64,000 nt of DNA from Muriicola soli (GTDB taxonomy: Bacteria > Bacteroidota > Bacteroidia > Flavobacteriales > Flavobacteriaceae). The stretch is taken from contig NZ_CP035544.1 of the NCBI RefSeq assembly GCF_004139715.1, positions 1,736,001 through 1,800,000 on the forward strand, written 5' to 3'. The position numbers and the translations under genes were made by a program. Positions 1 to 64,000 of the stretch are shown here, one piece after another. The stretch's first letter is position 1. Each line of letters starts with the position of its first letter. Below the pieces are notes generated by a model that saw only the letters and a list, made by a program, of their open reading frames with translations, was not told the origin of the DNA and did not search any database.

Positions 1-746
1 GATATTTCAAATCCGTATTTTTCCGGATGAGATAAAATTTCTTTAATCGCCATAATTCTGAAAACATAACGCCCGGTCTCCTGCCCTAATAGAAGGTCGT
101 AGTAATCAGTGGCCTGTTGTATCCCCATGTACTTATTGATAGCTCCTGCCCCCGCATTATAGGATGCAGCTGCTAAGGTCCAGCTTCCGAATTTTTCCTT
201 ATTCTTTTTCAGGTATTCACAGGCAAGTTGCGTGGCCAAAGCTAAGTTGTACCGCTCATCGACATTGGAATTTACTTCTAGCCCATATTCTTTCCCGGTG
301 GCCTTCATTATCTGCCAAAAACCTGCAGCACCGGCCGGCGAGACTACATTCTGCAAACCGCTCTCTGCAACGGCCAGATATTTAAAATCATCCGGGATAC
401 CGTTTTTTGCGAGAATAGGCTCAATAATAGGGAAGTACTTGTTTGCCCTTTTCATTAGGAGAACAGCGTTGGACTGCCAGTAGGTATTGACAAGGAATTC
501 CCTGTCTACCCTCTCCATAATTTCAGGATCTTTCTGAGGAACTTTTTCCCCGGCAAAATTGAGATCATCAGGAATTTCAATCGATGTTATCCGGTATTCA
601 TCTGCGACGCTTTTGTCTGTCTGATCAACTGTCACATCCTGCCTATCGGGTTCGGACATTAAATGACCCTGTTGCACGGCAAATATCAGGGTGCTCCCGA
701 TAAAGATCACGCCGAATACCATTAGAATATTTTTTAAGATTTTCAT
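1..746 (-). CDS. Membrane-bound lytic transglycosylase, SLT domain (3' end cut by window edge)
   Basis: This gene reads leftward off the window, leaving 248 codons. I translated it by hand from the ATG at 744-746. It opens with a hydrophobic N-terminal segment of about 25 residues, then a low-complexity linker, then an SLT (lysozyme-like) domain. The motifs AVAESGLQNVVSPAGAAGFW and AAASYNAGAG are diagnostic for MltD/Slt lytic transglycosylases; the Glu of AESG is the expected catalytic acid. Such enzymes cleave the MurNAc-GlcNAc bond of peptidoglycan in the periplasm with 1,6-anhydro product. The ETGRYVFRIMA segment near the edge is also typical of the family. C-terminal LysM repeats may lie outside the window. 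No operon partner is visible: the next gene is 46 bp upstream on the same strand and unrelated. Confidence 0.9.
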   Translation of the reverse strand, partial: MKILKNILMVFGVIFIGSTLIFAVQQGHLMSEPDRQDVTVDQTDKSVADEYRITSIEIPDDLNFAGEKVPQKDPEIMERVDREFLVNTYWQSNAVLLMKRANKYFPIIEPILAKNGIPDDFKYLAVAESGLQNVVSPAGAAGFWQIMKATGKEYGLEVNSNVDERYNLALATQLACEYLKKNKEKFGSWTLAAASYNAGAGAINKYMGIQQATDYYDLLLGQETGRYVFRIMAIKEILSHPEKYGFEI

Positions 747-792
747 CGCTTTGTTTTTTGAAAGGTACTCAAAGGTATAAATAAGAACTCCC

Positions 793-1455
793 TTAATCCA
801 AAATAATTGTCGGTAAACGTTCATTGAACCATTTATATCTGTGAATGATCATGGTATGGGTACCGTTTTTAACTGGAATACAACCTTTTATATACTGAAA
901 CGGAAAAACAATATCCTTATCACCGTGAATATGAACTATGTCCGGATGGTGTTCTGTCTGTTTCCATTTCACAATCTGATCTATTGACCAATCGAGGTAG
1001 TACTTGTCTTTCACAGCGAGGTATTCTTTGTACAATTCGAGTCGTTGCGTCACCGTTTCACCGAAGGCAAACTTGGCCAGGACGTCCAGGTTGTTTACCA
1101 TCCCGGTAGGAAGGATTTTATGGAGTCGGGTATAATTTGCGAAGATGAGTCTTTTAGGCATTTCCGAACGTTGTTTCACGCTGGAAATAATAATTAATTT
1201 TCTGACGGGAATATGCTTTGCCATTTCCTGAATGAGCATCCCTCCAAAAGATACCCCGATAAGGACGGGGTTTTCATGAACGATTAACGTATTCATTTTC
1301 CGGGCGTATGCCTCCAGGGTCATCCCTTTATCCGGAACAAACCAATCCAAGCGATGGATCTCAAATTGATCCTGTGGTAGTCTGATATTCTTGAAGATAG
1401 CACTGTTAGCGGCCATACCAGGCATTAAATAAACATGTATCTTCTTTTGTCTCAT
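793..1455 (-). CDS. Alpha/beta hydrolase, cytoplasmic
   Basis: A 220-residue alpha/beta hydrolase fold protein without a signal peptide. The nucleophile elbow is GVSFGG with Ser about residue 69; HGDKDIVFP supplies the likely catalytic Asp and NGTHTMI near the C terminus the likely His, so the triad appears complete. The protein is short for the superfamily and has only a small cap region around the middle. Substrate cannot be inferred; neighbours (transglycosylase and a GNAT-like gene) give no clear hint. The ATG at 1453-1455 faces the divergent gene at 1632, leaving a 176-bp shared promoter region. Family assignment is firm, specific activity unknown. Confidence 0.8.
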   Translation of the reverse strand: MRQKKIHVYLMPGMAANSAIFKNIRLPQDQFEIHRLDWFVPDKGMTLEAYARKMNTLIVHENPVLIGVSFGGMLIQEMAKHIPVRKLIIISSVKQRSEMPKRLIFANYTRLHKILPTGMVNNLDVLAKFAFGETVTQRLELYKEYLAVKDKYYLDWSIDQIVKWKQTEHHPDIVHIHGDKDIVFPFQYIKGCIPVKNGTHTMIIHRYKWFNERLPTIILD

Positions 1456-1501
1456 CTCGCCTGAACCGTCGTTTTATTTAGGAAATTAGCATTTTTTTCA
1501 C

Positions 1502-1509
1502 TACTTTTG
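1502..1509 (+). promoter_or_regulatory. Candidate -7 box (TACTTTTG) upstream of the GNAT-like gene
   Basis: Exact match to the Bacteroidota -7 consensus TAnnTTTG in the divergent intergenic region. No clear TTG -33 element was found at the usual spacing, and the leader to the ATG at 1632 would be about 120 nt, so this is tentative. Confidence 0.3.
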
Positions 1510-1578
1510 TAAATCATTCAACATAATATCAAGCTTATTTCTTTTTTTATTTAAAAAGTCACAATTGGGAAATTTAAG

Positions 1579-1597
1579 ATTACGATTCAATCGTAAT
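1579..1597. promoter_or_regulatory. Perfect 9-bp inverted repeat followed by a T-run, in the leader of the GNAT-like gene
   Basis: The arms ATTACGATT and AATCGTAAT flank a single C and are followed directly by seven T. The repeat ends 34 bp before the ATG at 1632. It could be an operator for a dimeric regulator or, folded as RNA with a 5-nt loop, a weak attenuator-type hairpin. Nothing in the sequence decides between them. Confidence 0.45.
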
Positions 1598-1631
1598 TTT
1601 TTTGTCTGAAACCAAAATTAAAACTAACTAT

Positions 1632-1925
1632 ATGAATCAATTAGTAATTAATGACAATAGTTTCTTGCGTCAGTTCGAAACTAAGGTTGATGGTCATTTG
1701 GCTAAGATCGAGTATTCTTCTCAGGAACGAAAAGTGTTTCTTACCAAACTGGTCATCCCTGAGGAAATTACCGCCGAAGGATTTAAGGAAGAATTCATTA
1801 AATCAGTTCTTCACCATATACAAGATCAAAATCTTAGGGTTGTCCCTACAAGTCCGCAAATAGCAGGCTTCTTAAGAAAGAATAGGCAATACAAAGAAAT
1901 GTTGCCGGTTGGCATCAGGATCTAA
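1632..1925 (+). CDS. Small GNAT-like N-acetyltransferase family protein (YjdJ type)
   Basis: A 97-residue cytoplasmic protein resembling the short YjdJ/NATD1-type GCN5-related acetyltransferases: an early segment reading GHLAKIEYSS, a central VIPEEITAEG (strand of the core sheet), a helix FIKSVLHHIQDQNLRVVPTS, and a C-terminal basic RKNRQYKEML. I chose the ATG at 1632 rather than the in-frame TTG at 1602, because the domain begins just after it and a palindrome with a T-run lies upstream. These mini-GNATs lack much of the usual N-terminal region, and the acetyl acceptor is generally unknown. The gene is monocistronic, with its own strong terminator 11 bp after the stop codon. Confidence 0.7.
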   Translation: MNQLVINDNSFLRQFETKVDGHLAKIEYSSQERKVFLTKLVIPEEITAEGFKEEFIKSVLHHIQDQNLRVVPTSPQIAGFLRKNRQYKEMLPVGIRI

Positions 1926-1935
1926 AAAGCTATAG

Positions 1936-1959
1936 ACCTCCCGAATGGGAGGTTTTTTT
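1936..1959 (+). terminator. Rho-independent terminator of the GNAT-like gene
   Basis: Stem ACCTCCC-GAAT-GGGAGGT followed by seven T, starting 11 bp after the stop at 1925. The T-run is only on the plus strand side, so it serves the plus-strand gene; it abuts the stop codon of the convergent mtaB gene. Confidence 0.9.
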
Positions 1960-3286
1960 ATGCCTCTATTTTTTCTGAAACAAAATTAAATCGAACCATA
2001 CCCCCTTCATCTATCTCCTCGAGTTTAACTTCCTGAAGCGTATTACAGAGCGAAGGATCCCAGGGTGCTCTTACTTTTACGTAGTTCTCAGTAAACCCGT
2101 GGATATAGCCTTCTTTATTTTCTCCTTCGAACAACACCGTTTTGGTGTTTCCTATCTGACTCTCATAAAAAGCCCTTCGCTTTTTTACAGATAAGCCCCT
2201 GAGCATCTTACTCCGTTTTTGTTTGATTTTTTGTGGCACCGGATCTGGCATTTTAGCGGCTTCGGTATTTGCCCTTTCGGAATAGGTAAAAACATGTAAG
2301 TAGGAGATGTCCAGATCGTTGAGGAAGTGATAGGTTTCCAAAAATTGTTCTTCGGTTTCGCCGGGGAATCCTACAATAACATCTACCCCGATACAGGCAT
2401 CGGGCATTAAGCCTTTTATTTTCGATACGCGATCTACATATAATTCACGCATATACCTCCGACGCATTCTTTTTAAGACCTCATTGCTTCCACTTTGCAA
2501 AGGGATGTGAAAATGAGGGACAAAGGTTCTGGAATCAGCTACGAAACGGATGGTCTCATCTTTTAAAAGATTGGGTTCAATGGAAGATATTCGCAATCGA
2601 TCTACCCCTTCAACCTTGTCCAGCGCCTGAACCAATTCGTAAAAGGTATGTTCGTGTTTCTTATTTCCGAATTCTCCCTTTCCGTAGTCTCCTATATTGA
2701 CCCCGGTAAGCACAATTTCCCGCACACCCTGCCCAGCGATCTGCCTGGCATTATCAAGGACGTTTTCCAGCTTGTCGCTACGCGATATCCCCCGTGCCAA
2801 GGGAATGGTACAATAAGTGCATTTGTAATCGCAACCGTCCTGTACTTTGAGGAAAGCCCGGGTTCTGTCTCCCAGAGAATAGCTGCCCACATAAAAATCT
2901 GCTTCCTGAATCTCACAGGAATGAACCTCCCCGAATTCATTCTTACTCAGGTCGTTCAGATAATCCGTAATCTTGAATTTCTCCGTTGCTCCCAGGACTA
3001 AGTCTACTCCGTCAACGGACGCTAATTCTTCAGGCTTAAGCTGGGCGTAGCATCCAATGGCAATTAAAAAGGCTTCCGGATTGATCTTCTGAGCTTTTCT
3101 GACAATGGTCTTAAAGCGTTTATCCGCATTCTCGGTCACTGAACAGGTATTAATTACATAGATATCGGCCCTCTCTTCAAATTCTACATGTTCGTACCCA
3201 GAATTTGAGAAACTCCTTGCAATGGTAGAGGTCTCAGAGTAATTGAGTTTACATCCCAGGGTATAAAAAGCTACTTTGTTTTTCAT
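1958..3286 (-). CDS. mtaB: tRNA t6A37 C2-methylthiotransferase MtaB (radical SAM)
   Basis: A 442-residue methylthiotransferase that converts N6-threonylcarbamoyladenosine at tRNA position 37 to its 2-methylthio form. The N-terminal MTTase domain has conserved cysteines in TLGCKLNYSE, INTCSVTE and IGCYAQ, which bind one 4Fe-4S cluster. The radical SAM motif CDYKCTYC lies at about residues 147-154 and binds the second cluster. A TRAM-like C-terminal domain follows. The motif GCKLNYSET marks MtaB rather than MiaB or RimO. The open frame extends upstream to 3436, but that extension overlaps the end of the next gene and lacks family homology, so the ATG at 3286 (start MKNKVAFYTL) is used; a -7 box lies just upstream of it. 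Confidence 0.92.
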   Translation of the reverse strand: MKNKVAFYTLGCKLNYSETSTIARSFSNSGYEHVEFEERADIYVINTCSVTENADKRFKTIVRKAQKINPEAFLIAIGCYAQLKPEELASVDGVDLVLGATEKFKITDYLNDLSKNEFGEVHSCEIQEADFYVGSYSLGDRTRAFLKVQDGCDYKCTYCTIPLARGISRSDKLENVLDNARQIAGQGVREIVLTGVNIGDYGKGEFGNKKHEHTFYELVQALDKVEGVDRLRISSIEPNLLKDETIRFVADSRTFVPHFHIPLQSGSNEVLKRMRRRYMRELYVDRVSKIKGLMPDACIGVDVIVGFPGETEEQFLETYHFLNDLDISYLHVFTYSERANTEAAKMPDPVPQKIKQKRSKMLRGLSVKKRRAFYESQIGNTKTVLFEGENKEGYIHGFTENYVKVRAPWDPSLCNTLQEVKLEEIDEGGMVRFNFVSEKIEA

Positions 3287-3311
3287 GGATTCGTTCCTGA
3301 TCAACGGGCTG

Positions 3312-3319
3312 CAAAGATA
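3312..3319 (-). promoter_or_regulatory. Candidate -7 box (TATCTTTG) for mtaB
   Basis: Exact TAnnTTTG match on the minus strand, 26 bp before the chosen mtaB ATG at 3286. No canonical -33 TTG was found at the usual spacing. Its position supports the shorter mtaB start. Confidence 0.45.
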
Positions 3320-3368
3320 CTGCTTTGTCTTCGGTCTTAAAAATGAAGGGTGTACTGCGAGAAAATGC

Positions 3369-4544
3369 CTAATACTTCCGCCACTTTTTGGTGATTTCAA
3401 AAACGTGTTCGAGAATGGCCGCTTCTTTTTCATCAAAGACCTTACCCCTTCTGGCCATCATAACCTCAGCGGCTTCAAAGGCCTTCCGGGTGTGATATGT
3501 TGAAAAACCGCTGGCTCCTCCCCAACTAAAGCTGGGGATAAAATTTCTGGGGAAACCCGGTACGTAAATGTTACAATTCACACCTATCACCGTTCCTGTG
3601 TTAAACATGGTGTTGATTGCTGTTTTACTGTGATCCCCCATCATAAGACCACAAAACTGCAGTCCGGTTTGGTCAAATCGTTCCGAAGCGTAGTTCCAAA
3701 GTCGGACTTTGGCGTAATTGTTTTTCAGGTTCGAATTATTGGAATCGGCCCCAATATTACACCATTCTCCCAGGACGGAATTTCCCAGATATCCATCGTG
3801 GCCCTTACTGGAATAACCAAAGATCACCGAATTGTTGATTTCTCCACACACCTTGCCATGGGGCCCCACCGTTGTTGGACCGTAGATCTTGGCTCCCATT
3901 TTTACAACGCCGCGTTCGCATAGCGCAAATCCCCCACGGATCATATTTCCTTCCATGACTTCAGAATCCTTCCCCAGGTAAATGGGTCCTTCGGTTGCAT
4001 TGAGAATACTGTGTTCTACTTTAGCACCTTTTTCAAGGAAAATATTTTCCGGGCAGATCACCCTGTTCGATGCAGGAATTGGAGCACTCTTTCTACCCTG
4101 AGTAACCCGCTCGTAATCTTGATGCAAGGCAATACCATTCTTCGAGAATATATCCCAGGTGTTTTGTATCCTGATGAGATCCTGAGTGGACTCCTGCCGG
4201 TTGAGACTCCCTATTTCTTCTTTTGTTTTAGGTTTTGCCGAACGATAGGCCACCAATTCGGTGGCATAATAAAGAGCGGTTTCAGGCTTGAGGGCCTGAA
4301 TTTCGGTCACTACTTGAGAGGTGGGTAAAAAAGAGGGATCGATAAATAAGTTGTCTTCTCCGAGTTCAAGTGGATATTTGGTCTCCAGATAGGGTTCCGT
4401 TTTGTAGGAAACAGCGACATTAAGGTGATCTTCCCACTTTTCGCGTAAGGTGAGAATCCCCATCCTGATTTCCCCAACGGGCCTGGTAAAGGTAAAGGGA
4501 AGTAAAGAAATCCTTACCTCACTGTCGAACAATACGTAATTCAT
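3369..4544 (-). CDS. GlmU-family sugar nucleotidyltransferase with left-handed beta-helix
   Basis: A 391-residue protein of the Bacteroidota alternative GlmU family, expected to act in UDP-GlcNAc synthesis (uridylyltransferase plus acetyltransferase-like halves). The N terminus carries the family signature FTFTRPVGEIRMGILTLREK in place of the classical GlmU LAAGxGTRM loop. The C-terminal half has hexapeptide-type turns (for example GPIYLGKDSEVMEG, then NTMFNTGTVIGVNCNIYVPG) indicating a left-handed beta-helix. The family is recognised firmly; the exact in vivo activity is inferred from family annotation. The gene ends 82 bp upstream of mtaB and is likely followed by its separate promoter. It is one of three minus-strand housekeeping genes here (with rpmE2 and mtaB). 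Confidence 0.85.
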   Translation of the reverse strand: MNYVLFDSEVRISLLPFTFTRPVGEIRMGILTLREKWEDHLNVAVSYKTEPYLETKYPLELGEDNLFIDPSFLPTSQVVTEIQALKPETALYYATELVAYRSAKPKTKEEIGSLNRQESTQDLIRIQNTWDIFSKNGIALHQDYERVTQGRKSAPIPASNRVICPENIFLEKGAKVEHSILNATEGPIYLGKDSEVMEGNMIRGGFALCERGVVKMGAKIYGPTTVGPHGKVCGEINNSVIFGYSSKGHDGYLGNSVLGEWCNIGADSNNSNLKNNYAKVRLWNYASERFDQTGLQFCGLMMGDHSKTAINTMFNTGTVIGVNCNIYVPGFPRNFIPSFSWGGASGFSTYHTRKAFEAAEVMMARRGKVFDEKEAAILEHVFEITKKWRKY

Positions 4545-4565
4545 GTATTCCTAATTTTACCCAAA

Positions 4566-4604
4566 AGTAAAAAAATAACGCCCCCGATATAAATCGGAGG
4601 CGTT
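4566..4604 (-). terminator. Rho-independent terminator downstream of rpmE2
   Basis: On the minus strand a stem AACGCC(t)CCGAT / ATCGG(g)GGCGTT with a 4-nt loop is followed by ATTTTTTTA. It lies about 50 bp beyond the rpmE2 stop and just upstream of the GlmU-like gene, separating the two transcripts. Confidence 0.8.
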
Positions 4605-4654
4605 GGATTATATTGTTCTCCGCAAATCCAGACGATTCGGGAGGATAAAAAGTC

Positions 4655-4906
4655 TTACTTCTTAAATTTCTGATATTTGTTTTTGAACTTGTCAATCCTA
4701 CCTGCAGTATCCACCAACTTGGCTTTCCCAGTGTAGAAAGGATGTGAGGTTCTTGAGATCTCCAACTTGATAAGCGGATATTCGACTCCTTCTACTTCGA
4801 GGGTCTCTTTTGTTTCAGCGGTCGATTTTGTGATAAACACGTCCTCGTTAGACATGTCCTTAAATGCTACTAATCTGTAATTTTCCGGATGTATACCTTT
4901 TCTCAT
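4655..4906 (-). CDS. rpmE2: 50S ribosomal protein L31 type B
   Basis: An 83-residue L31 of the type B class, a component of the large ribosomal subunit at the central protuberance/subunit bridge region. It starts [19 protein letters not shown] and ends in the typical basic tail [11 protein letters not shown]. The zinc-binding cysteines of type A L31 are absent, which places it in the zinc-independent group. A -7 promoter box lies 30 bp upstream and a good terminator downstream, so it appears to be transcribed alone. Confidence 0.96.
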
Positions 4907-4935
4907 CGTCTTAGGGGTATTCTTTTTTCAGGCTG

Positions 4936-4943
4936 CAAATGTA
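4936..4943 (-). promoter_or_regulatory. Candidate rpmE2 promoter -7 box (TACATTTG)
   Basis: Exact TAnnTTTG match on the minus strand, 30 bp before the rpmE2 ATG. A TTG lies 24 bp further upstream, slightly long for the usual flavobacterial spacing of roughly 17-23. Confidence 0.55.
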
Positions 4944-5069
4944 ATTATTTTTTTTAGCATTCCATAACAAGATTTTCAAAATTCCATCTTAAATATTGTA
5001 TCTTGAATTTGTAACATTTAGCTTTAAACAACCACTAACAAATTAATTAACGTAAAACTGAACAACAAA

Positions 5070-5576
5070 ATGGAACAAAATCAACCTAAAATCGGGAAGT
5101 TCTCCCTTAATTACGGCTTGATCCTCGGAGGAATCAGCGTGGTTTTTGCCCTTATGCTCTTCTTCGTTGATGCGCATACGAGCCAGGATAGTACCAGTCA
5201 GATAATTGGAATAGCCATAGCTGTAGCTGTTACATTGTGGGGAATATTTAATTTTAAAAAGGCTAATGGAGGTTTGTTATCAATTGGACAAGCTATAAAA
5301 TTGGGAATCTTAATCTCACTAATATCAGGCGTAATTTATGTTATCTATATGATGGTTCTCGCCAATGTCCTGGATCCGGAATTTGTTACCACAATTGCTG
5401 AAAATAACAGGGCCGCGGCACAGGAGGCTGGAGTGATGACAGCTGCTCAGATAGAGCAACAATACGAAGGAACCCTCAATTACTTCTGGTTTTCTTACCC
5501 GGTCATCCTTATTTTAAACGTAATCATTGGCCTGGTAATCGGATTAGTAGGTGGTCTAATATTTAAAAAATCGTAA
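5070..5576 (+). CDS. DUF4199 membrane protein, copy 1
   Basis: A 168-residue integral membrane protein of the DUF4199 family, common in Bacteroidota and of unknown function. Four hydrophobic segments are visible: about residues 12-32, 44-62, 75-97 and 142-163. The loop between segments 3 and 4 is polar, with DPEFVTTIAENNRAAAQEAG. The first 20 or so bases of the coding sequence are identical to those of the next gene, pointing to a tandem duplication. The two genes are 13 bp apart and presumably cotranscribed. Nothing in the neighbours reveals the role; the downstream glycosyltransferase gives only a weak link to the envelope. Confidence 0.8.
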   Translation: MEQNQPKIGKFSLNYGLILGGISVVFALMLFFVDAHTSQDSTSQIIGIAIAVAVTLWGIFNFKKANGGLLSIGQAIKLGILISLISGVIYVIYMMVLANVLDPEFVTTIAENNRAAAQEAGVMTAAQIEQQYEGTLNYFWFSYPVILILNVIIGLVIGLVGGLIFKKS

Positions 5577-5589
5577 TAACGAATAAAAA

Positions 5590-6102
5590 ATGGAACAAAA
5601 TCAACCTAAAACAGGCAAATTCGCTTTAAACTTCGGAGTCTTTCTGGGGGTAGTATCAGTAGTCTTCTCTCTCATGCTCTTTTCTCTGGATATGCATTAT
5701 CAAGGGGGTATTGCCGTAATGTTAGTGAGCATTTTAATCACGCTTGCATTTATTGTACTGGGAATGATTCAATTCAAAAAAGCCAATAATGGCTATATGA
5801 GTTTTGGGCAGGCCCTGAAGATTGGTGTGGGAATTGGCCTTATTGGCGCCGTCATTGGTGTTCTTTTTAATCAGGTCCTGATCAACTTTATCGACCCTGA
5901 AACGATGACTAAAGCCATGGAATACCAGCGTCAGCAATTGGAGGTAGCCGGACTTTCATCTCAGCAAATTGATGCGCAAATGGAAATGGCCGAAAAGTTT
6001 TCTTCTCCGTTTATCCAGATTGCTATTGGCCTTGTAGGCAGCATTATACTTAGTTTTCTGGTATCATTAATACCTGCCTTAATCCTCAAAAAAACGGAAT
6101 AG
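5590..6102 (+). CDS. DUF4199 membrane protein, copy 2
   Basis: A 170-residue paralogue of the preceding gene, starting with the same MEQNQPK and sharing the four-helix layout, the FKKANNG motif after the second helix and the DPETMTKAMEYQRQQLE loop before the last helix. Sequence identity outside the first residues is moderate, so the duplication is not recent over the whole gene, although the 5' ends are identical. Function unknown. It lies 46 bp upstream of the glycosyltransferase gene, which has its own candidate -7 box. Confidence 0.8.
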   Translation: MEQNQPKTGKFALNFGVFLGVVSVVFSLMLFSLDMHYQGGIAVMLVSILITLAFIVLGMIQFKKANNGYMSFGQALKIGVGIGLIGAVIGVLFNQVLINFIDPETMTKAMEYQRQQLEVAGLSSQQIDAQMEMAEKFSSPFIQIAIGLVGSIILSFLVSLIPALILKKTE

Positions 6103-6117
6103 GAAAATTAATATTTG

Positions 6118-6125
6118 TATTTTTG
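6118..6125 (+). promoter_or_regulatory. Candidate -7 box (TATTTTTG) for the GT2 gene
   Basis: Exact TAnnTTTG match 23 bp before the ATG at 6149. No clear -33 TTG at the proper distance. Confidence 0.4.
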
Positions 6126-6148
6126 GAAGGAAGAAGCAACGATTCTCC

Positions 6149-7123
6149 ATGAGCTTATCTATTGTCATTCCTTTACTTAACGAAGAAGAATCTTTAAAAG
6201 AACTCCATGATTGGATTGTATCGGTGATGCAGTCCAATCATTTTTTATACGAAATCCTCTTTATAGACGATGGCAGTACCGACAACTCCTGGGAGGTAAT
6301 AACCCGGCTGGCTGCCGGCAATGAGAACATCAAAGGAATTCGGTTTCTCAAAAATTTTGGAAAATCGCAGGCCCTGCACGCCGGTTTCAGACAGGCATCA
6401 GGCGATATTGTGATTACCATGGATGCCGATCTTCAAGACAATCCAGAAGAAATCCCGGAGCTTGTCCGGATGATAGAGGAGGAAAACTATGACCTGGTGT
6501 CGGGCTGGAAGAAGAAACGCTACGACCACGCCCTTACAAAAAACATCCCGTCTAAGCTCTTTAATTGGGCTGCGCGAAGAACCTCTGGGGTGAAATTGCA
6601 CGACTTTAATTGCGGGATAAAGGCTTTCAGGAAAGAAGTGATCAAAAACATAGAAGTCTCAGGAGAGATGCACAGGTATATTCCTGTTCTGGTGAAGAAT
6701 GCGGGATTTTCAAAAATTGGAGAGAAAGTAGTACAACACCAGGCGAGGAAGTTTGGCAAAACTAAATTTGGAGCAGATCGGTTTATCAACGGTTTTCTGG
6801 ATCTGATCACCATATGGTTCGTTTCCAAATTCGGCAAAAGACCGATGCACCTCTTCGGGGCACTCGGTGTACTCATGTTTATTATTGGTTCCGGATTTGC
6901 CCTTTATCTGGGGATCGACAAGGTTTTTATTAATCCAACAGGCCGATTGTTGAGTCAGCGCCCTCAATTCTATGTGGCACTCACCGCTATGATCATAGGT
7001 ACGCAATTCTTCTTAGCCGGCTTTTTGGGAGAGATCATGGTTCGATCCAGAAAAAACGAACCACGCTATAAGATTTCCAGGGAAATCAACCTGGCTCAGA
7101 GGGAAAAAGAATATACGCCCTAA
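6149..7123 (+). CDS. Family 2 glycosyltransferase, polyprenyl-phosphate sugar transferase type
   Basis: A 324-residue GT2 enzyme. The N-terminal GT-A domain starts SIVIPLLNEEESL and carries DDGSTDNSW, the metal-binding DADLQDNP (about residues 90-97) and HDFNCGIKAF. Two C-terminal hydrophobic segments (about 230-255 and 270-295) anchor it in the inner membrane. This architecture matches dolichyl/undecaprenyl-phosphate glycosyltransferases such as DPM1, ArnC and GtrB-like enzymes, which load one sugar onto the lipid carrier for use outside the membrane. Donor sugar is not predictable. It precedes a phosphohexomutase gene by 27 bp; the pair could supply and use activated hexose, though this is only inference from position. 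Confidence 0.88.
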   Translation: MSLSIVIPLLNEEESLKELHDWIVSVMQSNHFLYEILFIDDGSTDNSWEVITRLAAGNENIKGIRFLKNFGKSQALHAGFRQASGDIVITMDADLQDNPEEIPELVRMIEEENYDLVSGWKKKRYDHALTKNIPSKLFNWAARRTSGVKLHDFNCGIKAFRKEVIKNIEVSGEMHRYIPVLVKNAGFSKIGEKVVQHQARKFGKTKFGADRFINGFLDLITIWFVSKFGKRPMHLFGALGVLMFIIGSGFALYLGIDKVFINPTGRLLSQRPQFYVALTAMIIGTQFFLAGFLGEIMVRSRKNEPRYKISREINLAQREKEYTP

Positions 7124-7150
7124 TTATATATGAATACCAACGCTAGTTAA

Positions 7151-8860
7151 ATGAATGACATACTAACGACCGCCAAAAGCTGGCTAACCGATTTTTTTGA
7201 TCCTGCCGTAAAAAAGGAGATTCAACACCTTATTGAAAACGATCCGGAAGAACTCAAGGATCGATTCTATAAGAATATGGAATTTGGTACCGGTGGAATG
7301 CGTGGCATCATGGGAGTAGGAACAAACCGGATCAATAAATACACTCTCGGAAAAAGTACGCAGGGACTCAGCAACTACCTGCACAGGGTATACCCCGATG
7401 CTGAGCTTAAAGTAGTAATCGCCTACGATTGCCGCCACAACAGTGACACACTGGCCCGTACCGTTGCCGAAGTTTTCTCTGCCAACAATATTAAAGTTTA
7501 CCTCTTTTCAGATCTGCGGACCACCCCGGAGTTATCCTTCGCCGTACGTTATCTGGACTGCCAGGCCGGCGTAGTGCTCACCGCTTCACATAATCCGCCT
7601 GAATACAATGGGTATAAAGTATACTGGACCGATGGTGGGCAGATTGTACCGCCTCAGGACGGGGAGATTATCGCCGAGATCAACAGGCTGTCTGTGGAAG
7701 ATGTACGTTTTAAGGCAAAAGATGACTTTATAGAGCTTATTGATAAACAGGTTGATGAGGCTTTTATAAATGCTTCAGTGAAAAATGGAGATTTCAATGC
7801 TCCGGGAAAAGAAGATTTTTCTATAGTCTTTACTTCCCTTCACGGCACATCAATTACGGCCATCCCAGAAGTACTCAGCAGGGCCGGATACAGCAAAGTT
7901 ACTATCATAGCGGAACAGGCAGAGCCCGACGGGAACTTCCCAACCGTGGTATCACCCAATCCCGAAGAGCCTGAGGCATTGACACTCGCCATGAAAAAGG
8001 CCGAAGAAATAGGCGCAGACATGGTAGTAGGAACTGATCCCGACAGTGACCGATTGGGGATTGCGGTGCGCAATCTGCAAGGTAAAATGGAATTATTGAA
8101 TGGGAATCAGACTATGGTCCTCATGACTAAATTCCTGCTAGATCAGCAAAAGAAAAAAGGCATGAAAGGCAACGAATTCATTGCCTCCACCATAGTTTCA
8201 ACACCAATGATGCAAAGTCTGGCTTCCGCATATGATGTAGAATGCAAGACCTCTCTAACCGGGTTTAAATGGATAGCCAAAATGATAGTTGACCACCCTG
8301 ATCAACATTTTGTAGGGGGAGGAGAAGAGAGTTTCGGGTTTATGGTAGGCGATTTTGTACGCGATAAGGATGCTGTTACTTCTACCCTACTCGCCTGTGA
8401 AATAGGTGCTACAGCCAAAGCAAATGGGAAGTCGTTCTACCAGGAACTCATCCAATGTTATGCAGACTACGGGCTTTATAAAGAGCGACTTATTTCCCTG
8501 ACAAAAAAAGGAATTTCAGGAGCCGAAGAGATTCGTGAAATGATGCAGGACTTCAAGGAGAATCCAGTTAAATCCCTGGATGGCTCCAAGGTTATAACGG
8601 TAGACGACTACAACACTTCTACCTCAACGGATATCAAAACCGGAAAAGTATCGGCCATAGACCTGCCAAAGTCAAATGTCCTGATCTACACTACGGAAGA
8701 TGGTACCCGGATGGCTGCCAGACCCAGTGGAACTGAACCTAAAATAAAATTTTATTTCAGTGTAAATTCCACCTTGGAGCAGACCAATGCTTACAATGAA
8801 GGGAATAAGGCATTGGAAGATAAGTTGGATAGAATAGTAAGCGAATTGAAATTGGATTGA
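7151..8860 (+). CDS. Phosphoglucomutase/phosphomannomutase (alpha-D-phosphohexomutase)
   Basis: A 569-residue cytoplasmic mutase interconverting hexose 1- and 6-phosphates. All four family motifs are present: the phosphoserine loop TASHNPPEYNGYKVYW (Ser about residue 146), the Mg-binding DPDSDR (about 296), the sugar-binding GGEESFG (about 389) and the phosphate-binding RPSGTEPK (about 523). Length suits the PGM2-like bacterial subgroup, which acts on glucose, mannose or pentose phosphates. The stop codon overlaps the ATG of the ABC exporter gene by one base (TGATG), indicating translational coupling. Substrate preference is not resolved. Confidence 0.92.
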   Translation: MNDILTTAKSWLTDFFDPAVKKEIQHLIENDPEELKDRFYKNMEFGTGGMRGIMGVGTNRINKYTLGKSTQGLSNYLHRVYPDAELKVVIAYDCRHNSDTLARTVAEVFSANNIKVYLFSDLRTTPELSFAVRYLDCQAGVVLTASHNPPEYNGYKVYWTDGGQIVPPQDGEIIAEINRLSVEDVRFKAKDDFIELIDKQVDEAFINASVKNGDFNAPGKEDFSIVFTSLHGTSITAIPEVLSRAGYSKVTIIAEQAEPDGNFPTVVSPNPEEPEALTLAMKKAEEIGADMVVGTDPDSDRLGIAVRNLQGKMELLNGNQTMVLMTKFLLDQQKKKGMKGNEFIASTIVSTPMMQSLASAYDVECKTSLTGFKWIAKMIVDHPDQHFVGGGEESFGFMVGDFVRDKDAVTSTLLACEIGATAKANGKSFYQELIQCYADYGLYKERLISLTKKGISGAEEIREMMQDFKENPVKSLDGSKVITVDDYNTSTSTDIKTGKVSAIDLPKSNVLIYTTEDGTRMAARPSGTEPKIKFYFSVNSTLEQTNAYNEGNKALEDKLDRIVSELKLD

Positions 8861-10683
8861 TGAACTACTTCAAGAAAATCCTGCGTTTTGCAACGCCCTA
8901 TAAGAAATTCGCTTATCTCAATATCTTTTTCAATATTCTTTACGCGCTTTTTAGTGCCCTGTCTTTCGTTGCCCTGATCCCTATGCTCAAGGTTCTTTTT
9001 AACCAGACAACTAAGATCTACACAGAACCCACCTATCAAGGCATCGGGAATTTGGAAGACTATTTAAAGGGGTATTTGAACTATTGGGTAACCACTTACT
9101 CAGGAGAAGATGAAATGAAAGCCCTTGTTTTCGTTATTGCCCTGGTGTTAATCTTGTTCCTCTTAAAAAACGTCTTTAATTACCTGGCCATGTACTTTAT
9201 CACCTTCCTCAGAAACGGGGTGCTGAAAGATATCAGGAACAGGATGTATCAAAAAATCACAGACCTTCCTATTTCCTTCTATTCGGAAAAACGGAAAGGG
9301 GATGTAATCGCCAGAATTACCTCAGATGTGTTGGAAATCCAGCACTCCTTCCTTTCCATACTGGAATTACTGGTTCGGGAACCTCTAACGATACTATTCA
9401 CCATAGCAGTGATGTTCTTTATCAGCGTAAAACTCACCCTCTTTGTATTTATTTTTATCCCCCTTGCGGGGATGATCATATCCAGGATCGGGAAATCCCT
9501 GAAAAAGAAATCGGATCGGGTTCAAAAAGAACAGGGAGAATTCCTGTCGATTGTTGAGGAGACTTTAGGGGGGCTAAGAGTGATTAAGGCATTTAATTCA
9601 GAATCTAGGTTTTACAAGGTGTTTTCAGCTTCCACCGAACGCTTCTTCCATTTTTCCAATAAGCTCCTCAACAGGCAAAATCTCGCTTCGCCCACAGGGG
9701 AATTCCTGGGTATTATGGTGATTGGTGTGCTTCTTTGGTTTGGCGGGAAGATGGTCCTGGTTGATAAAACACTTGATGCTTCTTCCTTTATCGCGTATAT
9801 GGGTTTGGCTTACAATATCCTTACCCCTGCTAAAGCCATAAGTAAGGCCTCCTACGGCGTAAAGAAGGGAAATGCCGCAGCTGAAAGGGTTCTTGAGATC
9901 TTAGAAACTGAAAATCCGATTAAGGAAGTTAAAGATCCTATTCATGCCACTGAATTCAACTCCTCCCTCACCCTTGAAAATATTGCCTTTAAATACGAAG
10001 ATGACTGGGTCCTGAAGGACTTCAATCTGGAACTTACGAAGGGTAAAACCGTAGCCCTGGTGGGGCAGTCGGGCAGTGGAAAAAGTACGGTTGCTAACCT
10101 GGTTACCCGATTCTACGATGTTGACCAGGGGCAGATTACCATAGACGGTACGGATATTAAGTTACTATCAAAACGTTCCTTGAGAGAACTGATGGGGCTG
10201 GTTACCCAAGAGTCCATTTTATTCAATGATACGGTCCGCAATAATATCTCCCTCGGAAAGGAAGGCGCTTCTGAGGAAGAGATCATTGAGGCCGCAAAAA
10301 TTGCCAATGCGCATGATTTTATTTCCGAGCTCCCGATGGGCTATGATACCAATATTGGGGATAGTGGAAATAAATTAAGTGGAGGGCAGAAACAGAGACT
10401 CTCCATTGCCAGGGCGGTCTTAAAAAACCCACCGATCATGATTCTGGATGAAGCCACTTCTGCTCTTGACACAGAAAGTGAGCGCCTGGTACAGGAAGCC
10501 CTTGACAAACTCATGCAAAACAGAACTTCTCTCGTGATTGCTCACCGGCTGTCTACCATCCAAAAAGCAGATTCCATCGTGGTTATGGAGAAGGGCAAGA
10601 TACTGGAAATTGGCACCCATGAAGTCCTGTTAAAGCAAAAAGGAGTTTACTTCAAACTTGTGGCGATGCAGTCCTTCGACTGA
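8860..10683 (+). CDS. ABC exporter, fused permease and ATPase (MsbA-type)
   Basis: A 607-residue half-transporter that would work as a homodimer in the inner membrane. Residues 1-320 form an ABC type 1 transmembrane domain with about six helices. The nucleotide-binding domain has Walker A GQSGSGKST (about 403-411), Q-loop VTQES, signature LSGGQKQR (about 506), Walker B MILDEATSALD and the H-loop IAHRLST. The layout is that of MsbA/lipid or multidrug exporters. The reading frame is open from TTG 8857, but the ATG at 8860, coupled to the mutase stop, is preferred. Coupling with a hexomutase and a lipid-carrier glycosyltransferase makes an envelope-glycolipid flippase plausible but unproven. Confidence 0.9.
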   Translation: MNYFKKILRFATPYKKFAYLNIFFNILYALFSALSFVALIPMLKVLFNQTTKIYTEPTYQGIGNLEDYLKGYLNYWVTTYSGEDEMKALVFVIALVLILFLLKNVFNYLAMYFITFLRNGVLKDIRNRMYQKITDLPISFYSEKRKGDVIARITSDVLEIQHSFLSILELLVREPLTILFTIAVMFFISVKLTLFVFIFIPLAGMIISRIGKSLKKKSDRVQKEQGEFLSIVEETLGGLRVIKAFNSESRFYKVFSASTERFFHFSNKLLNRQNLASPTGEFLGIMVIGVLLWFGGKMVLVDKTLDASSFIAYMGLAYNILTPAKAISKASYGVKKGNAAAERVLEILETENPIKEVKDPIHATEFNSSLTLENIAFKYEDDWVLKDFNLELTKGKTVALVGQSGSGKSTVANLVTRFYDVDQGQITIDGTDIKLLSKRSLRELMGLVTQESILFNDTVRNNISLGKEGASEEEIIEAAKIANAHDFISELPMGYDTNIGDSGNKLSGGQKQRLSIARAVLKNPPIMILDEATSALDTESERLVQEALDKLMQNRTSLVIAHRLSTIQKADSIVVMEKGKILEIGTHEVLLKQKGVYFKLVAMQSFD

Positions 10684-10794
10684 ACTACTTCTGCAATTAT
10701 TCTTCCATTGGTCTAAAAAAGGGGTAATTTTATAGAGGAATTGTCGGCCGATTAAACCTTTATGGTGAAAATCAGTCTTAGGAGCATAACAGAC

Positions 10795-10802
10795 TAACTT
10801 TG
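10795..10802 (+). promoter_or_regulatory. TAACTTTG box overlapping the ECF sigma start codon
   Basis: Exact TAnnTTTG match whose last three bases (TTG 10800-10802) are also the only plausible start codon of the sigma gene. It is therefore either a chance match or evidence that the translation start is different. No -33 TTG at proper spacing was found. Confidence 0.2.
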
Positions 10803-11342
10803 ATTGCTGAAGAAACCTTAGTTAAAGAACTAAAGCAAAAGAATACTCAGGCAAAGGCTTTTGAGGTGCTTATCAACACCTATAAGGAGCGTTTGTACTG
10901 GCATATCAGAAGGATTGTATTAGACCACGATGATGCGGATGATGTTTTGCAGAATACCTTTATAAAGGTTTACAGAAATATAGATAAATTCAAGGGGGAT
11001 AGTAAACTATATTCCTGGATGTATCGGATAGGCACAAATGAAGCCCTGACCTTTCTGAAGACTAAATCCAAAAAACTGGGGGTGAGCAGTGACGAATTGA
11101 TTGAAAGAAAGGCGAACACCCTGGAGGCTGATGTGTATTTTGAAGGAGACGCCATTCAATTGAAATTACAACAGGCCATAGCTAGCCTGCCTGAAAAACA
11201 AAAGTTGGTCTTCAATATGAAGTACTACGAGGAACTAAAGTACTCGGAGATCGCAGAAATATTGGAGGTCTCGGTTGGAGGTTTAAAGGCCTCCTACCAT
11301 CTGGCAGCAAAGAAAATTGAAGCCTTTTTAAAACAGGAGTAA
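10800..11342 (+). CDS. ECF-type RNA polymerase sigma factor
   Basis: A 180-residue sigma-70 family factor with region 2 (FEVLINTYKERLYWHIRRIV, then DHDDADDVLQNTFIKVYRN and SWMYRIGTNEALTF) and region 4 (LPEKQKLVFNMKYYEELKYS, then the helix-turn-helix SEIAEILEVSVGGLKASYHL). There is no ATG before the conserved domain, so a TTG at 10800 reading Met-Ile-Ala-Glu is taken as start. The next two genes fit the usual partners: a membrane protein that could be its anti-sigma factor and a small periplasmic protein. The ECF factor is presumably released by an envelope signal; the target genes are unknown. Confidence 0.9.
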   Translation: MIAEETLVKELKQKNTQAKAFEVLINTYKERLYWHIRRIVLDHDDADDVLQNTFIKVYRNIDKFKGDSKLYSWMYRIGTNEALTFLKTKSKKLGVSSDELIERKANTLEADVYFEGDAIQLKLQQAIASLPEKQKLVFNMKYYEELKYSEIAEILEVSVGGLKASYHLAAKKIEAFLKQE

Positions 11343-11373
11343 ACTGTGGAGAAAGCTATATTATACCTAAACC

Positions 11374-11898
11374 ATGAAAGACATATCAAAAGAAAACAGC
11401 TTTAAAACGCCACCCGGCTATTTTGAGGGGCTTTCAGATCAAATCCTGAAGAAAATTCAGGAAGAGGATACCGGAAAGCTTCCCAAAAAGGAAGGATTTG
11501 GCGTACCCGAGAACTATTTTGACCAGCTGGAAAAGGACATTCTTACCAAAACGGTTCAAAAAGAAACACCGGTCATTAAACTCAAGCAATACAAATCCTA
11601 TTTTTATGCTGCAGCTGCCATTGCGGCCATCTTTATTTTGGTGATAGGATTAGAATGGAATACCACTCAAACCCTTAATTTTGATGACCTGGCAGAGGCA
11701 GATATCACCAGCTATATAGAATCAAGAGATCTGGAATTGAGTAATTCCGAGATTGCAGAAGTCATTCCGCTGGCCAATCTCGAAATGGACGATTTTATGG
11801 AAAGTTCAGTAGATAGTGAACAGATAATGGACTACCTGGAAGATTCCATAAATGATTTAGACGAATTAAATATCGACTTAAATGAAGAATATCAATAA
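11374..11898 (+). CDS. Single-pass membrane protein, probable anti-sigma factor
   Basis: A 174-residue acidic protein with one transmembrane helix at about residues 72-90 (YFYAAAAIAAIFILVIGLEW). The N-terminal cytoplasmic part carries two similar short blocks, NSFKTPPGYFEGL and FGVPENYFDQLEKDI, a P-x-x-YF pattern often seen in Bacteroidota sigma-linked membrane proteins. The C-terminal part beyond the membrane is very acidic. It follows the ECF sigma gene by 31 bp and overlaps the next gene by 17 bp, so an anti-sigma role is inferred from position and topology, not from a recognised anti-sigma domain (no ZAS zinc motif is visible). Confidence 0.7.
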   Translation: MKDISKENSFKTPPGYFEGLSDQILKKIQEEDTGKLPKKEGFGVPENYFDQLEKDILTKTVQKETPVIKLKQYKSYFYAAAAIAAIFILVIGLEWNTTQTLNFDDLAEADITSYIESRDLELSNSEIAEVIPLANLEMDDFMESSVDSEQIMDYLEDSINDLDELNIDLNEEYQ

Positions 11899-12322
11899 AC
11901 TCCTCGTACTTACCTTCCTCCTGATCGGGAGCATCACATTTGCCCAGACAGGAGCAGGTATGGATAAGATAAAATCGCTGAAGATCGCGTTTATTACTGA
12001 ACGACTTAATCTTAGCAGCGAAGAAGCCGCCGTATTTTGGCCGGTTTATAATGAACACGAGGCTAATCTTGAAGCCTTGCGCCAGGAGGAAAGAAATGAG
12101 ATCAGGGGCCGACTCCGAAATTTTCAGAATATGTCGGACGCCCAGATTCAGAATTTGATGGGGGAATTTCTTGCACTACAACAAGAGAGAAATGATAGAA
12201 ATATTGCTTTTCTCAAGCGCATGACTGAGTTGATTTCTGCCAGGAAGACCTTTCTGCTGATCAAAGCCGAAGACGATTTCAAAAAAAGACTACTCCAGCA
12301 AATACAAAAAAGGCGGCAATAG
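11882..12322 (+). CDS. Exported helical protein, sensor-of-ECF-sigma type (Spy/CpxP-like)
   Basis: A 146-residue protein with a clear signal peptide ending in ITFAQ. The mature part is predicted helical, rich in Glu, Arg and Leu, with ERLNLSSEEAAVFWPVYNEH resembling the LTxxQ-like helix motif of periplasmic CpxP/Spy chaperones. In Flavobacteria similar genes beside an ECF sigma and membrane protein are annotated as sensors of the sigma factor. The 17-bp overlap with the anti-sigma-like gene supports a single operon of three genes, ended by a terminator 23 bp after the stop. Confidence 0.7.
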   Translation: MKNINKLLVLTFLLIGSITFAQTGAGMDKIKSLKIAFITERLNLSSEEAAVFWPVYNEHEANLEALRQEERNEIRGRLRNFQNMSDAQIQNLMGEFLALQQERNDRNIAFLKRMTELISARKTFLLIKAEDDFKKRLLQQIQKRRQ

Positions 12323-12345
12323 CCAGAATTCGATGAAAAGCATTT

Positions 12346-12370
12346 AAAAAGGGGCAATTTGCCCCTTTTT
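12346..12370 (+). terminator. Terminator of the ECF sigma operon
   Basis: Stem AAAAAGGGGCA / TGCCCCTTTTT with a short loop, located just after the last gene of the sigma operon (stop at 12322). The symmetrical A and T runs would let it work in both directions. Confidence 0.85.
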
Positions 12371-12426
12371 GCTTTAAACCCTGTTTCATTTCTACAGTCT
12401 TAGATGTATAACCCTAAAAAACCGTT

Positions 12427-12780
12427 ATGAAAAAGTTTAAGATTGTTTTAGTTATTATCGCATTTTTTGGAGCTCTGAGCGCTTCAAATGCTCAAAGAGT
12501 TGTGAAGGTTAAAGTATATCCAAAGCACGGCACTGTAGTTACTACAGTACACAAACCGAGACTGGTAATCCACAATGGAATCCGATATCATTTAGCAGCC
12601 GGTGTCTGGTATAAAGCCAGGGGAAAGAAATACGTAGTGGCTGCTGCCCCCAGGGGGATTGTGATCAAATCCCTTCCAAGAGGTCATCGAGTCGTATTTA
12701 TCAAAGGAAGAAAGTATTTTGCCTACAAGGGTGTTCATTACCAGAGAATAGGCAGAACCTACAAAGTTGTTTATGTATAA
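12427..12780 (+). CDS. Small basic exported protein, DUF6515-like
   Basis: A 117-residue protein with a signal peptide cleaved after about residue 22 (ALSASNAQ). The mature part is strongly basic and aromatic, with repeated segments of the type GIRYHLAAGVWYKARGKKYV and GRKYFAYKGVHYQRIGRTYK, which form two copies of a GxxYxxxxGxxY unit. This pattern resembles DUF6515 proteins of Bacteroidota, whose function is unknown; such repeats suggest a small beta-rich envelope protein. It lies between the ECF operon terminator and its own terminator, so it is transcribed alone; regulation by the neighbouring sigma factor is possible but not shown. Confidence 0.7.
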   Translation: MKKFKIVLVIIAFFGALSASNAQRVVKVKVYPKHGTVVTTVHKPRLVIHNGIRYHLAAGVWYKARGKKYVVAAAPRGIVIKSLPRGHRVVFIKGRKYFAYKGVHYQRIGRTYKVVYV

Positions 12781-12824
12781 TTAGATTTGGGTTGACTTTT
12801 TAACAGGAGTCGTATGTTAGTCGG

Positions 12825-12853
12825 AAAAGGGTAGACACTGTCTGCCCTTTTTC
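12825..12853. terminator. Bidirectional terminator between convergent genes
   Basis: AAAAGGGTAGAC-ACT-GTCTGCCCTTTTT forms a long stem with one T-G wobble pair. It sits between the plus-strand small basic protein (stop 12780) and the minus-strand BNR lipoprotein (stop 12853), and both strands carry a T-run. Confidence 0.85.
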
Positions 12854-13881
12854 TATTTAAAGCGAAGTTTTGAAATTCTGAATTTACCTGCTGCATAGGC
12901 CGTGGAATCATTGACAAATCGGAAGGTGTAAAAAGGTTCTTCAGAAAGACTGATCCATTTTTCTCCACGATTTGCTGAGTAAGAGATCCCCGAATACGAC
13001 ACCGAAACAATTTCATTGCCATCGCTATCCGGGACAAACTGTACGCAACTGGTATATCCGGGCAAACTATCCTCCGCCACAAGGCTCCAGGTTACACCTC
13101 CATCAACAGTAATTGCCTTATTCCCTTTCATCGCTGTTGGTTCCGTATAATCACCACCCATGGCAATTCCAATTTTATCTGTCTGAAAGTGCAATGAATA
13201 AATTCCTCTCGTCGGTTGATCAGACCTAATTGGTGTATTGAAAACCTCCCATGTTTCACCCTTATCAGGGGAATAATAAATCCGTCCTTCCGTGGTCCCG
13301 ATCCAGGCTTTATCGTCCACAATTGCAATATTTGTATTACTGGCTGCAAAGGCTCCCTCCCCTGGAATCGCCCCTGGTAAATCGGCACAAAGTATCTTAT
13401 TCCATGTTGTACCTCCATCCCTTGTGATAAGAATAGATAGGCAGCCTCCCATCTCGTCACCAATGGCGATGCCTTCCCGGTCGCTCCAAAAAATCATGGA
13501 GTCATAGAAGACGCCTTTATCGTCTTCTTTATACACTAATTCCATCAAGCCATCATTCCCCGTTTTAAACAACAAGGCAGGCCTGCCTGCAGATAACATA
13601 AAAAAGTCGGTTGCCGTATGTGCCACGGCCCTGAATTCCGGATATAAAGTATCATACCGCTGTTGTTTGGCCCTAATTTGATCAGTTGCCAGATCCAACG
13701 ACCCAAATACGCCTCCGGTTCCTGCGAATGCCACGCTCCCGTCCATGACCTCCATTGCCCTTATACTTACAGAATCGGTAAACAAATCCTCAACTTCAAC
13801 ACTGCTGAAATTATGGACAGTTGGGCCTTCAGAACAACTTAAAAGGAGAAAGAAAATACAGAAGGGAAAAATTAGTCGCAT
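12853..13881 (-). CDS. BNR/YCF48-like beta-propeller lipoprotein
   Basis: A 342-residue lipoprotein. The signal sequence ends in the lipobox LLLSCSEG, so Cys is lipidated. The mature protein carries several BNR/Asp-box repeats (ITRDGGTTWNKI, SPDKGETWEVF, TVDGGVTWSLV, SANRGEKWISL), indicating a beta-propeller like YCF48/sortilin-type proteins; these often bind sugars or act as assembly factors, here unknown. The frame opens at a TTG at 13899, but that codon lies inside a -7 box, so the ATG at 13881 is preferred. It is divergent from the rRNA methyltransferase gene with two closely spaced promoters between. Confidence 0.82.
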   Translation of the reverse strand: MRLIFPFCIFFLLLSCSEGPTVHNFSSVEVEDLFTDSVSIRAMEVMDGSVAFAGTGGVFGSLDLATDQIRAKQQRYDTLYPEFRAVAHTATDFFMLSAGRPALLFKTGNDGLMELVYKEDDKGVFYDSMIFWSDREGIAIGDEMGGCLSILITRDGGTTWNKILCADLPGAIPGEGAFAASNTNIAIVDDKAWIGTTEGRIYYSPDKGETWEVFNTPIRSDQPTRGIYSLHFQTDKIGIAMGGDYTEPTAMKGNKAITVDGGVTWSLVAEDSLPGYTSCVQFVPDSDGNEIVSVSYSGISYSANRGEKWISLSEEPFYTFRFVNDSTAYAAGKFRISKLRFK

Positions 13882-13896
13882 CAGTTTTAATTTCCT

Positions 13897-13904
13897 CAAA
13901 AATA
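13897..13904 (-). promoter_or_regulatory. Candidate -7 box (TATTTTTG) for the BNR lipoprotein
   Basis: Exact TAnnTTTG match on the minus strand, 15 bp before the ATG at 13881. It implies a very short leader and overlaps the alternative TTG start at 13899, arguing against that start. Confidence 0.45.
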
Positions 13905-13926
13905 AAGGGTTTCCTGTCTAAAACGA

Positions 13927-13934
13927 TACCTTTG
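13927..13934 (+). promoter_or_regulatory. Candidate -7 box (TACCTTTG) for the rsmB-like gene
   Basis: Exact TAnnTTTG match 17 bp before the ATG at 13952. It is divergent from, and only about 22 bp from, the minus-strand box at 13897-13904, so the two promoters' upstream regions overlap. Confidence 0.5.
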
Positions 13935-13951
13935 CCATCTAAAATTTTTCG

Positions 13952-15163
13952 ATGCGCTTACACAGAAATTTGGTATTTGCCGTGGTAGACGGATTGCAAT
14001 TGATCTTTCAAGAAGGTGTCTACGCCTCAAAAGCAGTTGAGCAAATATTGAAAAGAGACAAACGCTGGGGATCCCGCGACAGGGGTTTTATCGCCGAAAC
14101 GCTTTACGATATTGTTCGCTGGAAGCGATTATACTCGGAGATAGCAGAAGTTAAAGAACCCTATAGCCGGGCAAATTATTTCAGGTTGTTTACTGTTTGG
14201 GCCGTTTTGCGAGGCATTCCACTCCCGAATTGGAAACAGCTTGAAGATACCCCTACAAGGAGGATCAAAGGTCGCTTTGATGAGTTGTCCAAAATCAGAA
14301 AATTCAGGGAGTCCATCCCGGATTGGATCGATGAGCTAGGGGTTAAAGCTTTCGATGAAAAATTTTGGGACAAGGAGCTACACGCTTTAAATCAACTGGC
14401 ACCAGTGGTCTTAAGGACCAATACCCTGAAAACATCTATGCCCTTTTTACGACAAAGACTGCTGGAGGAAGGGATTGCCTCAGATCCTGTTTCCGGATAC
14501 CCTCACGCCCTTGTCTTAAAGGAGAGAAGTAATGTTTTTACGACCGAGGCCTTTAAGGAGGGTTGGTTTGAGGTCCAGGATGCCTCTTCCCAGTTGGTAG
14601 CGCCGATGCTGGATGTTGCCCCGGGTCATAGGGTGGTAGACGCCTGTGCCGGAGCCGGAGGGAAATCCCTTCACCTCGCTGCCCTCATGGAAAATAAGGG
14701 ACAGTTGATCGCCCTTGACATCTATCCGAAAAAACTTCACGAACTCAAGCGTCGAGCCCGAAGAAATGGAGCACATAATTTGGAAACCCGACTCATAGAT
14801 TCCTCTAAAGTGATTAAAAAACTTCATCAGAAGGCAGACAGGGTCCTTATCGACGCGCCATGTACAGGTTTGGGCGTTCTAAAAAGAAATCCCGATACCA
14901 AATGGAAACTACAACCGGAAGACCTGGAAAAACTGATAGTGACCCAAAGGCAATTGTTGACAGACTACAGTAAGATGGTTAAAGCCAGGGGTAAATTGGT
15001 ATATGCCACTTGCTCGATCCTGCCACAGGAGAATGAAAAGCAGGTCAAGGATTTCCTGGAGAGCGAAGAAGGGCAGAGTTTCTCCTTGGTTAAAGAACAA
15101 CATGTTTACGCCCACAAATCAGGATTTGACGGCTTTTACATCGCTGCACTACAAAAGGATTAA
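13952..15163 (+). CDS. rsmB: 16S rRNA m5C methyltransferase, RsmB/NOP family
   Basis: A 403-residue SAM-dependent RNA cytosine-C5 methyltransferase. The N-terminal part resembles the NusB-like domain of RsmB (residues 1-140). Motif I is DACAGAGGKSLHLAAL (about 230), motif IV DAPCTGLGVLKRNPD (about 302; the Cys releases product) and motif VI ATCSILPQEN (about 352; catalytic Cys). Family members methylate C967 or nearby positions in 16S rRNA. The gene symbol is by family; RsmF-type assignment is less likely given the NusB-like N terminus. It has its own promoter and is followed by purL after 130 bp. Confidence 0.88.
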   Translation: MRLHRNLVFAVVDGLQLIFQEGVYASKAVEQILKRDKRWGSRDRGFIAETLYDIVRWKRLYSEIAEVKEPYSRANYFRLFTVWAVLRGIPLPNWKQLEDTPTRRIKGRFDELSKIRKFRESIPDWIDELGVKAFDEKFWDKELHALNQLAPVVLRTNTLKTSMPFLRQRLLEEGIASDPVSGYPHALVLKERSNVFTTEAFKEGWFEVQDASSQLVAPMLDVAPGHRVVDACAGAGGKSLHLAALMENKGQLIALDIYPKKLHELKRRARRNGAHNLETRLIDSSKVIKKLHQKADRVLIDAPCTGLGVLKRNPDTKWKLQPEDLEKLIVTQRQLLTDYSKMVKARGKLVYATCSILPQENEKQVKDFLESEEGQSFSLVKEQHVYAHKSGFDGFYIAALQKD

Positions 15164-15253
15164 TACAAAGCGGTTTTCAGGCTTTAGAAAGTAATCAACA
15201 ATAACCCTTGAAAACTGTTGTAGAAGCTTCGTTATAAAGCGGTGGAATTAGTG

Positions 15254-15261
15254 TAAATTTG
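15254..15261 (+). promoter_or_regulatory. Candidate purL -7 box (TAAATTTG)
   Basis: Exact TAnnTTTG match 32 bp before the purL ATG at 15294. A convincing -33 TTG at the usual distance is not present. No purine riboswitch-like structure was recognised in the 130-bp leader region. Confidence 0.45.
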
Positions 15262-15293
15262 TGGCTTCTTAAAATCCTGTTTAAACCTGGCTC

Positions 15294-18200
15294 ATGATCT
15301 ATTTTTTCGGGGATCCTTCGGACAAAGTATATGCAGTTGAATCGCATAAAAAATTAAGCGATACCGACAAAGGAAAACTCAACTGGCTATTTGGCGATAA
15401 GCAATTGCTTCCTTCAGAATCCATAGACGCCTATTTTATTGGACCAAGGGCCGCAATGATCACACCCTGGAGTACCAATGCCACAGAGATCACCCAGAAT
15501 ATGGGAATCATCGGGATCAGCAGGATAGAGGAATTTCAGGCTGTGTCAGAGGGGTATAGCGACTATGATCCTATGCTTTCACAGAAGTACAGCAAATTGT
15601 CCCAGGACATCTTCACTATTGCGGTAGAGATCGAATCCATTTTACCCATTTCAGACATTTCAGCATATAATGAAAAGGAAGGCCTGGCTCTTAGCGCCGA
15701 AGAGGTTGAGTACCTGGAAAAGCTTTCCGAAAAATTGGGTAGGCCTTTGACAGATTCGGAAGTCTTTGGTTTCAGTCAGGTGAATTCAGAACATTGCAGA
15801 CACAAGATCTTTAACGGTACTTTTATTATCGATGAAGAAGAGAAACCATCCTCCCTATTTAAGCTGATCAGAAAAACATCGGAGAAAAATCCCAATACCA
15901 TCGTTTCAGCCTACAAGGACAATGTGGCCTTTGTAAAGGGCCCGGAAGCGGTTCAGTTTGCCCCGGCAACACCTGACAAACCTGATTTTTACAAGGAAAC
16001 AAAATTCGAGTCGGTTCTTTCCTTAAAGGCCGAAACCCATAATTTCCCCACCACTGTAGAGCCCTTTAACGGTGCTGCCACAGGATCAGGAGGAGAAATC
16101 AGGGATCGTCTTGCAGGAGGCAAAGGTTCCCTTCCCCTGGCAGGTACTGCGGTTTACATGACTTCCTATTCACGATTAGAAAAAGACAGGTCATGGGAAC
16201 AAGCGCTGGCAGCCCGGCCCTGGTTATATCAAACCCCCATGGATATTCTTATCAAAGCATCAAATGGAGCTTCAGACTTTGGGAACAAATTTGGTCAGCC
16301 CCTGATCGCGGGGTCTGTACTCACCTTTGAACACCAGGAACATCAGCGGGTCTTAGGGTATGATAAAGTAATTATGCTGGCGGGAGGTATCGGCTATGGC
16401 AAAGCAGAACAAGCACTTAAGGCCAAACCGAAAAAGGGTGATACCATTGTCATCCTGGGAGGAGATAATTACCGAATTGGCATGGGCGGAGCAGCAGTAT
16501 CCAGCGCAGATACCGGGGAATTCAGTTCTGCCATAGAACTCAATGCCGTTCAAAGGTCAAATCCGGAAATGCAGAAAAGGGCAGCAAATGCGATCCGGGG
16601 TCTTGTAGAGAATGACATTAATCCTGTTGTGTCTATTCACGACCACGGGGCCGGGGGGCACCTTAATTGCCTTTCAGAGCTTGTGGAAGAAACCGGAGGG
16701 AAGATCGATATGGATAAGTTGCCTATAGGTGATCCCACGCTCTCTGCCAAAGAAATCATAGGCAACGAATCCCAGGAGAGAATGGGCCTGGTGATCGGAG
16801 AGAAAGATTGTGACTTTCTGGAACGGATTGCATCCAGGGAAAGATCACCAATGTATAAAGTTGGTAAGGCCACCGGTGACAACCGATTTACCTTTGAATC
16901 GGAAAAACGCAAAGAGAAACCCATGGATCTGGAATTGGCCGATATGTTCGGGAGTTCTCCCAAAACAGTAATGACCGATACTACGATCTCCAGAACGTAT
17001 AGTGATCCTGATTACGCTATCGGACACTTCAAAAAGTACCTCAGCGATGTGCTTCAGCTCGAAGCGGTAGCCTGTAAAGACTGGCTGACCAATAAGGTGG
17101 ATCGATGTGTAGGTGGAAAAGTTGCTAAGCAACAGTGTGCAGGTCCCTTACAGCTTCCCTTGAATAATGTGGGTGTAATGGCATTGGATTACAAAGGAAT
17201 GGAAGGAATCGCAACCAGTATTGGTCATTCTCCTGTATCCGGCCTAATCGATCCTCAGGCAGGAAGTCTAAACAGTATAGCAGAGGCTCTGACTAACATT
17301 GTCTGGGCCCCACTTGAAAACGGACTCACTTCGGTTTCCTTGTCGGCGAACTGGATGTGGCCCTGCAGGAATCCGGGAGAAGATGCCCGTTTATATGAGG
17401 CAGTAAAAGCCGTTTCCGATTTTGCCATTGAACTAGGGATCAATGTCCCCACAGGAAAGGATTCACTTTCCATGAAACAGAAGTACAAAGACCAGGAAGT
17501 ATTGTCTCCGGGCACCGTCATAATTTCTGCTGCAGCCCATTGCAGTAATGTGAGGAAGATAGTTGAACCGGTCTTTAAGAAAAGAGCCGGTAATCTATAT
17601 TACATCAATTTTTCTCAGGACAACTTTGCCCTTGGAGGGTCTTCCTTCTCGCAAAGCCTGAACAAGGTTGGCCATAAGGCCCCTACGATAACGGATGCAG
17701 GATTTGTCAAAAAGACTTTTAATGCCCTGCAGGATCTCATTAAGGCAAAAGAAATAGTTGCCGGCCATGATGTTGCTTCAGGCGGACTTATAACCACTTT
17801 GTTGGAAATGTGTTTTGCGAACAACCAGTTAGGAGCAGATATCGATCTTTCTTCTCTGGGTGAATCGGACACAACTAAACTACTATTTGCAGAAAATGCC
17901 GCAGTAGTGATTCAGGCAAAGGGCAGCGGAGTTGAAGAGTATCTGGAACAACACCAAATTGAATTTTTCAAAATAGGATCTGTTACAGAAAAACCCGAGC
18001 TTGTAATTGTGAACGGAGAAGACCGCATTGAACTGGATATCTACGAACAGCGTGATCTATGGTTTAAGACATCCTACCTCCTTGATGACAAGCAAACCTC
18101 CCAAAATCTGGCCAAACAGCGTTTTGAGAATTATAAGTACCAACCCTTAATCTATCATTTCCCGGATCATTTTGATGGTAAATTACCCGATTTTAAAGGG

Positions 18201-18947
18201 AAAAGACCTAAAGCAGCTATCCTGAGGGAAAAGGGCAGTAACTCGGAAAGGGAAATGGCCAATGCCATGTATCTGGCTGGATTTGATGTTAAGGATGTGC
18301 ATATGACCGATCTCATTAGCGGGCGCGAAACTTTGGAAGAGGTACAATTTATAGGAGCAGTAGGTGGATTTTCAAATTCTGATGTGCTGGGCAGCGCAAA
18401 GGGCTGGGCAGGAGCATTTAAATACAATGAAAAAGCACAGCAGGCTCTTGAAAATTTCTTTGCCCGGCCAGATACCCTGTCTGTAGGAATTTGCAATGGT
18501 TGCCAGTTGTTTATGGAACTGGAGCTCATAAATCCCGAGCACGATCTACACGGGAAAATGACGTATAACGATTCTCACAAACACGAAAGCAACTTTACTT
18601 CTGTTTGTATAGAAGAGAACAATTCTGTGATGTTATCTAGTTTGGAAGGTAGCACGCTGGGCGTTTGGATTTCCCACGGGGAAGGTAAGTTCTCCCTCCC
18701 CTATCCCGCAGATCGTTACGGAATTGTAGCAACTTACGGTTATGACAAATACCCTGCTAATCCAAATGGCAGCGATTACAATGTAGCCATGCTATGTGAT
18801 CCTTCAGGAAGGCATCTTGTGACCATGCCGCACATTGAGCGCAGTATCTTTCCCTGGAACTGGGCGCATTATTCAGAAGGAAAGCACGAAGTTTCTCCCT
18901 GGCTTGAAGCTTTTGTGAACGCTAGAAAGTGGCTGGAAAAGAAATAA
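15294..18947 (+). CDS. purL: Phosphoribosylformylglycinamidine synthase (large, single-chain)
   Basis: A 1217-residue FGAM synthase catalysing step four of purine synthesis: FGAR + Gln + ATP to FGAM. It is the long type, with the PurS-like N-terminal and linker part (1-210), two synthetase halves and a C-terminal glutaminase. Landmarks are GFSQVNSEHCRHKIFNG (about 157), AETHNFPTTVEPFNGAATG (about 245), HDHGAGGHLNCLSELVEE (about 448), the glutaminase nucleophile GICNGCQ (Cys about 1067) and PHIERSIFPWNWAHY (about 1178). The domain order equals that of enterobacterial PurL; no separate PurQ/PurS is needed. It stands alone, without other purine genes nearby. Confidence 0.97.
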   Translation: MIYFFGDPSDKVYAVESHKKLSDTDKGKLNWLFGDKQLLPSESIDAYFIGPRAAMITPWSTNATEITQNMGIIGISRIEEFQAVSEGYSDYDPMLSQKYSKLSQDIFTIAVEIESILPISDISAYNEKEGLALSAEEVEYLEKLSEKLGRPLTDSEVFGFSQVNSEHCRHKIFNGTFIIDEEEKPSSLFKLIRKTSEKNPNTIVSAYKDNVAFVKGPEAVQFAPATPDKPDFYKETKFESVLSLKAETHNFPTTVEPFNGAATGSGGEIRDRLAGGKGSLPLAGTAVYMTSYSRLEKDRSWEQALAARPWLYQTPMDILIKASNGASDFGNKFGQPLIAGSVLTFEHQEHQRVLGYDKVIMLAGGIGYGKAEQALKAKPKKGDTIVILGGDNYRIGMGGAAVSSADTGEFSSAIELNAVQRSNPEMQKRAANAIRGLVENDINPVVSIHDHGAGGHLNCLSELVEETGGKIDMDKLPIGDPTLSAKEIIGNESQERMGLVIGEKDCDFLERIASRERSPMYKVGKATGDNRFTFESEKRKEKPMDLELADMFGSSPKTVMTDTTISRTYSDPDYAIGHFKKYLSDVLQLEAVACKDWLTNKVDRCVGGKVAKQQCAGPLQLPLNNVGVMALDYKGMEGIATSIGHSPVSGLIDPQAGSLNSIAEALTNIVWAPLENGLTSVSLSANWMWPCRNPGEDARLYEAVKAVSDFAIELGINVPTGKDSLSMKQKYKDQEVLSPGTVIISAAAHCSNVRKIVEPVFKKRAGNLYYINFSQDNFALGGSSFSQSLNKVGHKAPTITDAGFVKKTFNALQDLIKAKEIVAGHDVASGGLITTLLEMCFANNQLGADIDLSSLGESDTTKLLFAENAAVVIQAKGSGVEEYLEQHQIEFFKIGSVTEKPELVIVNGEDRIELDIYEQRDLWFKTSYLLDDKQTSQNLAKQRFENYKYQPLIYHFPDHFDGKLPDFKGKRPKAAILREKGSNSEREMANAMYLAGFDVKDVHMTDLISGRETLEEVQFIGAVGGFSNSDVLGSAKGWAGAFKYNEKAQQALENFFARPDTLSVGICNGCQLFMELELINPEHDLHGKMTYNDSHKHESNFTSVCIEENNSVMLSSLEGSTLGVWISHGEGKFSLPYPADRYGIVATYGYDKYPANPNGSDYNVAMLCDPSGRHLVTMPHIERSIFPWNWAHYSEGKHEVSPWLEAFVNARKWLEKK

Positions 18948-19112
18948 ACAGATAGAGCCTTCTTTATTGTGTGAGAGTAAGTTTAAGGAGTCGTCACACA
19001 GATAATCTGCTTAAATTTAACAATCTGACAATTATTGGTCTTCAAATTTGTCAATCTCATTTTAAAATCCCGCTCCCTTTTCTTACTTTGCAAAGATCAA
19101 TAACTTCAATGT

Positions 19113-20891
19113 ATGCAAACCATTACCCGACTTTTCGATATCCCCTATTTTCAGCAGGCAAATTTTCCCATGGAAAAATCCTTCGTGGATAAGCGCAAAG
19201 GAGAATGGATAGCTATTTCTACGGACGAGTACATTTCAAAGGCCAACGCCCTGAGCAGGGCACTGATTGCACTGGGAGTTAAGGCCAATGATAAGATCGC
19301 TGTTATCTCCATGACGAATCGCTCCGAGTGGAATATCCTCGATATTGCAGTACTGCAGATCGGGGCACAAAATGTCCCTATTTACCCGACCATTTCAGAA
19401 GAAGATTACGCATATATCCTGAACCACTCTGAGGCTACTCATTGTTTTGTATCCTGTACAGAAGTACTTGAGAAGGTGAATAGTATTAAAAGTGAGGTCC
19501 CAGGTTTAAAGGAGGTATACTCTTTTGACGAAATAAAGGGATGTAAGCACTGGACCGAATTACTTGCACAAGGTGAAGATACCAGGCTGCAGGATGAGGT
19601 TGAAAGTCGTAAAGCCCAGGTTAAACCTGAAGACCTTGCCACACTTATTTACACTTCCGGCACAACGGGAAGGCCAAAAGGTGTGATGTTATCACATGAT
19701 AATATCGTATCTAACGTTCTTGCCAGTAAACCACGTGTCCCTTTTAATCAGGGAGCCACTTCGTTAAGTTTCCTTCCTGTCTGTCATATTTTTGAAAGGA
19801 TGATCTTGTATCTCTATCAGTTCTGTGGAATCACGGTTTATTTTGCTGAGGGACTGGATAAGATCAGTGACAATTTAAAGGAGGTAAAACCCAATGTAAT
19901 GACGGTTGTACCGAGATTGTTGGAAAAAGTCTACGATAAGATCATCGCAAAAGGTGCGGATTTAACCGGAATAAAGAAAAAACTATTCTTCTGGGCTGTG
20001 AGCCTCGGGTTGAAATTCGAACCCTATGGAGCTAACGGCTGGTGGTATGAACAAAAATTATCGCTCGCAAGAAAACTCATTTTCAGCAAGTGGCAAGAAG
20101 GCCTGGGTGGAAATCTGGAAACCATGGTATCAGGAAGTGCTGCACTACAACCCAGATTGAGCAGGATCTTTGGAGCAGCAGGTATTCCGGTGATGGAAGG
20201 ATATGGTCTAACGGAAACTTCACCGGTCATCTCCGTTAATGATGAAAAAAACAAAGGCTGGAAGATTGGTTCCGTAGGTCGGGTCATCGATGATGTGGAA
20301 GTTAAAATAGCATCGGATGGCGAAATACTATGTAAGGGACCCAATGTAATGATGGGGTATTACAAAGACCCGGAAAAGTCCGCGGAGGTGTTGATCGATG
20401 GTTATTTCCATACCGGTGATATTGGGGAGATCGACCAAGATGGATTTTTGAAGATTACAGATCGGAAAAAAGAGATGTTCAAAACCTCTGGGGGGAAATA
20501 CGTCGCCCCACAGCTACTGGAAAACCGACTGAAACAAAGTAGGTTTATTGAACAGGTCATGGTAGTTGGTGAAGGAGAGAAAATGCCCGCTGCACTAATA
20601 CAACCTAATTTCGAATTTCTGCAGGAATGGGTGAAAAGACACAACAAAGATCTCAAGAGTCACCAGGATATGGTCAGCGATTCAGAAGTACAGGAGAGAA
20701 TTCAGAAAGAAATAGATAATGCCAATGAACAATTTGCCAAGTGGGAGAAAGTGAAGTCTTTTAGACTAACACCGGACGCCTGGTCGGTTGAAGGAGGCCA
20801 CCTTACCCCTACCATGAAACTGAAGCGGAAGATTGTCAAGGCAAAATACCTCAATCTGTACAATGACATTTACGGCCATCCGGATTCGTAA
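19113..20891 (+). CDS. fadD: Long-chain acyl-CoA synthetase (AMP-forming)
   Basis: A 592-residue ANL-superfamily ligase that activates fatty acids to acyl-CoA through an acyl-adenylate. The P-loop is YTSGTTGRPKGVMLSHDN (about 179), followed by the gate/A5 motif EGYGLTETSPV, the A7 motif HTGDIGEIDQDGFLKITDRKKE and a C-terminal domain containing the Lys of MKLKRKIVK. The overall form matches ACSL-type ligases (long-chain) rather than acetyl-CoA synthetases. The gene sits 164 bp upstream of a marR gene and four-gene beta-oxidation set, so it very likely supplies their substrate, but is probably transcribed separately. Confidence 0.9.
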   Translation: MQTITRLFDIPYFQQANFPMEKSFVDKRKGEWIAISTDEYISKANALSRALIALGVKANDKIAVISMTNRSEWNILDIAVLQIGAQNVPIYPTISEEDYAYILNHSEATHCFVSCTEVLEKVNSIKSEVPGLKEVYSFDEIKGCKHWTELLAQGEDTRLQDEVESRKAQVKPEDLATLIYTSGTTGRPKGVMLSHDNIVSNVLASKPRVPFNQGATSLSFLPVCHIFERMILYLYQFCGITVYFAEGLDKISDNLKEVKPNVMTVVPRLLEKVYDKIIAKGADLTGIKKKLFFWAVSLGLKFEPYGANGWWYEQKLSLARKLIFSKWQEGLGGNLETMVSGSAALQPRLSRIFGAAGIPVMEGYGLTETSPVISVNDEKNKGWKIGSVGRVIDDVEVKIASDGEILCKGPNVMMGYYKDPEKSAEVLIDGYFHTGDIGEIDQDGFLKITDRKKEMFKTSGGKYVAPQLLENRLKQSRFIEQVMVVGEGEKMPAALIQPNFEFLQEWVKRHNKDLKSHQDMVSDSEVQERIQKEIDNANEQFAKWEKVKSFRLTPDAWSVEGGHLTPTMKLKRKIVKAKYLNLYNDIYGHPDS

Positions 20892-21000
20892 ACCTTGTAC
20901 CAAGTAACGAACTGGCGTATAGCTGTGATGCGGCAAGGGCGGTAATTCTTGCTTCCTTTTATCATGTGTCCTCAACAATTTGTTTCCAATTATTTAACTT

Positions 21001-21024
21001 ATTTATTATGCATGCATAATAAAT
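21001..21024. promoter_or_regulatory. Perfect 24-bp palindrome, probable MarR operator
   Basis: The sequence reads identically on both strands from 21001 to 21024, centred on TGCATGCA. It lies six bases upstream of a TAnnTTTG box (21031-21038), exactly where the -33 element would be, and 32 bp before the marR ATG. A MarR dimer bound here would block RNA polymerase, so autorepression of the marR-fad operon, relieved by a fatty-acid or acyl-CoA ligand, is the natural inference. Confidence 0.75.
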
Positions 21025-21030
21025 TTTTTA

Positions 21031-21038
21031 TATCTTTG
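21031..21038 (+). promoter_or_regulatory. Promoter -7 box (TATCTTTG) of the marR-fad operon
   Basis: Exact TAnnTTTG match 17 bp before the marR ATG at 21056. The palindrome at 21001-21024 covers its -33 region, so a standard TTG is missing there. Confidence 0.65.
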
Positions 21039-21055
21039 AAAGGTTTAGATGACCT

Positions 21056-21508
21056 ATGCAAGAGATAACGATTGATTACGCCCTGCGCGCCACATGGCAA
21101 TCCGTAGCGAGAATGTACAATGAAGAGGCTAAAAAGTTTGGTTCCACCATGGCGGTAGGATTCACCCTTTTGAGTATTGATCCAAAGAAGGGTACCCCTT
21201 CTACCTCATTGGGGCCGAAGATGGGGATGGAAGCTACCAGTCTGTCACGGATACTGAAAAGCATGGAGGAAAAAGGACTAATAGAGCGCAGGCCAAACCC
21301 TGAAGATGGCAGGGGCGTACTGATTTACCTCACGGCATTTGGTTTAGAGAAACGCAAAGATTCCAAGGACGTGGTCTTAAAGTTCAACGAAGTAGTAAAA
21401 GAGCATTTGTCCCAGGAACAACTCAACAGTTTCTTTAAAGTGATGGATACTATTAATCACGTAGTGGCTGAGAAGAAAATATACAATAGTGAAACCAGAA
21501 TGAAATAA
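21056..21508 (+). CDS. MarR-family transcriptional regulator of the beta-oxidation operon
   Basis: A 150-residue winged helix-turn-helix regulator. The DNA-binding part includes GPKMGMEATSLSRILKSMEE (recognition helix) and the wing IERRPNPEDGRGVLIYLT with the DxRxxx-type basic tip of MarR proteins; flanking helices form the dimer interface. It is first in a run with hydroxyacyl-CoA dehydrogenase, thiolase and acyl-CoA dehydrogenase genes (intergenic gaps 2-22 bp downstream), and has a perfect palindrome over its own promoter. A role as fatty-acid-responsive repressor of the operon is inferred from this arrangement. Confidence 0.88.
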   Translation: MQEITIDYALRATWQSVARMYNEEAKKFGSTMAVGFTLLSIDPKKGTPSTSLGPKMGMEATSLSRILKSMEEKGLIERRPNPEDGRGVLIYLTAFGLEKRKDSKDVVLKFNEVVKEHLSQEQLNSFFKVMDTINHVVAEKKIYNSETRMK

Positions 21509-21522
21509 CTCAATCCTAATCA

Positions 21523-23927
21523 ATGAACAAGCATATTAAAAAGTAGCAGTTATCGGATCCGGAATCATGGGTAGTGGCATTGCCTGTCATTTTGCCAATA
21601 TCGGTGTTGAAGTCTTGTTACTGGATATTGTCCCTCGAGAACTAACTGACAAAGAAAAGGCTAAAGGGCTCACTCTAAAAGATCCCGCCGTAAGAAACCG
21701 ACTAGTTAATGAGTCGTTGACCACTGCCTTAAAATCGAAACCCTCGCCTATCTATCACCAGGATTTCTCAAAGCGCATCAGCACTGGAAACCTGGAAGAC
21801 GATATCGCCAAGGTAGCTGGTGTTGACTGGATCATTGAAGTAGTTGTTGAGCGTTTAGATATCAAAAAACAGGTTTTCGAAAATCTTGAAAAACACAGAA
21901 CGCCAGGAACACTGATTACCTCAAACACTTCAGGAATACCCATACAGTTTATGAGTGAAGGAAGATCTGAGGATTTTCAACACCATTTTTGCGGGACACA
22001 CTTTTTTAACCCGGCACGATACCTGAAACTGTTTGAAATCATTCCCGGGCCAAAAACCAAACCTGAGGTTCTTGAATTCCTTAATGCTTACGGTGAGAAA
22101 TTCCTGGGAAAAACCTCGGTGGTTGCTAAAGATACTCCTGCCTTTATCGGAAATCGTATCGGGATTTTCAGCATTATGAGTCTGTTTCATGCCGTAAAGG
22201 AATTAGACCTTACTGTAGAAGAAGTAGACAAGCTTACGGGTCCTGTAATAGGCAGGCCTAAGTCGGCTACCTTTCGCACAGTCGACGTAGTCGGACTCGA
22301 CACCCTGGTTCATGTAGCAAATGGAATTCATGAAAATTGTCCTAAGGACGAAAGACATAAGCTCTTTAAGCTCCCCGGTTTTATAGAGACGATGGCGGAG
22401 AACAAATGGTATGGAAGTAAATCCGGCCAGGGATTTTACAAAAAAGAGAGAAATGCCAAAGGAGGGAGTGAGATCTTAACTCTCGATCTCAATACGATGG
22501 AATATCGTTCCAGGAAGAGTGCGAAATTCGCCACTCTGGAACTTACCAAGACGGTAGATAAGGTTATCGATCGCTTTAAGATCCTGATCGGTGGAAAAGA
22601 TAAAGCCGGAGATTTCTACAGAAAGAGTTTTGGGGTACTATTCGCCTATGTCACCCACAGGATTCCTGAAATTTCAGACGAACTCTATAAGATAGACGAC
22701 GCCATGAAAGCCGGTTTTGGCTGGGAACACGGCCCCTTCCAAATATGGGATGCCGTTGGATTAGACAAAGGTTTGGAGCTCATTGCTGCGGAAGGCCAAA
22801 AACCCGCTGCCTGGATTGAAGAAATGAAGGCAGCCGGAGTGAAGTCGTTTTACGAAGTTAATGACGGAGCCACATACTTCTATGACATACAGAAAAAATC
22901 CATGGTGAAGGTCCCGGGTCAGGATGCCTTTATCATCCTCGATAATATCCGCAAGACCAAGGAAGTGTTTAAAAATAGCGGTGTAGTTATCGAAGACCTG
23001 GGAGACGGAATACTCAATATTGAGTTTCAGTCCAAAATGAATACAATTGGAGGCGACGTTCTGGCGGGCATCAATAAAGGGATCGATCTTGCCGAAAAAG
23101 ACTTTCAGGGGCTGGTCGTAGGAAATCAGGCTGCGAATTTTTCCGTAGGCGCCAACATCGGCATGATTTTTATGATGGCCGTAGAACAAGAATACGATGA
23201 GCTCAATATGGCCGTGAAAATGTTTCAGGACACCATGATGCGTATGCGGTATTCATCCATACCTACCATATCTGCACCCCATGGTATGTGCCTGGGAGGC
23301 GGATGTGAGCTTTCCCTCCATGCCGATAAGGTAGTAGCTGCCGCAGAAACCTATATCGGGTTGGTAGAATTTGGTGTTGGTGTTATCCCCGGGGGTGGCG
23401 GATCCAAAGAAATGGCCTTGAGAGCTTCCGATACTTTTAGAAAAAATGATGTGGAACTCAACGTATTGCAGGAATATTTTTTAACCATCGGAATGGCCAA
23501 AGTTTCTACATCAGCTTATGAGGCCTATGACCTGGGTATCCTACAGCATGGAAAGGACATTGTTGTAGTCAATAAAGATCGTCAGATTGCCACGGCAAAG
23601 GCATATGCAAAACTGATGGCTGAATCGGGCTACACCCAACCGATTCGAAGAAATGATGTGAAAGTCCTTGGAAAACAGGCTCTGGGTATGTTCCTCGTAG
23701 GAACAGACTCCATGGAAGCCGGGCACTACATTTCTGAACACGATAAAAAAATTGCCAATAAACTCGCCTATGTGATGGCAGGAGGAGATCTTTCGGAAAC
23801 CAGCTATGTGAGTGAGCAATACCTGCTCGACATTGAGCGCGAAGCATTTTTATCGCTTTGTACCGAAAGAAAGACCCTGGAAAGGATTCAACATATGCTT
23901 AAAACCGGTAAACCCCTAAGAAATTAA
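21523..23927 (+). CDS. fadJ: 3-hydroxyacyl-CoA dehydrogenase / enoyl-CoA hydratase, with apparent frameshift near the start
   Basis: A bifunctional beta-oxidation enzyme of about 801 residues: an N-terminal NAD-binding dehydrogenase (HCDH), then a second HCDH C-terminal-like domain, and a crotonase-like enoyl-CoA hydratase domain at the end (GMCLGGGCELSLHADKVVAA and GVGVIPGGGGSKEMALRA). The domain order is reversed relative to E. coli FadB, as is usual in Bacteroidota. The ATG at 21523 begins MNKHIKK, then a stop appears; one base more in the A-run 21538-21542 would give MNKHIKKVAVIGSGIMGSGI, the complete Rossmann GxGxxG loop. The uninterrupted frame starting at 21567 lacks the first beta strand. 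So either the gene is mutated or the base was lost in sequencing. Confidence 0.85.
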
Positions 23928-23929
23928 AC

Positions 23930-25120
23930 ATGAAAACTGCATACATAGTAAAAGCTTATAGAACTGCCGTTGGGAAAGCCCCTAAAGGCCTGTTCCGATT
24001 TAAACGCCCTGACGAATTGGCTGCCGAGACCATCGAGTATATGATGAAGGAGGTGCCTCAGCTCGATAAGAAAAGGATAGACGACGTCATCGTAGGAAAC
24101 GCCATGCCGGAAGCCGAACAAGGCTTAAATGTGGCCCGACTGATCTCACTTATGGGATTGAAGATCGAAGATGTCCCCGGAGTCACAGTAAACAGGTATT
24201 GTGCTTCAGGATTGGAAACCATTGGAATTGCAACCGCCAAAATTCAGTCTGGAATGGCAGACTGTATCATTGCCGGTGGAGCGGAGAGCATGAGCTATAT
24301 CCCTATGGGAGGATACAAACCAACACCTGATTATGCCGTTGCGAGCGAAGGGAATGAGGATTATTATTGGGGTATGGGATTAACCGCCGAAGCCGTTGCA
24401 GAGCAGTTTAAAGTATCAAGGGAAGATCAGGATGAATTTGCCTATAATTCGCATATGAAGGCCCTCAAAGCTCAGAAGGAAGGAAAGTTTGAAGATCAGA
24501 TAGTTCCCATTGAAGTAGATCACACCTTTGTTAACGCCAAGGGGAAAAAAGAAAGCAAGTCCTATACGGTTAAGCAGGATGAAGGTCCACGGGCCGATAC
24601 CTCAAAAGAGGTTTTAGCCAAACTCAGACCCGTTTTTGCGGCAGGTGGAAGTGTGACTGCAGGTAATTCTTCACAGATGAGCGATGGTGCAGCTTTTGTT
24701 CTGGTCATGAGTGAAGAGATGGTGAAAGAATTGAATTTGGAACCGATCGCCAGATTGGTCAACTATGCCGCTGCCGGCGTAGAACCCAGAATCATGGGAA
24801 TCGGACCGGTAAAGGCAATTCCAAAGGCACTTAAGCAAGCGGGAATGAAGCAGTCAGACATCGAGTTGATCGAATTAAACGAAGCTTTTGCCTCACAATC
24901 CCTGGCAGTGATCAGGGAATTAGATCTCAATCAGGAAATTGTTAACGTCAACGGTGGTGCTATCGCCTTAGGCCATCCCCTGGGATGTACCGGTGCCAAG
25001 TTATCGGTTCAATTATTTGACGAGATGCGCAAGCGAAAAATGAAAGGAAAACACGGCCTTGTCACCATGTGCGTAGGAACCGGACAGGGAGCAGCGGGCA
25101 TTTTTGAATTTTTAAATTAA
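23930..25120 (+). CDS. fadA: Acetyl-CoA acyltransferase (thiolase)
   Basis: A 396-residue thiolase that splits 3-ketoacyl-CoA in the last step of beta-oxidation. The nucleophilic Cys is in VNRYCASGLETI (about residue 90), the C-terminal base His in NGGAIALGHPLGCTGAKL, and the second active-site Cys in MCVGTGQGAAG. Length fits the degradative group. It starts 2 bp after the hydroxyacyl-CoA dehydrogenase gene, so the two are translationally linked and probably form a multienzyme complex as in other trifunctional systems. Confidence 0.95.
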   Translation: MKTAYIVKAYRTAVGKAPKGLFRFKRPDELAAETIEYMMKEVPQLDKKRIDDVIVGNAMPEAEQGLNVARLISLMGLKIEDVPGVTVNRYCASGLETIGIATAKIQSGMADCIIAGGAESMSYIPMGGYKPTPDYAVASEGNEDYYWGMGLTAEAVAEQFKVSREDQDEFAYNSHMKALKAQKEGKFEDQIVPIEVDHTFVNAKGKKESKSYTVKQDEGPRADTSKEVLAKLRPVFAAGGSVTAGNSSQMSDGAAFVLVMSEEMVKELNLEPIARLVNYAAAGVEPRIMGIGPVKAIPKALKQAGMKQSDIELIELNEAFASQSLAVIRELDLNQEIVNVNGGAIALGHPLGCTGAKLSVQLFDEMRKRKMKGKHGLVTMCVGTGQGAAGIFEFLN

Positions 25121-25142
25121 TCACCTTCAAATTTATACGACC

Positions 25143-26957
25143 ATGAGTACCGAAACTATAAACAAAGATATTTTAAGGGGAGGCCAGTTTCTTGTCAAAG
25201 AAACCAAGTGTGAAGACGTCTTTACCCTGGAAGACCTCAACGAGGAACAAAAAATGATGCGTGAAAGCACCAAGGAATTCGTCGATCGGGAGCTTTGGGC
25301 AAATTGGGAACGCTTTGAGAAGAAAGATTACGAATTTACCAAGGAATGTATGCTTAAAGCAGGAGAACTCGGACTTTTGAGTATTGCTGTTCCTGAAGCT
25401 TACGGGGGAATGGGAATGGGCTTTGTCTCTACTATGCTTGTATGCGATTATATCTCAGGAGCTACTGGATCATTTAGTACTGCATTTGGCGCACATACAG
25501 GAATTGGGACGCTTCCCATTACTTTATATGGTACCGAAGAGCAGAAGCAAAAATACGTCCCCAAACTGGCTACCGGAGAATGGTTTGGTGCTTACTGCCT
25601 TACAGAGCCCGGAGCGGGATCAGATGCTAATTCAGGAAAGACAAAGGCTGTTCTTTCTAAAGACGGAAAACACTATAGCATCACAGGACAAAAGATGTGG
25701 ATTTCCAATGCCGGTTTCTGCAACTTGCTTATCGTCTTCGCCAGAATAGAGGATGATAAGAACATCACCGGATTTATCGTAGAAAACGATCCTGAAAATG
25801 GGATCTCAATGGGTGAGGAAGAAAAAAAGCTGGGTATACATTCCTCCAGTACACGTCAGGTTTTCTTCAATGAGACAAAAGTACCTGTTGAAAATATGCT
25901 TTCCGAAAGGGGTAACGGATTTAAAATCGCGATGAACGCCTTAAACGTTGGACGAATTAAATTAGCTGCCGCCTGCCTTGAAGCACAAAGAAGGGTATTG
26001 AATGAAGCCGTAAATTACGCCAATGAACGCATTCAGTTTAAAACCCCCATTATCAATTTCGGGGCTATTAAATCTAAGATTGCACAAATGGCGATCAACA
26101 CCTATGCAGGAGAATCTGCCTGCTACCGTGCAGCCAAAAATATCGAAGATCGTATTGCGATAAGAGAAGCTGAAGGGAATACGCATCAGGAAGCAGAACT
26201 CAAGGGGGTAGAAGAATACGCCATAGAATGTTCTATACTAAAAGTGGCAGTTTCTGAAGACGTACAGAATACAACGGACGAAGGGATTCAGATCTTTGGG
26301 GGCATGGGCTTTAGCGCTGATACCCCTATGGAAAAAGCCTGGAGAGATGCGAGAATTTCCAGGATCTATGAAGGCACCAATGAGATCAACCGAATGCTAG
26401 CTGTGGGAATGTTGGTCAAAAAAGCTATGAAAGGTCACGTAGACCTCTTAGGACCCGCTACAGCAGTAGGAGAAGAATTAATGGGAATCCCTTCTTTTGA
26501 TACTCCTGATTTCTCCGAATTGTTCGCCGAAGAGAAAGACCTTATCGCAAGATTGAAAAAGGTATTCTTAATGGTGGCAGGAAGTGCCGTACAGAAATTT
26601 GGTCCGGACCTCGAATCACATCAGCAATTGCTACTCGCTGCCTCTGATATTCTGATCGAAATTTATATGGCTGAATCTACCCTGCTTCGCACCGAAAAAA
26701 ATGCGAAACGCAGCGGAGAAGAGACCCAGGAAATTGAAATTGCAATGACCAAACTCTATTTATACGAGGCAGTCGATCTTGTAATTAAAAAAGGAAAAGA
26801 AGCCATCGTATCCTTTGCTGAAGGAGACGAACAGCGTATGATGTTAATGGGACTGAAAAGGTTTACAAAATACACCAATCAGCCCAATGTAGTGGCCTTA
26901 CGCAACAAGATTGCCGATAAGGTGGCAGCTGATAACGGCTACACTTTTGACGAATAA
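25143..26957 (+). CDS. Acyl-CoA dehydrogenase (long form)
   Basis: A 604-residue FAD-dependent acyl-CoA dehydrogenase, doing the first oxidation step of beta-oxidation. It contains the signatures GAYCLTEPGAGSDANSGKTK and QKMWISNAG for substrate/FAD contact, and the second signature around QIFGGMGFSADTPMEKAWRD and RIYEGTNEINRM, where the catalytic Glu is expected. Its extra C-terminal part of about 170 residues makes it longer than the classic 380-residue enzymes and akin to the VLCAD/ACAD9-like group. It is the last gene of the operon and is followed by a terminator. Confidence 0.93.
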   Translation: MSTETINKDILRGGQFLVKETKCEDVFTLEDLNEEQKMMRESTKEFVDRELWANWERFEKKDYEFTKECMLKAGELGLLSIAVPEAYGGMGMGFVSTMLVCDYISGATGSFSTAFGAHTGIGTLPITLYGTEEQKQKYVPKLATGEWFGAYCLTEPGAGSDANSGKTKAVLSKDGKHYSITGQKMWISNAGFCNLLIVFARIEDDKNITGFIVENDPENGISMGEEEKKLGIHSSSTRQVFFNETKVPVENMLSERGNGFKIAMNALNVGRIKLAAACLEAQRRVLNEAVNYANERIQFKTPIINFGAIKSKIAQMAINTYAGESACYRAAKNIEDRIAIREAEGNTHQEAELKGVEEYAIECSILKVAVSEDVQNTTDEGIQIFGGMGFSADTPMEKAWRDARISRIYEGTNEINRMLAVGMLVKKAMKGHVDLLGPATAVGEELMGIPSFDTPDFSELFAEEKDLIARLKKVFLMVAGSAVQKFGPDLESHQQLLLAASDILIEIYMAESTLLRTEKNAKRSGEETQEIEIAMTKLYLYEAVDLVIKKGKEAIVSFAEGDEQRMMLMGLKRFTKYTNQPNVVALRNKIADKVAADNGYTFDE

Positions 26958-26975
26958 ACTTCATCACCCTAAAAT

Positions 26976-27006
26976 AAAAAACCGCCTCTGAAAGGCGGTT
27001 TTTTTA
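26976..27006 (+). terminator. Terminator of the marR-fad operon
   Basis: AAAAACCGCCT-CTGA-AAGGCGGTTTTTTT, a strong GC stem with flanking A and T runs, 18 bp after the acyl-CoA dehydrogenase stop. The A-run on the other side would make it work also for the convergent peptidase gene (stop at 27021), but it lies just beyond that stop. Confidence 0.93.
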
Positions 27007-27020
27007 TATGCGTAAAAGCC

Positions 27021-29042
27021 CTAATTTAAATTGCTGTATTGTTCTGAGTACGACAGCATTTGTTCCTGAAAACTGTTAGGTTGAACTACTTTAATATCGG
27101 TAATTTCACCTTCTCTATTCATCTCAGGCATTAAGACCGGATTTACAAAGCCACTGTAAGGAGGGGTTTTAAAAGCGGAATTCCGTTCTAATACTTCGGC
27201 GTGTAATTCCTGATCCACTTTAACTCCATAGCCTTCTACAAGGTCTTGCGCAGCCTTGAAATCACCTTCTGATTTAATCCTCTGGGTTTCTTTGAGTAAC
27301 TCACCAAATAGCTCTCTTAGTTTGGCATAATCGTTAATGCGATAGAAGGTTTTACCCTCGCGTACCACCTTCTCTATAACCTTGTCATCTTTGCCCTTTT
27401 CAAAAACCCAGGCTGACACCCATTGTCGATTCACCATATGATCTTCTTCAATATCATCCCCGAGCTCAATCCTAATCAGCTGGGTAACCAAACCATTTCT
27501 TATATAACGATCATAGGCAGTCATTCCCAACGCTTCCCAGTTGTCTGTAAGGCCCATCTCCTGCAACTTTGGATCCATTAAATAGTACAAGCCCACTAAA
27601 TCTGCTCTCCCCTCTTCCATGGTAGAGGCATAATTTTTAAGCGTTTCTTTAGGCTGGCCCACTCCTTCATTGAGTTGTCCTGAGGCATGACCTACGACTT
27701 CATGTAATGCTGTTAACAATTTTGATGCAGTCTTACCGTATTTATTTTCCCGGGCGATTTCCTCTTCACTGTAAGCAAATTCATTTAATCTGCCTGAGCC
27801 ACCGGCATTACTGTAGGCTTCAATGATGTTTCCTAGGGAAACCGACTTGCTGCCATGTTCCTGTCTAATCCAGTTATTATTTGGAAGGTTAACCCCTATT
27901 GGTGTACTGGGTGAAGCATCTCCGGCCTCTCCGGCCACATTTACTGTTTTATAAGAAACCCCTACAACATTTTCTTTTTTGTGTTCGTCCATCAAGGGAG
28001 ATTCATCTTCAAACCACTGGGCGTTTTCAGAAAGCACCGCCATTTGTCTTGACATTTCAAAGTCCTTGAGCTGGACGATGGTTTCATAAGAACCCTTATA
28101 CCCTTTTGGATCGTTGTATACCTCTATAAATCCATTGATCCAGTCAACATCGCCTTCACGGGAATTCACCCAGGAGATGGCATATTCATCCCAGGTATCA
28201 AGACTACCCGTTTTATAATACTCTATGAGAAGTTTGAGCGTAGTTGCCTGCTGTTCATTCTCAGCAACTTCAACAGCCTTCTGAAGCCATTTGATGATCT
28301 CATCGATGGCCTCCCCGTAGAGTCCGCCCGACTTATAGACCTCCTCTTTGATTTCACCATCAATTTTTGAAAGCCTCGTATTTAATCCTGTTTCTACCGG
28401 TCTTCCCTCCGGTCCTTTATCGGCTTTGGCGTAAAAGGCCTCAACCTCAGCATCGGTCAGGCTGGGATCATAAAAATTTACAGCCGAGGCTGCTACGTTA
28501 TCCACGCCCTTCTTTTTATTGACTTTTTTAATATCCGCTTCATTGAATAATACCTCAAATGCTTCGCCCTCCAGCCTTGTACCCGTTTCATCGAGTAAAC
28601 CCTGAAGGTAGTCTGGACTGAAGTCGGGTTTTAATTTGTCATTGGAATAATGGTGATGGATCCCATTGGAGAACCAAACTCTTTTCAGGTAAGTTTCAAA
28701 TGCCTGCCATTCAGCAGTGGATTTATCCCCAGAGTAGCTCCTATAGATGTTTTCAAGGCCATTCCTTATTTCCAGATTATGACGGTAATTCTGATCCCAG
28801 ATAATGTCTCTGCCAGCCAGGCCGGCTTGGTTCAGGTAATAAACCAATCTTTTTTGATCAAGGCTTAGTTCATCAAACCCAGGGATTTGGTATCTCAGAA
28901 TTTGGATGTCCGCAAATTGCTCTACAAAATATTCGAAAGAGGCAGCTTCGGAATCGGCAATACGCTCAGGAGCCTCCTTTTCCTGGCAAGACCAAATTAG
29001 TCCGAGTGCAATAAATGCGATTAAAAAATGTCGTAATTTCAT
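27021..29042 (-). CDS. Dipeptidyl peptidase III-type metallopeptidase (M49), lipoprotein
   Basis: A 673-residue zinc peptidase. The zinc motif is the M49-specific six-residue HEVVGH (about 447-452), and the third ligand and neighbours are in EEGRAD (about 476-481). M49 enzymes remove dipeptides from N termini of short peptides. A lipobox IWSCQEKE follows the signal sequence, so it is probably an outer-envelope lipoprotein, unlike the cytosolic eukaryotic enzymes. The frame is open to 29093, but the ATG at 29042 begins the signal peptide (MKLRHFLIAF) and a -7 box lies just upstream, so it is the start used here. Confidence 0.88.
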   Translation of the reverse strand: MKLRHFLIAFIALGLIWSCQEKEAPERIADSEAASFEYFVEQFADIQILRYQIPGFDELSLDQKRLVYYLNQAGLAGRDIIWDQNYRHNLEIRNGLENIYRSYSGDKSTAEWQAFETYLKRVWFSNGIHHHYSNDKLKPDFSPDYLQGLLDETGTRLEGEAFEVLFNEADIKKVNKKKGVDNVAASAVNFYDPSLTDAEVEAFYAKADKGPEGRPVETGLNTRLSKIDGEIKEEVYKSGGLYGEAIDEIIKWLQKAVEVAENEQQATTLKLLIEYYKTGSLDTWDEYAISWVNSREGDVDWINGFIEVYNDPKGYKGSYETIVQLKDFEMSRQMAVLSENAQWFEDESPLMDEHKKENVVGVSYKTVNVAGEAGDASPSTPIGVNLPNNNWIRQEHGSKSVSLGNIIEAYSNAGGSGRLNEFAYSEEEIARENKYGKTASKLLTALHEVVGHASGQLNEGVGQPKETLKNYASTMEEGRADLVGLYYLMDPKLQEMGLTDNWEALGMTAYDRYIRNGLVTQLIRIELGDDIEEDHMVNRQWVSAWVFEKGKDDKVIEKVVREGKTFYRINDYAKLRELFGELLKETQRIKSEGDFKAAQDLVEGYGVKVDQELHAEVLERNSAFKTPPYSGFVNPVLMPEMNREGEITDIKVVQPNSFQEQMLSYSEQYSNLN

Positions 29043-29069
29043 AATATAAATTCTATTAGTCGTTGTCCT

Positions 29070-29077
29070 CAAATGTA
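29070..29077 (-). promoter_or_regulatory. Candidate -7 box (TACATTTG) for the M49 peptidase
   Basis: Exact TAnnTTTG match on the minus strand, 28 bp before the ATG at 29042. It lies inside the longer possible reading frame and so supports the shorter start. Confidence 0.45.
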
Positions 29078-29197
29078 AAAATTTAGGATTCAATTCGGAT
29101 GTTTTTTTTCCTAATCCTTCAACGATTAAGGGCTAATATCCAAATTTGTTAATACTTCATATTCATCTGCTGTTAGAATCCTCATCAAATAAGCCTT

Positions 29198-30631
29198 ATG
29201 AAATCAACCCTTTTAAGTGAAGTATATAATCCAGAAATATTCCGGGAACAAGGCCATGCACTTATCGACCTGCTTGCAGGGCATTTGGAGGAGAGTCTCC
29301 GGCAGAACAAGAAGGTGATCAACTGGAACCTGCCCGAGGACGAAAAAGATTTTTGGGAAGGTTTCCTGGCTTCAGGATCCGAGACTGATTTTTTTAAAGA
29401 AGTTCTCGTACATACCACTCATGTTCATAACCCCCGATACATCGGACATCAGGTTTGTGCCCCCGCCCCTATCGCAGCCTTGTCTGGATTGGTCAGTGCT
29501 ATGCTCAACAATGGCATGGCCGTCTATGAAATGGGTATGGCCCCAACAGCCATTGAACGTATCATCACAGATTTGATCGCCGCAAAAATTGGTTTCGATA
29601 AAACGGCAAGGGGTATCTTAACTTCAGGTGGGACGTTGGCCAACCTCACGGCAATCTTAGCCGCCCGAAAAGCCAAGGTTATGAAAGATGTCTGGAAGGA
29701 AGGCAGTTCAGATCGACTGGCAATTATGGTCTCTGAAGAGGCTCATTACTGTGTAGACAGAGCAGCCAGAATCATGGGCCTTGGATCGGATGGGATTATT
29801 AAAGTTCCGGTGACTGATGGTTTTGTCATGGACAGCTCCAAATTGGAAGCGTATTATCAACAGGCTACGGAAAAAGGATTAAACGTATTTGCCCTGGTTG
29901 GAAGCGCCCCTTCAACAGCCACAGGAATTTACGATGATTTGGAAGACCTTGCAGCTTTCTGTAAAAGGCACGGGCTTTGGCTTCATGTAGATGGGGCTCA
30001 CGGAGGTGCAGCGGTTTTCTCGGATAAATACAAAAAAACGGTCAAGGGAATTGAACTCGCCGATTCAGTGGTTATTGACGGACATAAGATGATGTTGATG
30101 TCTACCATAACCACTGCACTCATTTTTCGGGATGGCAGTCACTCTCATACCATTTTTAGTCAGGAAGCGGATTACTTATTGCAGCAATCGGACAAAGAAG
30201 ACTGGTTCAATCTGGCGAAAAGAACCTTTGAGTGTACTAAAACTATGATGAGTCTGCAGTGGTTCCTGCTTTTTAAAACCTATGGAGAAAAGGTTTTTGA
30301 CGAGAATGTCACTACCCTATATGATTTGGGGCAAAGCTTTGGGAAAATGATCGTTGCAGATCCCGATTTGGAACTGGCTACGACTCCTGGTTCCAACATC
30401 GTTTGTTTCCGATTTGTGCACCCGGGGCTTTCTCTGGAAGAGACTAACGACTTAAACAGAAGGATAAGGCAAGAACTTCTTGAGGAAGGGAAATTTTATA
30501 TCGTTCAAACCCGCATTCGAGGGAAACAGTACCTTCGCTGCACCATAATGAATCCTTTTACCACCATTCAACATCTGGACGAACTGCTTTCACTGGTCAG
30601 GATAAAAGCAAGGCAAATCCTTAACGCATAG
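29198..30631 (+). CDS. PLP-dependent group II amino acid decarboxylase
   Basis: A 477-residue aspartate aminotransferase-fold decarboxylase. The PLP lysine is in SVVIDGHKMMLMST (about residue 296), preceded by LHVDGAHGGAAVF. The family contains glutamate, aromatic amino acid, tyrosine, 2,4-diaminobutyrate and aspartate decarboxylases; specificity cannot be told from sequence by eye. It is convergent with the GH15 gene, with which its 3' end overlaps by 11 bp, and divergent from the M49 peptidase. No transporter or ligase partner is adjacent, so the product (a monoamine or polyamine precursor) is unassigned. Confidence 0.88.
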   Translation: MKSTLLSEVYNPEIFREQGHALIDLLAGHLEESLRQNKKVINWNLPEDEKDFWEGFLASGSETDFFKEVLVHTTHVHNPRYIGHQVCAPAPIAALSGLVSAMLNNGMAVYEMGMAPTAIERIITDLIAAKIGFDKTARGILTSGGTLANLTAILAARKAKVMKDVWKEGSSDRLAIMVSEEAHYCVDRAARIMGLGSDGIIKVPVTDGFVMDSSKLEAYYQQATEKGLNVFALVGSAPSTATGIYDDLEDLAAFCKRHGLWLHVDGAHGGAAVFSDKYKKTVKGIELADSVVIDGHKMMLMSTITTALIFRDGSHSHTIFSQEADYLLQQSDKEDWFNLAKRTFECTKTMMSLQWFLLFKTYGEKVFDENVTTLYDLGQSFGKMIVADPDLELATTPGSNIVCFRFVHPGLSLEETNDLNRRIRQELLEEGKFYIVQTRIRGKQYLRCTIMNPFTTIQHLDELLSLVRIKARQILNA

Positions 30632-32420
30632 ATTCGAGGATACGTTGTTCTGTGGCTTTCTGAGAAAAATTTATAGCACATTCAATAAGTGCAAGATGGG
30701 AATAAGCTTGTGGAAAATTCCCCAGCAAGCGCTTCGATTTAAAGTCGATGTCCTCACTAAATAAGCCCAGATGATTCCCGTAACTCAAAACGCGGTCAAA
30801 TAACTTCTGCGCTTTTTCTTCTTCTCCGATTTTGAATAAGCTGTTGATAAACCAAAACGTACAGATCGTAAACGAAGAAGAGGGCAATCCAAAATCGTCC
30901 TTATTTTTATATCGATATAAGAGTCCGTCGTTGCTGAGGTGTTTTTCTATAGCTTTCACAGTACTGATATACTTTGGATCCCTGGCTGGAATAAAACCGT
31001 AAGATTCCATGAGTAAGACCGAGGCATCGAGGTTTTTGCTACCGTAAGATTGGGTAAAGGCCTTTACATCATCATTCCAGGCCTTGTCCATTATGTCTTG
31101 TTTGATCTCCTGCTCTAACATACTCCATTTCTCAATCTTCTGCCATTTGCGGAAGATACGTGCCACTTTGATCGCGCGATCAATGGCGACCCAACACAAG
31201 ACTTTGGAGAAGGTAAAATGCCGATCTTCTTCCCGAAATTCCCAGATCCCCTTGTCAGGTTCCTGCCAGTGTTCAGAAACGATCCAGGCGATTCCTTTGG
31301 TTATTCCCCAGAGCTCTTCGGCATTTTCAATATTGGTACTGAAAATGTTCAATTGGGCGTGAATAGCATCCATCAGGATGCCATAAATGTCGTTCTGCCT
31401 CTGCTTGTAGGCCGCATTACCAATCCTGACCGGTTTAGAGCCCTTGTATCCCTTTAAGTGGTCCAGGGTTTTCTCGGTAAGTTTTTTCTCTTTGTTGATC
31501 CCGTACATGATCTGAAGCTTCTCCCCTTTTTCAGGAATAAGGTCAACGATAAATTGCAGATATCGCCGGGCAACATTGACGTGTCCGAGATCAACCATCA
31601 CTTTGATTACCATAGAGGCATCGCGAATCCAGCAAAATCGATAATCCCAATTCCTAACTTCCCCAATGGTTTCTGGCAATGATGTGGTAGCAGCGGCTAA
31701 GACTGCGCCTGATTTGTTATAAGTGAGTAACTTTAAAGTGATCGCGCTTCTGGTGATCTGCGCGTTGTATTTTTTATAATTAGGGGTTTTATTGCTCCAG
31801 TTTAACCAGTACACTTTGGTCCTTTCCAGTTCCAGATAGATCTTCCGGGTGCTGGGCAGGAAAATTTTCTCGTTGTATGCAATCAGAAAATATCCGTTCT
31901 CTGTGACTTCCAACTCTCTCCCCTCCATGACCGCGTTTTTGTTAAAAGAGGTGTACAGGAAAACCGTTTCAAAATTTTTACCCTTAGTCAGACTCGCGAT
32001 AAAATTCTTTTTGATATAAGACTTTGTTTCCCCAAGGGCATAGGCCAGTTTAGGTTCATAGTGGACGCTAAACTTTGGTTTTCCGGAGATGTGCTTTATG
32101 TATCGCACGACTTCAGGAGGGGCGTAATATTGACTTTGACTGGTGAGATACCTCGGCATAAAGTCGTGAATCTCAAAAACATCATTCCCTTCCCTGAACT
32201 CAGTAATTAAAACAGCAGTATTTTTTTTATAACGTTGTTTTATCTCATAGGAAGGAGCTACCTTAATGCCAAAATTACCACCTATTTCATCGTCGAGAAG
32301 TTTGGCAAAGACGGAGGAAGAGTCAAATTCTGGTAAACAGCACCAATCAATTGAAGCTGTTTTTGAAATGAGTGCTGCACTCCTGCAATTCCCTATTATT
32401 CCGTAATCTAAGTTGTCCAT
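30621..32420 (-). CDS. Glycoside hydrolase family 15 (trehalase/glucoamylase-like)
   Basis: A 599-residue GH15 enzyme with (alpha/alpha)6 barrel. It starts MDNLDYGIIGNCRSAALISK, the usual start of the bacterial GH15 trehalase-like group, with SIDWCCLPEFDSSSVFAKLL next; the barrel carries EVRNWDYRFCWIRDASMV and later GIWEFREEDRHFTFSKVLCW. The ORF is open from 32468, but ATG 32420 fits the family start. No signal peptide: cytoplasmic. It is divergent from a trehalose-6-phosphate synthase/phosphatase gene, so trehalose hydrolysis is the favoured role; glucan hydrolysis remains possible. Confidence 0.88.
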   Translation of the reverse strand: MDNLDYGIIGNCRSAALISKTASIDWCCLPEFDSSSVFAKLLDDEIGGNFGIKVAPSYEIKQRYKKNTAVLITEFREGNDVFEIHDFMPRYLTSQSQYYAPPEVVRYIKHISGKPKFSVHYEPKLAYALGETKSYIKKNFIASLTKGKNFETVFLYTSFNKNAVMEGRELEVTENGYFLIAYNEKIFLPSTRKIYLELERTKVYWLNWSNKTPNYKKYNAQITRSAITLKLLTYNKSGAVLAAATTSLPETIGEVRNWDYRFCWIRDASMVIKVMVDLGHVNVARRYLQFIVDLIPEKGEKLQIMYGINKEKKLTEKTLDHLKGYKGSKPVRIGNAAYKQRQNDIYGILMDAIHAQLNIFSTNIENAEELWGITKGIAWIVSEHWQEPDKGIWEFREEDRHFTFSKVLCWVAIDRAIKVARIFRKWQKIEKWSMLEQEIKQDIMDKAWNDDVKAFTQSYGSKNLDASVLLMESYGFIPARDPKYISTVKAIEKHLSNDGLLYRYKNKDDFGLPSSSFTICTFWFINSLFKIGEEEKAQKLFDRVLSYGNHLGLFSEDIDFKSKRLLGNFPQAYSHLALIECAINFSQKATEQRILESMR

Positions 32421-32521
32421 AAATAAGAATCCTGTAAAATTTCTTGTTTCATTGCAATTGCGCCTCAATTTGACGAAATTTAGAAAAACAAAAGAGAAAA
32501 AAGGTTAAAAACATAGAATTT

Positions 32522-34732
32522 ATGGCCAAAACTATCATAATCTCAAACAGACTGCCTGTACAATTGCAAATTGACAATGGAACCATCAATGCTATCCCCA
32601 GCGTAGGCGGATTAGCTACCGGCATGAAGTCTGTTCATTCTGATGGGCAAAGCCTGTGGATCGGGTGGAGTGGCCTCACAGAAGAGGAGATTCCGGAAGA
32701 GTTGGAAGGTGAGATAGATAAGGCATTGGCCGAACACGGTTCTTCCAAGGTAAAACTAACGGCTGCAGAGGTTGATGGCTTTTATTACGGCTTTAGTAAC
32801 CGAACCATATGGCCTCTTTTTCATTACTTTCTAGAGTATTCAGAGTTTGAACTCTCCAGCTGGAATACCTACAGGGAGGTAAACCAAAAATTTGCCGATG
32901 CCATTTTAAAGGAAGCTTCGGAAGATGACATTATTTGGGTTCACGACTATCAACTGATGTTGGTCCCTCAGATGGTACGTGAAAAAAGGCCCGATATTTC
33001 CATTGGTTTCTTTCTTCATATCCCCTTTCCCTCTTATGAAATCTTCAGAACCCTGCCCTGGAGGGAAGAAGTTTTATTGGGGCTTCTAGGTTCAGACCTT
33101 ATAGGTTTCCACACTTACGATTACGAAAGGCATTTTTTAAGTTCCATAAGGCGTATCCTGGGCCTGGAAGTTAGTTTTAACGATATTTATCTTGAGAGTC
33201 GGATCATCAAGGTCGATTCTTTTCCCATGGGGATTGATTACGCTAAATTCCACAATGCTGCAAAAGATCATGAAGCCTTGCCAAAGAATAAGCAATCCGA
33301 TCTTCAGCGCAGGCTCAACACCCACAAGGAATCAACCCCTGACGCAAAATTTCTATTGTCCATAGACCGATTAGACTACTCCAAAGGGATCGCAAAACGC
33401 CTCAATGCCTACGAATACTTCCTGAATAAATACCCTCAGTACAAGGAAAAGGTTCGATTGATCATCCTGGCTGTTCCCTCGAGGAGCAATGTTCCCCAAT
33501 ACCAATTGCTCAAACGGGAAATTGATGAGCTGGTAGGACGGATCAACGGGGAGCTGGCCACAGTAAGCTGGACGCCGATCTGGTACTTTTACCGCTCTTT
33601 GCCCTTTGACAATCTTATTGATTTGTACACCTCATGTGATATAGCCTGGCTTACGCCCATACGCGACGGGATGAACCTGGTGGCCAAAGAGTATATCGCT
33701 ACCAGAACAGACAAAACCGGGGTGCTCATTTTAAGTGAAATGGCAGGTTCGGCCAATGAGATGAATGAGTCCTTGCTTATCAACCCCAACAACTTTGAAC
33801 AAATCGCAGATACCATTCACAGGGCGATACAGATGCCTGAGAAAGAGCAAAAAGAAAGGAATAGCGTGCTGCAAAAAAGGCTTGAACGCTACAATGTAGA
33901 GAAATGGGCCAATGATTTTATGCGCTCCCTTACCGAACAGAGAGATAAGGATCCAACCTATGTGGCACAACGTTTATCCGTTGATCTAACAAACACCCTG
34001 ATCAGTGAATATAGGGAAGCTGAACACCGACTGCTATTTTTAGATTACGACGGTACGCTGGCGGGCTTCCACAACGATCCTCAAAAGGCATCACCCGATG
34101 CCGAACTTTATAAATTGTTGGATGATATGAACGCGTTACCCAATACAGACGTATTCCTGATCAGTGGGCGGGATAAAGAGACGTTTGGGAAATGGTTTCT
34201 AAAAAAGAAATACAATATGATCGTTGAGCACGGCGTATGGCTTTCGGAAGGAGGAAACGATTTTACCATGCTGGAGAATGTCAAAAAGGACTGGATGGAG
34301 AAGATTCTGCCCGTTTTGGAATCCTTTGTTGACCGTACCCCGGGAAGTTTTGTAGAGGAAAAAAATTACTCCCTTGCCTGGCACTATCGGAATACAGATC
34401 CTGATTTCGGACAAAAAAGAGCCTCTGAACTTAATACGGTGCTGAGAAGCCTAATTGCCAACGATGACCTCAGCGTGTTGAATGGCAACAAGGTGATGGA
34501 AATTAAAAGCAGTAATGTAAATAAGGGAAGGGCTGCAATGCGTATTTTTACGAGGCATGATTACGACTTTGTCTTTGCGATCGGTGATGACTGGACCGAT
34601 GAGTTTATGTTCCAGGAATTGCCTGAGACCGCAGTTACGGTCAAAGTCGGCCGACAAAAAACACAAGCTAAATTTTATCTAGATAGTATTAAAAATGTAC
34701 GCGATCTCCTATCCCGATTTACCAAAAAATAA
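32522..34732 (+). CDS. otsAB: Bifunctional trehalose-6-phosphate synthase / trehalose-phosphatase
   Basis: A 736-residue fusion. Residues 1 to about 465 form a GT20 synthase (SNRLPVQLQI, GGLATGMKSV, VHDYQLMLVPQMVR, SIDRLDYSKGI, DGMNLVAKEY), making trehalose 6-phosphate from UDP-glucose and glucose 6-phosphate. From about residue 490 a HAD phosphatase follows (LFLDYDGTLAG at about 510, ISGRDKET, then GDDWTDEFMF) that removes the phosphate. The fusion resembles plant/yeast TPS-TPP proteins and some Bacteroidota enzymes; here both catalytic parts keep their key residues. With the divergent GH15 gene it would form a synthesis/breakdown pair for the compatible solute trehalose. Confidence 0.93.
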   Translation: MAKTIIISNRLPVQLQIDNGTINAIPSVGGLATGMKSVHSDGQSLWIGWSGLTEEEIPEELEGEIDKALAEHGSSKVKLTAAEVDGFYYGFSNRTIWPLFHYFLEYSEFELSSWNTYREVNQKFADAILKEASEDDIIWVHDYQLMLVPQMVREKRPDISIGFFLHIPFPSYEIFRTLPWREEVLLGLLGSDLIGFHTYDYERHFLSSIRRILGLEVSFNDIYLESRIIKVDSFPMGIDYAKFHNAAKDHEALPKNKQSDLQRRLNTHKESTPDAKFLLSIDRLDYSKGIAKRLNAYEYFLNKYPQYKEKVRLIILAVPSRSNVPQYQLLKREIDELVGRINGELATVSWTPIWYFYRSLPFDNLIDLYTSCDIAWLTPIRDGMNLVAKEYIATRTDKTGVLILSEMAGSANEMNESLLINPNNFEQIADTIHRAIQMPEKEQKERNSVLQKRLERYNVEKWANDFMRSLTEQRDKDPTYVAQRLSVDLTNTLISEYREAEHRLLFLDYDGTLAGFHNDPQKASPDAELYKLLDDMNALPNTDVFLISGRDKETFGKWFLKKKYNMIVEHGVWLSEGGNDFTMLENVKKDWMEKILPVLESFVDRTPGSFVEEKNYSLAWHYRNTDPDFGQKRASELNTVLRSLIANDDLSVLNGNKVMEIKSSNVNKGRAAMRIFTRHDYDFVFAIGDDWTDEFMFQELPETAVTVKVGRQKTQAKFYLDSIKNVRDLLSRFTKK

Positions 34733-35609
34733 GTCGAGCCAACATCTTCTGCTCAGCTTCTTCATCTTTTGTCTGGCTACCACATCGGTCCTGGCCCAGG
34801 CTAATTCAGAAGTCTTTCTCCTGACCCTTGAAAAGATCGGAGATAAAATACAACTGGGTCCTCCGAAAAACATATCCAATAATTCGGGCTATGACAACCA
34901 GCCATCCTTTTACAATGACAATCTGGTACTATTCTCTTCAACACGCAACGGGCAAACCGATATTGCTGCTTATGCCGCAAATAAAGACAGTGTCTTCTGG
35001 AAAACAAACACTTCAGGAGGCAGTGAGTATTCACCATTAAAAATTCCTGGCAGCAAGAATTTCTCGGCTATACGCCTGGATGAAGACGGAAAGCAGTTAC
35101 TTTATGAGTACACCTGGAAAACAGGACGTTCGCGAGTTGTATTAGAGGATCTCAAAGTAGGTTACCACCTTTGGTTCAATGAGGACATTCTGGTAAATTC
35201 GGTCCTGGTTGAGGATCGGATGGACCTAATAGTCTCCAACCTTAAGGACCACTCTAATTATACCTTTCAGAGAAACGTAGGGCGATCACTTCAAAAGATT
35301 CCTAACACTCGTCTGGTCAGTTTTATCAGCAAAGAAAATGAGGATTGGGTATTAAAATCCGTCAATCCGGTATCAGGGGCAACCGAGGTGATCACAAGTT
35401 TGCCCAGGGGAGTACAGGATATTTGCTGGTTGCCCGATGGCTCTGTACTGGCCGGGCAAAACAATCAACTGCTCCGATACAACCCAAAAAAAATGAACTG
35501 GGAAGTCATTGCTTCTTTTCCGGAAGGAGAAATGGCCAATATCACCAGACTGGCAACCAATGCTATTTCCGGTCTCCTCCTTATGGTAGCGGAAATTCCA
35601 AATAAGTAA
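34695..35609 (+). CDS. Exported beta-propeller (TolB/PD40-like) protein
   Basis: A 304-residue protein with a hydrophobic signal segment at about residues 19-35 (HLLLSFFIFCLATTSVLAQ) and repeated motifs like GYDNQPSFYNDNLVLFSSTRNGQTDI, typical of PD40/TolB-like propellers. The ATG at 34695 lies inside the end of otsAB, a 38-bp overlap in another frame; the extra N-terminal residues before the signal segment are unusual, and a start nearer the hydrophobic part with a non-ATG codon cannot be excluded. It is followed 1 bp later by the TMEM175-like gene. Binding partner unknown. Confidence 0.7.
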   Translation: MYAISYPDLPKNKSSQHLLLSFFIFCLATTSVLAQANSEVFLLTLEKIGDKIQLGPPKNISNNSGYDNQPSFYNDNLVLFSSTRNGQTDIAAYAANKDSVFWKTNTSGGSEYSPLKIPGSKNFSAIRLDEDGKQLLYEYTWKTGRSRVVLEDLKVGYHLWFNEDILVNSVLVEDRMDLIVSNLKDHSNYTFQRNVGRSLQKIPNTRLVSFISKENEDWVLKSVNPVSGATEVITSLPRGVQDICWLPDGSVLAGQNNQLLRYNPKKMNWEVIASFPEGEMANITRLATNAISGLLLMVAEIPNK

Positions 35610-35610
35610 T

Positions 35611-36240
35611 ATGAAATTCGCACAAAATTCTGACAGGGTGGAAGCATTCAGTGACGGTGTTTTTGCCTTCGCTGCCACCTTAATGGTGGTTACCCTGGAT
35701 ATGGATGAAAGCCTTCAGCTGATCGGAGCAAAATCGAGTAATTTTATCAGTTTTGGCGTGAGTTTCTTCGTCTTGGTCATCCTCTGGAAGGTCCATTATA
35801 ATTTTTTCAGAAAAACTTCTTATATCGATAATTGGATCATCACTTTTAATTCGGTCCTGCTCTTTGTGGTCTTGTACTATGTGTTTCCTTTAAAATCACT
35901 GGTAAACTCCTGGATGGGTGTAAAATCGATCTCCGTAGATGAGCTCAGTGCCCTCTTTGTCATGTATAGTTTTGGGTTCGCACTTATCTTTTTGTGCTAT
36001 GCGCTAATGTATTACCGAGCTTACCAAAAAACCAGAACTCTGCAGAAATCAGTTGACCTTCTATTTTCTGCCCAGCATTTCTCTCTATACGTACTTACCG
36101 CATTTCTTTCAATAATACTCGGTATATTAAAAGTTGGTATTACCTTTGGAGCACCCGGATTTTTATATGCCATGTTAGGACCTTTGTGTTACTTCCATGC
36201 CGTATGGTTTGAAAAAAAATACAGAAAAACACTTTTATGA
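35611..36240 (+). CDS. TMEM175-like (DUF1211) potassium channel family protein
   Basis: A 209-residue integral membrane protein with six hydrophobic segments. It starts with the diagnostic RVEAFSDGVFAFAATLMVV, the RxxxFSDG motif in helix 1 of bacterial TMEM175 channels, which form tetrameric K+-permeable pores. The layout equals the bacterial single-repeat form (about 200 residues). The stop overlaps the start of the M28 peptidase gene (ATGA), so it is translationally coupled to a run of exported peptidases; no functional link between channel and peptidase is known to me. Confidence 0.85.
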   Translation: MKFAQNSDRVEAFSDGVFAFAATLMVVTLDMDESLQLIGAKSSNFISFGVSFFVLVILWKVHYNFFRKTSYIDNWIITFNSVLLFVVLYYVFPLKSLVNSWMGVKSISVDELSALFVMYSFGFALIFLCYALMYYRAYQKTRTLQKSVDLLFSAQHFSLYVLTAFLSIILGILKVGITFGAPGFLYAMLGPLCYFHAVWFEKKYRKTLL

Positions 36241-37571
36241 AATATTCACTTTTTGCCTTTTTGTTTTTAATGGCTTTGGGTACTTCAGCCCAATCGCCGA
36301 AAGATATCTACAACATCATCAATAGCGTATCTGCCGATCGAATTGAAGCCGATATTACCACTTTGGTGGATTTTGGAACGAGGCATACCCTTAGCGATAC
36401 TACCTCCGCCACCAGAGGTATCGGGGCGGCCAGGCGATGGATCAAAAGTGAATTCGAAAAGATATCCTCAGATTGTAATAATTGTCTGGAGGTGTTCTAT
36501 CAAAAAGAGCTCGTTAAGCAAGGGGAAAACCAAAGAATTGTCAAGGATGTCATGGTGGTCAATGTGGTAGCATTACAGCGGGGAACCAAATATCCCAATC
36601 GCTATATCATTATGAGTGGGGACATTGATTCGAGAGTAAGTGATCCAACAAATTTTACAGATGAATCCCCCGGGGCCAATGACAATGCCAGTGGAATGGC
36701 CGGAACCATAGAAGCCGCCAGGGTTCTATCCGGGTATACCTTTGAAAACAGCGTCATTTATGTGGGCCTGTCCGGGGAAGAACAAGGCTTGTTTGGGGGT
36801 AAGTCGCTGGCAGCATATGCTAAGGAGAAAGGCTGGGACATCATTGGTGTACTCAACAATGATATGATCGGAAATATCAAAGGGGTTGACGGTGTGATCA
36901 GTAACAGGGATTTCAGGATATTTTCAGAACCTGTTCCGCCTACGGAAACCGAGCGACAAAGAAATGCACGCAGATTTTACGGGGGCGAGGTAGACGGAAT
37001 CTCAAGGCAATTGGCCCGATACGTACATAAAACGACGAAGACGTATATGCCAGAGATGAATCCTATGATGATCTATCGTCTCGATCGATTTGGCAGAGGT
37101 GGTCACCACAGACCTTTTAATGACCAGGGTTTTGCAGGGATTCGAATCATGGAATCCCATGAAAATTATACCCAGCAACATCAGGATATCCGGATGGAAA
37201 ATGGCATCGCTTATGGGGATGTACTTGAGCATGTAAATTTTGATTACGCAGCAAAATTGACTGCGGTTAATGCCATCAATCTGGCTTCCATCGCCTGGGC
37301 ACCACCTGCTCCCGCAGAAGTATTGATTGGTGGGATCGTAGAGCCATCGGCAAAACTAAAATGGAGCAAGTCTGAAGGCGCCGCAGGATACAAGATCTAT
37401 TGGAGGGATACCACCTCCCCTACCTGGGACAACAGCCGTTATGTAGGTGATGTAACGGAATTTACCCTCGAAGGCGTAGTTATTGACAATTATTTCTTTG
37501 GGGTTTCCGCCGTCAGCGTAGAGGGCTTTGAGAGTCCGGTTGTATTCCCCAATGCTATCTTCAGGAACTAA
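36237..37571 (+). CDS. Exported M28 family metallopeptidase with C-terminal Fn3-like domain
   Basis: A 444-residue zinc aminopeptidase-type protein with signal peptide ending ALGTSAQ. The M28 core shows MSGDIDSRVSDP, the metal-binding GANDNASGMAGTIEAARVL, the Glu pair of GLSGEEQGLFGGKSLA and NNDMIGN. From about residue 355 a fibronectin-type fold (AGYKIYWRDTTSPTWDNSRY) is attached, a common substrate or surface-binding appendix in Bacteroidota. It probably removes N-terminal residues of peptides in the periplasm or outside. It is coupled to the TMEM175-like gene (4-bp overlap) and sits 5 bp before a DUF2268 lipoprotein. Confidence 0.9.
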   Translation: MKYSLFAFLFLMALGTSAQSPKDIYNIINSVSADRIEADITTLVDFGTRHTLSDTTSATRGIGAARRWIKSEFEKISSDCNNCLEVFYQKELVKQGENQRIVKDVMVVNVVALQRGTKYPNRYIIMSGDIDSRVSDPTNFTDESPGANDNASGMAGTIEAARVLSGYTFENSVIYVGLSGEEQGLFGGKSLAAYAKEKGWDIIGVLNNDMIGNIKGVDGVISNRDFRIFSEPVPPTETERQRNARRFYGGEVDGISRQLARYVHKTTKTYMPEMNPMMIYRLDRFGRGGHHRPFNDQGFAGIRIMESHENYTQQHQDIRMENGIAYGDVLEHVNFDYAAKLTAVNAINLASIAWAPPAPAEVLIGGIVEPSAKLKWSKSEGAAGYKIYWRDTTSPTWDNSRYVGDVTEFTLEGVVIDNYFFGVSAVSVEGFESPVVFPNAIFRN

Positions 37572-37576
37572 AAGAA

Positions 37577-38908
37577 ATGAGACTTTTTTGTCAGGCCCTT
37601 AATCTGATTGGCATTGTTTTTCTGGTAATGCTAATGTCTCAATGTCGAGGGGTTACGGATATTAATAAAAAGGCAACACCTGCTAAGGTCTTAGCAGACC
37701 TCAATACGGTTTTTGATGATTACGAACGATTAGAAAAGAGCGGCAAATACGCCGAACTAGCAAGTAAGATCATTGAGGCCAACACAGATCTGGAATCCGC
37801 CCAAATATATGTAGAGGCCGCCACCTTGTATCATTTGGCTGAGAAAAAGGATTCCGCCATAATAATGCTGCACAAGGCAATTGATCGCGGAATGGCAAAC
37901 CCCACTATTCTTAAAAAATTTCCCGGACTTGAAAATGTAAGGAGTGAGCAGATGGAGGGCCTTACCCTTCGGCTGGATTCCCTGAAGAAGGTATTGCATA
38001 AAATTTCGAATTTCGCCCTGGAAACGCGGGCAATGGACCAGTTCTGGCCCTACTTTAAACAGGCCAGGTCAAATCCAGACAGTGCGCGAACATTTCTGAA
38101 AGCTTATATCCTCGAAGGTCCGCCCGAGATCAGAGACTACTATGCCATCCGTTATTACAATTTGGACAATATGTATGGACAGATGATCAATGGTGCTCCG
38201 GAATATTATACCTACCTAATGTCGCACCTGAATAATGATAGTTTAGATGGTCTGAAAAATAAGGCGGCGGCGGCAATGAAAACCTTTAAAGGACTTTATC
38301 CCAATGCGGTTTTCCCCAAGGTCTATATAGTCCCGGGGCTACTGAATTCAGGTGGCACAGCTAGTGAAATGGGTCTCTTTATTGGGGGAGATATGTATGG
38401 CAGATCTGCAGAAATGCCCTTGCATGAGCTCAATGAATGGCAAAAAGGCGCTATTATGAATGCCAAAGACCTGCCGCAGTTGATTCTCCATGAGTTGATG
38501 CATTTTCAACAGAACTATTCAGATCGGGAGCGTGAAAATACTGTCTTGTACAAAGTCATTGAAGAAGGGGTATGTGATTTTCTGAGTGAACTGTCTTCGG
38601 GCGAAGCTATTGAATCAGAGCAACTCCAATATTTAAAGTCGGCCTCAAATTTAGATTCTGTCCTACAAGAATTAAAACGCGATCTTTACTCAGAAGATCT
38701 GTCGCTGTGGATGTACAACGGAGGGTCTATCGAAGACCGGCCTGCAGATCTTGGTTATGCCATGGGTTATCTTATCACCAAGTCGTACTACCGCAATTGC
38801 AAAGACAAAAAACAATGCCTGGAAGATCTTTTAAATACAAACGATATGAAAGCTATCCTCAAGGGTAGTGATTATGGCCGTATCTTAGAAGAACAACCTG
38901 ATATATAA
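37577..38908 (+). CDS. DUF2268/GldB-like zinc-peptidase-fold lipoprotein
   Basis: A 443-residue lipoprotein (lipobox LMSQCRGV). The C-terminal half carries HELMHFQQ (HExxH at about 305-309) and a downstream EEGVCDFLSELSSG, the pattern of DUF2268/M1-like zincin folds, related to the gliding lipoprotein GldB. The N-terminal part (about 45-150) looks helical and repeat-like with DSAIIMLHKAIDRGM, resembling a TPR. Function unknown; protease activity is inferred from the intact HExxH only. Its position in a run of exported peptidases supports a part in peptide handling. Confidence 0.72.
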   Translation: MRLFCQALNLIGIVFLVMLMSQCRGVTDINKKATPAKVLADLNTVFDDYERLEKSGKYAELASKIIEANTDLESAQIYVEAATLYHLAEKKDSAIIMLHKAIDRGMANPTILKKFPGLENVRSEQMEGLTLRLDSLKKVLHKISNFALETRAMDQFWPYFKQARSNPDSARTFLKAYILEGPPEIRDYYAIRYYNLDNMYGQMINGAPEYYTYLMSHLNNDSLDGLKNKAAAAMKTFKGLYPNAVFPKVYIVPGLLNSGGTASEMGLFIGGDMYGRSAEMPLHELNEWQKGAIMNAKDLPQLILHELMHFQQNYSDRERENTVLYKVIEEGVCDFLSELSSGEAIESEQLQYLKSASNLDSVLQELKRDLYSEDLSLWMYNGGSIEDRPADLGYAMGYLITKSYYRNCKDKKQCLEDLLNTNDMKAILKGSDYGRILEEQPDI

Positions 38909-38919
38909 AAACACATCTC

Positions 38920-40548
38920 ATGAAAAGTACGATCGCCATTACTCTTTGCCTGATGTTCTTTTTAACGGCTAACGCACAAAATCAGCCATTCACCCAACAG
39001 GATACTTTAAGAGGTAGTATAACTCCTGAAAGGGTGTGGTGGGACTTGCTTTTTTACGATTTGGATGTTGAGGTGAAACCGGAGGAAAAATATATTTCAG
39101 GTACCAACACCATAAGATATAGAGTTTTGGAGGAGAAGCAGCTGATGCAGATCGATCTGCAGTCTCCCCTCGAGATCACTGGTGTTAGCCAGAAAGGGAA
39201 AGCATTATCATTTACAAGGAAGGGCTTTGCTCACTTTATTGAGTTGGAGGAGAAACAAAAAATAGGAGATATCGGAGAATTGATAATTTCCTATGCCGGT
39301 AAACCCAAGGAGGCTGAGAACGCTCCATGGGATGGTGGATTTTCCTGGAAGACGGATGACAACGGTCATCCATTTGTAGCCACCTCCTGTCAGGGCCTTG
39401 GAGCAAGCATTTGGTGGCCCAACAAAGACCATATGTACGATGAAGTAGATAGCATGGCTATTCGTGTGACCGTACCAAAAAATCTGGTAGCCGTGGCAAA
39501 CGGCAGATTAAAGAAGATAACTGAAAATTCCGAAACAACCAGTTTTGATTGGTATGTGAGCAATCCGATTAACAACTACGGAGTAAACGTAAATGTGGGC
39601 GATTATGTTCATTTTGAGGATACCTATCAGGGAGAAAAAGGAGTCCTCGATCTCTCGTATTATGTACTAAGAGACAACCTTGAGAAGGCTAAAAAGCAGT
39701 TTGAACAGGTGCCTCTGATGCTCAATGCTTTTGAGCATTGGTTTGGCCCTTATCCTTTCTATGAAGACAGTTTTAAACTCGTGGAAGTACCTTACCTGGG
39801 GATGGAGCATCAAAGTTCTGTCACCTACGGCAATGGCTACCAAAATGGCTATCTGGGAGTAGATCTCTCCGGTAGTGGATGGGGATTAAAATTCGATTTT
39901 ATCATTATTCACGAAGCCGGGCACGAGTGGTTTGCCAATAATATCACTTATAAAGACATCGCCGATATGTGGATCCATGAAGGGTTTACAGCCTATTCAG
40001 AAAATCTATATCTCGATTATAACTACGGGGAGCAGGCAGCAAAAGAATACGTTTTAGGTACACGTCGCAGAATCCGGAACGACAGGCCAATCATAGGGAC
40101 GTACGGGGTAAATAAGGCGGGTTCCTCAGACATGTATTACAAAGGTGCCAACATACTCCACACCCTGAGGCAACTGCTGGAGGACGATGAAAAGTGGAGG
40201 AATATCCTCAGAGGACTCAATAAGGAATTCTATCATCAGACGGTCACTACACAGCAAGTTGAAAATTATCTGAGTGAGAAAACTGGAATTGATCTTACTG
40301 CTTTTTTTGAGCAGTACCTGAGAACTGCCATGATTCCCGTTTTGGAATACAGGGTTTCAGAGGATTCTGTTACCTACAGGTATACCAATATCGTATCTGA
40401 TTTTGATATGCCAGTAAGAGTTTTTATAGAGGAAAAAGAACATTGGCTTTTCCCTGAAAAAAATTGGAAAACAGAACAACTGGAGAAGGCAGAAAGTTTG
40501 GTTTTCGACAAGAATATTTACGTCCAACCACTGGAAGTGGTAGAATAA
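38920..40548 (+). CDS. Exported M1 family metallopeptidase
   Basis: A 542-residue aminopeptidase with signal peptide ending LTANAQ. The zinc site is complete: HEAGH at 331-335 followed, at the canonical spacing, by the third ligand in WIHEGF (Glu about 354). The upstream exopeptidase motif is degenerate, reading YLGMEHQSS instead of GAMEN. The size (shorter than 800-residue PepN) equals the compact bacterial M1 forms with N-terminal beta domain, catalytic domain and a short C-terminal beta domain but without the helical domain. It likely removes N-terminal residues from exported or imported peptides. Confidence 0.92.
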   Translation: MKSTIAITLCLMFFLTANAQNQPFTQQDTLRGSITPERVWWDLLFYDLDVEVKPEEKYISGTNTIRYRVLEEKQLMQIDLQSPLEITGVSQKGKALSFTRKGFAHFIELEEKQKIGDIGELIISYAGKPKEAENAPWDGGFSWKTDDNGHPFVATSCQGLGASIWWPNKDHMYDEVDSMAIRVTVPKNLVAVANGRLKKITENSETTSFDWYVSNPINNYGVNVNVGDYVHFEDTYQGEKGVLDLSYYVLRDNLEKAKKQFEQVPLMLNAFEHWFGPYPFYEDSFKLVEVPYLGMEHQSSVTYGNGYQNGYLGVDLSGSGWGLKFDFIIIHEAGHEWFANNITYKDIADMWIHEGFTAYSENLYLDYNYGEQAAKEYVLGTRRRIRNDRPIIGTYGVNKAGSSDMYYKGANILHTLRQLLEDDEKWRNILRGLNKEFYHQTVTTQQVENYLSEKTGIDLTAFFEQYLRTAMIPVLEYRVSEDSVTYRYTNIVSDFDMPVRVFIEEKEHWLFPEKNWKTEQLEKAESLVFDKNIYVQPLEVVE

Positions 40549-40591
40549 ATTACCCAGAGTCTCATCATATGAAGTTATGGGTAATTCTTTT
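40548..40591 (+). terminator. Possible weak terminator after the M1 peptidase
   Basis: Inverted repeat AATTACCCA (40548-40556) and TGGGTAATT (40578-40586) with a 21-nt loop, followed by CTTTTTA. It starts at the M1 stop codon; 48 bp later the amidohydrolase gene starts, so the two may be separate transcripts. The AT-rich stem and long loop make it weak. Confidence 0.4.
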
Positions 40592-40638
40592 TACCTTACC
40601 TTCAAATTCCCGACAACGGCCAAATAAAAATCAGGAGT

Positions 40639-42015
40639 ATGAAACTCGTTATCCTTCTATTACTGACTCTATTGACCTTTGGATGCAATCAAGTTGAAAA
40701 ACCCGGAGTATCTGACACTGTATTATTTTCTGATGTAAATATCGTAGATGTGTCTAACGGTACTGTCAGTGAACATCAATATGTAGAGATCGATTCAGGT
40801 AAGATCCGTCGTATCACTTCCCAATTGCCTGCTGATGTCACTTATAAAACGATTATCGAGGGCAAAGGTATGTTCCTGCTCCCCGGCCTGGCAGAGATGC
40901 ACGCCCACATCCCCTCCCCTCCTGTATCTAAGGAGACTCTGGAAGAAACACTCTTTCTCTACCTTTCCAACGGGATCACTACGATCCGCGGAATGCTGGG
41001 GCATCCTTCACACCTGGAACTCAAAAATCTCGTATCTCAGGGAGAGGTTCTCAGTCCGAGGATTTATACCTCAAGTCCATCTCTTAATGGGAACACCGTA
41101 AGGACCCCGGAAGAGGCCAAATCGAAAGTTGAACAGTACAAAAATGACGGATACGACTTCCTTAAGATTCATCCGGGCATTAAGAGACCTGTGTTTGATG
41201 CCCTGGTCGCCAAAGCAAAGGAAGTGGGGATCCCTTTTGCCGGTCATGTTCCTGTTGATGTAGGAATTCGTCATGCCCTTCAAAGCGGGTACGCCTCCAT
41301 TGATCATATCGATGGTTTTCTGGAAGGCCTTGTCCCTGAAAGCAAAGCGATAAATCCTGAAAGCAATGGTTTTTTTGGTTATAATTTTACCCCCCTGGCA
41401 GACAGCAGTCTCATCCCTTCCCTGGTAAAAGAAGCCAGAGAAAATAAGGTTTGGATAGTTCCCACCCAAAGCCTTTTTGAGCGCTGGTTTGCACCGGTTG
41501 CAGCAGACCGACTACTCAATGATCCCGAAATGATTTATATGCCGGTTACTACGCTATCAAACTGGAAGATAAGAAAGGAACAGTCTACAGGACGGGGTAC
41601 CGGATTTAATGAAGAGCAATGGAAGGAATTTCATCAAATCAGGCAACAATTACTCAGGGCTTTAAACGAAGGGGGTCATGGGATGCTCCTGGGTTCAGAC
41701 GCTCCTCAACTCTTTAATGTCCCCGGCTTTTCCATACATCACGAAATAGCGGGAATGGAAGCTGCAGGAATGAGTTCGCTAGACATCTTGCAAAGTGGTA
41801 CGATTAACCCCTCAATATTTTTTGGGGAGGAAGATTCCTTCGGCCAGGTTAAAGAAGGTTTATCGGCAGATCTATTGCTGGTACGAACTAATCCGCTTGA
41901 AGATATACAGGCCTTAAAACAGTTATCTGGGGTAATGGTAAGAGGTAAATGGTTAGACAGAAAAACCATCGACAAAAAATTAAAGGTTATTGCCTCCCAC
42001 GTGAAGGAACAATAA
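40639..42015 (+). CDS. Amidohydrolase-superfamily lipoprotein, paralogue 1
   Basis: A 458-residue metal-dependent hydrolase with a lipoprotein signal (LLTLLTFGCNQVEK). The HxH pair after beta strand 1 is GLAEMHAHIPS, the metal-bridging Lys could be in YDFLKIHPGI, then His in FAGHVPVD and SIDHIDG, and the final Asp in LLGSDAPQLFN. This is the imidazolonepropionase-like/Xaa-Pro dipeptidase subgroup of amidohydrolases. Next to it lies a second copy, 7 bp downstream. Given the neighbouring peptidases, a dipeptidase role (for proline-containing or other dipeptides) is a fair guess, but beta-lactam, hydantoin or other amide substrates cannot be excluded. Confidence 0.85.
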   Translation: MKLVILLLLTLLTFGCNQVEKPGVSDTVLFSDVNIVDVSNGTVSEHQYVEIDSGKIRRITSQLPADVTYKTIIEGKGMFLLPGLAEMHAHIPSPPVSKETLEETLFLYLSNGITTIRGMLGHPSHLELKNLVSQGEVLSPRIYTSSPSLNGNTVRTPEEAKSKVEQYKNDGYDFLKIHPGIKRPVFDALVAKAKEVGIPFAGHVPVDVGIRHALQSGYASIDHIDGFLEGLVPESKAINPESNGFFGYNFTPLADSSLIPSLVKEARENKVWIVPTQSLFERWFAPVAADRLLNDPEMIYMPVTTLSNWKIRKEQSTGRGTGFNEEQWKEFHQIRQQLLRALNEGGHGMLLGSDAPQLFNVPGFSIHHEIAGMEAAGMSSLDILQSGTINPSIFFGEEDSFGQVKEGLSADLLLVRTNPLEDIQALKQLSGVMVRGKWLDRKTIDKKLKVIASHVKEQ

Positions 42016-42022
42016 AGTAGCA

Positions 42023-43315
42023 ATGCCATCGGATCAATTTAAATCAAGACCTGTGAAATCATTTGTTAAAGGTATTTTTTCTCTTCTGATATTCTCGTTT
42101 TGCCAGATGGGTCAATCTCAAATTCTATTAAAACCCGATAAGGTCTTCGACGGTGAATCTATGCATTCTAATTGGGTTGTATTGACAGAGGGGGAGCAGA
42201 TCGTTTTTTCAGGCCCTGCCGAAAAACTGGTCATGCCCGAGGGAACTGAGGTCTTATCCTTGGCCGGTAAAACCCTTTTACCCGGAATTATTGAAGGGCA
42301 TTCACACCTTCTATTGCATCCCTACAACGAAACCTCATGGAATGATCAGGTTTTAAAAGAATCCTCAGAAGAACGAGCCATAAGAGGAGCCATCCATGCC
42401 GAAAAATCACTTCAGGCCGGGGTCACTAGTATGCGTGATCTGGGATCTGAAGGTGCCGGTTATGCGGATGTTGCCCTGAAAAAATCCATAGAAATGGGGA
42501 TTATACCAGGACCCCGTTTACTGGTAGCCGGACCTGCCATAGTGGCCACCGGAGCTTATGGCCCTAAGGGCTTCCATGACAAGGTAGAAGTGCCTTTGGG
42601 TGCAGAAGAAGCAAGCGGACTGGATGGAGTCATCCAAGCCGTTCGCAGGCAATTGGGTAAAGGGGCAGATTTTATCAAGGTATACGCTGATTACCGCTGG
42701 ACCGCGGGAGCGCCTTCGCAACCTACTTTTCTTATGGCTGAATTGCAGAACATGGTAGATGCTGCTAAAAGTGCCGGTCGTTACGTTGTTGCACATGCCA
42801 GTACCCCGGAAGGAATGCGTAGAGCAACCATGGCAGGCGTAGAAACCATCGAACACGGAGATGGAGGAACTCCCGAAGTGTTCCAATTGATGAAATCGAG
42901 AAATGTGGCCCTTTGTCCTACCCTGGCCGCCGGCCATGCTATTGAACAATACCGGGGCTGGGATCCCAAAAGTGAACCTGACACAGATCGCATCCGCAAT
43001 AAGAAAGCCAGCTTTAAAATGGCTTTGGAAAGCGGAGTTACCATTGTGTTTGGTGGAGATGTTGGCGTGTACCCTCACGGAGAAAATTACCGGGAAATGG
43101 AACTTATGGTAGATTACGGAATGAAAACCATTGACGTTCTGAGTTCGGCAACCAAAGTGAATGCCGACGTTTTTCATCTCAGTCGCCTGGGACAGGTAAA
43201 AAATGGATTCCTGGCCGATCTTATAGCAGTAGACGGTGATCCTACTAATGACATTAAGGCTATGCGAAAGGTAAATTTTGTTATGAAAAACGGCCTTGTC
43301 TACAAAAACGATTAG
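42023..43315 (+). CDS. Exported amidohydrolase, paralogue 2 (imidazolonepropionase-like)
   Basis: A 430-residue amidohydrolase, divergent from its upstream neighbour, with a signal segment ending around FCQMGQSQ. Metal sites: HSH in GIIEGHSHLLLHP, the Lys in ADFIKVYADYRW, His in VVAHASTPEG and ETIEHGDG, Asp in VFGGDVGVYPHG. All ligands of the binuclear centre appear present. The family includes prolidase-like enzymes. The start at 42023 leaves about 30 residues before the hydrophobic core. 7-bp spacing to the first copy shows cotranscription; the two may divide substrate range. Confidence 0.85.
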   Translation: MPSDQFKSRPVKSFVKGIFSLLIFSFCQMGQSQILLKPDKVFDGESMHSNWVVLTEGEQIVFSGPAEKLVMPEGTEVLSLAGKTLLPGIIEGHSHLLLHPYNETSWNDQVLKESSEERAIRGAIHAEKSLQAGVTSMRDLGSEGAGYADVALKKSIEMGIIPGPRLLVAGPAIVATGAYGPKGFHDKVEVPLGAEEASGLDGVIQAVRRQLGKGADFIKVYADYRWTAGAPSQPTFLMAELQNMVDAAKSAGRYVVAHASTPEGMRRATMAGVETIEHGDGGTPEVFQLMKSRNVALCPTLAAGHAIEQYRGWDPKSEPDTDRIRNKKASFKMALESGVTIVFGGDVGVYPHGENYREMELMVDYGMKTIDVLSSATKVNADVFHLSRLGQVKNGFLADLIAVDGDPTNDIKAMRKVNFVMKNGLVYKND

Positions 43316-43446
43316 TTTTCTATCTTCCTAAATACATCCTGAGTCTACCTTGCATCAGTGCTCTCTACTGTTGGCATTAACAACTCTTTAAGAAATACTC
43401 AGGTCGATTTTGGTATATTTAGCGGACTTAAAAAAACTTCCGAATA

Positions 43447-46400
43447 ATGAAAAAAACATTACTCTCCCTGATGCTCTTCGCATCATTTTCACTGCTTTCA
43501 CAAGAATTTAAAATGGACCTCGTCCAGGACCTGAAACCACGTAACATCGGTCCCGGGGGAATGAGCGGGAGGGTGACTACAATAGACGTAGTTCAAAGTG
43601 ATCCCGACTTGATGTATGTGGGTACCGCTTCCGGCGGACTATGGAAATCCAATTCAGGCGGAATCAAATGGGAACCCGTCTTTGACAATGAAGTAACGGC
43701 CTCCATAGGAGCCGTTGCTATCCAGCAAAGCAACCCATCCGTAATCTGGGTAGGAACAGGAGAAGGAAACCCTAGAAACAGCCTTAATGGCGGTTATGGG
43801 GTCTATAAATCATTGGATGGAGGCAAAAGCTGGAAGTTGGTCGGACTCGAAAAAACCAGACATGTTCATCGTATTATTATAGATCCTACAGATCCGAACA
43901 CGGTATATGTGGGTGCCATTGGTTCTCCCTGGGGAGAACATCCTGAGCGCGGTGTATTTAAGACCACAGATGGTGGTAAATCATGGAACAAAATCCTTTT
44001 TGTAAACAATCGGACGGGGGTTGCCGATATGGTTATGGATCCTACCAATCCCAACAAACTTTTTGTTGCGATGTGGGAGCATAAGAGAGATCCCTGGTTT
44101 TTTAAATCGGGAGGACCCGGCAGTGGGCTGTATATGACCCATGACGGCGGAGCAAACTGGAAGAGGATTTCAGAAGATGATGGCCTCCCTGCCGGTGACT
44201 TAGGAAGAATAGGTATCGCCGTAGCACGGAGTAAGCCAAATGTGGTTTACGCCTTGGTAGAGGCCAAGAAAAATGCCCTCTACAAATCTGAAGATGGCGG
44301 CTTTAAATGGAAAAAAATCAACGATAAAAGTGATATAGGAAACAGACCCTTCTACTATTCTGAGATCTACGTAGATCCGCAGAACGAAAATAGGGTGTAT
44401 TCGGTCTTCACCTATGTCAACGTTTCTGAAGACGGAGGTAAAAATTTTACTGAATTAATGCCAGCTTATTATGTATCCAATGGGGTCCACCCAGACCATC
44501 ATGCCTGGTGGATTCATCCGGAAGACGGTAGTTTTATGATTGACGGCAATGACGGCGGGATGAATATCACCAGGGACCGGGGCGAGAGTTGGCGATTTAT
44601 AGGAAATCTCCCGGTGGGACAATTCTATCACATCAGCACCGACAATGAATTTCCTTATAATGTATATGGAGGAATGCAGGACAATGGTTCCTGGAGAGGG
44701 CCTGCCTATGTTTGGAAGGACCAGGGAATCAGGAATAGTTACTGGCAGGAGATTGCCTTTGGGGATGGATTTGACGTAGTACCCGACAAGGATGACTCAC
44801 GCTTTGGCTATGCCATGAGCCAGCAAGGGAACGTACGCCGATACGACCATATCACAGGGAACAATTATACAGTACGACCTACTCCTCCGGATGAGGAAAC
44901 AGAACTTCGTTTTAACTGGAATGCCGGTATTGGGCAGGATCCTTTTGACAATAGCACGGTCTATTTTGGTAGTCAGTTTGTCCACAAAAGCACAGATAAG
45001 GGGCTTACCTGGACGGTCATTTCCCCTGACCTAACTACCAATGATCCTGAAAAACTCAAGCAAAGTGAAAGTGGTGGCCTTACCATGGATGCCACCGGGG
45101 CAGAGAATCATTGTACCATCCTGGTCATTGAACCTTCTCCTTTAGAAAAAGATATGTTATGGGTAGGAACGGACGATGGAAGGGTCCACATTACCCAAAA
45201 CGGAGGGGCAAATTGGACAGAAGTATCCCAAAACCTCAAAGGCCTTCCAAAAGGTAGCTGGATAGCACAGATTAAGGCTTCTGCACAGAACAAAGGGGAA
45301 GCACTCCTCATCGCCAATGACTATAGAAGGTTTAACTATACGCCTTACGCCTATAGAACAAAAGACTACGGCAAATCCTGGGAACGCATAGTAGACGCCT
45401 CCGATGTGGAGAGCTATACCCTATCTATCATTCAGGATCCGGAAAACGAGAATTTGATGTTCCTGGGTACGGATGATGGCTTGTACGTTTCATTTAACGG
45501 AGCAGGCAAATGGCAAAAATGGACGGAAGGATTTCCTACGGTCTCCACCAAGGACCTGACTATTCATCCACGTGAAAATGATTTGGTTATCGGGACATTT
45601 GGCCGTGCAGCCTGGGTTTTGGATGATATCAGGCCGCTTAGGGCTGTGGCAGAGAATCCGGGAATCCTAAATAATGAAATAGCGATTTTTGAACCCCCAA
45701 CAGCATATCAGGCAGCTTATCAGCAACCTTCAGGGAGCAGATTTGGTGCGGATGCCTTATTCAATGCCAGCAACCGGGAAGACGGGGCAATGATCACTTA
45801 TTATCTGAAAGAAGGCAGGAAAAAAGAGGATGGAAAAAGTGAATCGAAAGAAAAGAAGGAAGAATCCAGCGATACAAATGAGGAAGATGAAGCCGACAAA
45901 AAGGAGGTGACAAAAGATTCTGTATTCGTTAAGATATACAACGATCAAGAGTTGATTAGGACCTTGAAATACAAAACTCCGGAAAAAGCCGGCTTCCACC
46001 GTATCTACTGGAATATGGATGAAAAAGGTCCGGATGGCCCATCCAGGACAATTCGCAAAAGAAACAGGGAATCGGGTGGTGTTGACGTTAAGCCCGGAAC
46101 CTACCGAGTTGTGGTCTCCTTTGGTGAAGTACAGGATGAAACTATGATCACTGTGGCTTCGGATCCCCGACTTGATGTAACGGCTTCAGCAATTGAAGAG
46201 GTTTACGCTGCGAGTAAAAAATTGGAAGGATTTACACAAACGGCCGCAGATGCAGTAGAGCAGCTCGCACAAAGCAAAAAGATTGCGGATAAATACCAAA
46301 AAGAACTAAAAGAACTGGACAAGGATAAATTCAAGGACGCCATCAAAGCTTCCAAAGAGATTTCAAAAAAGATTGACAGCCTGATAGACATATACGTAGG

Positions 46401-46668
46401 GAAGGTAGATAAGCGGCAGGGAATCACCCGAAACCCCGAACTTACTGTCATGAGAAGGATAGGAACGGCAGAGCGATATGTTCGCTCCAGAAAAACCGGG
46501 ATCACCCCTACCGAAACCAGGCTCATGGATTTTGCTGAAGCTGATCTGAAGGATGCCCTGGAAAAGACAAATGCCTTTTTTCAGGAAGAGTGGAGGTCGT
46601 ACAGGGAAACCATTGAACCCTTAAGTATCTCAATGTTCAAAGATACCCCTGCGATAAGCCTGGATTAA
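43447..46668 (+). CDS. Large exported BNR/sortilin-like beta-propeller protein
   Basis: A 1073-residue protein with signal peptide (SFSLLSQ) and two to three BNR/VPS10-type propellers: repeated Asp-box turns such as SLDGGKSWKLV, TTDGGKSWNKI, THDGGANWKRI, SEDGGFKWKKI, TQNGGANWTEV run from about residue 30 to 720. A highly charged linker with many Glu and Lys (about 795-825) separates them from a C-terminal part with predicted beta and helical structure. Such proteins are annotated as glycosyl hydrolases, but without catalytic residues I can see; they could also serve as surface binding platforms. It lies in the exported peptidase run, 130 bp after the amidohydrolases. Confidence 0.8.
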   Translation: MKKTLLSLMLFASFSLLSQEFKMDLVQDLKPRNIGPGGMSGRVTTIDVVQSDPDLMYVGTASGGLWKSNSGGIKWEPVFDNEVTASIGAVAIQQSNPSVIWVGTGEGNPRNSLNGGYGVYKSLDGGKSWKLVGLEKTRHVHRIIIDPTDPNTVYVGAIGSPWGEHPERGVFKTTDGGKSWNKILFVNNRTGVADMVMDPTNPNKLFVAMWEHKRDPWFFKSGGPGSGLYMTHDGGANWKRISEDDGLPAGDLGRIGIAVARSKPNVVYALVEAKKNALYKSEDGGFKWKKINDKSDIGNRPFYYSEIYVDPQNENRVYSVFTYVNVSEDGGKNFTELMPAYYVSNGVHPDHHAWWIHPEDGSFMIDGNDGGMNITRDRGESWRFIGNLPVGQFYHISTDNEFPYNVYGGMQDNGSWRGPAYVWKDQGIRNSYWQEIAFGDGFDVVPDKDDSRFGYAMSQQGNVRRYDHITGNNYTVRPTPPDEETELRFNWNAGIGQDPFDNSTVYFGSQFVHKSTDKGLTWTVISPDLTTNDPEKLKQSESGGLTMDATGAENHCTILVIEPSPLEKDMLWVGTDDGRVHITQNGGANWTEVSQNLKGLPKGSWIAQIKASAQNKGEALLIANDYRRFNYTPYAYRTKDYGKSWERIVDASDVESYTLSIIQDPENENLMFLGTDDGLYVSFNGAGKWQKWTEGFPTVSTKDLTIHPRENDLVIGTFGRAAWVLDDIRPLRAVAENPGILNNEIAIFEPPTAYQAAYQQPSGSRFGADALFNASNREDGAMITYYLKEGRKKEDGKSESKEKKEESSDTNEEDEADKKEVTKDSVFVKIYNDQELIRTLKYKTPEKAGFHRIYWNMDEKGPDGPSRTIRKRNRESGGVDVKPGTYRVVVSFGEVQDETMITVASDPRLDVTASAIEEVYAASKKLEGFTQTAADAVEQLAQSKKIADKYQKELKELDKDKFKDAIKASKEISKKIDSLIDIYVGKVDKRQGITRNPELTVMRRIGTAERYVRSRKTGITPTETRLMDFAEADLKDALEKTNAFFQEEWRSYRETIEPLSISMFKDTPAISLD

Positions 46669-46718
46669 TAAAGCCGCTGTAAACTCAACTAAAAAATAAT
46701 AACTGATAAAACTTATTT

Positions 46719-48665
46719 ATGATGAAAAAGATAGGACTACTGATATTCCTGGTCATTTTATGGAATTGCAAGCAAACAGAAGAGACAGATTCCATCGCAG
46801 AAAATCTGAAAACCTACACTATTGAACAGATGATGGACAATGAAAATGTAGGGGGTGGAAGTTTCTCACCAGACCTGTCAAAGTTACTGGTAACCAGTAA
46901 CAGGTCAGGAATCTACAATATGTACACAGTAGCTGTTGAGGGTGGGCCTTTTCAAGCTGTGACTGAATCAGACAGTTCTTCCATTTTCTCTATTTCCTAT
47001 TTTCCTGAGGATGAGAGAAAACTCTTCCGAATGGATAACAATGGGGATGAAATCTATCATATTTATTTAATGGAGGAGGACGGTTCACACATGGATCTCA
47101 CGCCTTACGAGGGAGCCAGGTCACTGTTTTATCGCTGGGCAAAGGATGATAAAGGATTTTTCTTTGGTTCCAACAAACGGGATAATCGCTACATCGACTT
47201 GTATAAAATGGACCTTGCTACGCTAATCCCAAAGCTTGTATATCAGAATGATGAAGGCTATAATCTGGAAGCAATTTCGAATAATGAAAAACACCTCGCC
47301 CTGAGCAAATCCATCAATACTAACGACAGTGATCTTTTCCTTTTTAATATGGAAACGGGAACCCTCACCAAAATAAATGAAAACCAGAGTGCAAATAGTG
47401 CCCAGGATTTTACTTCAGACAGCAGTAGATTTCTATACACAACAGATGACGGAGGTGAATTTTCCTATTTGATGCAGTACAATATTGCGGAGGGGACAAG
47501 GGAGAAGGTTATGGAACGCGACTGGGATATTTCAGGTTCATATTTTACGGAAACGGGGAAATACCGGGTGACCTATATTAACGAAGATGCCAAGAATACG
47601 ATTGAGGTAGAAGAAGTGGAAACCGGTGAAATGATGTCCCTGCCGGATCTGGAAAACATGGATATTACCAGTGTGGCCTTTTCAGATGATGACAGCCTGA
47701 TGCGGTTTTATGCCGGCGGCTCTCATACACCTTCCAATCTGTATGTGTACAACATCCAAACAGGAGAACAGTGGAAGCTCACTGATGTTTTGAATGATGA
47801 AATTCAACCGCAGGATTTGGTTCAGGCAGAGGTGATAAGGTATCAATCCTTCGATGGCCTTGAGATCCCAGCGATCTATTACAAACCACATCAGGCTTCT
47901 GAAAACAATAAAGTTCCGGCACTGGTATGGGTCCACGGTGGACCCGGAGGGCAGAGCAGGCAGAATTTTAATTCCTTTCTCCAATACCTCGTTAATCATG
48001 GCTACGCTGTATTGGCCGTAAATAACAGAGGAAGTAGTGGGTACGGGAAGACTTTTTACCAAATGGACGACCTCAACCATGGAGATAAAGACCTTAAAGA
48101 CTGTGTGGAAGGGAAGAACTGGTTGGCTTCTCAACCTGAAATTGATGCAGAGAAAATAGGGATCCTCGGTGGTTCATATGGAGGTTACATGACTATGGCA
48201 GCACTTACTTATACTCCGGAAGAATTTGCTGTAGGAGTTAACCTCTTTGGAGTTACCAATTGGATTCGCACCCTGAGGAGTATCCCGCCATGGTGGGAGT
48301 CCTTTAAAGATGCGCTCTATAAAGAATTAGGCGATCCCAATAGCCAGGATTCGTTGAGACTAAGGGCGATCTCTCCTCTTTTTCACACCGATAAGGTCAC
48401 TAAGCCCCTAATCGTACTACAAGGATCGAAAGATCCGAGAGTACTACAGGTAGAATCGGATGAGATCGTAGCCGGTGTCAGAAAAAACGGGGTCCCGGTA
48501 GAATATGTACTTTTTGAGGACGAGGGTCATGGTTTTGTCAAGAAAGAAAATCAGATAACAGCCTACAGCAAAATACTCGAATTTCTCGACGTATATCTTA
48601 AGGAAGATAAAGGTGAGCCTATTCAGGACGGCAGTACTATGGAACTTCAAACCGAGACCGAATGA
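46719..48665 (+). CDS. S9 family prolyl oligopeptidase-type peptidase, lipoprotein
   Basis: A 648-residue serine peptidase. The N terminus carries a lipobox-like WNCKQTE after a hydrophobic stretch. Residues 40-350 form a WD40-like propeller (e.g. NVGGGSFSPDLSKLLVTS). The C-terminal alpha/beta hydrolase has the nucleophile in LGGSYGGYMTMAA (Ser about 485), Asp in LQGSKDPRV (about 572) and His in EDEGHGF (about 604). This is the DPP IV/acylaminoacyl-peptidase class, cleaving short peptides. It is coupled to the next gene by ATGA overlap. With the M28, M1 and amidohydrolase neighbours it suggests extracytoplasmic peptide breakdown. Confidence 0.92.
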   Translation: MMKKIGLLIFLVILWNCKQTEETDSIAENLKTYTIEQMMDNENVGGGSFSPDLSKLLVTSNRSGIYNMYTVAVEGGPFQAVTESDSSSIFSISYFPEDERKLFRMDNNGDEIYHIYLMEEDGSHMDLTPYEGARSLFYRWAKDDKGFFFGSNKRDNRYIDLYKMDLATLIPKLVYQNDEGYNLEAISNNEKHLALSKSINTNDSDLFLFNMETGTLTKINENQSANSAQDFTSDSSRFLYTTDDGGEFSYLMQYNIAEGTREKVMERDWDISGSYFTETGKYRVTYINEDAKNTIEVEEVETGEMMSLPDLENMDITSVAFSDDDSLMRFYAGGSHTPSNLYVYNIQTGEQWKLTDVLNDEIQPQDLVQAEVIRYQSFDGLEIPAIYYKPHQASENNKVPALVWVHGGPGGQSRQNFNSFLQYLVNHGYAVLAVNNRGSSGYGKTFYQMDDLNHGDKDLKDCVEGKNWLASQPEIDAEKIGILGGSYGGYMTMAALTYTPEEFAVGVNLFGVTNWIRTLRSIPPWWESFKDALYKELGDPNSQDSLRLRAISPLFHTDKVTKPLIVLQGSKDPRVLQVESDEIVAGVRKNGVPVEYVLFEDEGHGFVKKENQITAYSKILEFLDVYLKEDKGEPIQDGSTMELQTETE

Positions 48666-49339
48666 AAAAGATTTTTCTTCCAATTGCCATTTTATTCTTT
48701 GGAATCATTACGGCTCAGGATACCGGAGAGGACGACTGGGGGGCCTGGTATATGTATTTTGGCACCAACCGGATCTCGGACAAACTCAGCATACATTCCG
48801 AAGCGCAATTCAGATACTACAATACCGGGGGGAATTTTAATCAGCTTCTTCTCAGAACCGGACTTAACTATCATATAAACTCCGATGCCATCGCTACCTT
48901 AGGTTATGCTTATATCGCTACAGACAATACTTTTGAAGAGATCGTAAATGAGGTAAATTTTAAGGAGAACAGGATTTTCCAGCAATTTATCCTAAGGAAT
49001 AAAGTGGGGGAATTCTTATTTGAACACCGCTACAGGCTGGAGCAACGGTTTATTGATTTCGGATCGTTTACAGATACACAGCACAGGGCGAGATATCGGT
49101 TACAACTCACCCTGCCTCTGACAGACACTTTCTTTGTCAATGCCTACGATGAAGTATTTCTGAACCTGCAGGATGATATTTTCGGACAGAATCGTTTGTA
49201 CTTCGCTTTTGGTATCAACATTACCGAAAACAGCAACTTACAGATAGGATATCTGAAGAATCATTTTAATCAGATCAATTTCGATCGGCTCCAGATTGCT
49301 GTATTCTTTAATCCGGATTTCCGTAAAAAATCGAAATAA
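48662..49339 (+). CDS. DUF2490 outer-membrane beta-barrel protein
   Basis: A 225-residue protein with signal peptide (LFFGIITAQD) and alternating-pattern strands ending in aromatic residues (e.g. YRLQLTLPLTDTFFVNAYDE, LYFAFGINITENSNLQIGY), typical of the DUF2490 family of small outer-membrane barrels in Bacteroidota. The last residues NPDFRKKSK do not end in the usual aromatic residue but the preceding strand does (LQIAVFFNPDF). The start codon overlaps the S9 peptidase stop. Role unknown; perhaps a channel for peptide products. Confidence 0.78.
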   Translation: MKKIFLPIAILFFGIITAQDTGEDDWGAWYMYFGTNRISDKLSIHSEAQFRYYNTGGNFNQLLLRTGLNYHINSDAIATLGYAYIATDNTFEEIVNEVNFKENRIFQQFILRNKVGEFLFEHRYRLEQRFIDFGSFTDTQHRARYRLQLTLPLTDTFFVNAYDEVFLNLQDDIFGQNRLYFAFGINITENSNLQIGYLKNHFNQINFDRLQIAVFFNPDFRKKSK

Positions 49340-49367
49340 AGAATACTATCCTTAAAAACACCTGGTT

Positions 49368-49849
49368 ATGTTGCGATCTGAAGCCTTCGAGGTCTTGTTT
49401 TCGGGTTCTCATTCATTGATTCTACCCGAAAAGAATGTGAATCCGTTTTTAAAAGCAGGGCACAAACGCGTAATGGTTAAAGTCTCATTTGAAGGACAAA
49501 CAGAGCAATACCACGCAGCACTACAAAAGCACGGGGAGGATCATTGCATTGTTTTAATAAAAAACTACAGAACGCCTTAGGTGTATTTCCAAGTGATATG
49601 GTTCATATCCAACTTTCTGAGAATCTCACCCCCTACGGAGTTGAAATGCCTGAAGAACTGCAGGCAGTACTACAAAGTGATGAAGACGCCAATGCAATCT
49701 TTGAAGGATTTACGGATGGAAAGAAACGAAGTATTATCTATATGATCCTCCGTTTTAAAAATTCTCAGACCAGGATTGATAAGTCCATTTTGCTTTGTGA
49801 AAATCTGAAGAAAGGAATTAACAAGCCTGCTGATCTACTAAAAACTTGA
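49368..49849 (+). pseudogene. YdeI/OmpD-associated family protein (DUF1905 plus YdeI tail), broken by an apparent frameshift
   Basis: Two frames together encode one 160-residue protein of a family that joins a DUF1905 domain (start, LRSEAFEVLFSGSHSLILPE and VMVKVSFEGQTEQYHAALQK) to a YdeI-type tail (EELQAVLQSDEDANAIFEGF and KNSQTRIDKSILLCENLKKG). The first frame stops at 49580 after a wrong tail; the second is open from 49544 and reads FNKKLQNALGVFPSD. Adding one T to the T-run 49552-49555 gives a continuous HCIVFNKKLQNALG. Either a recent inactivation or a lost base in sequencing. Family function unclear (bacteriocin protection and stress in E. coli annotations). Confidence 0.75.
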
Positions 49850-49858
49850 AAGATGTAA

Positions 49859-49889
49859 TTGACATCACCCTGATTATTGCGTAACTTTC
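49859..49889 (+). promoter_or_regulatory. Candidate sodC promoter (TTG-N20-TAACTTTC)
   Basis: TTG at 49859-49861, 20-bp spacer, then TAACTTTC at 49882-49889, which matches TAnnTTTG in seven of eight positions. It lies 25 bp before the sodC ATG. Spacing fits the flavobacterial consensus well, which partly makes up for the imperfect last base. Confidence 0.5.
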
Positions 49890-49914
49890 AAAGCTAATCT
49901 TAACATCCTATAAA

Positions 49915-50502
49915 ATGAAAATTACAAAAATAGCTGTCCTTGGTCTTATCGTCGCACTGACCTACAGTTGCAAGGAAGCGAAAAAGAAAACCGGTGAAGC
50001 GGCTGAGGAAATGGAAGAGACCATGGAAACTGTAAAAGACGAAGTAATGGTGGAAGCCATTGCTTTTAAAATGGAACCGAAAAGCGATAGTAATGTGGCA
50101 GGGGAAGTAAAGTTTACGGAGGAAGATGGCTCGGTGACTATGGAGGCCACTTTTTCGGGGCTGACTCCGGGAGAGCATGCCATCCATATCCATGAAAAGG
50201 CCGATTGCTCTGCTGATGATGGAACCTCTACAGGAGGGCATTGGAATCCGACATCAGAGCCACACGGAAAATGGGGTAATGATACGGGCTACCACAGAGG
50301 TGATATTGGAAATTTTGTCGCCGATGCCGACGGAAATGCTACCGTGGAGTTTTCTACAGATCTTTGGTGCCTAAGTTGTGAAGACGAGACTAAAAACATT
50401 GCAGGCAAAGCCGTCATTGTCCATCAGGGAGTTGACGATTTCACTTCCCAGCCCAGTGGCGCTGCAGGAGCACGCATCAGCTGTACCGGGATTATTAAAT
50501 AA
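49915..50502 (+). CDS. sodC: Superoxide dismutase [Cu-Zn], lipoprotein
   Basis: A 195-residue Cu,Zn superoxide dismutase. The metal ligands are in HAIHIHEKADC, GGHWNPTSEPHGK, YHRGDIGN and VIVHQGVDD, and the disulphide Cys pair in KADC and RISCTG. A lipobox LTYSCKEAK shows it is anchored as a lipoprotein, and a charged Glu/Lys-rich spacer of about 30 residues links anchor and enzyme. It detoxifies superoxide in the periplasm or on the cell surface. It has its own promoter and terminator; no metal chaperone is next to it. Confidence 0.95.
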   Translation: MKITKIAVLGLIVALTYSCKEAKKKTGEAAEEMEETMETVKDEVMVEAIAFKMEPKSDSNVAGEVKFTEEDGSVTMEATFSGLTPGEHAIHIHEKADCSADDGTSTGGHWNPTSEPHGKWGNDTGYHRGDIGNFVADADGNATVEFSTDLWCLSCEDETKNIAGKAVIVHQGVDDFTSQPSGAAGARISCTGIIK

Positions 50503-50518
50503 ACGTTTGAGCGTTAAT

Positions 50519-50552
50519 AAAAAAAGGCTGTCCGTTGGGATAGCCTTTTTTT
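50519..50552 (+). terminator. Terminator of sodC
   Basis: AAAAAAGGCTgTCC-GTTG-GGAtAGCCTTTTTTT: long stem with one G-T wobble, about 16 bp after the sodC stop. Confidence 0.9.
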
Positions 50553-50697
50553 GTGTTTTTACAAAGTAGAATTCATTGAGAATTCTGACATTTGAGGTCA
50601 TTCACTATAGATGTTCAATGGTATTTGCGTAGCCTAAAATATGGCATTAGTTCCTCATACAAGGAGATTCAAGATGTAATTAGAATTTTAAATAGAC

Positions 50698-50799
50698 CTA
50701 TTTGCGAAGTAAGTTTTGCAAAGATCGGTTAGCCATCCAAATTTTAACAAAGACAAGGAGCATAGCGATGGTCCAGCTGACAAAAAGAAAGTATTCCAT
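50698..50799 (-). CDS. Small single-helix membrane protein, 33 residues
   Basis: The minus strand between the ATG at 50799 and TAG at 50698 encodes 33 residues: a Met-Glu start, one hydrophobic helix (FLFVSWTIAMLLVFVKIWM, residues 4-22), then a basic tail with three Arg/Lys (RSLQNLLRK). This is a credible small transmembrane protein with positive-inside C terminus. A TAAATTTG promoter box lies 37 bp upstream. No homologue is known to me, and the gene could be overlooked by automatic pipelines because of size. It could also be chance; conservation in relatives would decide. Confidence 0.45.
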   Translation of the reverse strand: MEYFLFVSWTIAMLLVFVKIWMANRSLQNLLRK

Positions 50800-50836
50800 A
50801 ACGTAGGTGATTCGGGGGTCGGTTAATACTCAATTT

Positions 50837-50844
50837 CAAATTTA
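50837..50844 (-). promoter_or_regulatory. Candidate -7 box (TAAATTTG) for the small membrane ORF
   Basis: Exact TAnnTTTG match on the minus strand, 37 bp before the 33-codon ORF. No -33 TTG at the expected spacing (a TTG is only 8 bp away). Confidence 0.35.
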
Positions 50845-50903
50845 CTGTCGTTCAAAAATGTAATACTTGGGGCATTAAACTATGAACTTAAACGATAAAA
50901 ATA

Positions 50904-50976
50904 GGCATTTCGTCTATAATTTCCTAAATATAGGAGGGGAAATCAATGATGATCCCCGTATTTTCGACGAAATGCC
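50904..50976. repeat. 73-bp element with 11-bp perfect terminal inverted repeats
   Basis: GGCATTTCGTC at 50904-50914 is repeated inverted as GACGAAATGCC at 50966-50976. The inside also contains inverted bits (ATTTCC / GGAAAT and GGGG / CCCC), so the whole could fold. No T-run follows on either strand, so it is not a standard terminator. It may be a miniature element, an RNA structure or a two-part operator. No target duplication is visible. Confidence 0.5.
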
Positions 50977-51005
50977 ATGAATAATGTAATTCGGTTTACT
51001 TTTTA

Positions 51006-52286
51006 TCAGAGGGCCTCCACTCGCATTGCCGTTACCGGTCCAAGTTCATAGGCCGCCTCTTTTAAAGAATTTTTTATTTCAGACGTTCGGGCGAGGTCGC
51101 CCCGATCTTTAAGTATTTCGGCTATCTGTAAAAGTACAAGAGGCTCCTGTGTTTTACCCATGACATGTTCCTGTACCACCTGATAAGCTTGCTCCTTTTC
51201 TCCTGCTTTAAAGTAGCTATAGGCCAATAATCCGTATGCTGAAGGAGTGGGCCGGTTGTTTGCATCACGTAAGGCAAGGGCTAAGGCCTTGTCATATTGT
51301 AGCGTCCCGTTCAAGTAGGTGTCTATGATATAGGCATTGTACATATCACCGTAAGAGGGATTCTCACTCATTTTAAAGAATGCATTCATGCTTTTCATAT
51401 ATTCTATGCTATCTCCCATATATTCTGCTATTTCCGCCTTAAGAAGATAAAGGTCTGGTGAATGGTAGTGTTCACTTATGCTGTCCAGGATTCTCATTGC
51501 TTCTGCAGTGTTCCCTTCATACGAATAGGCGATCCAGGCGATTCCCTTCTTTGCATAGGCGTTTTTAGGGTCTAGTGAAAGGGCCTTCAGATAGTGTCGA
51601 TAAGAATCGTCAATACGGCCGGCGTGCCCGTAGTAATCCGCCAGATTCGTATATGACCAGAGCATTGTATTGCGATTAGCTGCCTGTTCTGCCTTTGCAG
51701 TTGCTTTTTCCATCAATCGAATAGTAACGTCTAGCTTTCCTTTGTGATCATTCCATTTGGCAAGTCGGATCAAATGCCCGAATGCAGACATGTTTCTGGT
51801 ACTATCCAGATAACGCTCGGCTTTGTTAAATTCCCCGAGTTCCATATAAAGGTCGAACAGTAAGTATTGTGTTTCAAGCACACCGCTCCCCAGTTTCCTG
51901 GCTTGCAGGGCAAGAAGTAAGGCTTCCTTAAAACGATGCTGAGAAATATAGTTTCTGGCCAGCGCTCTTAGATAGCCGGATTGACCAATTGCAGCGATAT
52001 CTACCGCTTTCTCTAATGCAGATTCTGCCTTTTTCAGGTATTCAATCTCTCCTGTAGCCTGAAAGTACGAATTGTACTGTCCGGCAACGATTCCGAAACT
52101 GGTTAATTGAAGGCTATCAGGTTTGATCTTTGAATTCCAGAGCCTGAAGTATTTTGAAGATGTTTTGGAAGGTCCTGTTTCCAGGTAAGCGTTGTAATCT
52201 GCAGGCTCAATTACTTTTCCTTTTTCCCCGAATTCACAGGAAGTTATTAGAATGAGCAAAATTCCCAGAGTTATATATCGTTTCAT
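51006..52286 (-). CDS. TPR-repeat lipoprotein
   Basis: A 426-residue lipoprotein (lipobox LILITSCEFG). The mature part contains TPR-like helical hairpins from about residue 80 on, for example YLKKAESALEKAVDIAAIG, YLRALARNYISQHRFKEALL and SYRHYLKALSLDPKNAYAKK. Family members in Flavobacteriaceae occur beside DUF4331 genes, as here. It likely acts as a protein-binding scaffold at the outer envelope; no catalytic domain is seen. A strong hairpin upstream (52316-52345) separates it from the DUF4331 genes on the same strand, so it may be partly or wholly under separate control. Confidence 0.8.
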   Translation of the reverse strand: MKRYITLGILLILITSCEFGEKGKVIEPADYNAYLETGPSKTSSKYFRLWNSKIKPDSLQLTSFGIVAGQYNSYFQATGEIEYLKKAESALEKAVDIAAIGQSGYLRALARNYISQHRFKEALLLALQARKLGSGVLETQYLLFDLYMELGEFNKAERYLDSTRNMSAFGHLIRLAKWNDHKGKLDVTIRLMEKATAKAEQAANRNTMLWSYTNLADYYGHAGRIDDSYRHYLKALSLDPKNAYAKKGIAWIAYSYEGNTAEAMRILDSISEHYHSPDLYLLKAEIAEYMGDSIEYMKSMNAFFKMSENPSYGDMYNAYIIDTYLNGTLQYDKALALALRDANNRPTPSAYGLLAYSYFKAGEKEQAYQVVQEHVMGKTQEPLVLLQIAEILKDRGDLARTSEIKNSLKEAAYELGPVTAMRVEAL

Positions 52287-52305
52287 GTTGTTTTATTTCT
52301 AGTGG

Positions 52306-52345
52306 ATTAAAAAAGGAAAGAGGGAGGGCAAAACCTCCCTCTTTC
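52306..52345 (-). terminator. Strong hairpin with T-run between the DUF4331 pair and the TPR gene
   Basis: Perfect 12-bp stem GAAAGAGGGAGG / CCTCCCTCTTTC with a 6-nt loop (52316-52345), followed on the minus strand by CTTTTTT. It sits 63 bp after the DUF4331 stop and 30 bp before the TPR gene ATG at 52286, so it ends or attenuates transcription into the TPR gene. Confidence 0.85.
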
Positions 52346-52408
52346 ACAGTAATTAGCAATTATTTTCCCATCTGATTGCCGTGCACAATCGCGAATTCTT
52401 ATTCACCC

Positions 52409-53185
52409 TTATTCAGGCGCACTTACATATGGAAAATCTGAATTGATTGTCGCAGTTAGGGCAACACCATCTGATGTAAGGCGCGGCAAATCGGCCATCC
52501 CGTCATTGTCCAGGTCTTGTCCGCTAAAGCGGTCTCCATTCATCCCTCCAAAAAAGAGGATCAAAGAAACATCAATAACATCGTCCTGAAGTGCTCTTCC
52601 TGTAAGGGCCACTTCGTCTCCGTCCGGCACAAGGATGTTTCCATCGTTATCAGCATCGGTTCCGGGGTCGAAGTACGTGGTAGGGGCATCCGGAGCTACA
52701 TCCAGAGCGTCTGCTGCCAGCACTGTTGTAAGTGTTGCGGCATCTAATCCCAGGATGTTGTTCTCATAGTTTACATCCATTGGATCCAAACCGAGCTTGT
52801 TTGCGTATACATCGTGATATTGCTCAAGACGTGCTTGAAATCCTGCTTGAAAAGTTGCAGTCATTTCAGAGGGAATAGTCACATTATGTGCGTCCTTTAC
52901 ACTTGGCATACCGTCCATATCAAAACTTAAGGTAGTATTGATTCCCGGTCTTCCCATGTGGTCTGCCTGGGCAAACGTCCCCGTAAAATCGGGAGCTGTA
53001 CTGTCTGCACAAGGTTCACAGGCCGAACCTCCACAATCTGTCCCTTCCTCATCTCCGTTCATAATACCGTCGTTACAAGTAGCCACGGCCATTTCCTCCA
53101 TCTGCATATCATCATTGTTGCAGGCCATAAGTACTGTAGCGGCCAGAAGGGTTAAAATCGAATATTTAAATTTATTGAAATTCAT
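52409..53185 (-). CDS. DUF4331-type lipoprotein, C-terminal half equivalent
   Basis: A 258-residue lipoprotein (lipobox VLMACNND). After the anchor comes a cysteine-rich block, CNDGIMNGDEEGTDCGG followed by ACEPC, a motif found in many Bacteroidota secreted proteins. The remainder resembles the later half of DUF4331: HMGRPGINTTLSFDM, a conserved GR(A/P) segment, and DDVIDVSLILFFGGMNGDRF near the end. The earlier half (DHLDAPSS, DIADFFAFEP) is in the next gene upstream. So one DUF4331 protein is apparently made as two polypeptides. Function unknown. Confidence 0.72.
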   Translation of the reverse strand: MNFNKFKYSILTLLAATVLMACNNDDMQMEEMAVATCNDGIMNGDEEGTDCGGSACEPCADSTAPDFTGTFAQADHMGRPGINTTLSFDMDGMPSVKDAHNVTIPSEMTATFQAGFQARLEQYHDVYANKLGLDPMDVNYENNILGLDAATLTTVLAADALDVAPDAPTTYFDPGTDADNDGNILVPDGDEVALTGRALQDDVIDVSLILFFGGMNGDRFSGQDLDNDGMADLPRLTSDGVALTATINSDFPYVSAPE

Positions 53186-53209
53186 CTTTTTGTGTTTTTT
53201 GATTAATTA

Positions 53210-53896
53210 TTACTGTTTTCTGTTGGTAGTTACCCATGTTTTGTACACAGGAATCCCCAAAGCATTTGTTGTGCTGGTAGTTCCCACCATACTATTTGGA
53301 ATCTCTACCACAATAGACATGGTATTGGCTCCGTCAAATGTGTCCTCTGCTTCAGCTGCAGTCTTGAATCCCATGGGGGCCGAATTTACATCCGGGTTGA
53401 TCACCGCATTGAATTGAAAGAAGTCGAAAAAGAAAGGATCCTGCCTTGGCCCGGCAAACAATTTTGTACCATTCATTCCTTCAGCTACAATCGCAGTTGA
53501 TCCTGAAATGACGACTTCCCCTAGTGGGCTATCCGCCAGAATCTGACTGTTTAAACCAGTTTGAACAGGTACACCCGCGAAGAAGTACATGGTTCCGTTT
53601 TGTGGATAAGCCTGAATGACATAGTCTTCGACCAAATCTCCATCGGTATCGATGTTGATTTCCGTTAGAACATCCTCATCAAAAGAACCGTAAGCCAGAT
53701 CAGGTAATACACTCGATTGCAGATCTACTACAAAAGTGGTGTTGTCTGAGCCTAAAGTTGGTTCAAATGCGAAGAAATCTGCAATATCAGCTGTAGTTCC
53801 TCCGGAAGAAGGAGCATCGAGGTGATCCGCAGCGATCAGAAGTGCACCGGCAATGGCCAGTACTGAAATTCCCATAATTAATTTTGATTTACTCAT
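53210..53896 (-). CDS. DUF4331-type exported protein, N-terminal half equivalent
   Basis: A 228-residue exported protein with a signal peptide (ISVLAIAGALLIAADHLDAP). It has the DUF4331 start motif DHLDAPSSGG, then DIADFFAFEPTLG, FAGPRQDPFFFD and FDGANTMSIVVEIP, but ends before the DUF4331 C-terminal part. That part is in the lipoprotein gene 24 bp downstream. Full DUF4331 proteins are usually single chains of about 450-600 residues, so the pair is equivalent to a split protein. The DHLDAPSS segment right after the signal cleavage site is the most conserved part of the family; its role is not known. Confidence 0.78.
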   Translation of the reverse strand: MSKSKLIMGISVLAIAGALLIAADHLDAPSSGGTTADIADFFAFEPTLGSDNTTFVVDLQSSVLPDLAYGSFDEDVLTEINIDTDGDLVEDYVIQAYPQNGTMYFFAGVPVQTGLNSQILADSPLGEVVISGSTAIVAEGMNGTKLFAGPRQDPFFFDFFQFNAVINPDVNSAPMGFKTAAEAEDTFDGANTMSIVVEIPNSMVGTTSTTNALGIPVYKTWVTTNRKQ

Positions 53897-54064
53897 TTTA
53901 TTGTTTTTAGATTTACTGTTACCCTACCTACGGAAAGGAATTGGCGGGGTTTGGTTCTAAATGTTAATTTTTTCTTAACAGAAAATGAATTCTTTGCCGG
54001 AAAGCATACTTCATGCTTTTAGAAAGATCATTTTTACCGTACTTTGGATTCAAATTAGTAGGTA

Positions 54065-55294
54065 ATGAATCCTTCAGGCCCAGGCTGGATAAATAAATTT
54101 GGTGAGGTTGTAAGAAATAAAGAGGGAATTTATTCTGACTTCTCAACGCTCTATACCAGCTTAAAAGACTATGGCTTTGTCTATGGAATGAATGTAAAGA
54201 GTCCATCATTCATTAGTATAGAACACGCCCCTTCGGAGGACGAAATGGCGAAGATCAACCTGCTAACCGCTCTGTACTTTACCTTTGCCCTGGAACGTCA
54301 GGAGCATAAATTCGAAGATTTTCTCGCAGCTGTATTTGCGTTTTACAAGGAACTCAAGGTGAGTCAGATTTCATTTTTAAACAAGATCCTTACAGGAAGT
54401 AAAACATCGGCTCAACTGGAGAAACTCATTGATTCCAGGGTTTACCTCGATGACAATGTGATTAGCAGAACCTTTAATAGTGTCATCACCAATTCGCTGT
54501 TGTTTATTGATATCCTCACATTCAGATATTTTCTCAGAGAAGGAAAGGATATTGTTCAGCAAGCCCAAAAGCTCGAATACCTGGCTATTAATATTACTTA
54601 TCACGCCCTGAACGCCAAGGAGAAGAACAAGGCAGATGAAAAGTTGTCACAATTATTTGCGGCCTCACTCACCTTTATCGACGAAGACAAGGAGAAATTT
54701 GACGGCTCCTACCGGGAAATCCTGGTTAACAATTGTTCTCCCTGGGAAAATCAATATTTTTTGGACGTGGCCTGTCTAACAGTATGGGAAGATTATTCTT
54801 TGGATTACAAAGAATCACAATTCATTTATGGGATTGGAAAGGACATGGGATTCACCGAAGATCAGATCGCTGGATCTTTGGAAGACATCACTACCTTTTT
54901 TAAAGATAACAGTAAAAATATTACCTTTCTGAAGGATACCAATGTCGCCGTACAATTCTATGACAGCATGTCCAGGGTGGTGAATAAACTCATCCTCAGA
55001 AATAGCAAACGTCTCCAAAAAGAACTTTCAGAAAGCAAGGAACTCGTCTTCCTGATCTCCAAAGGAGCGGTAAAAGAATTGAGTCCGGATGAGAAGAAAA
55101 AAATTCAGGACCAGCTTATGGACGTCTTTAAAAGTGTTCCTTCCCTGGCCATTTTTCTCTTGCCGGGTGGTGCCGTTCTCCTACCAATTTTCATCAAATT
55201 GATCCCGGCTTTACTCCCCTCCTCCTTCGATGAAAACCGAGTAGCAAAAAAAGGAGAAAATACTGAAAAAACGAACTATAAGAAAAATCTATAG
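54065..55294 (+). CDS. LETM1-related biofilm-associated protein
   Basis: A 409-residue protein of a flavobacterial family annotated as LETM1-related biofilm-associated. The start MNPSGPGWINKFGEVVRNKE and the C-terminal FKSVPSLAIFLLPGGAVLLP with following IKLIPALLPSSF (a LETM1-like hydrophobic segment, about 360-385) fit the family. The rest is mainly helical with the acidic loops NTFSDE-like absent; no signal peptide. LETM1 proteins in mitochondria handle ion/proton exchange, but the bacterial function is unproven. It is divergent from the DUF4331 genes (168-bp region with a small inverted repeat at 54001-54019) and convergent with the LytTR regulator. Confidence 0.75.
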   Translation: MNPSGPGWINKFGEVVRNKEGIYSDFSTLYTSLKDYGFVYGMNVKSPSFISIEHAPSEDEMAKINLLTALYFTFALERQEHKFEDFLAAVFAFYKELKVSQISFLNKILTGSKTSAQLEKLIDSRVYLDDNVISRTFNSVITNSLLFIDILTFRYFLREGKDIVQQAQKLEYLAINITYHALNAKEKNKADEKLSQLFAASLTFIDEDKEKFDGSYREILVNNCSPWENQYFLDVACLTVWEDYSLDYKESQFIYGIGKDMGFTEDQIAGSLEDITTFFKDNSKNITFLKDTNVAVQFYDSMSRVVNKLILRNSKRLQKELSESKELVFLISKGAVKELSPDEKKKIQDQLMDVFKSVPSLAIFLLPGGAVLLPIFIKLIPALLPSSFDENRVAKKGENTEKTNYKKNL

Positions 55295-55333
55295 CTAATA
55301 TCAGCTATCTGTTTTTCACAATTTTAAAGTGTC

Positions 55334-56092
55334 TTACTCTAACCATAACTTAAAATCCTTAACACGTTCCCTACTCACGATGATTTCCTGGTCAGTAGTC
55401 TTGTTCAACTTAATTTGAAGCCTGGAATTGGTATAGGAAATTATGTCTCTGATATGGTTGATATTAATCACGTACTTCCTGCTTACCCTGAAGAATATTT
55501 TAGGAGTCAATTCTGATTCTAACTGCTCCAGGGTATTGTCTAGCAAATAAGATCTCCCTTCGGTAGTGGCTGCATAGGTACCCTTGTTTTCACTGTAGAA
55601 ACATTCCACATCATCAGCATGTATAATTTTGAGGTGCTGCCCTACCCTAACGGTAAATCTCTTTTTGTACTCCCGATCGATCGGGTTAACCAGTAATTTT
55701 TTTATGTCTTCAAAGTCGACAGCCATCTTCGGGCTGGCGACAGAATTCTGCTTCTTGAATTTGGTGACGGCTTTTTCGAGCTCATCTTCGTCAATTGGCT
55801 TAAGGAGATAATCGATACTATTTAGTTTAAAGGCCTGGAGTGCATACTCATCAAATGCCGTCGTAAAAATAATGGCGCTTTTAATCTCAAGCAGCTCAAA
55901 AATTTCAAAGGAAAGACCATCAGACAGCTGAATATCGAGAAAAATTAAGTCGGGATGTTCATTATTCTGAAACCACTGCAATGATTCTTCAACCGAATGC
56001 AAGGTAGTGCTTGCCTCCAACCCCAGGTCTGACAACATTCTGGCCAATCTTCTGGCGGAGGGTTTCTCATCTTCAATAATAATCACATTCAT
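55334..56092 (-). CDS. LytTR-family response regulator (with the 2TM locus)
   Basis: A 252-residue two-component regulator. The receiver domain has phosphorylation site Asp53 in LIFLDIQLSDG, acidic pair Glu7/Asp8, Thr in IIFTTAFDEYA and Lys in YLLKPIDEDE. A linker leads to a LytTR DNA-binding domain (RFTVRVGQHLKIIHADDVEC, then FFRVSRKYVININHIRDI). It is the downstream gene of a set with three 2TM proteins and a LytS-type kinase with a 2TM domain, which is presumably its partner. Target promoters are not known; LytTR sites are not obvious in the nearby regions. Confidence 0.92.
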   Translation of the reverse strand: MNVIIIEDEKPSARRLARMLSDLGLEASTTLHSVEESLQWFQNNEHPDLIFLDIQLSDGLSFEIFELLEIKSAIIFTTAFDEYALQAFKLNSIDYLLKPIDEDELEKAVTKFKKQNSVASPKMAVDFEDIKKLLVNPIDREYKKRFTVRVGQHLKIIHADDVECFYSENKGTYAATTEGRSYLLDNTLEQLESELTPKIFFRVSRKYVININHIRDIISYTNSRLQIKLNKTTDQEIIVSRERVKDFKLWLE

Positions 56093-56136
56093 GTTCTCGG
56101 TGGTCTTGGTTTAAGCTCGATACAGGGTTCACCCTG

Positions 56137-56487
56137 TTAAATCAAGGGCTTGTTATTTTTTGTTTCTTCTTTTTCCATCATCTTCCTGATCTGTTCCGCT
56201 TCCCATTTTTTTAGTATTGGGATATGAAAAGAATATACTTGAAGTCCGTGAATTAGAAGGACTATTCCCCAAAGAAGAGGGACGCTGAAAACATTCCAGA
56301 CCAGCCATTCAACGAATGAAGGATCTATATCGGAGGTATTGAGCTCTAAAAAGTTGATCCCCTCAAGTCCTTCTATGACAATAATTGCATTTACAATCAG
56401 GTAAATGGTGAGGTGGCGGTAAAAGCCTTTGATATCTTTTACCTTCTTTTCAGCTCTTTTGTATGCCGCAAGTGATTTACTAGCCAT
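56137..56487 (-). CDS. 2TM-domain protein, diverged copy
   Basis: A 116-residue protein with two transmembrane helices (about residues 25-42 and 67-92) and a short basic C terminus. The beginning KRAEKKVKDIKGFYRHLTIY matches the other 2TM copies here, but the C-terminal motif NPxxGxxWEER seen in them is degraded to IPILKKWEAEQIRKMMEKEE. Function unknown. It lies 2 bp from the next 2TM gene, 44 bp before the LytTR gene, so it is in one operon with kinase and regulator. Confidence 0.8.
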   Translation of the reverse strand: MASKSLAAYKRAEKKVKDIKGFYRHLTIYLIVNAIIVIEGLEGINFLELNTSDIDPSFVEWLVWNVFSVPLLWGIVLLIHGLQVYSFHIPILKKWEAEQIRKMMEKEETKNNKPLI

Positions 56488-56489
56488 CT

Positions 56490-56813
56490 TTATTTGAATT
56501 TAGCTGCGTCTCGTTTATCCTTCTCGATATACTTTTGGATCTGCCTTTCTTCCCAATTCTTTCCAAGGATAGGGTTGAAATTAAAAACTTTGGCCGCGTG
56601 AAAAGCAAGACCTATGCCCCAGAAAAAAGGGGTGAAAAATGTACCAAATTGCCAGAAGGTGTCACCATCGCCCAAAGCCCGGATCAAAATATTGATCATT
56701 ATAAAGGCATTGATAACAATATAGACAGCCAGATGGATGTAAAAACCCTTGAGCTCTTCAACCTTGGCTTTTGCCTTTTTTAACTTCTCACTTTCAAACT
56801 CCTGATTTTCCAT
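56490..56813 (-). CDS. 2TM-domain protein, second copy
   Basis: A 107-residue two-helix membrane protein. Start chosen at the ATG 56813 (MENQEFESEKLKKAKAKVEE) because the longer frame (to 56840) would overlap the neighbouring gene. It carries the conserved features AKVEELKGFYIHLAVY, WGIGLAFHAAKVF, NPILGKNWEERQIQKY. The last block (about 86-99) reads NPxLGKxWEERQI, also seen in the third copy and the kinase fusion. The two helices cross the membrane with both ends in the cytoplasm, as predicted from charge. Confidence 0.82.
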   Translation of the reverse strand: MENQEFESEKLKKAKAKVEELKGFYIHLAVYIVINAFIMINILIRALGDGDTFWQFGTFFTPFFWGIGLAFHAAKVFNFNPILGKNWEERQIQKYIEKDKRDAAKFK

Positions 56814-56830
56814 TTTTACTTCTTTACTAA

Positions 56831-57133
56831 TTACTCCCATTTCTTTATCTCATCTTCTTCTCGCATCAGCTCCTTGATCTTTCTTTCCTCCCAGGCCCTG
56901 CCGAAGAAAGGATTGAGATCAAAAGTGCCAATTGCATGAAACAGAATGCCTATTCCCCATCCGAATGCGGCCCACAAGAACCACATGTATCGCCATTCAT
57001 TGGTGACGTAATTGATCAGTGCAAGGGCAGATATAACCAAAACGTATGAGGTGAGATTGGAATAGAATTTCTTTAATCGGTCTACCCGTTCCTTGGCCTT
57101 TAGGTACTTGTTTTCTTTGTTAAAATCTTCCAT
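56831..57133 (-). CDS. 2TM-domain protein, third copy
   Basis: A 100-residue two-helix membrane protein, KERVDRLKKFYSNLTSYVLV in the first part, LWAAFGWGIGILFHAIGTF in the second helix, and NPFFGRAWEERKIKELMREE at the end. It is most like the C-terminal domain of the adjacent histidine kinase, sharing GWGxGxxxHxxxxxxxNPxxGxxWEERKIKE. A 17-bp gap separates it from the second copy, 135 bp from the kinase gene; that gap is AT-rich and may hold a promoter but no exact -7 box was found. Confidence 0.83.
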   Translation of the reverse strand: MEDFNKENKYLKAKERVDRLKKFYSNLTSYVLVISALALINYVTNEWRYMWFLWAAFGWGIGILFHAIGTFDLNPFFGRAWEERKIKELMREEDEIKKWE

Positions 57134-57268
57134 GATTAGTGCTTATTGGTTTTTGAATAGCTTAAAATTCTTAATTCCAGGTTGGTTTTAAAAAACAATT
57201 TAACCCAATTGTTAATTTATATTGATGAATTGTCTTTTTCAATTAAAGCTACTGAATTTATAATGTTC

Positions 57269-58591
57269 TTACAGCTCCTCATTTTCCATGAATTCCTTGA
57301 TCTTTCGCTCTTCCCAGCGCTTTCCCCACAGCGGGTTATAGCCATAGGCTTCCATCCCGTGTGCAATTACGCCCAAGCCCCATCCAAGGGCCGGAAATAA
57401 GACCCAGGGAAAATCTGTACTGCGGTAATTAATCCAGGCTAAAAATGGAATTATAATGCAATAGGCGAGTAAATTTCCAAAAAATCCCTTGATTTCCTCT
57501 ACGCGCTCTTTGGCCTTTTGATAACGTTTGTCTTCAATAAACGCTTTTTGTGTTTCCATAGTTCCTATTTGTTTAGTGAGCATCGGTAGCTGTACACTGA
57601 ACTCCGAGGCCGTTTTTATAATATTGACTTTTTTATTTGACAGTATGGAATAGCGCTGTTGAATATTTCTCAACCCCACGCCACTGCTCCTTTTAACCAC
57701 CGGCTTCTCTTGCAAATTGTTCTCCACGACCAATTTTCCGTCTTCCTCATAAACTTTTATTCGCAATGGCTTGGAAGAGGTCACTACATTGTGTTTTACC
57801 GCATTTTCAAGTAGTAATTGCAATGAAAGCGGAACTATTTTAGCATCCGGAATACTTGAGGTTTCGGGAATCTCTAAAGAAATCCCATCTTCAAACCGCA
57901 TCGTCAATAGCTTGATATACGTTTTGGCAAAATCGAGTTCCTCATTAACGGATACCAGATCCTTGTTCTTTTGTTCCAAAACATATCGATACACCTTGGA
58001 GAGGGCTGTGGTAAACCGCTGAGCTTGCTTAGGGTCCTCTTCTATCAGGCTGGTGAGTACATTGAGGCTATTAAACAGAAAGTGTGGATCCAGCTGATTT
58101 TTCAGGGCATCAAATTTGGCTGATGCGGTCCCTGCGATAATCTTCTGCTCTTTGATCTTAGTATCCTGAAGAGCCTTCCAAAAATAAAAGGCGTGGATAA
58201 ATAAGGAAATAACCAGGGTGATGACCAGTGCGACGATATAATTGATCACATTTTCATTTTCCACAAAGGATTCGAAGGTATTGCCGTAGATGATCACCCT
58301 AACAAACCAACGTACCAGGCCAAAAGCGATCACTGTAAGTATAACTGAACCAATAGCCCCGAACCACAGCCGTTTTGTGGCCTGTGTTTCCCAGCTGTAT
58401 TTCCTGCTCGCGTAGTTGTGAAATGACGATCCAACTGCAGTAAGCACAAAAGAGTATATAAAAGAAATGCCGGTAGTTTCAAGCACATCCATAAATAAAA
58501 CGGGCTCGCCGTAATTCACCAGGAGGTTCAATAAAACAATTACCAGGGTGAGTATTAGGGATACTTTTAAAATCGTATTGAATTCTTTCAT
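57269..58591 (-). CDS. LytS/YehU-type sensor histidine kinase fused to a C-terminal 2TM domain
   Basis: A 440-residue kinase. Four hydrophobic helices lie in residues 8-140. The His_kinase domain begins at about 155 with LDPHFLFNSLNVLTSLIEED (phospho-His about 170), and the ATP-binding part has LQLLLENAVKHNV and SSGVGLRNIQQRYSIL. From about 340 a complete 2TM domain follows: KERVEEIKGFFGNLLAYCII, ALGWGLGVIAHGMEAYGYNP and GKRWEERKIKEFM. The frame is continuous, so this is a real fusion with a module that also exists as three single genes downstream. The kinase would phosphorylate the LytTR regulator at 55334. Confidence 0.9.
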   Translation of the reverse strand: MKEFNTILKVSLILTLVIVLLNLLVNYGEPVLFMDVLETTGISFIYSFVLTAVGSSFHNYASRKYSWETQATKRLWFGAIGSVILTVIAFGLVRWFVRVIIYGNTFESFVENENVINYIVALVITLVISLFIHAFYFWKALQDTKIKEQKIIAGTASAKFDALKNQLDPHFLFNSLNVLTSLIEEDPKQAQRFTTALSKVYRYVLEQKNKDLVSVNEELDFAKTYIKLLTMRFEDGISLEIPETSSIPDAKIVPLSLQLLLENAVKHNVVTSSKPLRIKVYEEDGKLVVENNLQEKPVVKRSSGVGLRNIQQRYSILSNKKVNIIKTASEFSVQLPMLTKQIGTMETQKAFIEDKRYQKAKERVEEIKGFFGNLLAYCIIIPFLAWINYRSTDFPWVLFPALGWGLGVIAHGMEAYGYNPLWGKRWEERKIKEFMENEEL

Positions 58592-58844
58592 TGGTGTTTC
58601 AATTTCTTTTCGCGAATGATCACTGTTGAAATTAAAGGTAGCAAAAAGTACAGACCATCAATTGAATCTTAGAATTTCACTGCTGGTCCACATGCAATTT
58701 TAAATTCAGTGAACAAAGATGTTAAGAGGTTTGGAGTATTAAAATAATGGTTGACCGAATTGTAAAAATTTGCTGCCCAATTGTAGTGAGGATGGTCCCA
58801 ATTACTTCTGTAAATTATCTATTTTTAACTTTAGTTTACAGCCT

Positions 58845-59483
58845 ATGTATATTCCTCCTCAATACAAAAATGAAAATTTAGCTGAAGTCAGGGACTTTAT
58901 CACAGCCCATTCCTTTGCCATCCTGGTAAATCAGTCAGATGGTAAGCCCTGGGCCACCCATACTCCCCTGGAGCTGGGAAAGGACGAACACGGAAATGAC
59001 ATCTTAATAGGCCATATTGCAAAAGCCAATCCGCAGTGGAAGGCCTTTGAAGAGAATCCGAAGGTGCTCTGCATCTTTCACGGCCCACATTCTTACATTT
59101 CGTCTTCATGGTACAAAGAAGAAGAGGTGCCTACCTGGAATTACATTGCTGTACATGTTTACGGAAGTATCTCTGTAATGACTACGGAAGAGGTGCTGAA
59201 CTGGCTGCACTCCCTGGTGGAGCGGTACGAAAAGGAAGAAAAGAATCCCATTTCGCTTGAGAATATGTCTTCTTCAACCCTGAAACAAGTAAGAGGCGTG
59301 GTAGGATTTCGCATCCGGATAGAAGAGATCCAGGCGGCTTTTAAACTGTCCCAGGGACGGGAGGAGGACCACAGCAGGATCATAAAGGAATTACAATCAA
59401 AGAGTGAACCCGGAAGCAGACAAATAGCATCCATTATGAAAAATAGTGGAAAAGACCCTGCGGAAGAAATAAAGGAAAATTAG
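58845..59483 (+). CDS. PaiB-family FMN-binding protein
   Basis: A 212-residue protein of the PaiB/FMN-binding split-barrel group, annotated as FMN-binding negative transcriptional regulator. Typical motifs are MYIPPQYKNEN at the start, WATHTPLEL, GHIAKANPQWKAF, GPHSYISSSWYKE, VPTWNYIAVHVYG, and the C-terminal VVGFRIRIEEIQAAFKLSQG. The upstream extension to 58770 is rejected since the family starts at MYIPP (ATG 58845). Bacillus PaiB represses protease and sporulation genes and is linked to a PaiA acetyltransferase; no PaiA is adjacent here. Flavin binding is likely, regulation is only annotation-based. Confidence 0.88.
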   Translation: MYIPPQYKNENLAEVRDFITAHSFAILVNQSDGKPWATHTPLELGKDEHGNDILIGHIAKANPQWKAFEENPKVLCIFHGPHSYISSSWYKEEEVPTWNYIAVHVYGSISVMTTEEVLNWLHSLVERYEKEEKNPISLENMSSSTLKQVRGVVGFRIRIEEIQAAFKLSQGREEDHSRIIKELQSKSEPGSRQIASIMKNSGKDPAEEIKEN

Positions 59484-59493
59484 TCTGGTATTC

Positions 59494-60228
59494 TTATATC
59501 GTTTGTAAATGTTTTAGGAGGCCTTCGCGATTCGACTTACTTAAAGGAATGGCCTTTCGGTTGATTTCAACATGAGCCTCTGCCACTACGTCTAATTTGG
59601 AAATATTCACCAAAAATGAACGATGCACCCTGACGAAGATCTCTTCAGGCAATTTGTTTTGCATTTCTTTTAAGGTGGTAGTGAGGACATACTCCTTTTT
59701 CGATGTCATCACATGACAGTAATTCCGATCGGCCTCTATATAGAGAATATCCTGGAGTAGCAATTTTACCATTTGACCGTGATGCCTGATAAATATCCTA
59801 TCGTTTAGCAGAGCGATATAATTCTCCTCTACAGGAACCGACTCTTCCCTTGTTTTGAACTGTTCTTCTGCCAGGGCAAGAGACCTGAGCACATTGCTCA
59901 TGGTAATCGGTTTGGCAATAAAGGCAAATGGGTGGGTATGCTTGGCTTCTTCAAAAGTGGCTTCGTCGTTGTTGGCAGTGATATAGATAACAGGAATATC
60001 TATTACCTCCTGTATCCTCTTCACGGATTCTATCCCGTTTAAGCGACCTTTGAGGTTAATATCCATCAGGATGATATCAGGTGGGTTAAGACGCGAATGG
60101 ATGACTGCTTCCTCTCCCCTGGATTCAATCCCGGTGACTTCATAGCCAGCTTTGGTTAATTGGAGGGAGATATTAGCGGCGATTATCATATCGTCCTCCA
60201 CAATTAATATACGCGTTTTTTTATTCAT
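59494..60228 (-). CDS. LytTR-family response regulator (TPR-kinase pair)
   Basis: A 244-residue two-component regulator: receiver with Glu11/Asp12, phosphorylated Asp56 in IILMDINLKG, Thr in VIYITANNDE, Lys in FIAKPI, followed by a LytTR domain (DRNYCHVMTSKKEYVLTTTL, then IFVRVHRSFLVNISKLDVV). It starts 2 bp after the kinase stop, so it is the cognate partner of the TPR kinase. The stop is only 10 bp from the convergent PaiB-like gene, with no terminator seen between them. Confidence 0.92.
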   Translation of the reverse strand: MNKKTRILIVEDDMIIAANISLQLTKAGYEVTGIESRGEEAVIHSRLNPPDIILMDINLKGRLNGIESVKRIQEVIDIPVIYITANNDEATFEEAKHTHPFAFIAKPITMSNVLRSLALAEEQFKTREESVPVEENYIALLNDRIFIRHHGQMVKLLLQDILYIEADRNYCHVMTSKKEYVLTTTLKEMQNKLPEEIFVRVHRSFLVNISKLDVVAEAHVEINRKAIPLSKSNREGLLKHLQTI

Positions 60229-60230
60229 TT

Positions 60231-62192
<1,962 letters not shown>

Positions 62193-62393
62193 TTCATATT
62201 TATCTCACTGAGGGGAAATGAGGCTATGAAAGATACAAAATATTCGGATAGGCTGCAGAGGGTAAAAAAAGTTTAGTATTCGGACACTTTATTGGGGCGT
62301 TCGTCCAGAGTACCGGAAAATAGTCCTATAAATTGATTTTATTCTATTCTGATTTGGCGACAAGCACCTAATCTGAAATGGAAATTGAGAAGA

Positions 62394-62906
62394 ATGAAAT
62401 GTGCTACTCCCTTTGTACTGCTGTTTGTATTGGCGATGACCGCTTGTGAAATGGTAGAAAAGGAAAAGCCCGATAAGTCGTCCCATTTAAAGGAGGTGGT
62501 CACGATTTATGTCGATTCATGCTGGAATAAAGGAGATTTCTCAGCCCTGAACCGGATCACGGGAGAAGGATTTGTTAGAAACCTCAATGGTCTGGAGGTG
62601 GCAAACGGCAGTATTGAACTCGAGGCTTATATTCAGAATTTCATAAAGGCATTTCCCAACCTTCGGATCAACATTACCAATTTAATTGAAAAGGATGGGA
62701 AAGTGGCCCTCGAATGGACTTTTGAGGGAACAAATACCGGAGTATTTGCCGAATTTATTCCAACCGGGAAAAAAGCTACGGTGAGGGGAGTGACTATGAT
62801 GACTTTTAACGGTCAGGGAAAGATGATCAAGGAAAATACCTATTACAATGAATTATATCTACTGCAGCAATTGGGCTTTACCTTAAACCCGCCAAATTTA
62901 AAGTAA
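62394..62906 (+). CDS. SnoaL-like (NTF2-fold) ester cyclase family lipoprotein
   Basis: A 170-residue lipoprotein (lipobox LAMTACEMVE). The mature part is a SnoaL/ester-cyclase-like NTF2 fold: VVTIYVDSCWNKGDFSALNR, AYIQNFIKAFPNLRINITNL, KVALEWTFEGTNTGVFAEFI, PTGKKATVRGVTMMTF. I chose ATG 62394 over the TTG at 62385. No catalytic set can be asserted; many of these proteins have unknown roles. It stands alone on the plus strand, divergent from the TPR kinase, and precedes another exported protein by 43 bp. Confidence 0.78.
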   Translation: MKCATPFVLLFVLAMTACEMVEKEKPDKSSHLKEVVTIYVDSCWNKGDFSALNRITGEGFVRNLNGLEVANGSIELEAYIQNFIKAFPNLRINITNLIEKDGKVALEWTFEGTNTGVFAEFIPTGKKATVRGVTMMTFNGQGKMIKENTYYNELYLLQQLGFTLNPPNLK

Positions 62907-62949
62907 GTATTATCATGTCAATCCATTTATAAACCTAATCGAAGTAATT

Positions 62950-63720
62950 ATGAAAACAAAATTAGAAAATTTGATCCTCCTTGCACTCCTTGCGATCCTG
63001 CCAGGTTCCATACTGGCCCAGGAATCCAATGCCAATCAGTCCTTCGCAGTGCACGAAGATGTAGTAAAACTGGGTATGACTGCTGAATATGAAGACACCT
63101 GTAAAGAGTTGGTCGGCCATTTGAAAAAGCACAACATTCAGGAAGCCAGGTTTATCACGGCAAGTATCTCAGACAATCGCTACATCTATGTAAGTCCGAT
63201 CGAAAATATGGCGGACCTGGACAAACCCCTATTTTCAACCCTTTCAGAGAAAATGGGAAAAGAGGCGATGAGTGCCTTATTTAATCGAATGGACAAGTGT
63301 TATGATGTCGAACACGATTATATCATAACCTTAGATCCTAGTCTTTCTTATCAACCCCAGGGCATCAACCAAACCCCGGAAGGTCAGGATTACCGAAAAT
63401 TCCACTATCTCTATGTTGCTCCGGCGAACCGCGCGCTTATAAAGGAGAAAATGAAGGCAGTAAGGGATATGTTTGCAAGTAAAGGATCTCAAATGTATTA
63501 CCGCGTGTATCGCAGTGGATTTGGCACAAGGGGTGAATTTTATATGGTAGCCGTAGCGGCAAAGGACCAGCTTGATTACGCGCAAAAAGCCATGGCCAAT
63601 GACGAGCTTATTGGGGAAGACGGAGGCAAAATCATGTGGGATTTATTCAATAATCTACTCAGTTACGAAGAATTCACGGGGCAAATGAGACCCGATATGG
63701 CCTATGCGCCTATGAATTAA
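62950..63720 (+). CDS. Exported protein of unknown function
   Basis: A 256-residue protein with a clear signal peptide (LLALLAILPGSILAQE). The mature part contains two internally similar stretches: VVKLGMTAEYEDTCKELVGH with ARFITASISDNRYIYVSPI, and LYVAPANRALIKEKMKAVRD with MYYRVYRSGFGTRGEFYMVA, which suggests a dimeric alpha-beta barrel-like fold of two halves. No known catalytic motif. It follows the SnoaL-like gene by 43 bp on the same strand and ends before a terminator, so both may be one short operon. Confidence 0.7.
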   Translation: MKTKLENLILLALLAILPGSILAQESNANQSFAVHEDVVKLGMTAEYEDTCKELVGHLKKHNIQEARFITASISDNRYIYVSPIENMADLDKPLFSTLSEKMGKEAMSALFNRMDKCYDVEHDYIITLDPSLSYQPQGINQTPEGQDYRKFHYLYVAPANRALIKEKMKAVRDMFASKGSQMYYRVYRSGFGTRGEFYMVAVAAKDQLDYAQKAMANDELIGEDGGKIMWDLFNNLLSYEEFTGQMRPDMAYAPMN

Positions 63721-63752
63721 TTCAGCTAAACTCTCAACTAGCCAACCTATCA

Positions 63753-63784
63753 GAAAGACCCGGTTATTTTCGGGTCTTTCTACA
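63753..63784 (+). terminator. Terminator after the unknown exported protein
   Basis: Perfect 10-bp stem GAAAGACCCG / CGGGTCTTTC with an 8-nt loop, 32 bp after the stop at 63720. The T-run is short (inside the stem end). Confidence 0.75.
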
Positions 63785-63815
63785 TTGTTCAGCTAAAGAA
63801 AAACTCCTAACTTTA
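63785..63815 (+). promoter_or_regulatory. Candidate promoter (TTG-N20-TAACTTTA) for the last gene
   Basis: TTG at 63785-63787 and TAACTTTA at 63808-63815, one mismatch from TAnnTTTG, spacing 20 bp, 25 bp before the ATG at 63841. Confidence 0.45.
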
Positions 63816-63840
63816 GCATCAACCTTTTCAATTAAAACTA

Positions 63841-64000
63841 TGTTACACAACAAATTCTGGCAAGCCCTGTTTGCGATAGGACCTATTGCCATGCTCTTCC
63901 TGGGTATGATCGCCTATTTTATTTTCCTTTTTTTCCTCTTTGGCAACATGGATGATCTCCACAGTAATCCAAACAATGTATCAGCTTCTATGATTTTAGG
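63841..64000 (+). CDS. Membrane protein, 3' part beyond the window
   Basis: Open reading frame from the ATG at 63841 running off the right edge after 53 codons. It starts MLHNKFWQALFAIGPIA and contains one long hydrophobic segment, about residues 7-35 (MLFLGMIAYFIFLFFLFG), then a polar NMDDLHSNPNN. Only the beginning is visible, so no family can be named. A candidate promoter lies just upstream, suggesting a separate transcript. Confidence 0.6.

Follow-up and report, generated by a model that had tools for sequence, protein, structure and literature searches.

A LytS/LytTR operon of Muriicola soli and other Flavobacteriaceae with free copies of the kinase 2TM domain and a predicted direct-repeat operator

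A minus-strand gene order of a LytS-type kinase, three 2TM genes and a LytTR response regulator was analysed in a window of 64,000 nucleotides (the whole stretch of DNA considered here) from the genome of Muriicola soli. It probably encodes a self-activating LytS/LytTR two-component system with a small envelope regulon, in which free copies of the kinase 2TM domain would serve as feedback subunits. The new element is a putative operator-promoter with LytTR operator geometry, recognized by its sequence before genes of the operon across the family and before DUF2141, DUF2807 and TonB-receptor genes elsewhere. All five genes lie on the minus strand as placed by the initial annotation, and the 2TM domain that it described after the ATPase domain of the kinase, together with its three stand-alone 2TM proteins, was matched by Pfam; the two predicted operators, at 57163-57233 and 58714-58784, had been overlooked. 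The features are listed below.

58714..58784, minus strand: predicted operator and promoter of the kinase (23.1 bits; full promoter pattern with 3 mismatches)
57269..58591, minus strand: LytS-type histidine kinase, 440 aa (PF06580 and a C-terminal PF13239 2TM domain)
57163..57233, minus strand: predicted LytTR-type operator and promoter of the 2TM-regulator unit (29.4 bits, 0 mismatches; full promoter pattern with 1 mismatch)
56831..57133, minus strand: stand-alone 2TM protein 1, 100 aa (Pfam; closest to the 2TM domain of the kinase)
56490..56840, minus strand: stand-alone 2TM protein 2, 116 aa as listed (Pfam)
56137..56487, minus strand: stand-alone 2TM protein 3, 116 aa, divergent (Pfam; NPxxG lost)
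55334..56092, minus strand: LytTR response regulator, 252 aa, with receiver and LytTR DNA-binding domains (Pfam)
54065..55294, plus strand: LETM1-related biofilm-associated protein, convergent neighbour (NCBIfam NF040639, 504 bits)

Proteins of the operon

The kinase has four N-terminal transmembrane helices, a DHp domain, an ATPase domain and the C-terminal 2TM domain. Its His_kinase match (2.0e-25; 89.3 bits against a curated cut-off of 25.2) assigns it to the LytS type, PF06580, and is followed by a 2TM match (5.9e-28) at residues 358-436. The DHp domain carries DPHFLFNSLN with the phospho-acceptor His170, and the N box of the ATPase domain reads LLLENAVKHN; H170 and N263/N268 are invariant across 54 sequences. 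An AlphaFold2 model (pLDDT 80, pTM 0.43) predicts four transmembrane helices, the fourth extending into a long signalling helix, then the DHp and ATPase domains and a 2TM hairpin, and because of the pTM of 0.43 the placement of the domains, including the packing of the 2TM on the 4TM domain, is not reliable. The PDB match ranked best for this model was the kinase domain of GanS. Among the four LytS-type kinases of the genome, the 2TM fusion is confined to the one at 57269-58591. The regulator matched LytTR at 79.1 bits and the receiver domain at 55 bits and has an FLDIQ motif with the acceptor Asp, as in LytTR response regulators.

All four 2TM domains of the locus are clear members of PF13239, a family model that names the domain only, with scores of 71.5-104.6 bits against a curated cut-off of 24.8; the stand-alone copies were matched at 2.9e-30, 2.6e-26 and 6.0e-20. 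An internal methionine at residue 10 of 2TM protein 2 would shorten it to 107 aa. A 2TM model (pLDDT 77) predicts a long helix, a second transmembrane helix and a C-terminal helix, and a fold search with it against the PDB gave no match below an E value of 2. The motif KxRVxxxKxFYxxL, proposed as common to the four domains, is not strict, RV being replaced by KV in two copies and FY by FF in the kinase. The last motif had been reported as lost from the copy at 56137, and its NPxxG is indeed gone, while WE and the helix after it are retained (KKWEAEQIRKMM). The resemblance noted between the kinase domain and the third stand-alone copy was borne out by identity, which is 43% for the copy at 56831-57133 and 35% for the other two.

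The LETM1-related gene lies outside the transcription unit of the operon, with no shared operator seen, and was found convergent beside it at 76 of the 137 loci described below. A second two-component pair, consisting of a TPR-HisKA_2 kinase and a LytTR regulator, is located just upstream of the operon at 59494-62192 in the window and also adjoins the operon in the relatives L053, L129, L134, L137 and L151.

Conservation of the module and of the 2TM copies

Among 60 Flavobacteriaceae genomes (60 genera), 54 had a 2TM match and 45 of these had the kinase-2TM fusion, the remaining nine having one match each. Outside the cluster, the kinase-bearing genomes had one further 2TM copy in 41 cases, none in two and two in two; M. 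soli has exactly five 2TM matches in its whole genome, four in the operon and one beside folA. A total of 137 fused-kinase loci was assembled from the 60-genome sample, 80 further loci from named genomes and a phylum sample, a count that is slightly inflated by a few genomes occurring in both sets. The initial annotation had called for a survey of 2TM copy number beside LytTR/LytS pairs, and this gave one to six free 2TM genes, downstream and on the same strand, at all 137 loci (28, 38, 38, 19, 8 and 6 loci with one to six copies, respectively), which excludes a chance association. Loci that seemed to have no free 2TM gene were traced to the choice of open reading frames, as at L179 and L200, where the 2TM frame overlaps the end of the kinase gene, or to genes inserted in between (L123, L124 and L140). 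A LytTR regulator was within reach at 132 of the 137 loci; of the five without one in the stretch read, L174, L103 and L106 end early and L041 and L073 have no regulator nearby.

When 149 2TM domains were placed in a tree, copies 1, 2 and 3 of the window grouped with the same-position copies of other genera, with support of 95 for copy 1 (first copies), 99 for copy 2 (second copies) and 96 for copy 3 (mostly last-position copies), and copy 1 was nearest to the kinase domains. The copies are old paralogues with fixed positions; the alignment is short in columns, so that deep branches are not resolved. The folA-linked copies formed one separate clade (support 99). Most 2TM genes outside the order occur singly and with no adjacent kinase, so the 2TM domain itself is not specific to kinases. 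The prospect raised against the module, that 2TM genes are common with no kinase or regulator nearby, therefore holds in part: it applies to the folA-linked copy and to nearly all copies outside the order, and the folA type is a clade of its own. Fusion of the folA-linked 2TM domain with dihydrofolate reductase is frequent and was seen in several genera of the Flavobacteriaceae (L078, L083 and L094), whereas the domain is unfused in L091 and encoded by a separate gene next to folA in M. soli (C1:377520); a membrane-anchored dihydrofolate reductase is unexpected.

Genes for DUF2141 and TonB, for a TPR-like secreted protein of 206 aa and for a TonB-dependent receptor (about 717 aa) recur upstream in relatives. 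In the M. soli genome the TPR protein was not matched, and the TonB receptor was matched at best with 27% identity over a third of its length; the full circuit is not universal, since M. soli is without a detectable TPR protein and TonB-receptor orthologue, both of which adjoin the kinase in many relatives. DUF2306-like membrane proteins are encoded between the 2TM genes and the regulator at L060, L150, L154, L188 and L198, and at L109 and L278 they occur beside a solitary 2TM gene outside the family or behind an operator (the Pfam match at L278 is weak).

Predicted operator-promoter and candidate regulon

The predicted operator is a direct repeat, ACARTTCATC-N11-ACARTTSGGT, with a period of exactly 21 bp, and is located before 2TM gene 1 and before the kinase gene. 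The former site lies in the 135-bp gap between the kinase and 2TM gene 1 and consists of ACAATTCATC-N11-ACAATTGGGT, a T tract and GAATTTTA at the -7 position, so that this promoter of M. soli has TTTA, not TTTG. The latter consists of ACAATTGGGC-N11-ACAATTCGGT, a T tract and CATCTTTG at the -7 position. In relatives, most kinase/2TM-1 gaps of at least 80 bp contain the same repeat as this gap of M. soli. The 10-nt repeats and 11-nt spacer agree with the geometry of LytTR operators, which have two direct repeats of 9-11 nt and a spacer of 11-13 nt (PMC4847170).

An operator matrix was trained on 29 sites from 2TM gaps only, the TPR, kinase, DUF2141 and TonB-receptor sites being kept out of training. 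Of 25 loci outside the training set, 20 scored 13.6-24.3 bits, and none of 100 shuffles scored as high. When 124 loci (1.6 Mb) were scanned with the matrix, 199 sites reached at least 14 bits and 184 at least 18 bits, against 6 and 1, respectively, in a first-order Markov null; nearly all of the sites directly precede TPR, 2TM, kinase, DUF2141 or TonB-receptor genes. The repeat period was 21 in 184 sites, and any other period from 14 to 30 was seen in at most three. A T tract is found at +40 to +43, and 158 of the 179 unique sites have TTTG at +68. Scans for generic promoters and terminators did not rise above chance. Given that Bacteroidota promoters carry TAnnTTTG at -7, the repeat-TTTG unit is a predicted promoter in which the repeats lie immediately upstream of the -33 region, with the T tract and TTTG at a fixed distance downstream of them.

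A search with the pattern at two or fewer mismatches gave 160 matches in the 45 kinase-bearing genomes against 15 with a reversed-pattern control, and 7 in 15 kinase-less genomes against 3; the two groups differ in genome size, for which the control allows roughly. Among the matches listed, those with zero or one mismatch were all from kinase-bearing genomes. The operator is thus above background only in genomes carrying the fused kinase. From linkage and this co-occurrence, the LytTR regulator of the operon would be the protein that binds the predicted operators. In LytTR regulatory systems, direct repeats just upstream of the promoter are associated with positive autoregulation (PMC6193735), and the operator position here fits the same arrangement, by analogy with which the regulator is presumed to be an activator.

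Beyond the operon, M. soli has the operator before a DUF2141 gene (C1:1803720) and before a gene for a DUF2807 lipoprotein (C1:1813939), situated after PadR and PspC/Toastrack genes; both operators have TTTG at +68. In relatives the operator precedes genes for DUF2141, DUF2807, TonB receptors of about 710 aa, DUF4440-like proteins, a beta-lactamase-fold protein, DUF2306 and TPR proteins. Matches within genes (C1:1552873, 1591441 and 394170) were judged to be due to chance. At C1:1229586 the repeat stands at about the usual distance before an NAD(P)H-binding SDR gene, without the TTTG element, and the orthologous gene in L285 (G050) likewise has the repeats without it. Toastrack and PspC have been placed in envelope stress responses (PMC11237479), and the system is therefore tentatively read as an envelope monitor.

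Proposed function and its alternatives

The locus shares with BtsS/BtsR, YpdA/YpdB and AlgZ/AlgR a PF06580 kinase with a DPHFLFN box, a receiver-LytTR regulator and an operator in which two direct repeats lie at a distance of about 21 bp. It differs from LytS/LytTR systems in that the kinase has a 2TM domain after its ATPase domain and one to six free copies beside it, and in that separate predicted operators stand before the kinase gene and before the 2TM genes. The kept gene order, the common operator and the candidate regulon support well the earlier proposal of a single signalling module of undescribed function: no kinase-satellite operon or regulon for PF13239, and no LytTR regulon in Flavobacteriaceae, was found described in the open-access papers searched. 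A Flavobacterium johnsoniae LytTR gene and adjacent histidine kinase with parallel mutations in a coevolution study (PMC10197871) were taken to be a different pair, because their consecutive locus tags leave no room for 2TM genes.

In the favoured explanation, the LytTR regulator would bind the operators and activate the genes of its own operon together with a small envelope regulon, and the system would so produce several free copies of the C-terminal 2TM domain of the kinase. The kinase itself is probably anchored in the membrane at both ends, by four transmembrane helices before and two after the catalytic core, and the free 2TM proteins may pair with its 2TM domain. As they would accumulate while the system is on, they are proposed to be feedback subunits, more likely damping than boosting. 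The initial annotation had suggested that the stand-alone proteins may modulate the kinase by forming oligomers with it, and indirect hints of such pairing come from homology, from the copies never being missing, from copy 1 being nearest to the kinase domain and from two unusual loci. At L059 (3785-5329) a kinase of the same family has two tandem 2TM domains, an arrangement resembling a satellite naturally fused to the kinase. At L302, in another family of the same class, a 2TM gene, an unfused LytS kinase gene and a regulator gene form one operon, a split version of the 2TM-kinase fusion; it is preceded by an operator of 29.2 bits that has TTTG at +68. It is also conceivable, at a low probability, that the doubly tethered kinase and its paralogous satellites form mixed assemblies, the composition of which sets the balance of kinase and phosphatase activity; if so, the output would rewire its own sensor via the dosage of specialised copies, and the response would be tuned in each genus by the number (1-6) and type of its copies.

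The alternative that survives best, itself rather doubtful, is that the free 2TM proteins, once induced, work as membrane effectors in stress or packing, and that the kinase 2TM domain senses the condition they relieve, with no mutual binding. The envelope-like regulon would suit such effectors (DUF2141, DUF2807 beside PadR and PspC/Toastrack, a TonB receptor, a beta-lactamase-fold protein and DUF2306), and PspC fused to histidine kinases has been read as a sensor (PMC11237479). The PSP envelope stress system offers further likenesses, an operator-bearing DUF2807 (head GIN/Toastrack) gene standing beside PadR and PspC genes and the 2TM-kinase fusion recalling PspC-kinase fusions, whereas the core here is LytS/LytTR with 2TM and PspA is not part of the locus. 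Induced effectors would, however, leave unexplained why almost all genomes keep copies between the kinase and regulator genes, why copy 1 groups with the kinase domain, and the split operon L302.

An unlikely reading is that the 2TM proteins act on the regulator and not on the kinase, by retaining the LytTR protein at the membrane as proposed for HdrM and BrsM. HdrRM and BrsRM likewise combine a LytTR gene with small membrane-protein genes and repeats directly upstream of the promoter (PMC6193735), and the regulator gene lies directly beside the last 2TM gene. The module, whose membrane proteins belong to PF13239, differs from them in its complete histidine kinase, to which one 2TM copy is fused, and its phosphorylatable receiver, the acceptor Asp of which leads control by phosphorylation to be expected; with a LytS kinase in the operon, it falls outside the LytTR regulatory systems, which pair a regulator with a membrane inhibitor and have no kinase. 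Slightly less likely still, the operator may belong to another LytTR regulator (the genome has at least one, at 59494-60228, that could share it, and the assignment to the adjacent regulator is by linkage and co-occurrence only), the cluster being merely one target and its own regulator having another job, against which stand the restriction of above-background matches to genomes with this kinase and the operator before the minimal 2TM-kinase-regulator operon of the distant L302.

With the self-activating system as the favoured explanation, a two-component system widespread in the Flavobacteriaceae can be assigned a set of genes, an operator sequence and a candidate regulon, all open to direct testing. 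A possible function is suggested for the uncharacterised 2TM, DUF2141 and DUF2807 families, and the more general idea that a sensor kinase may release free copies of its own membrane domain as feedback parts.
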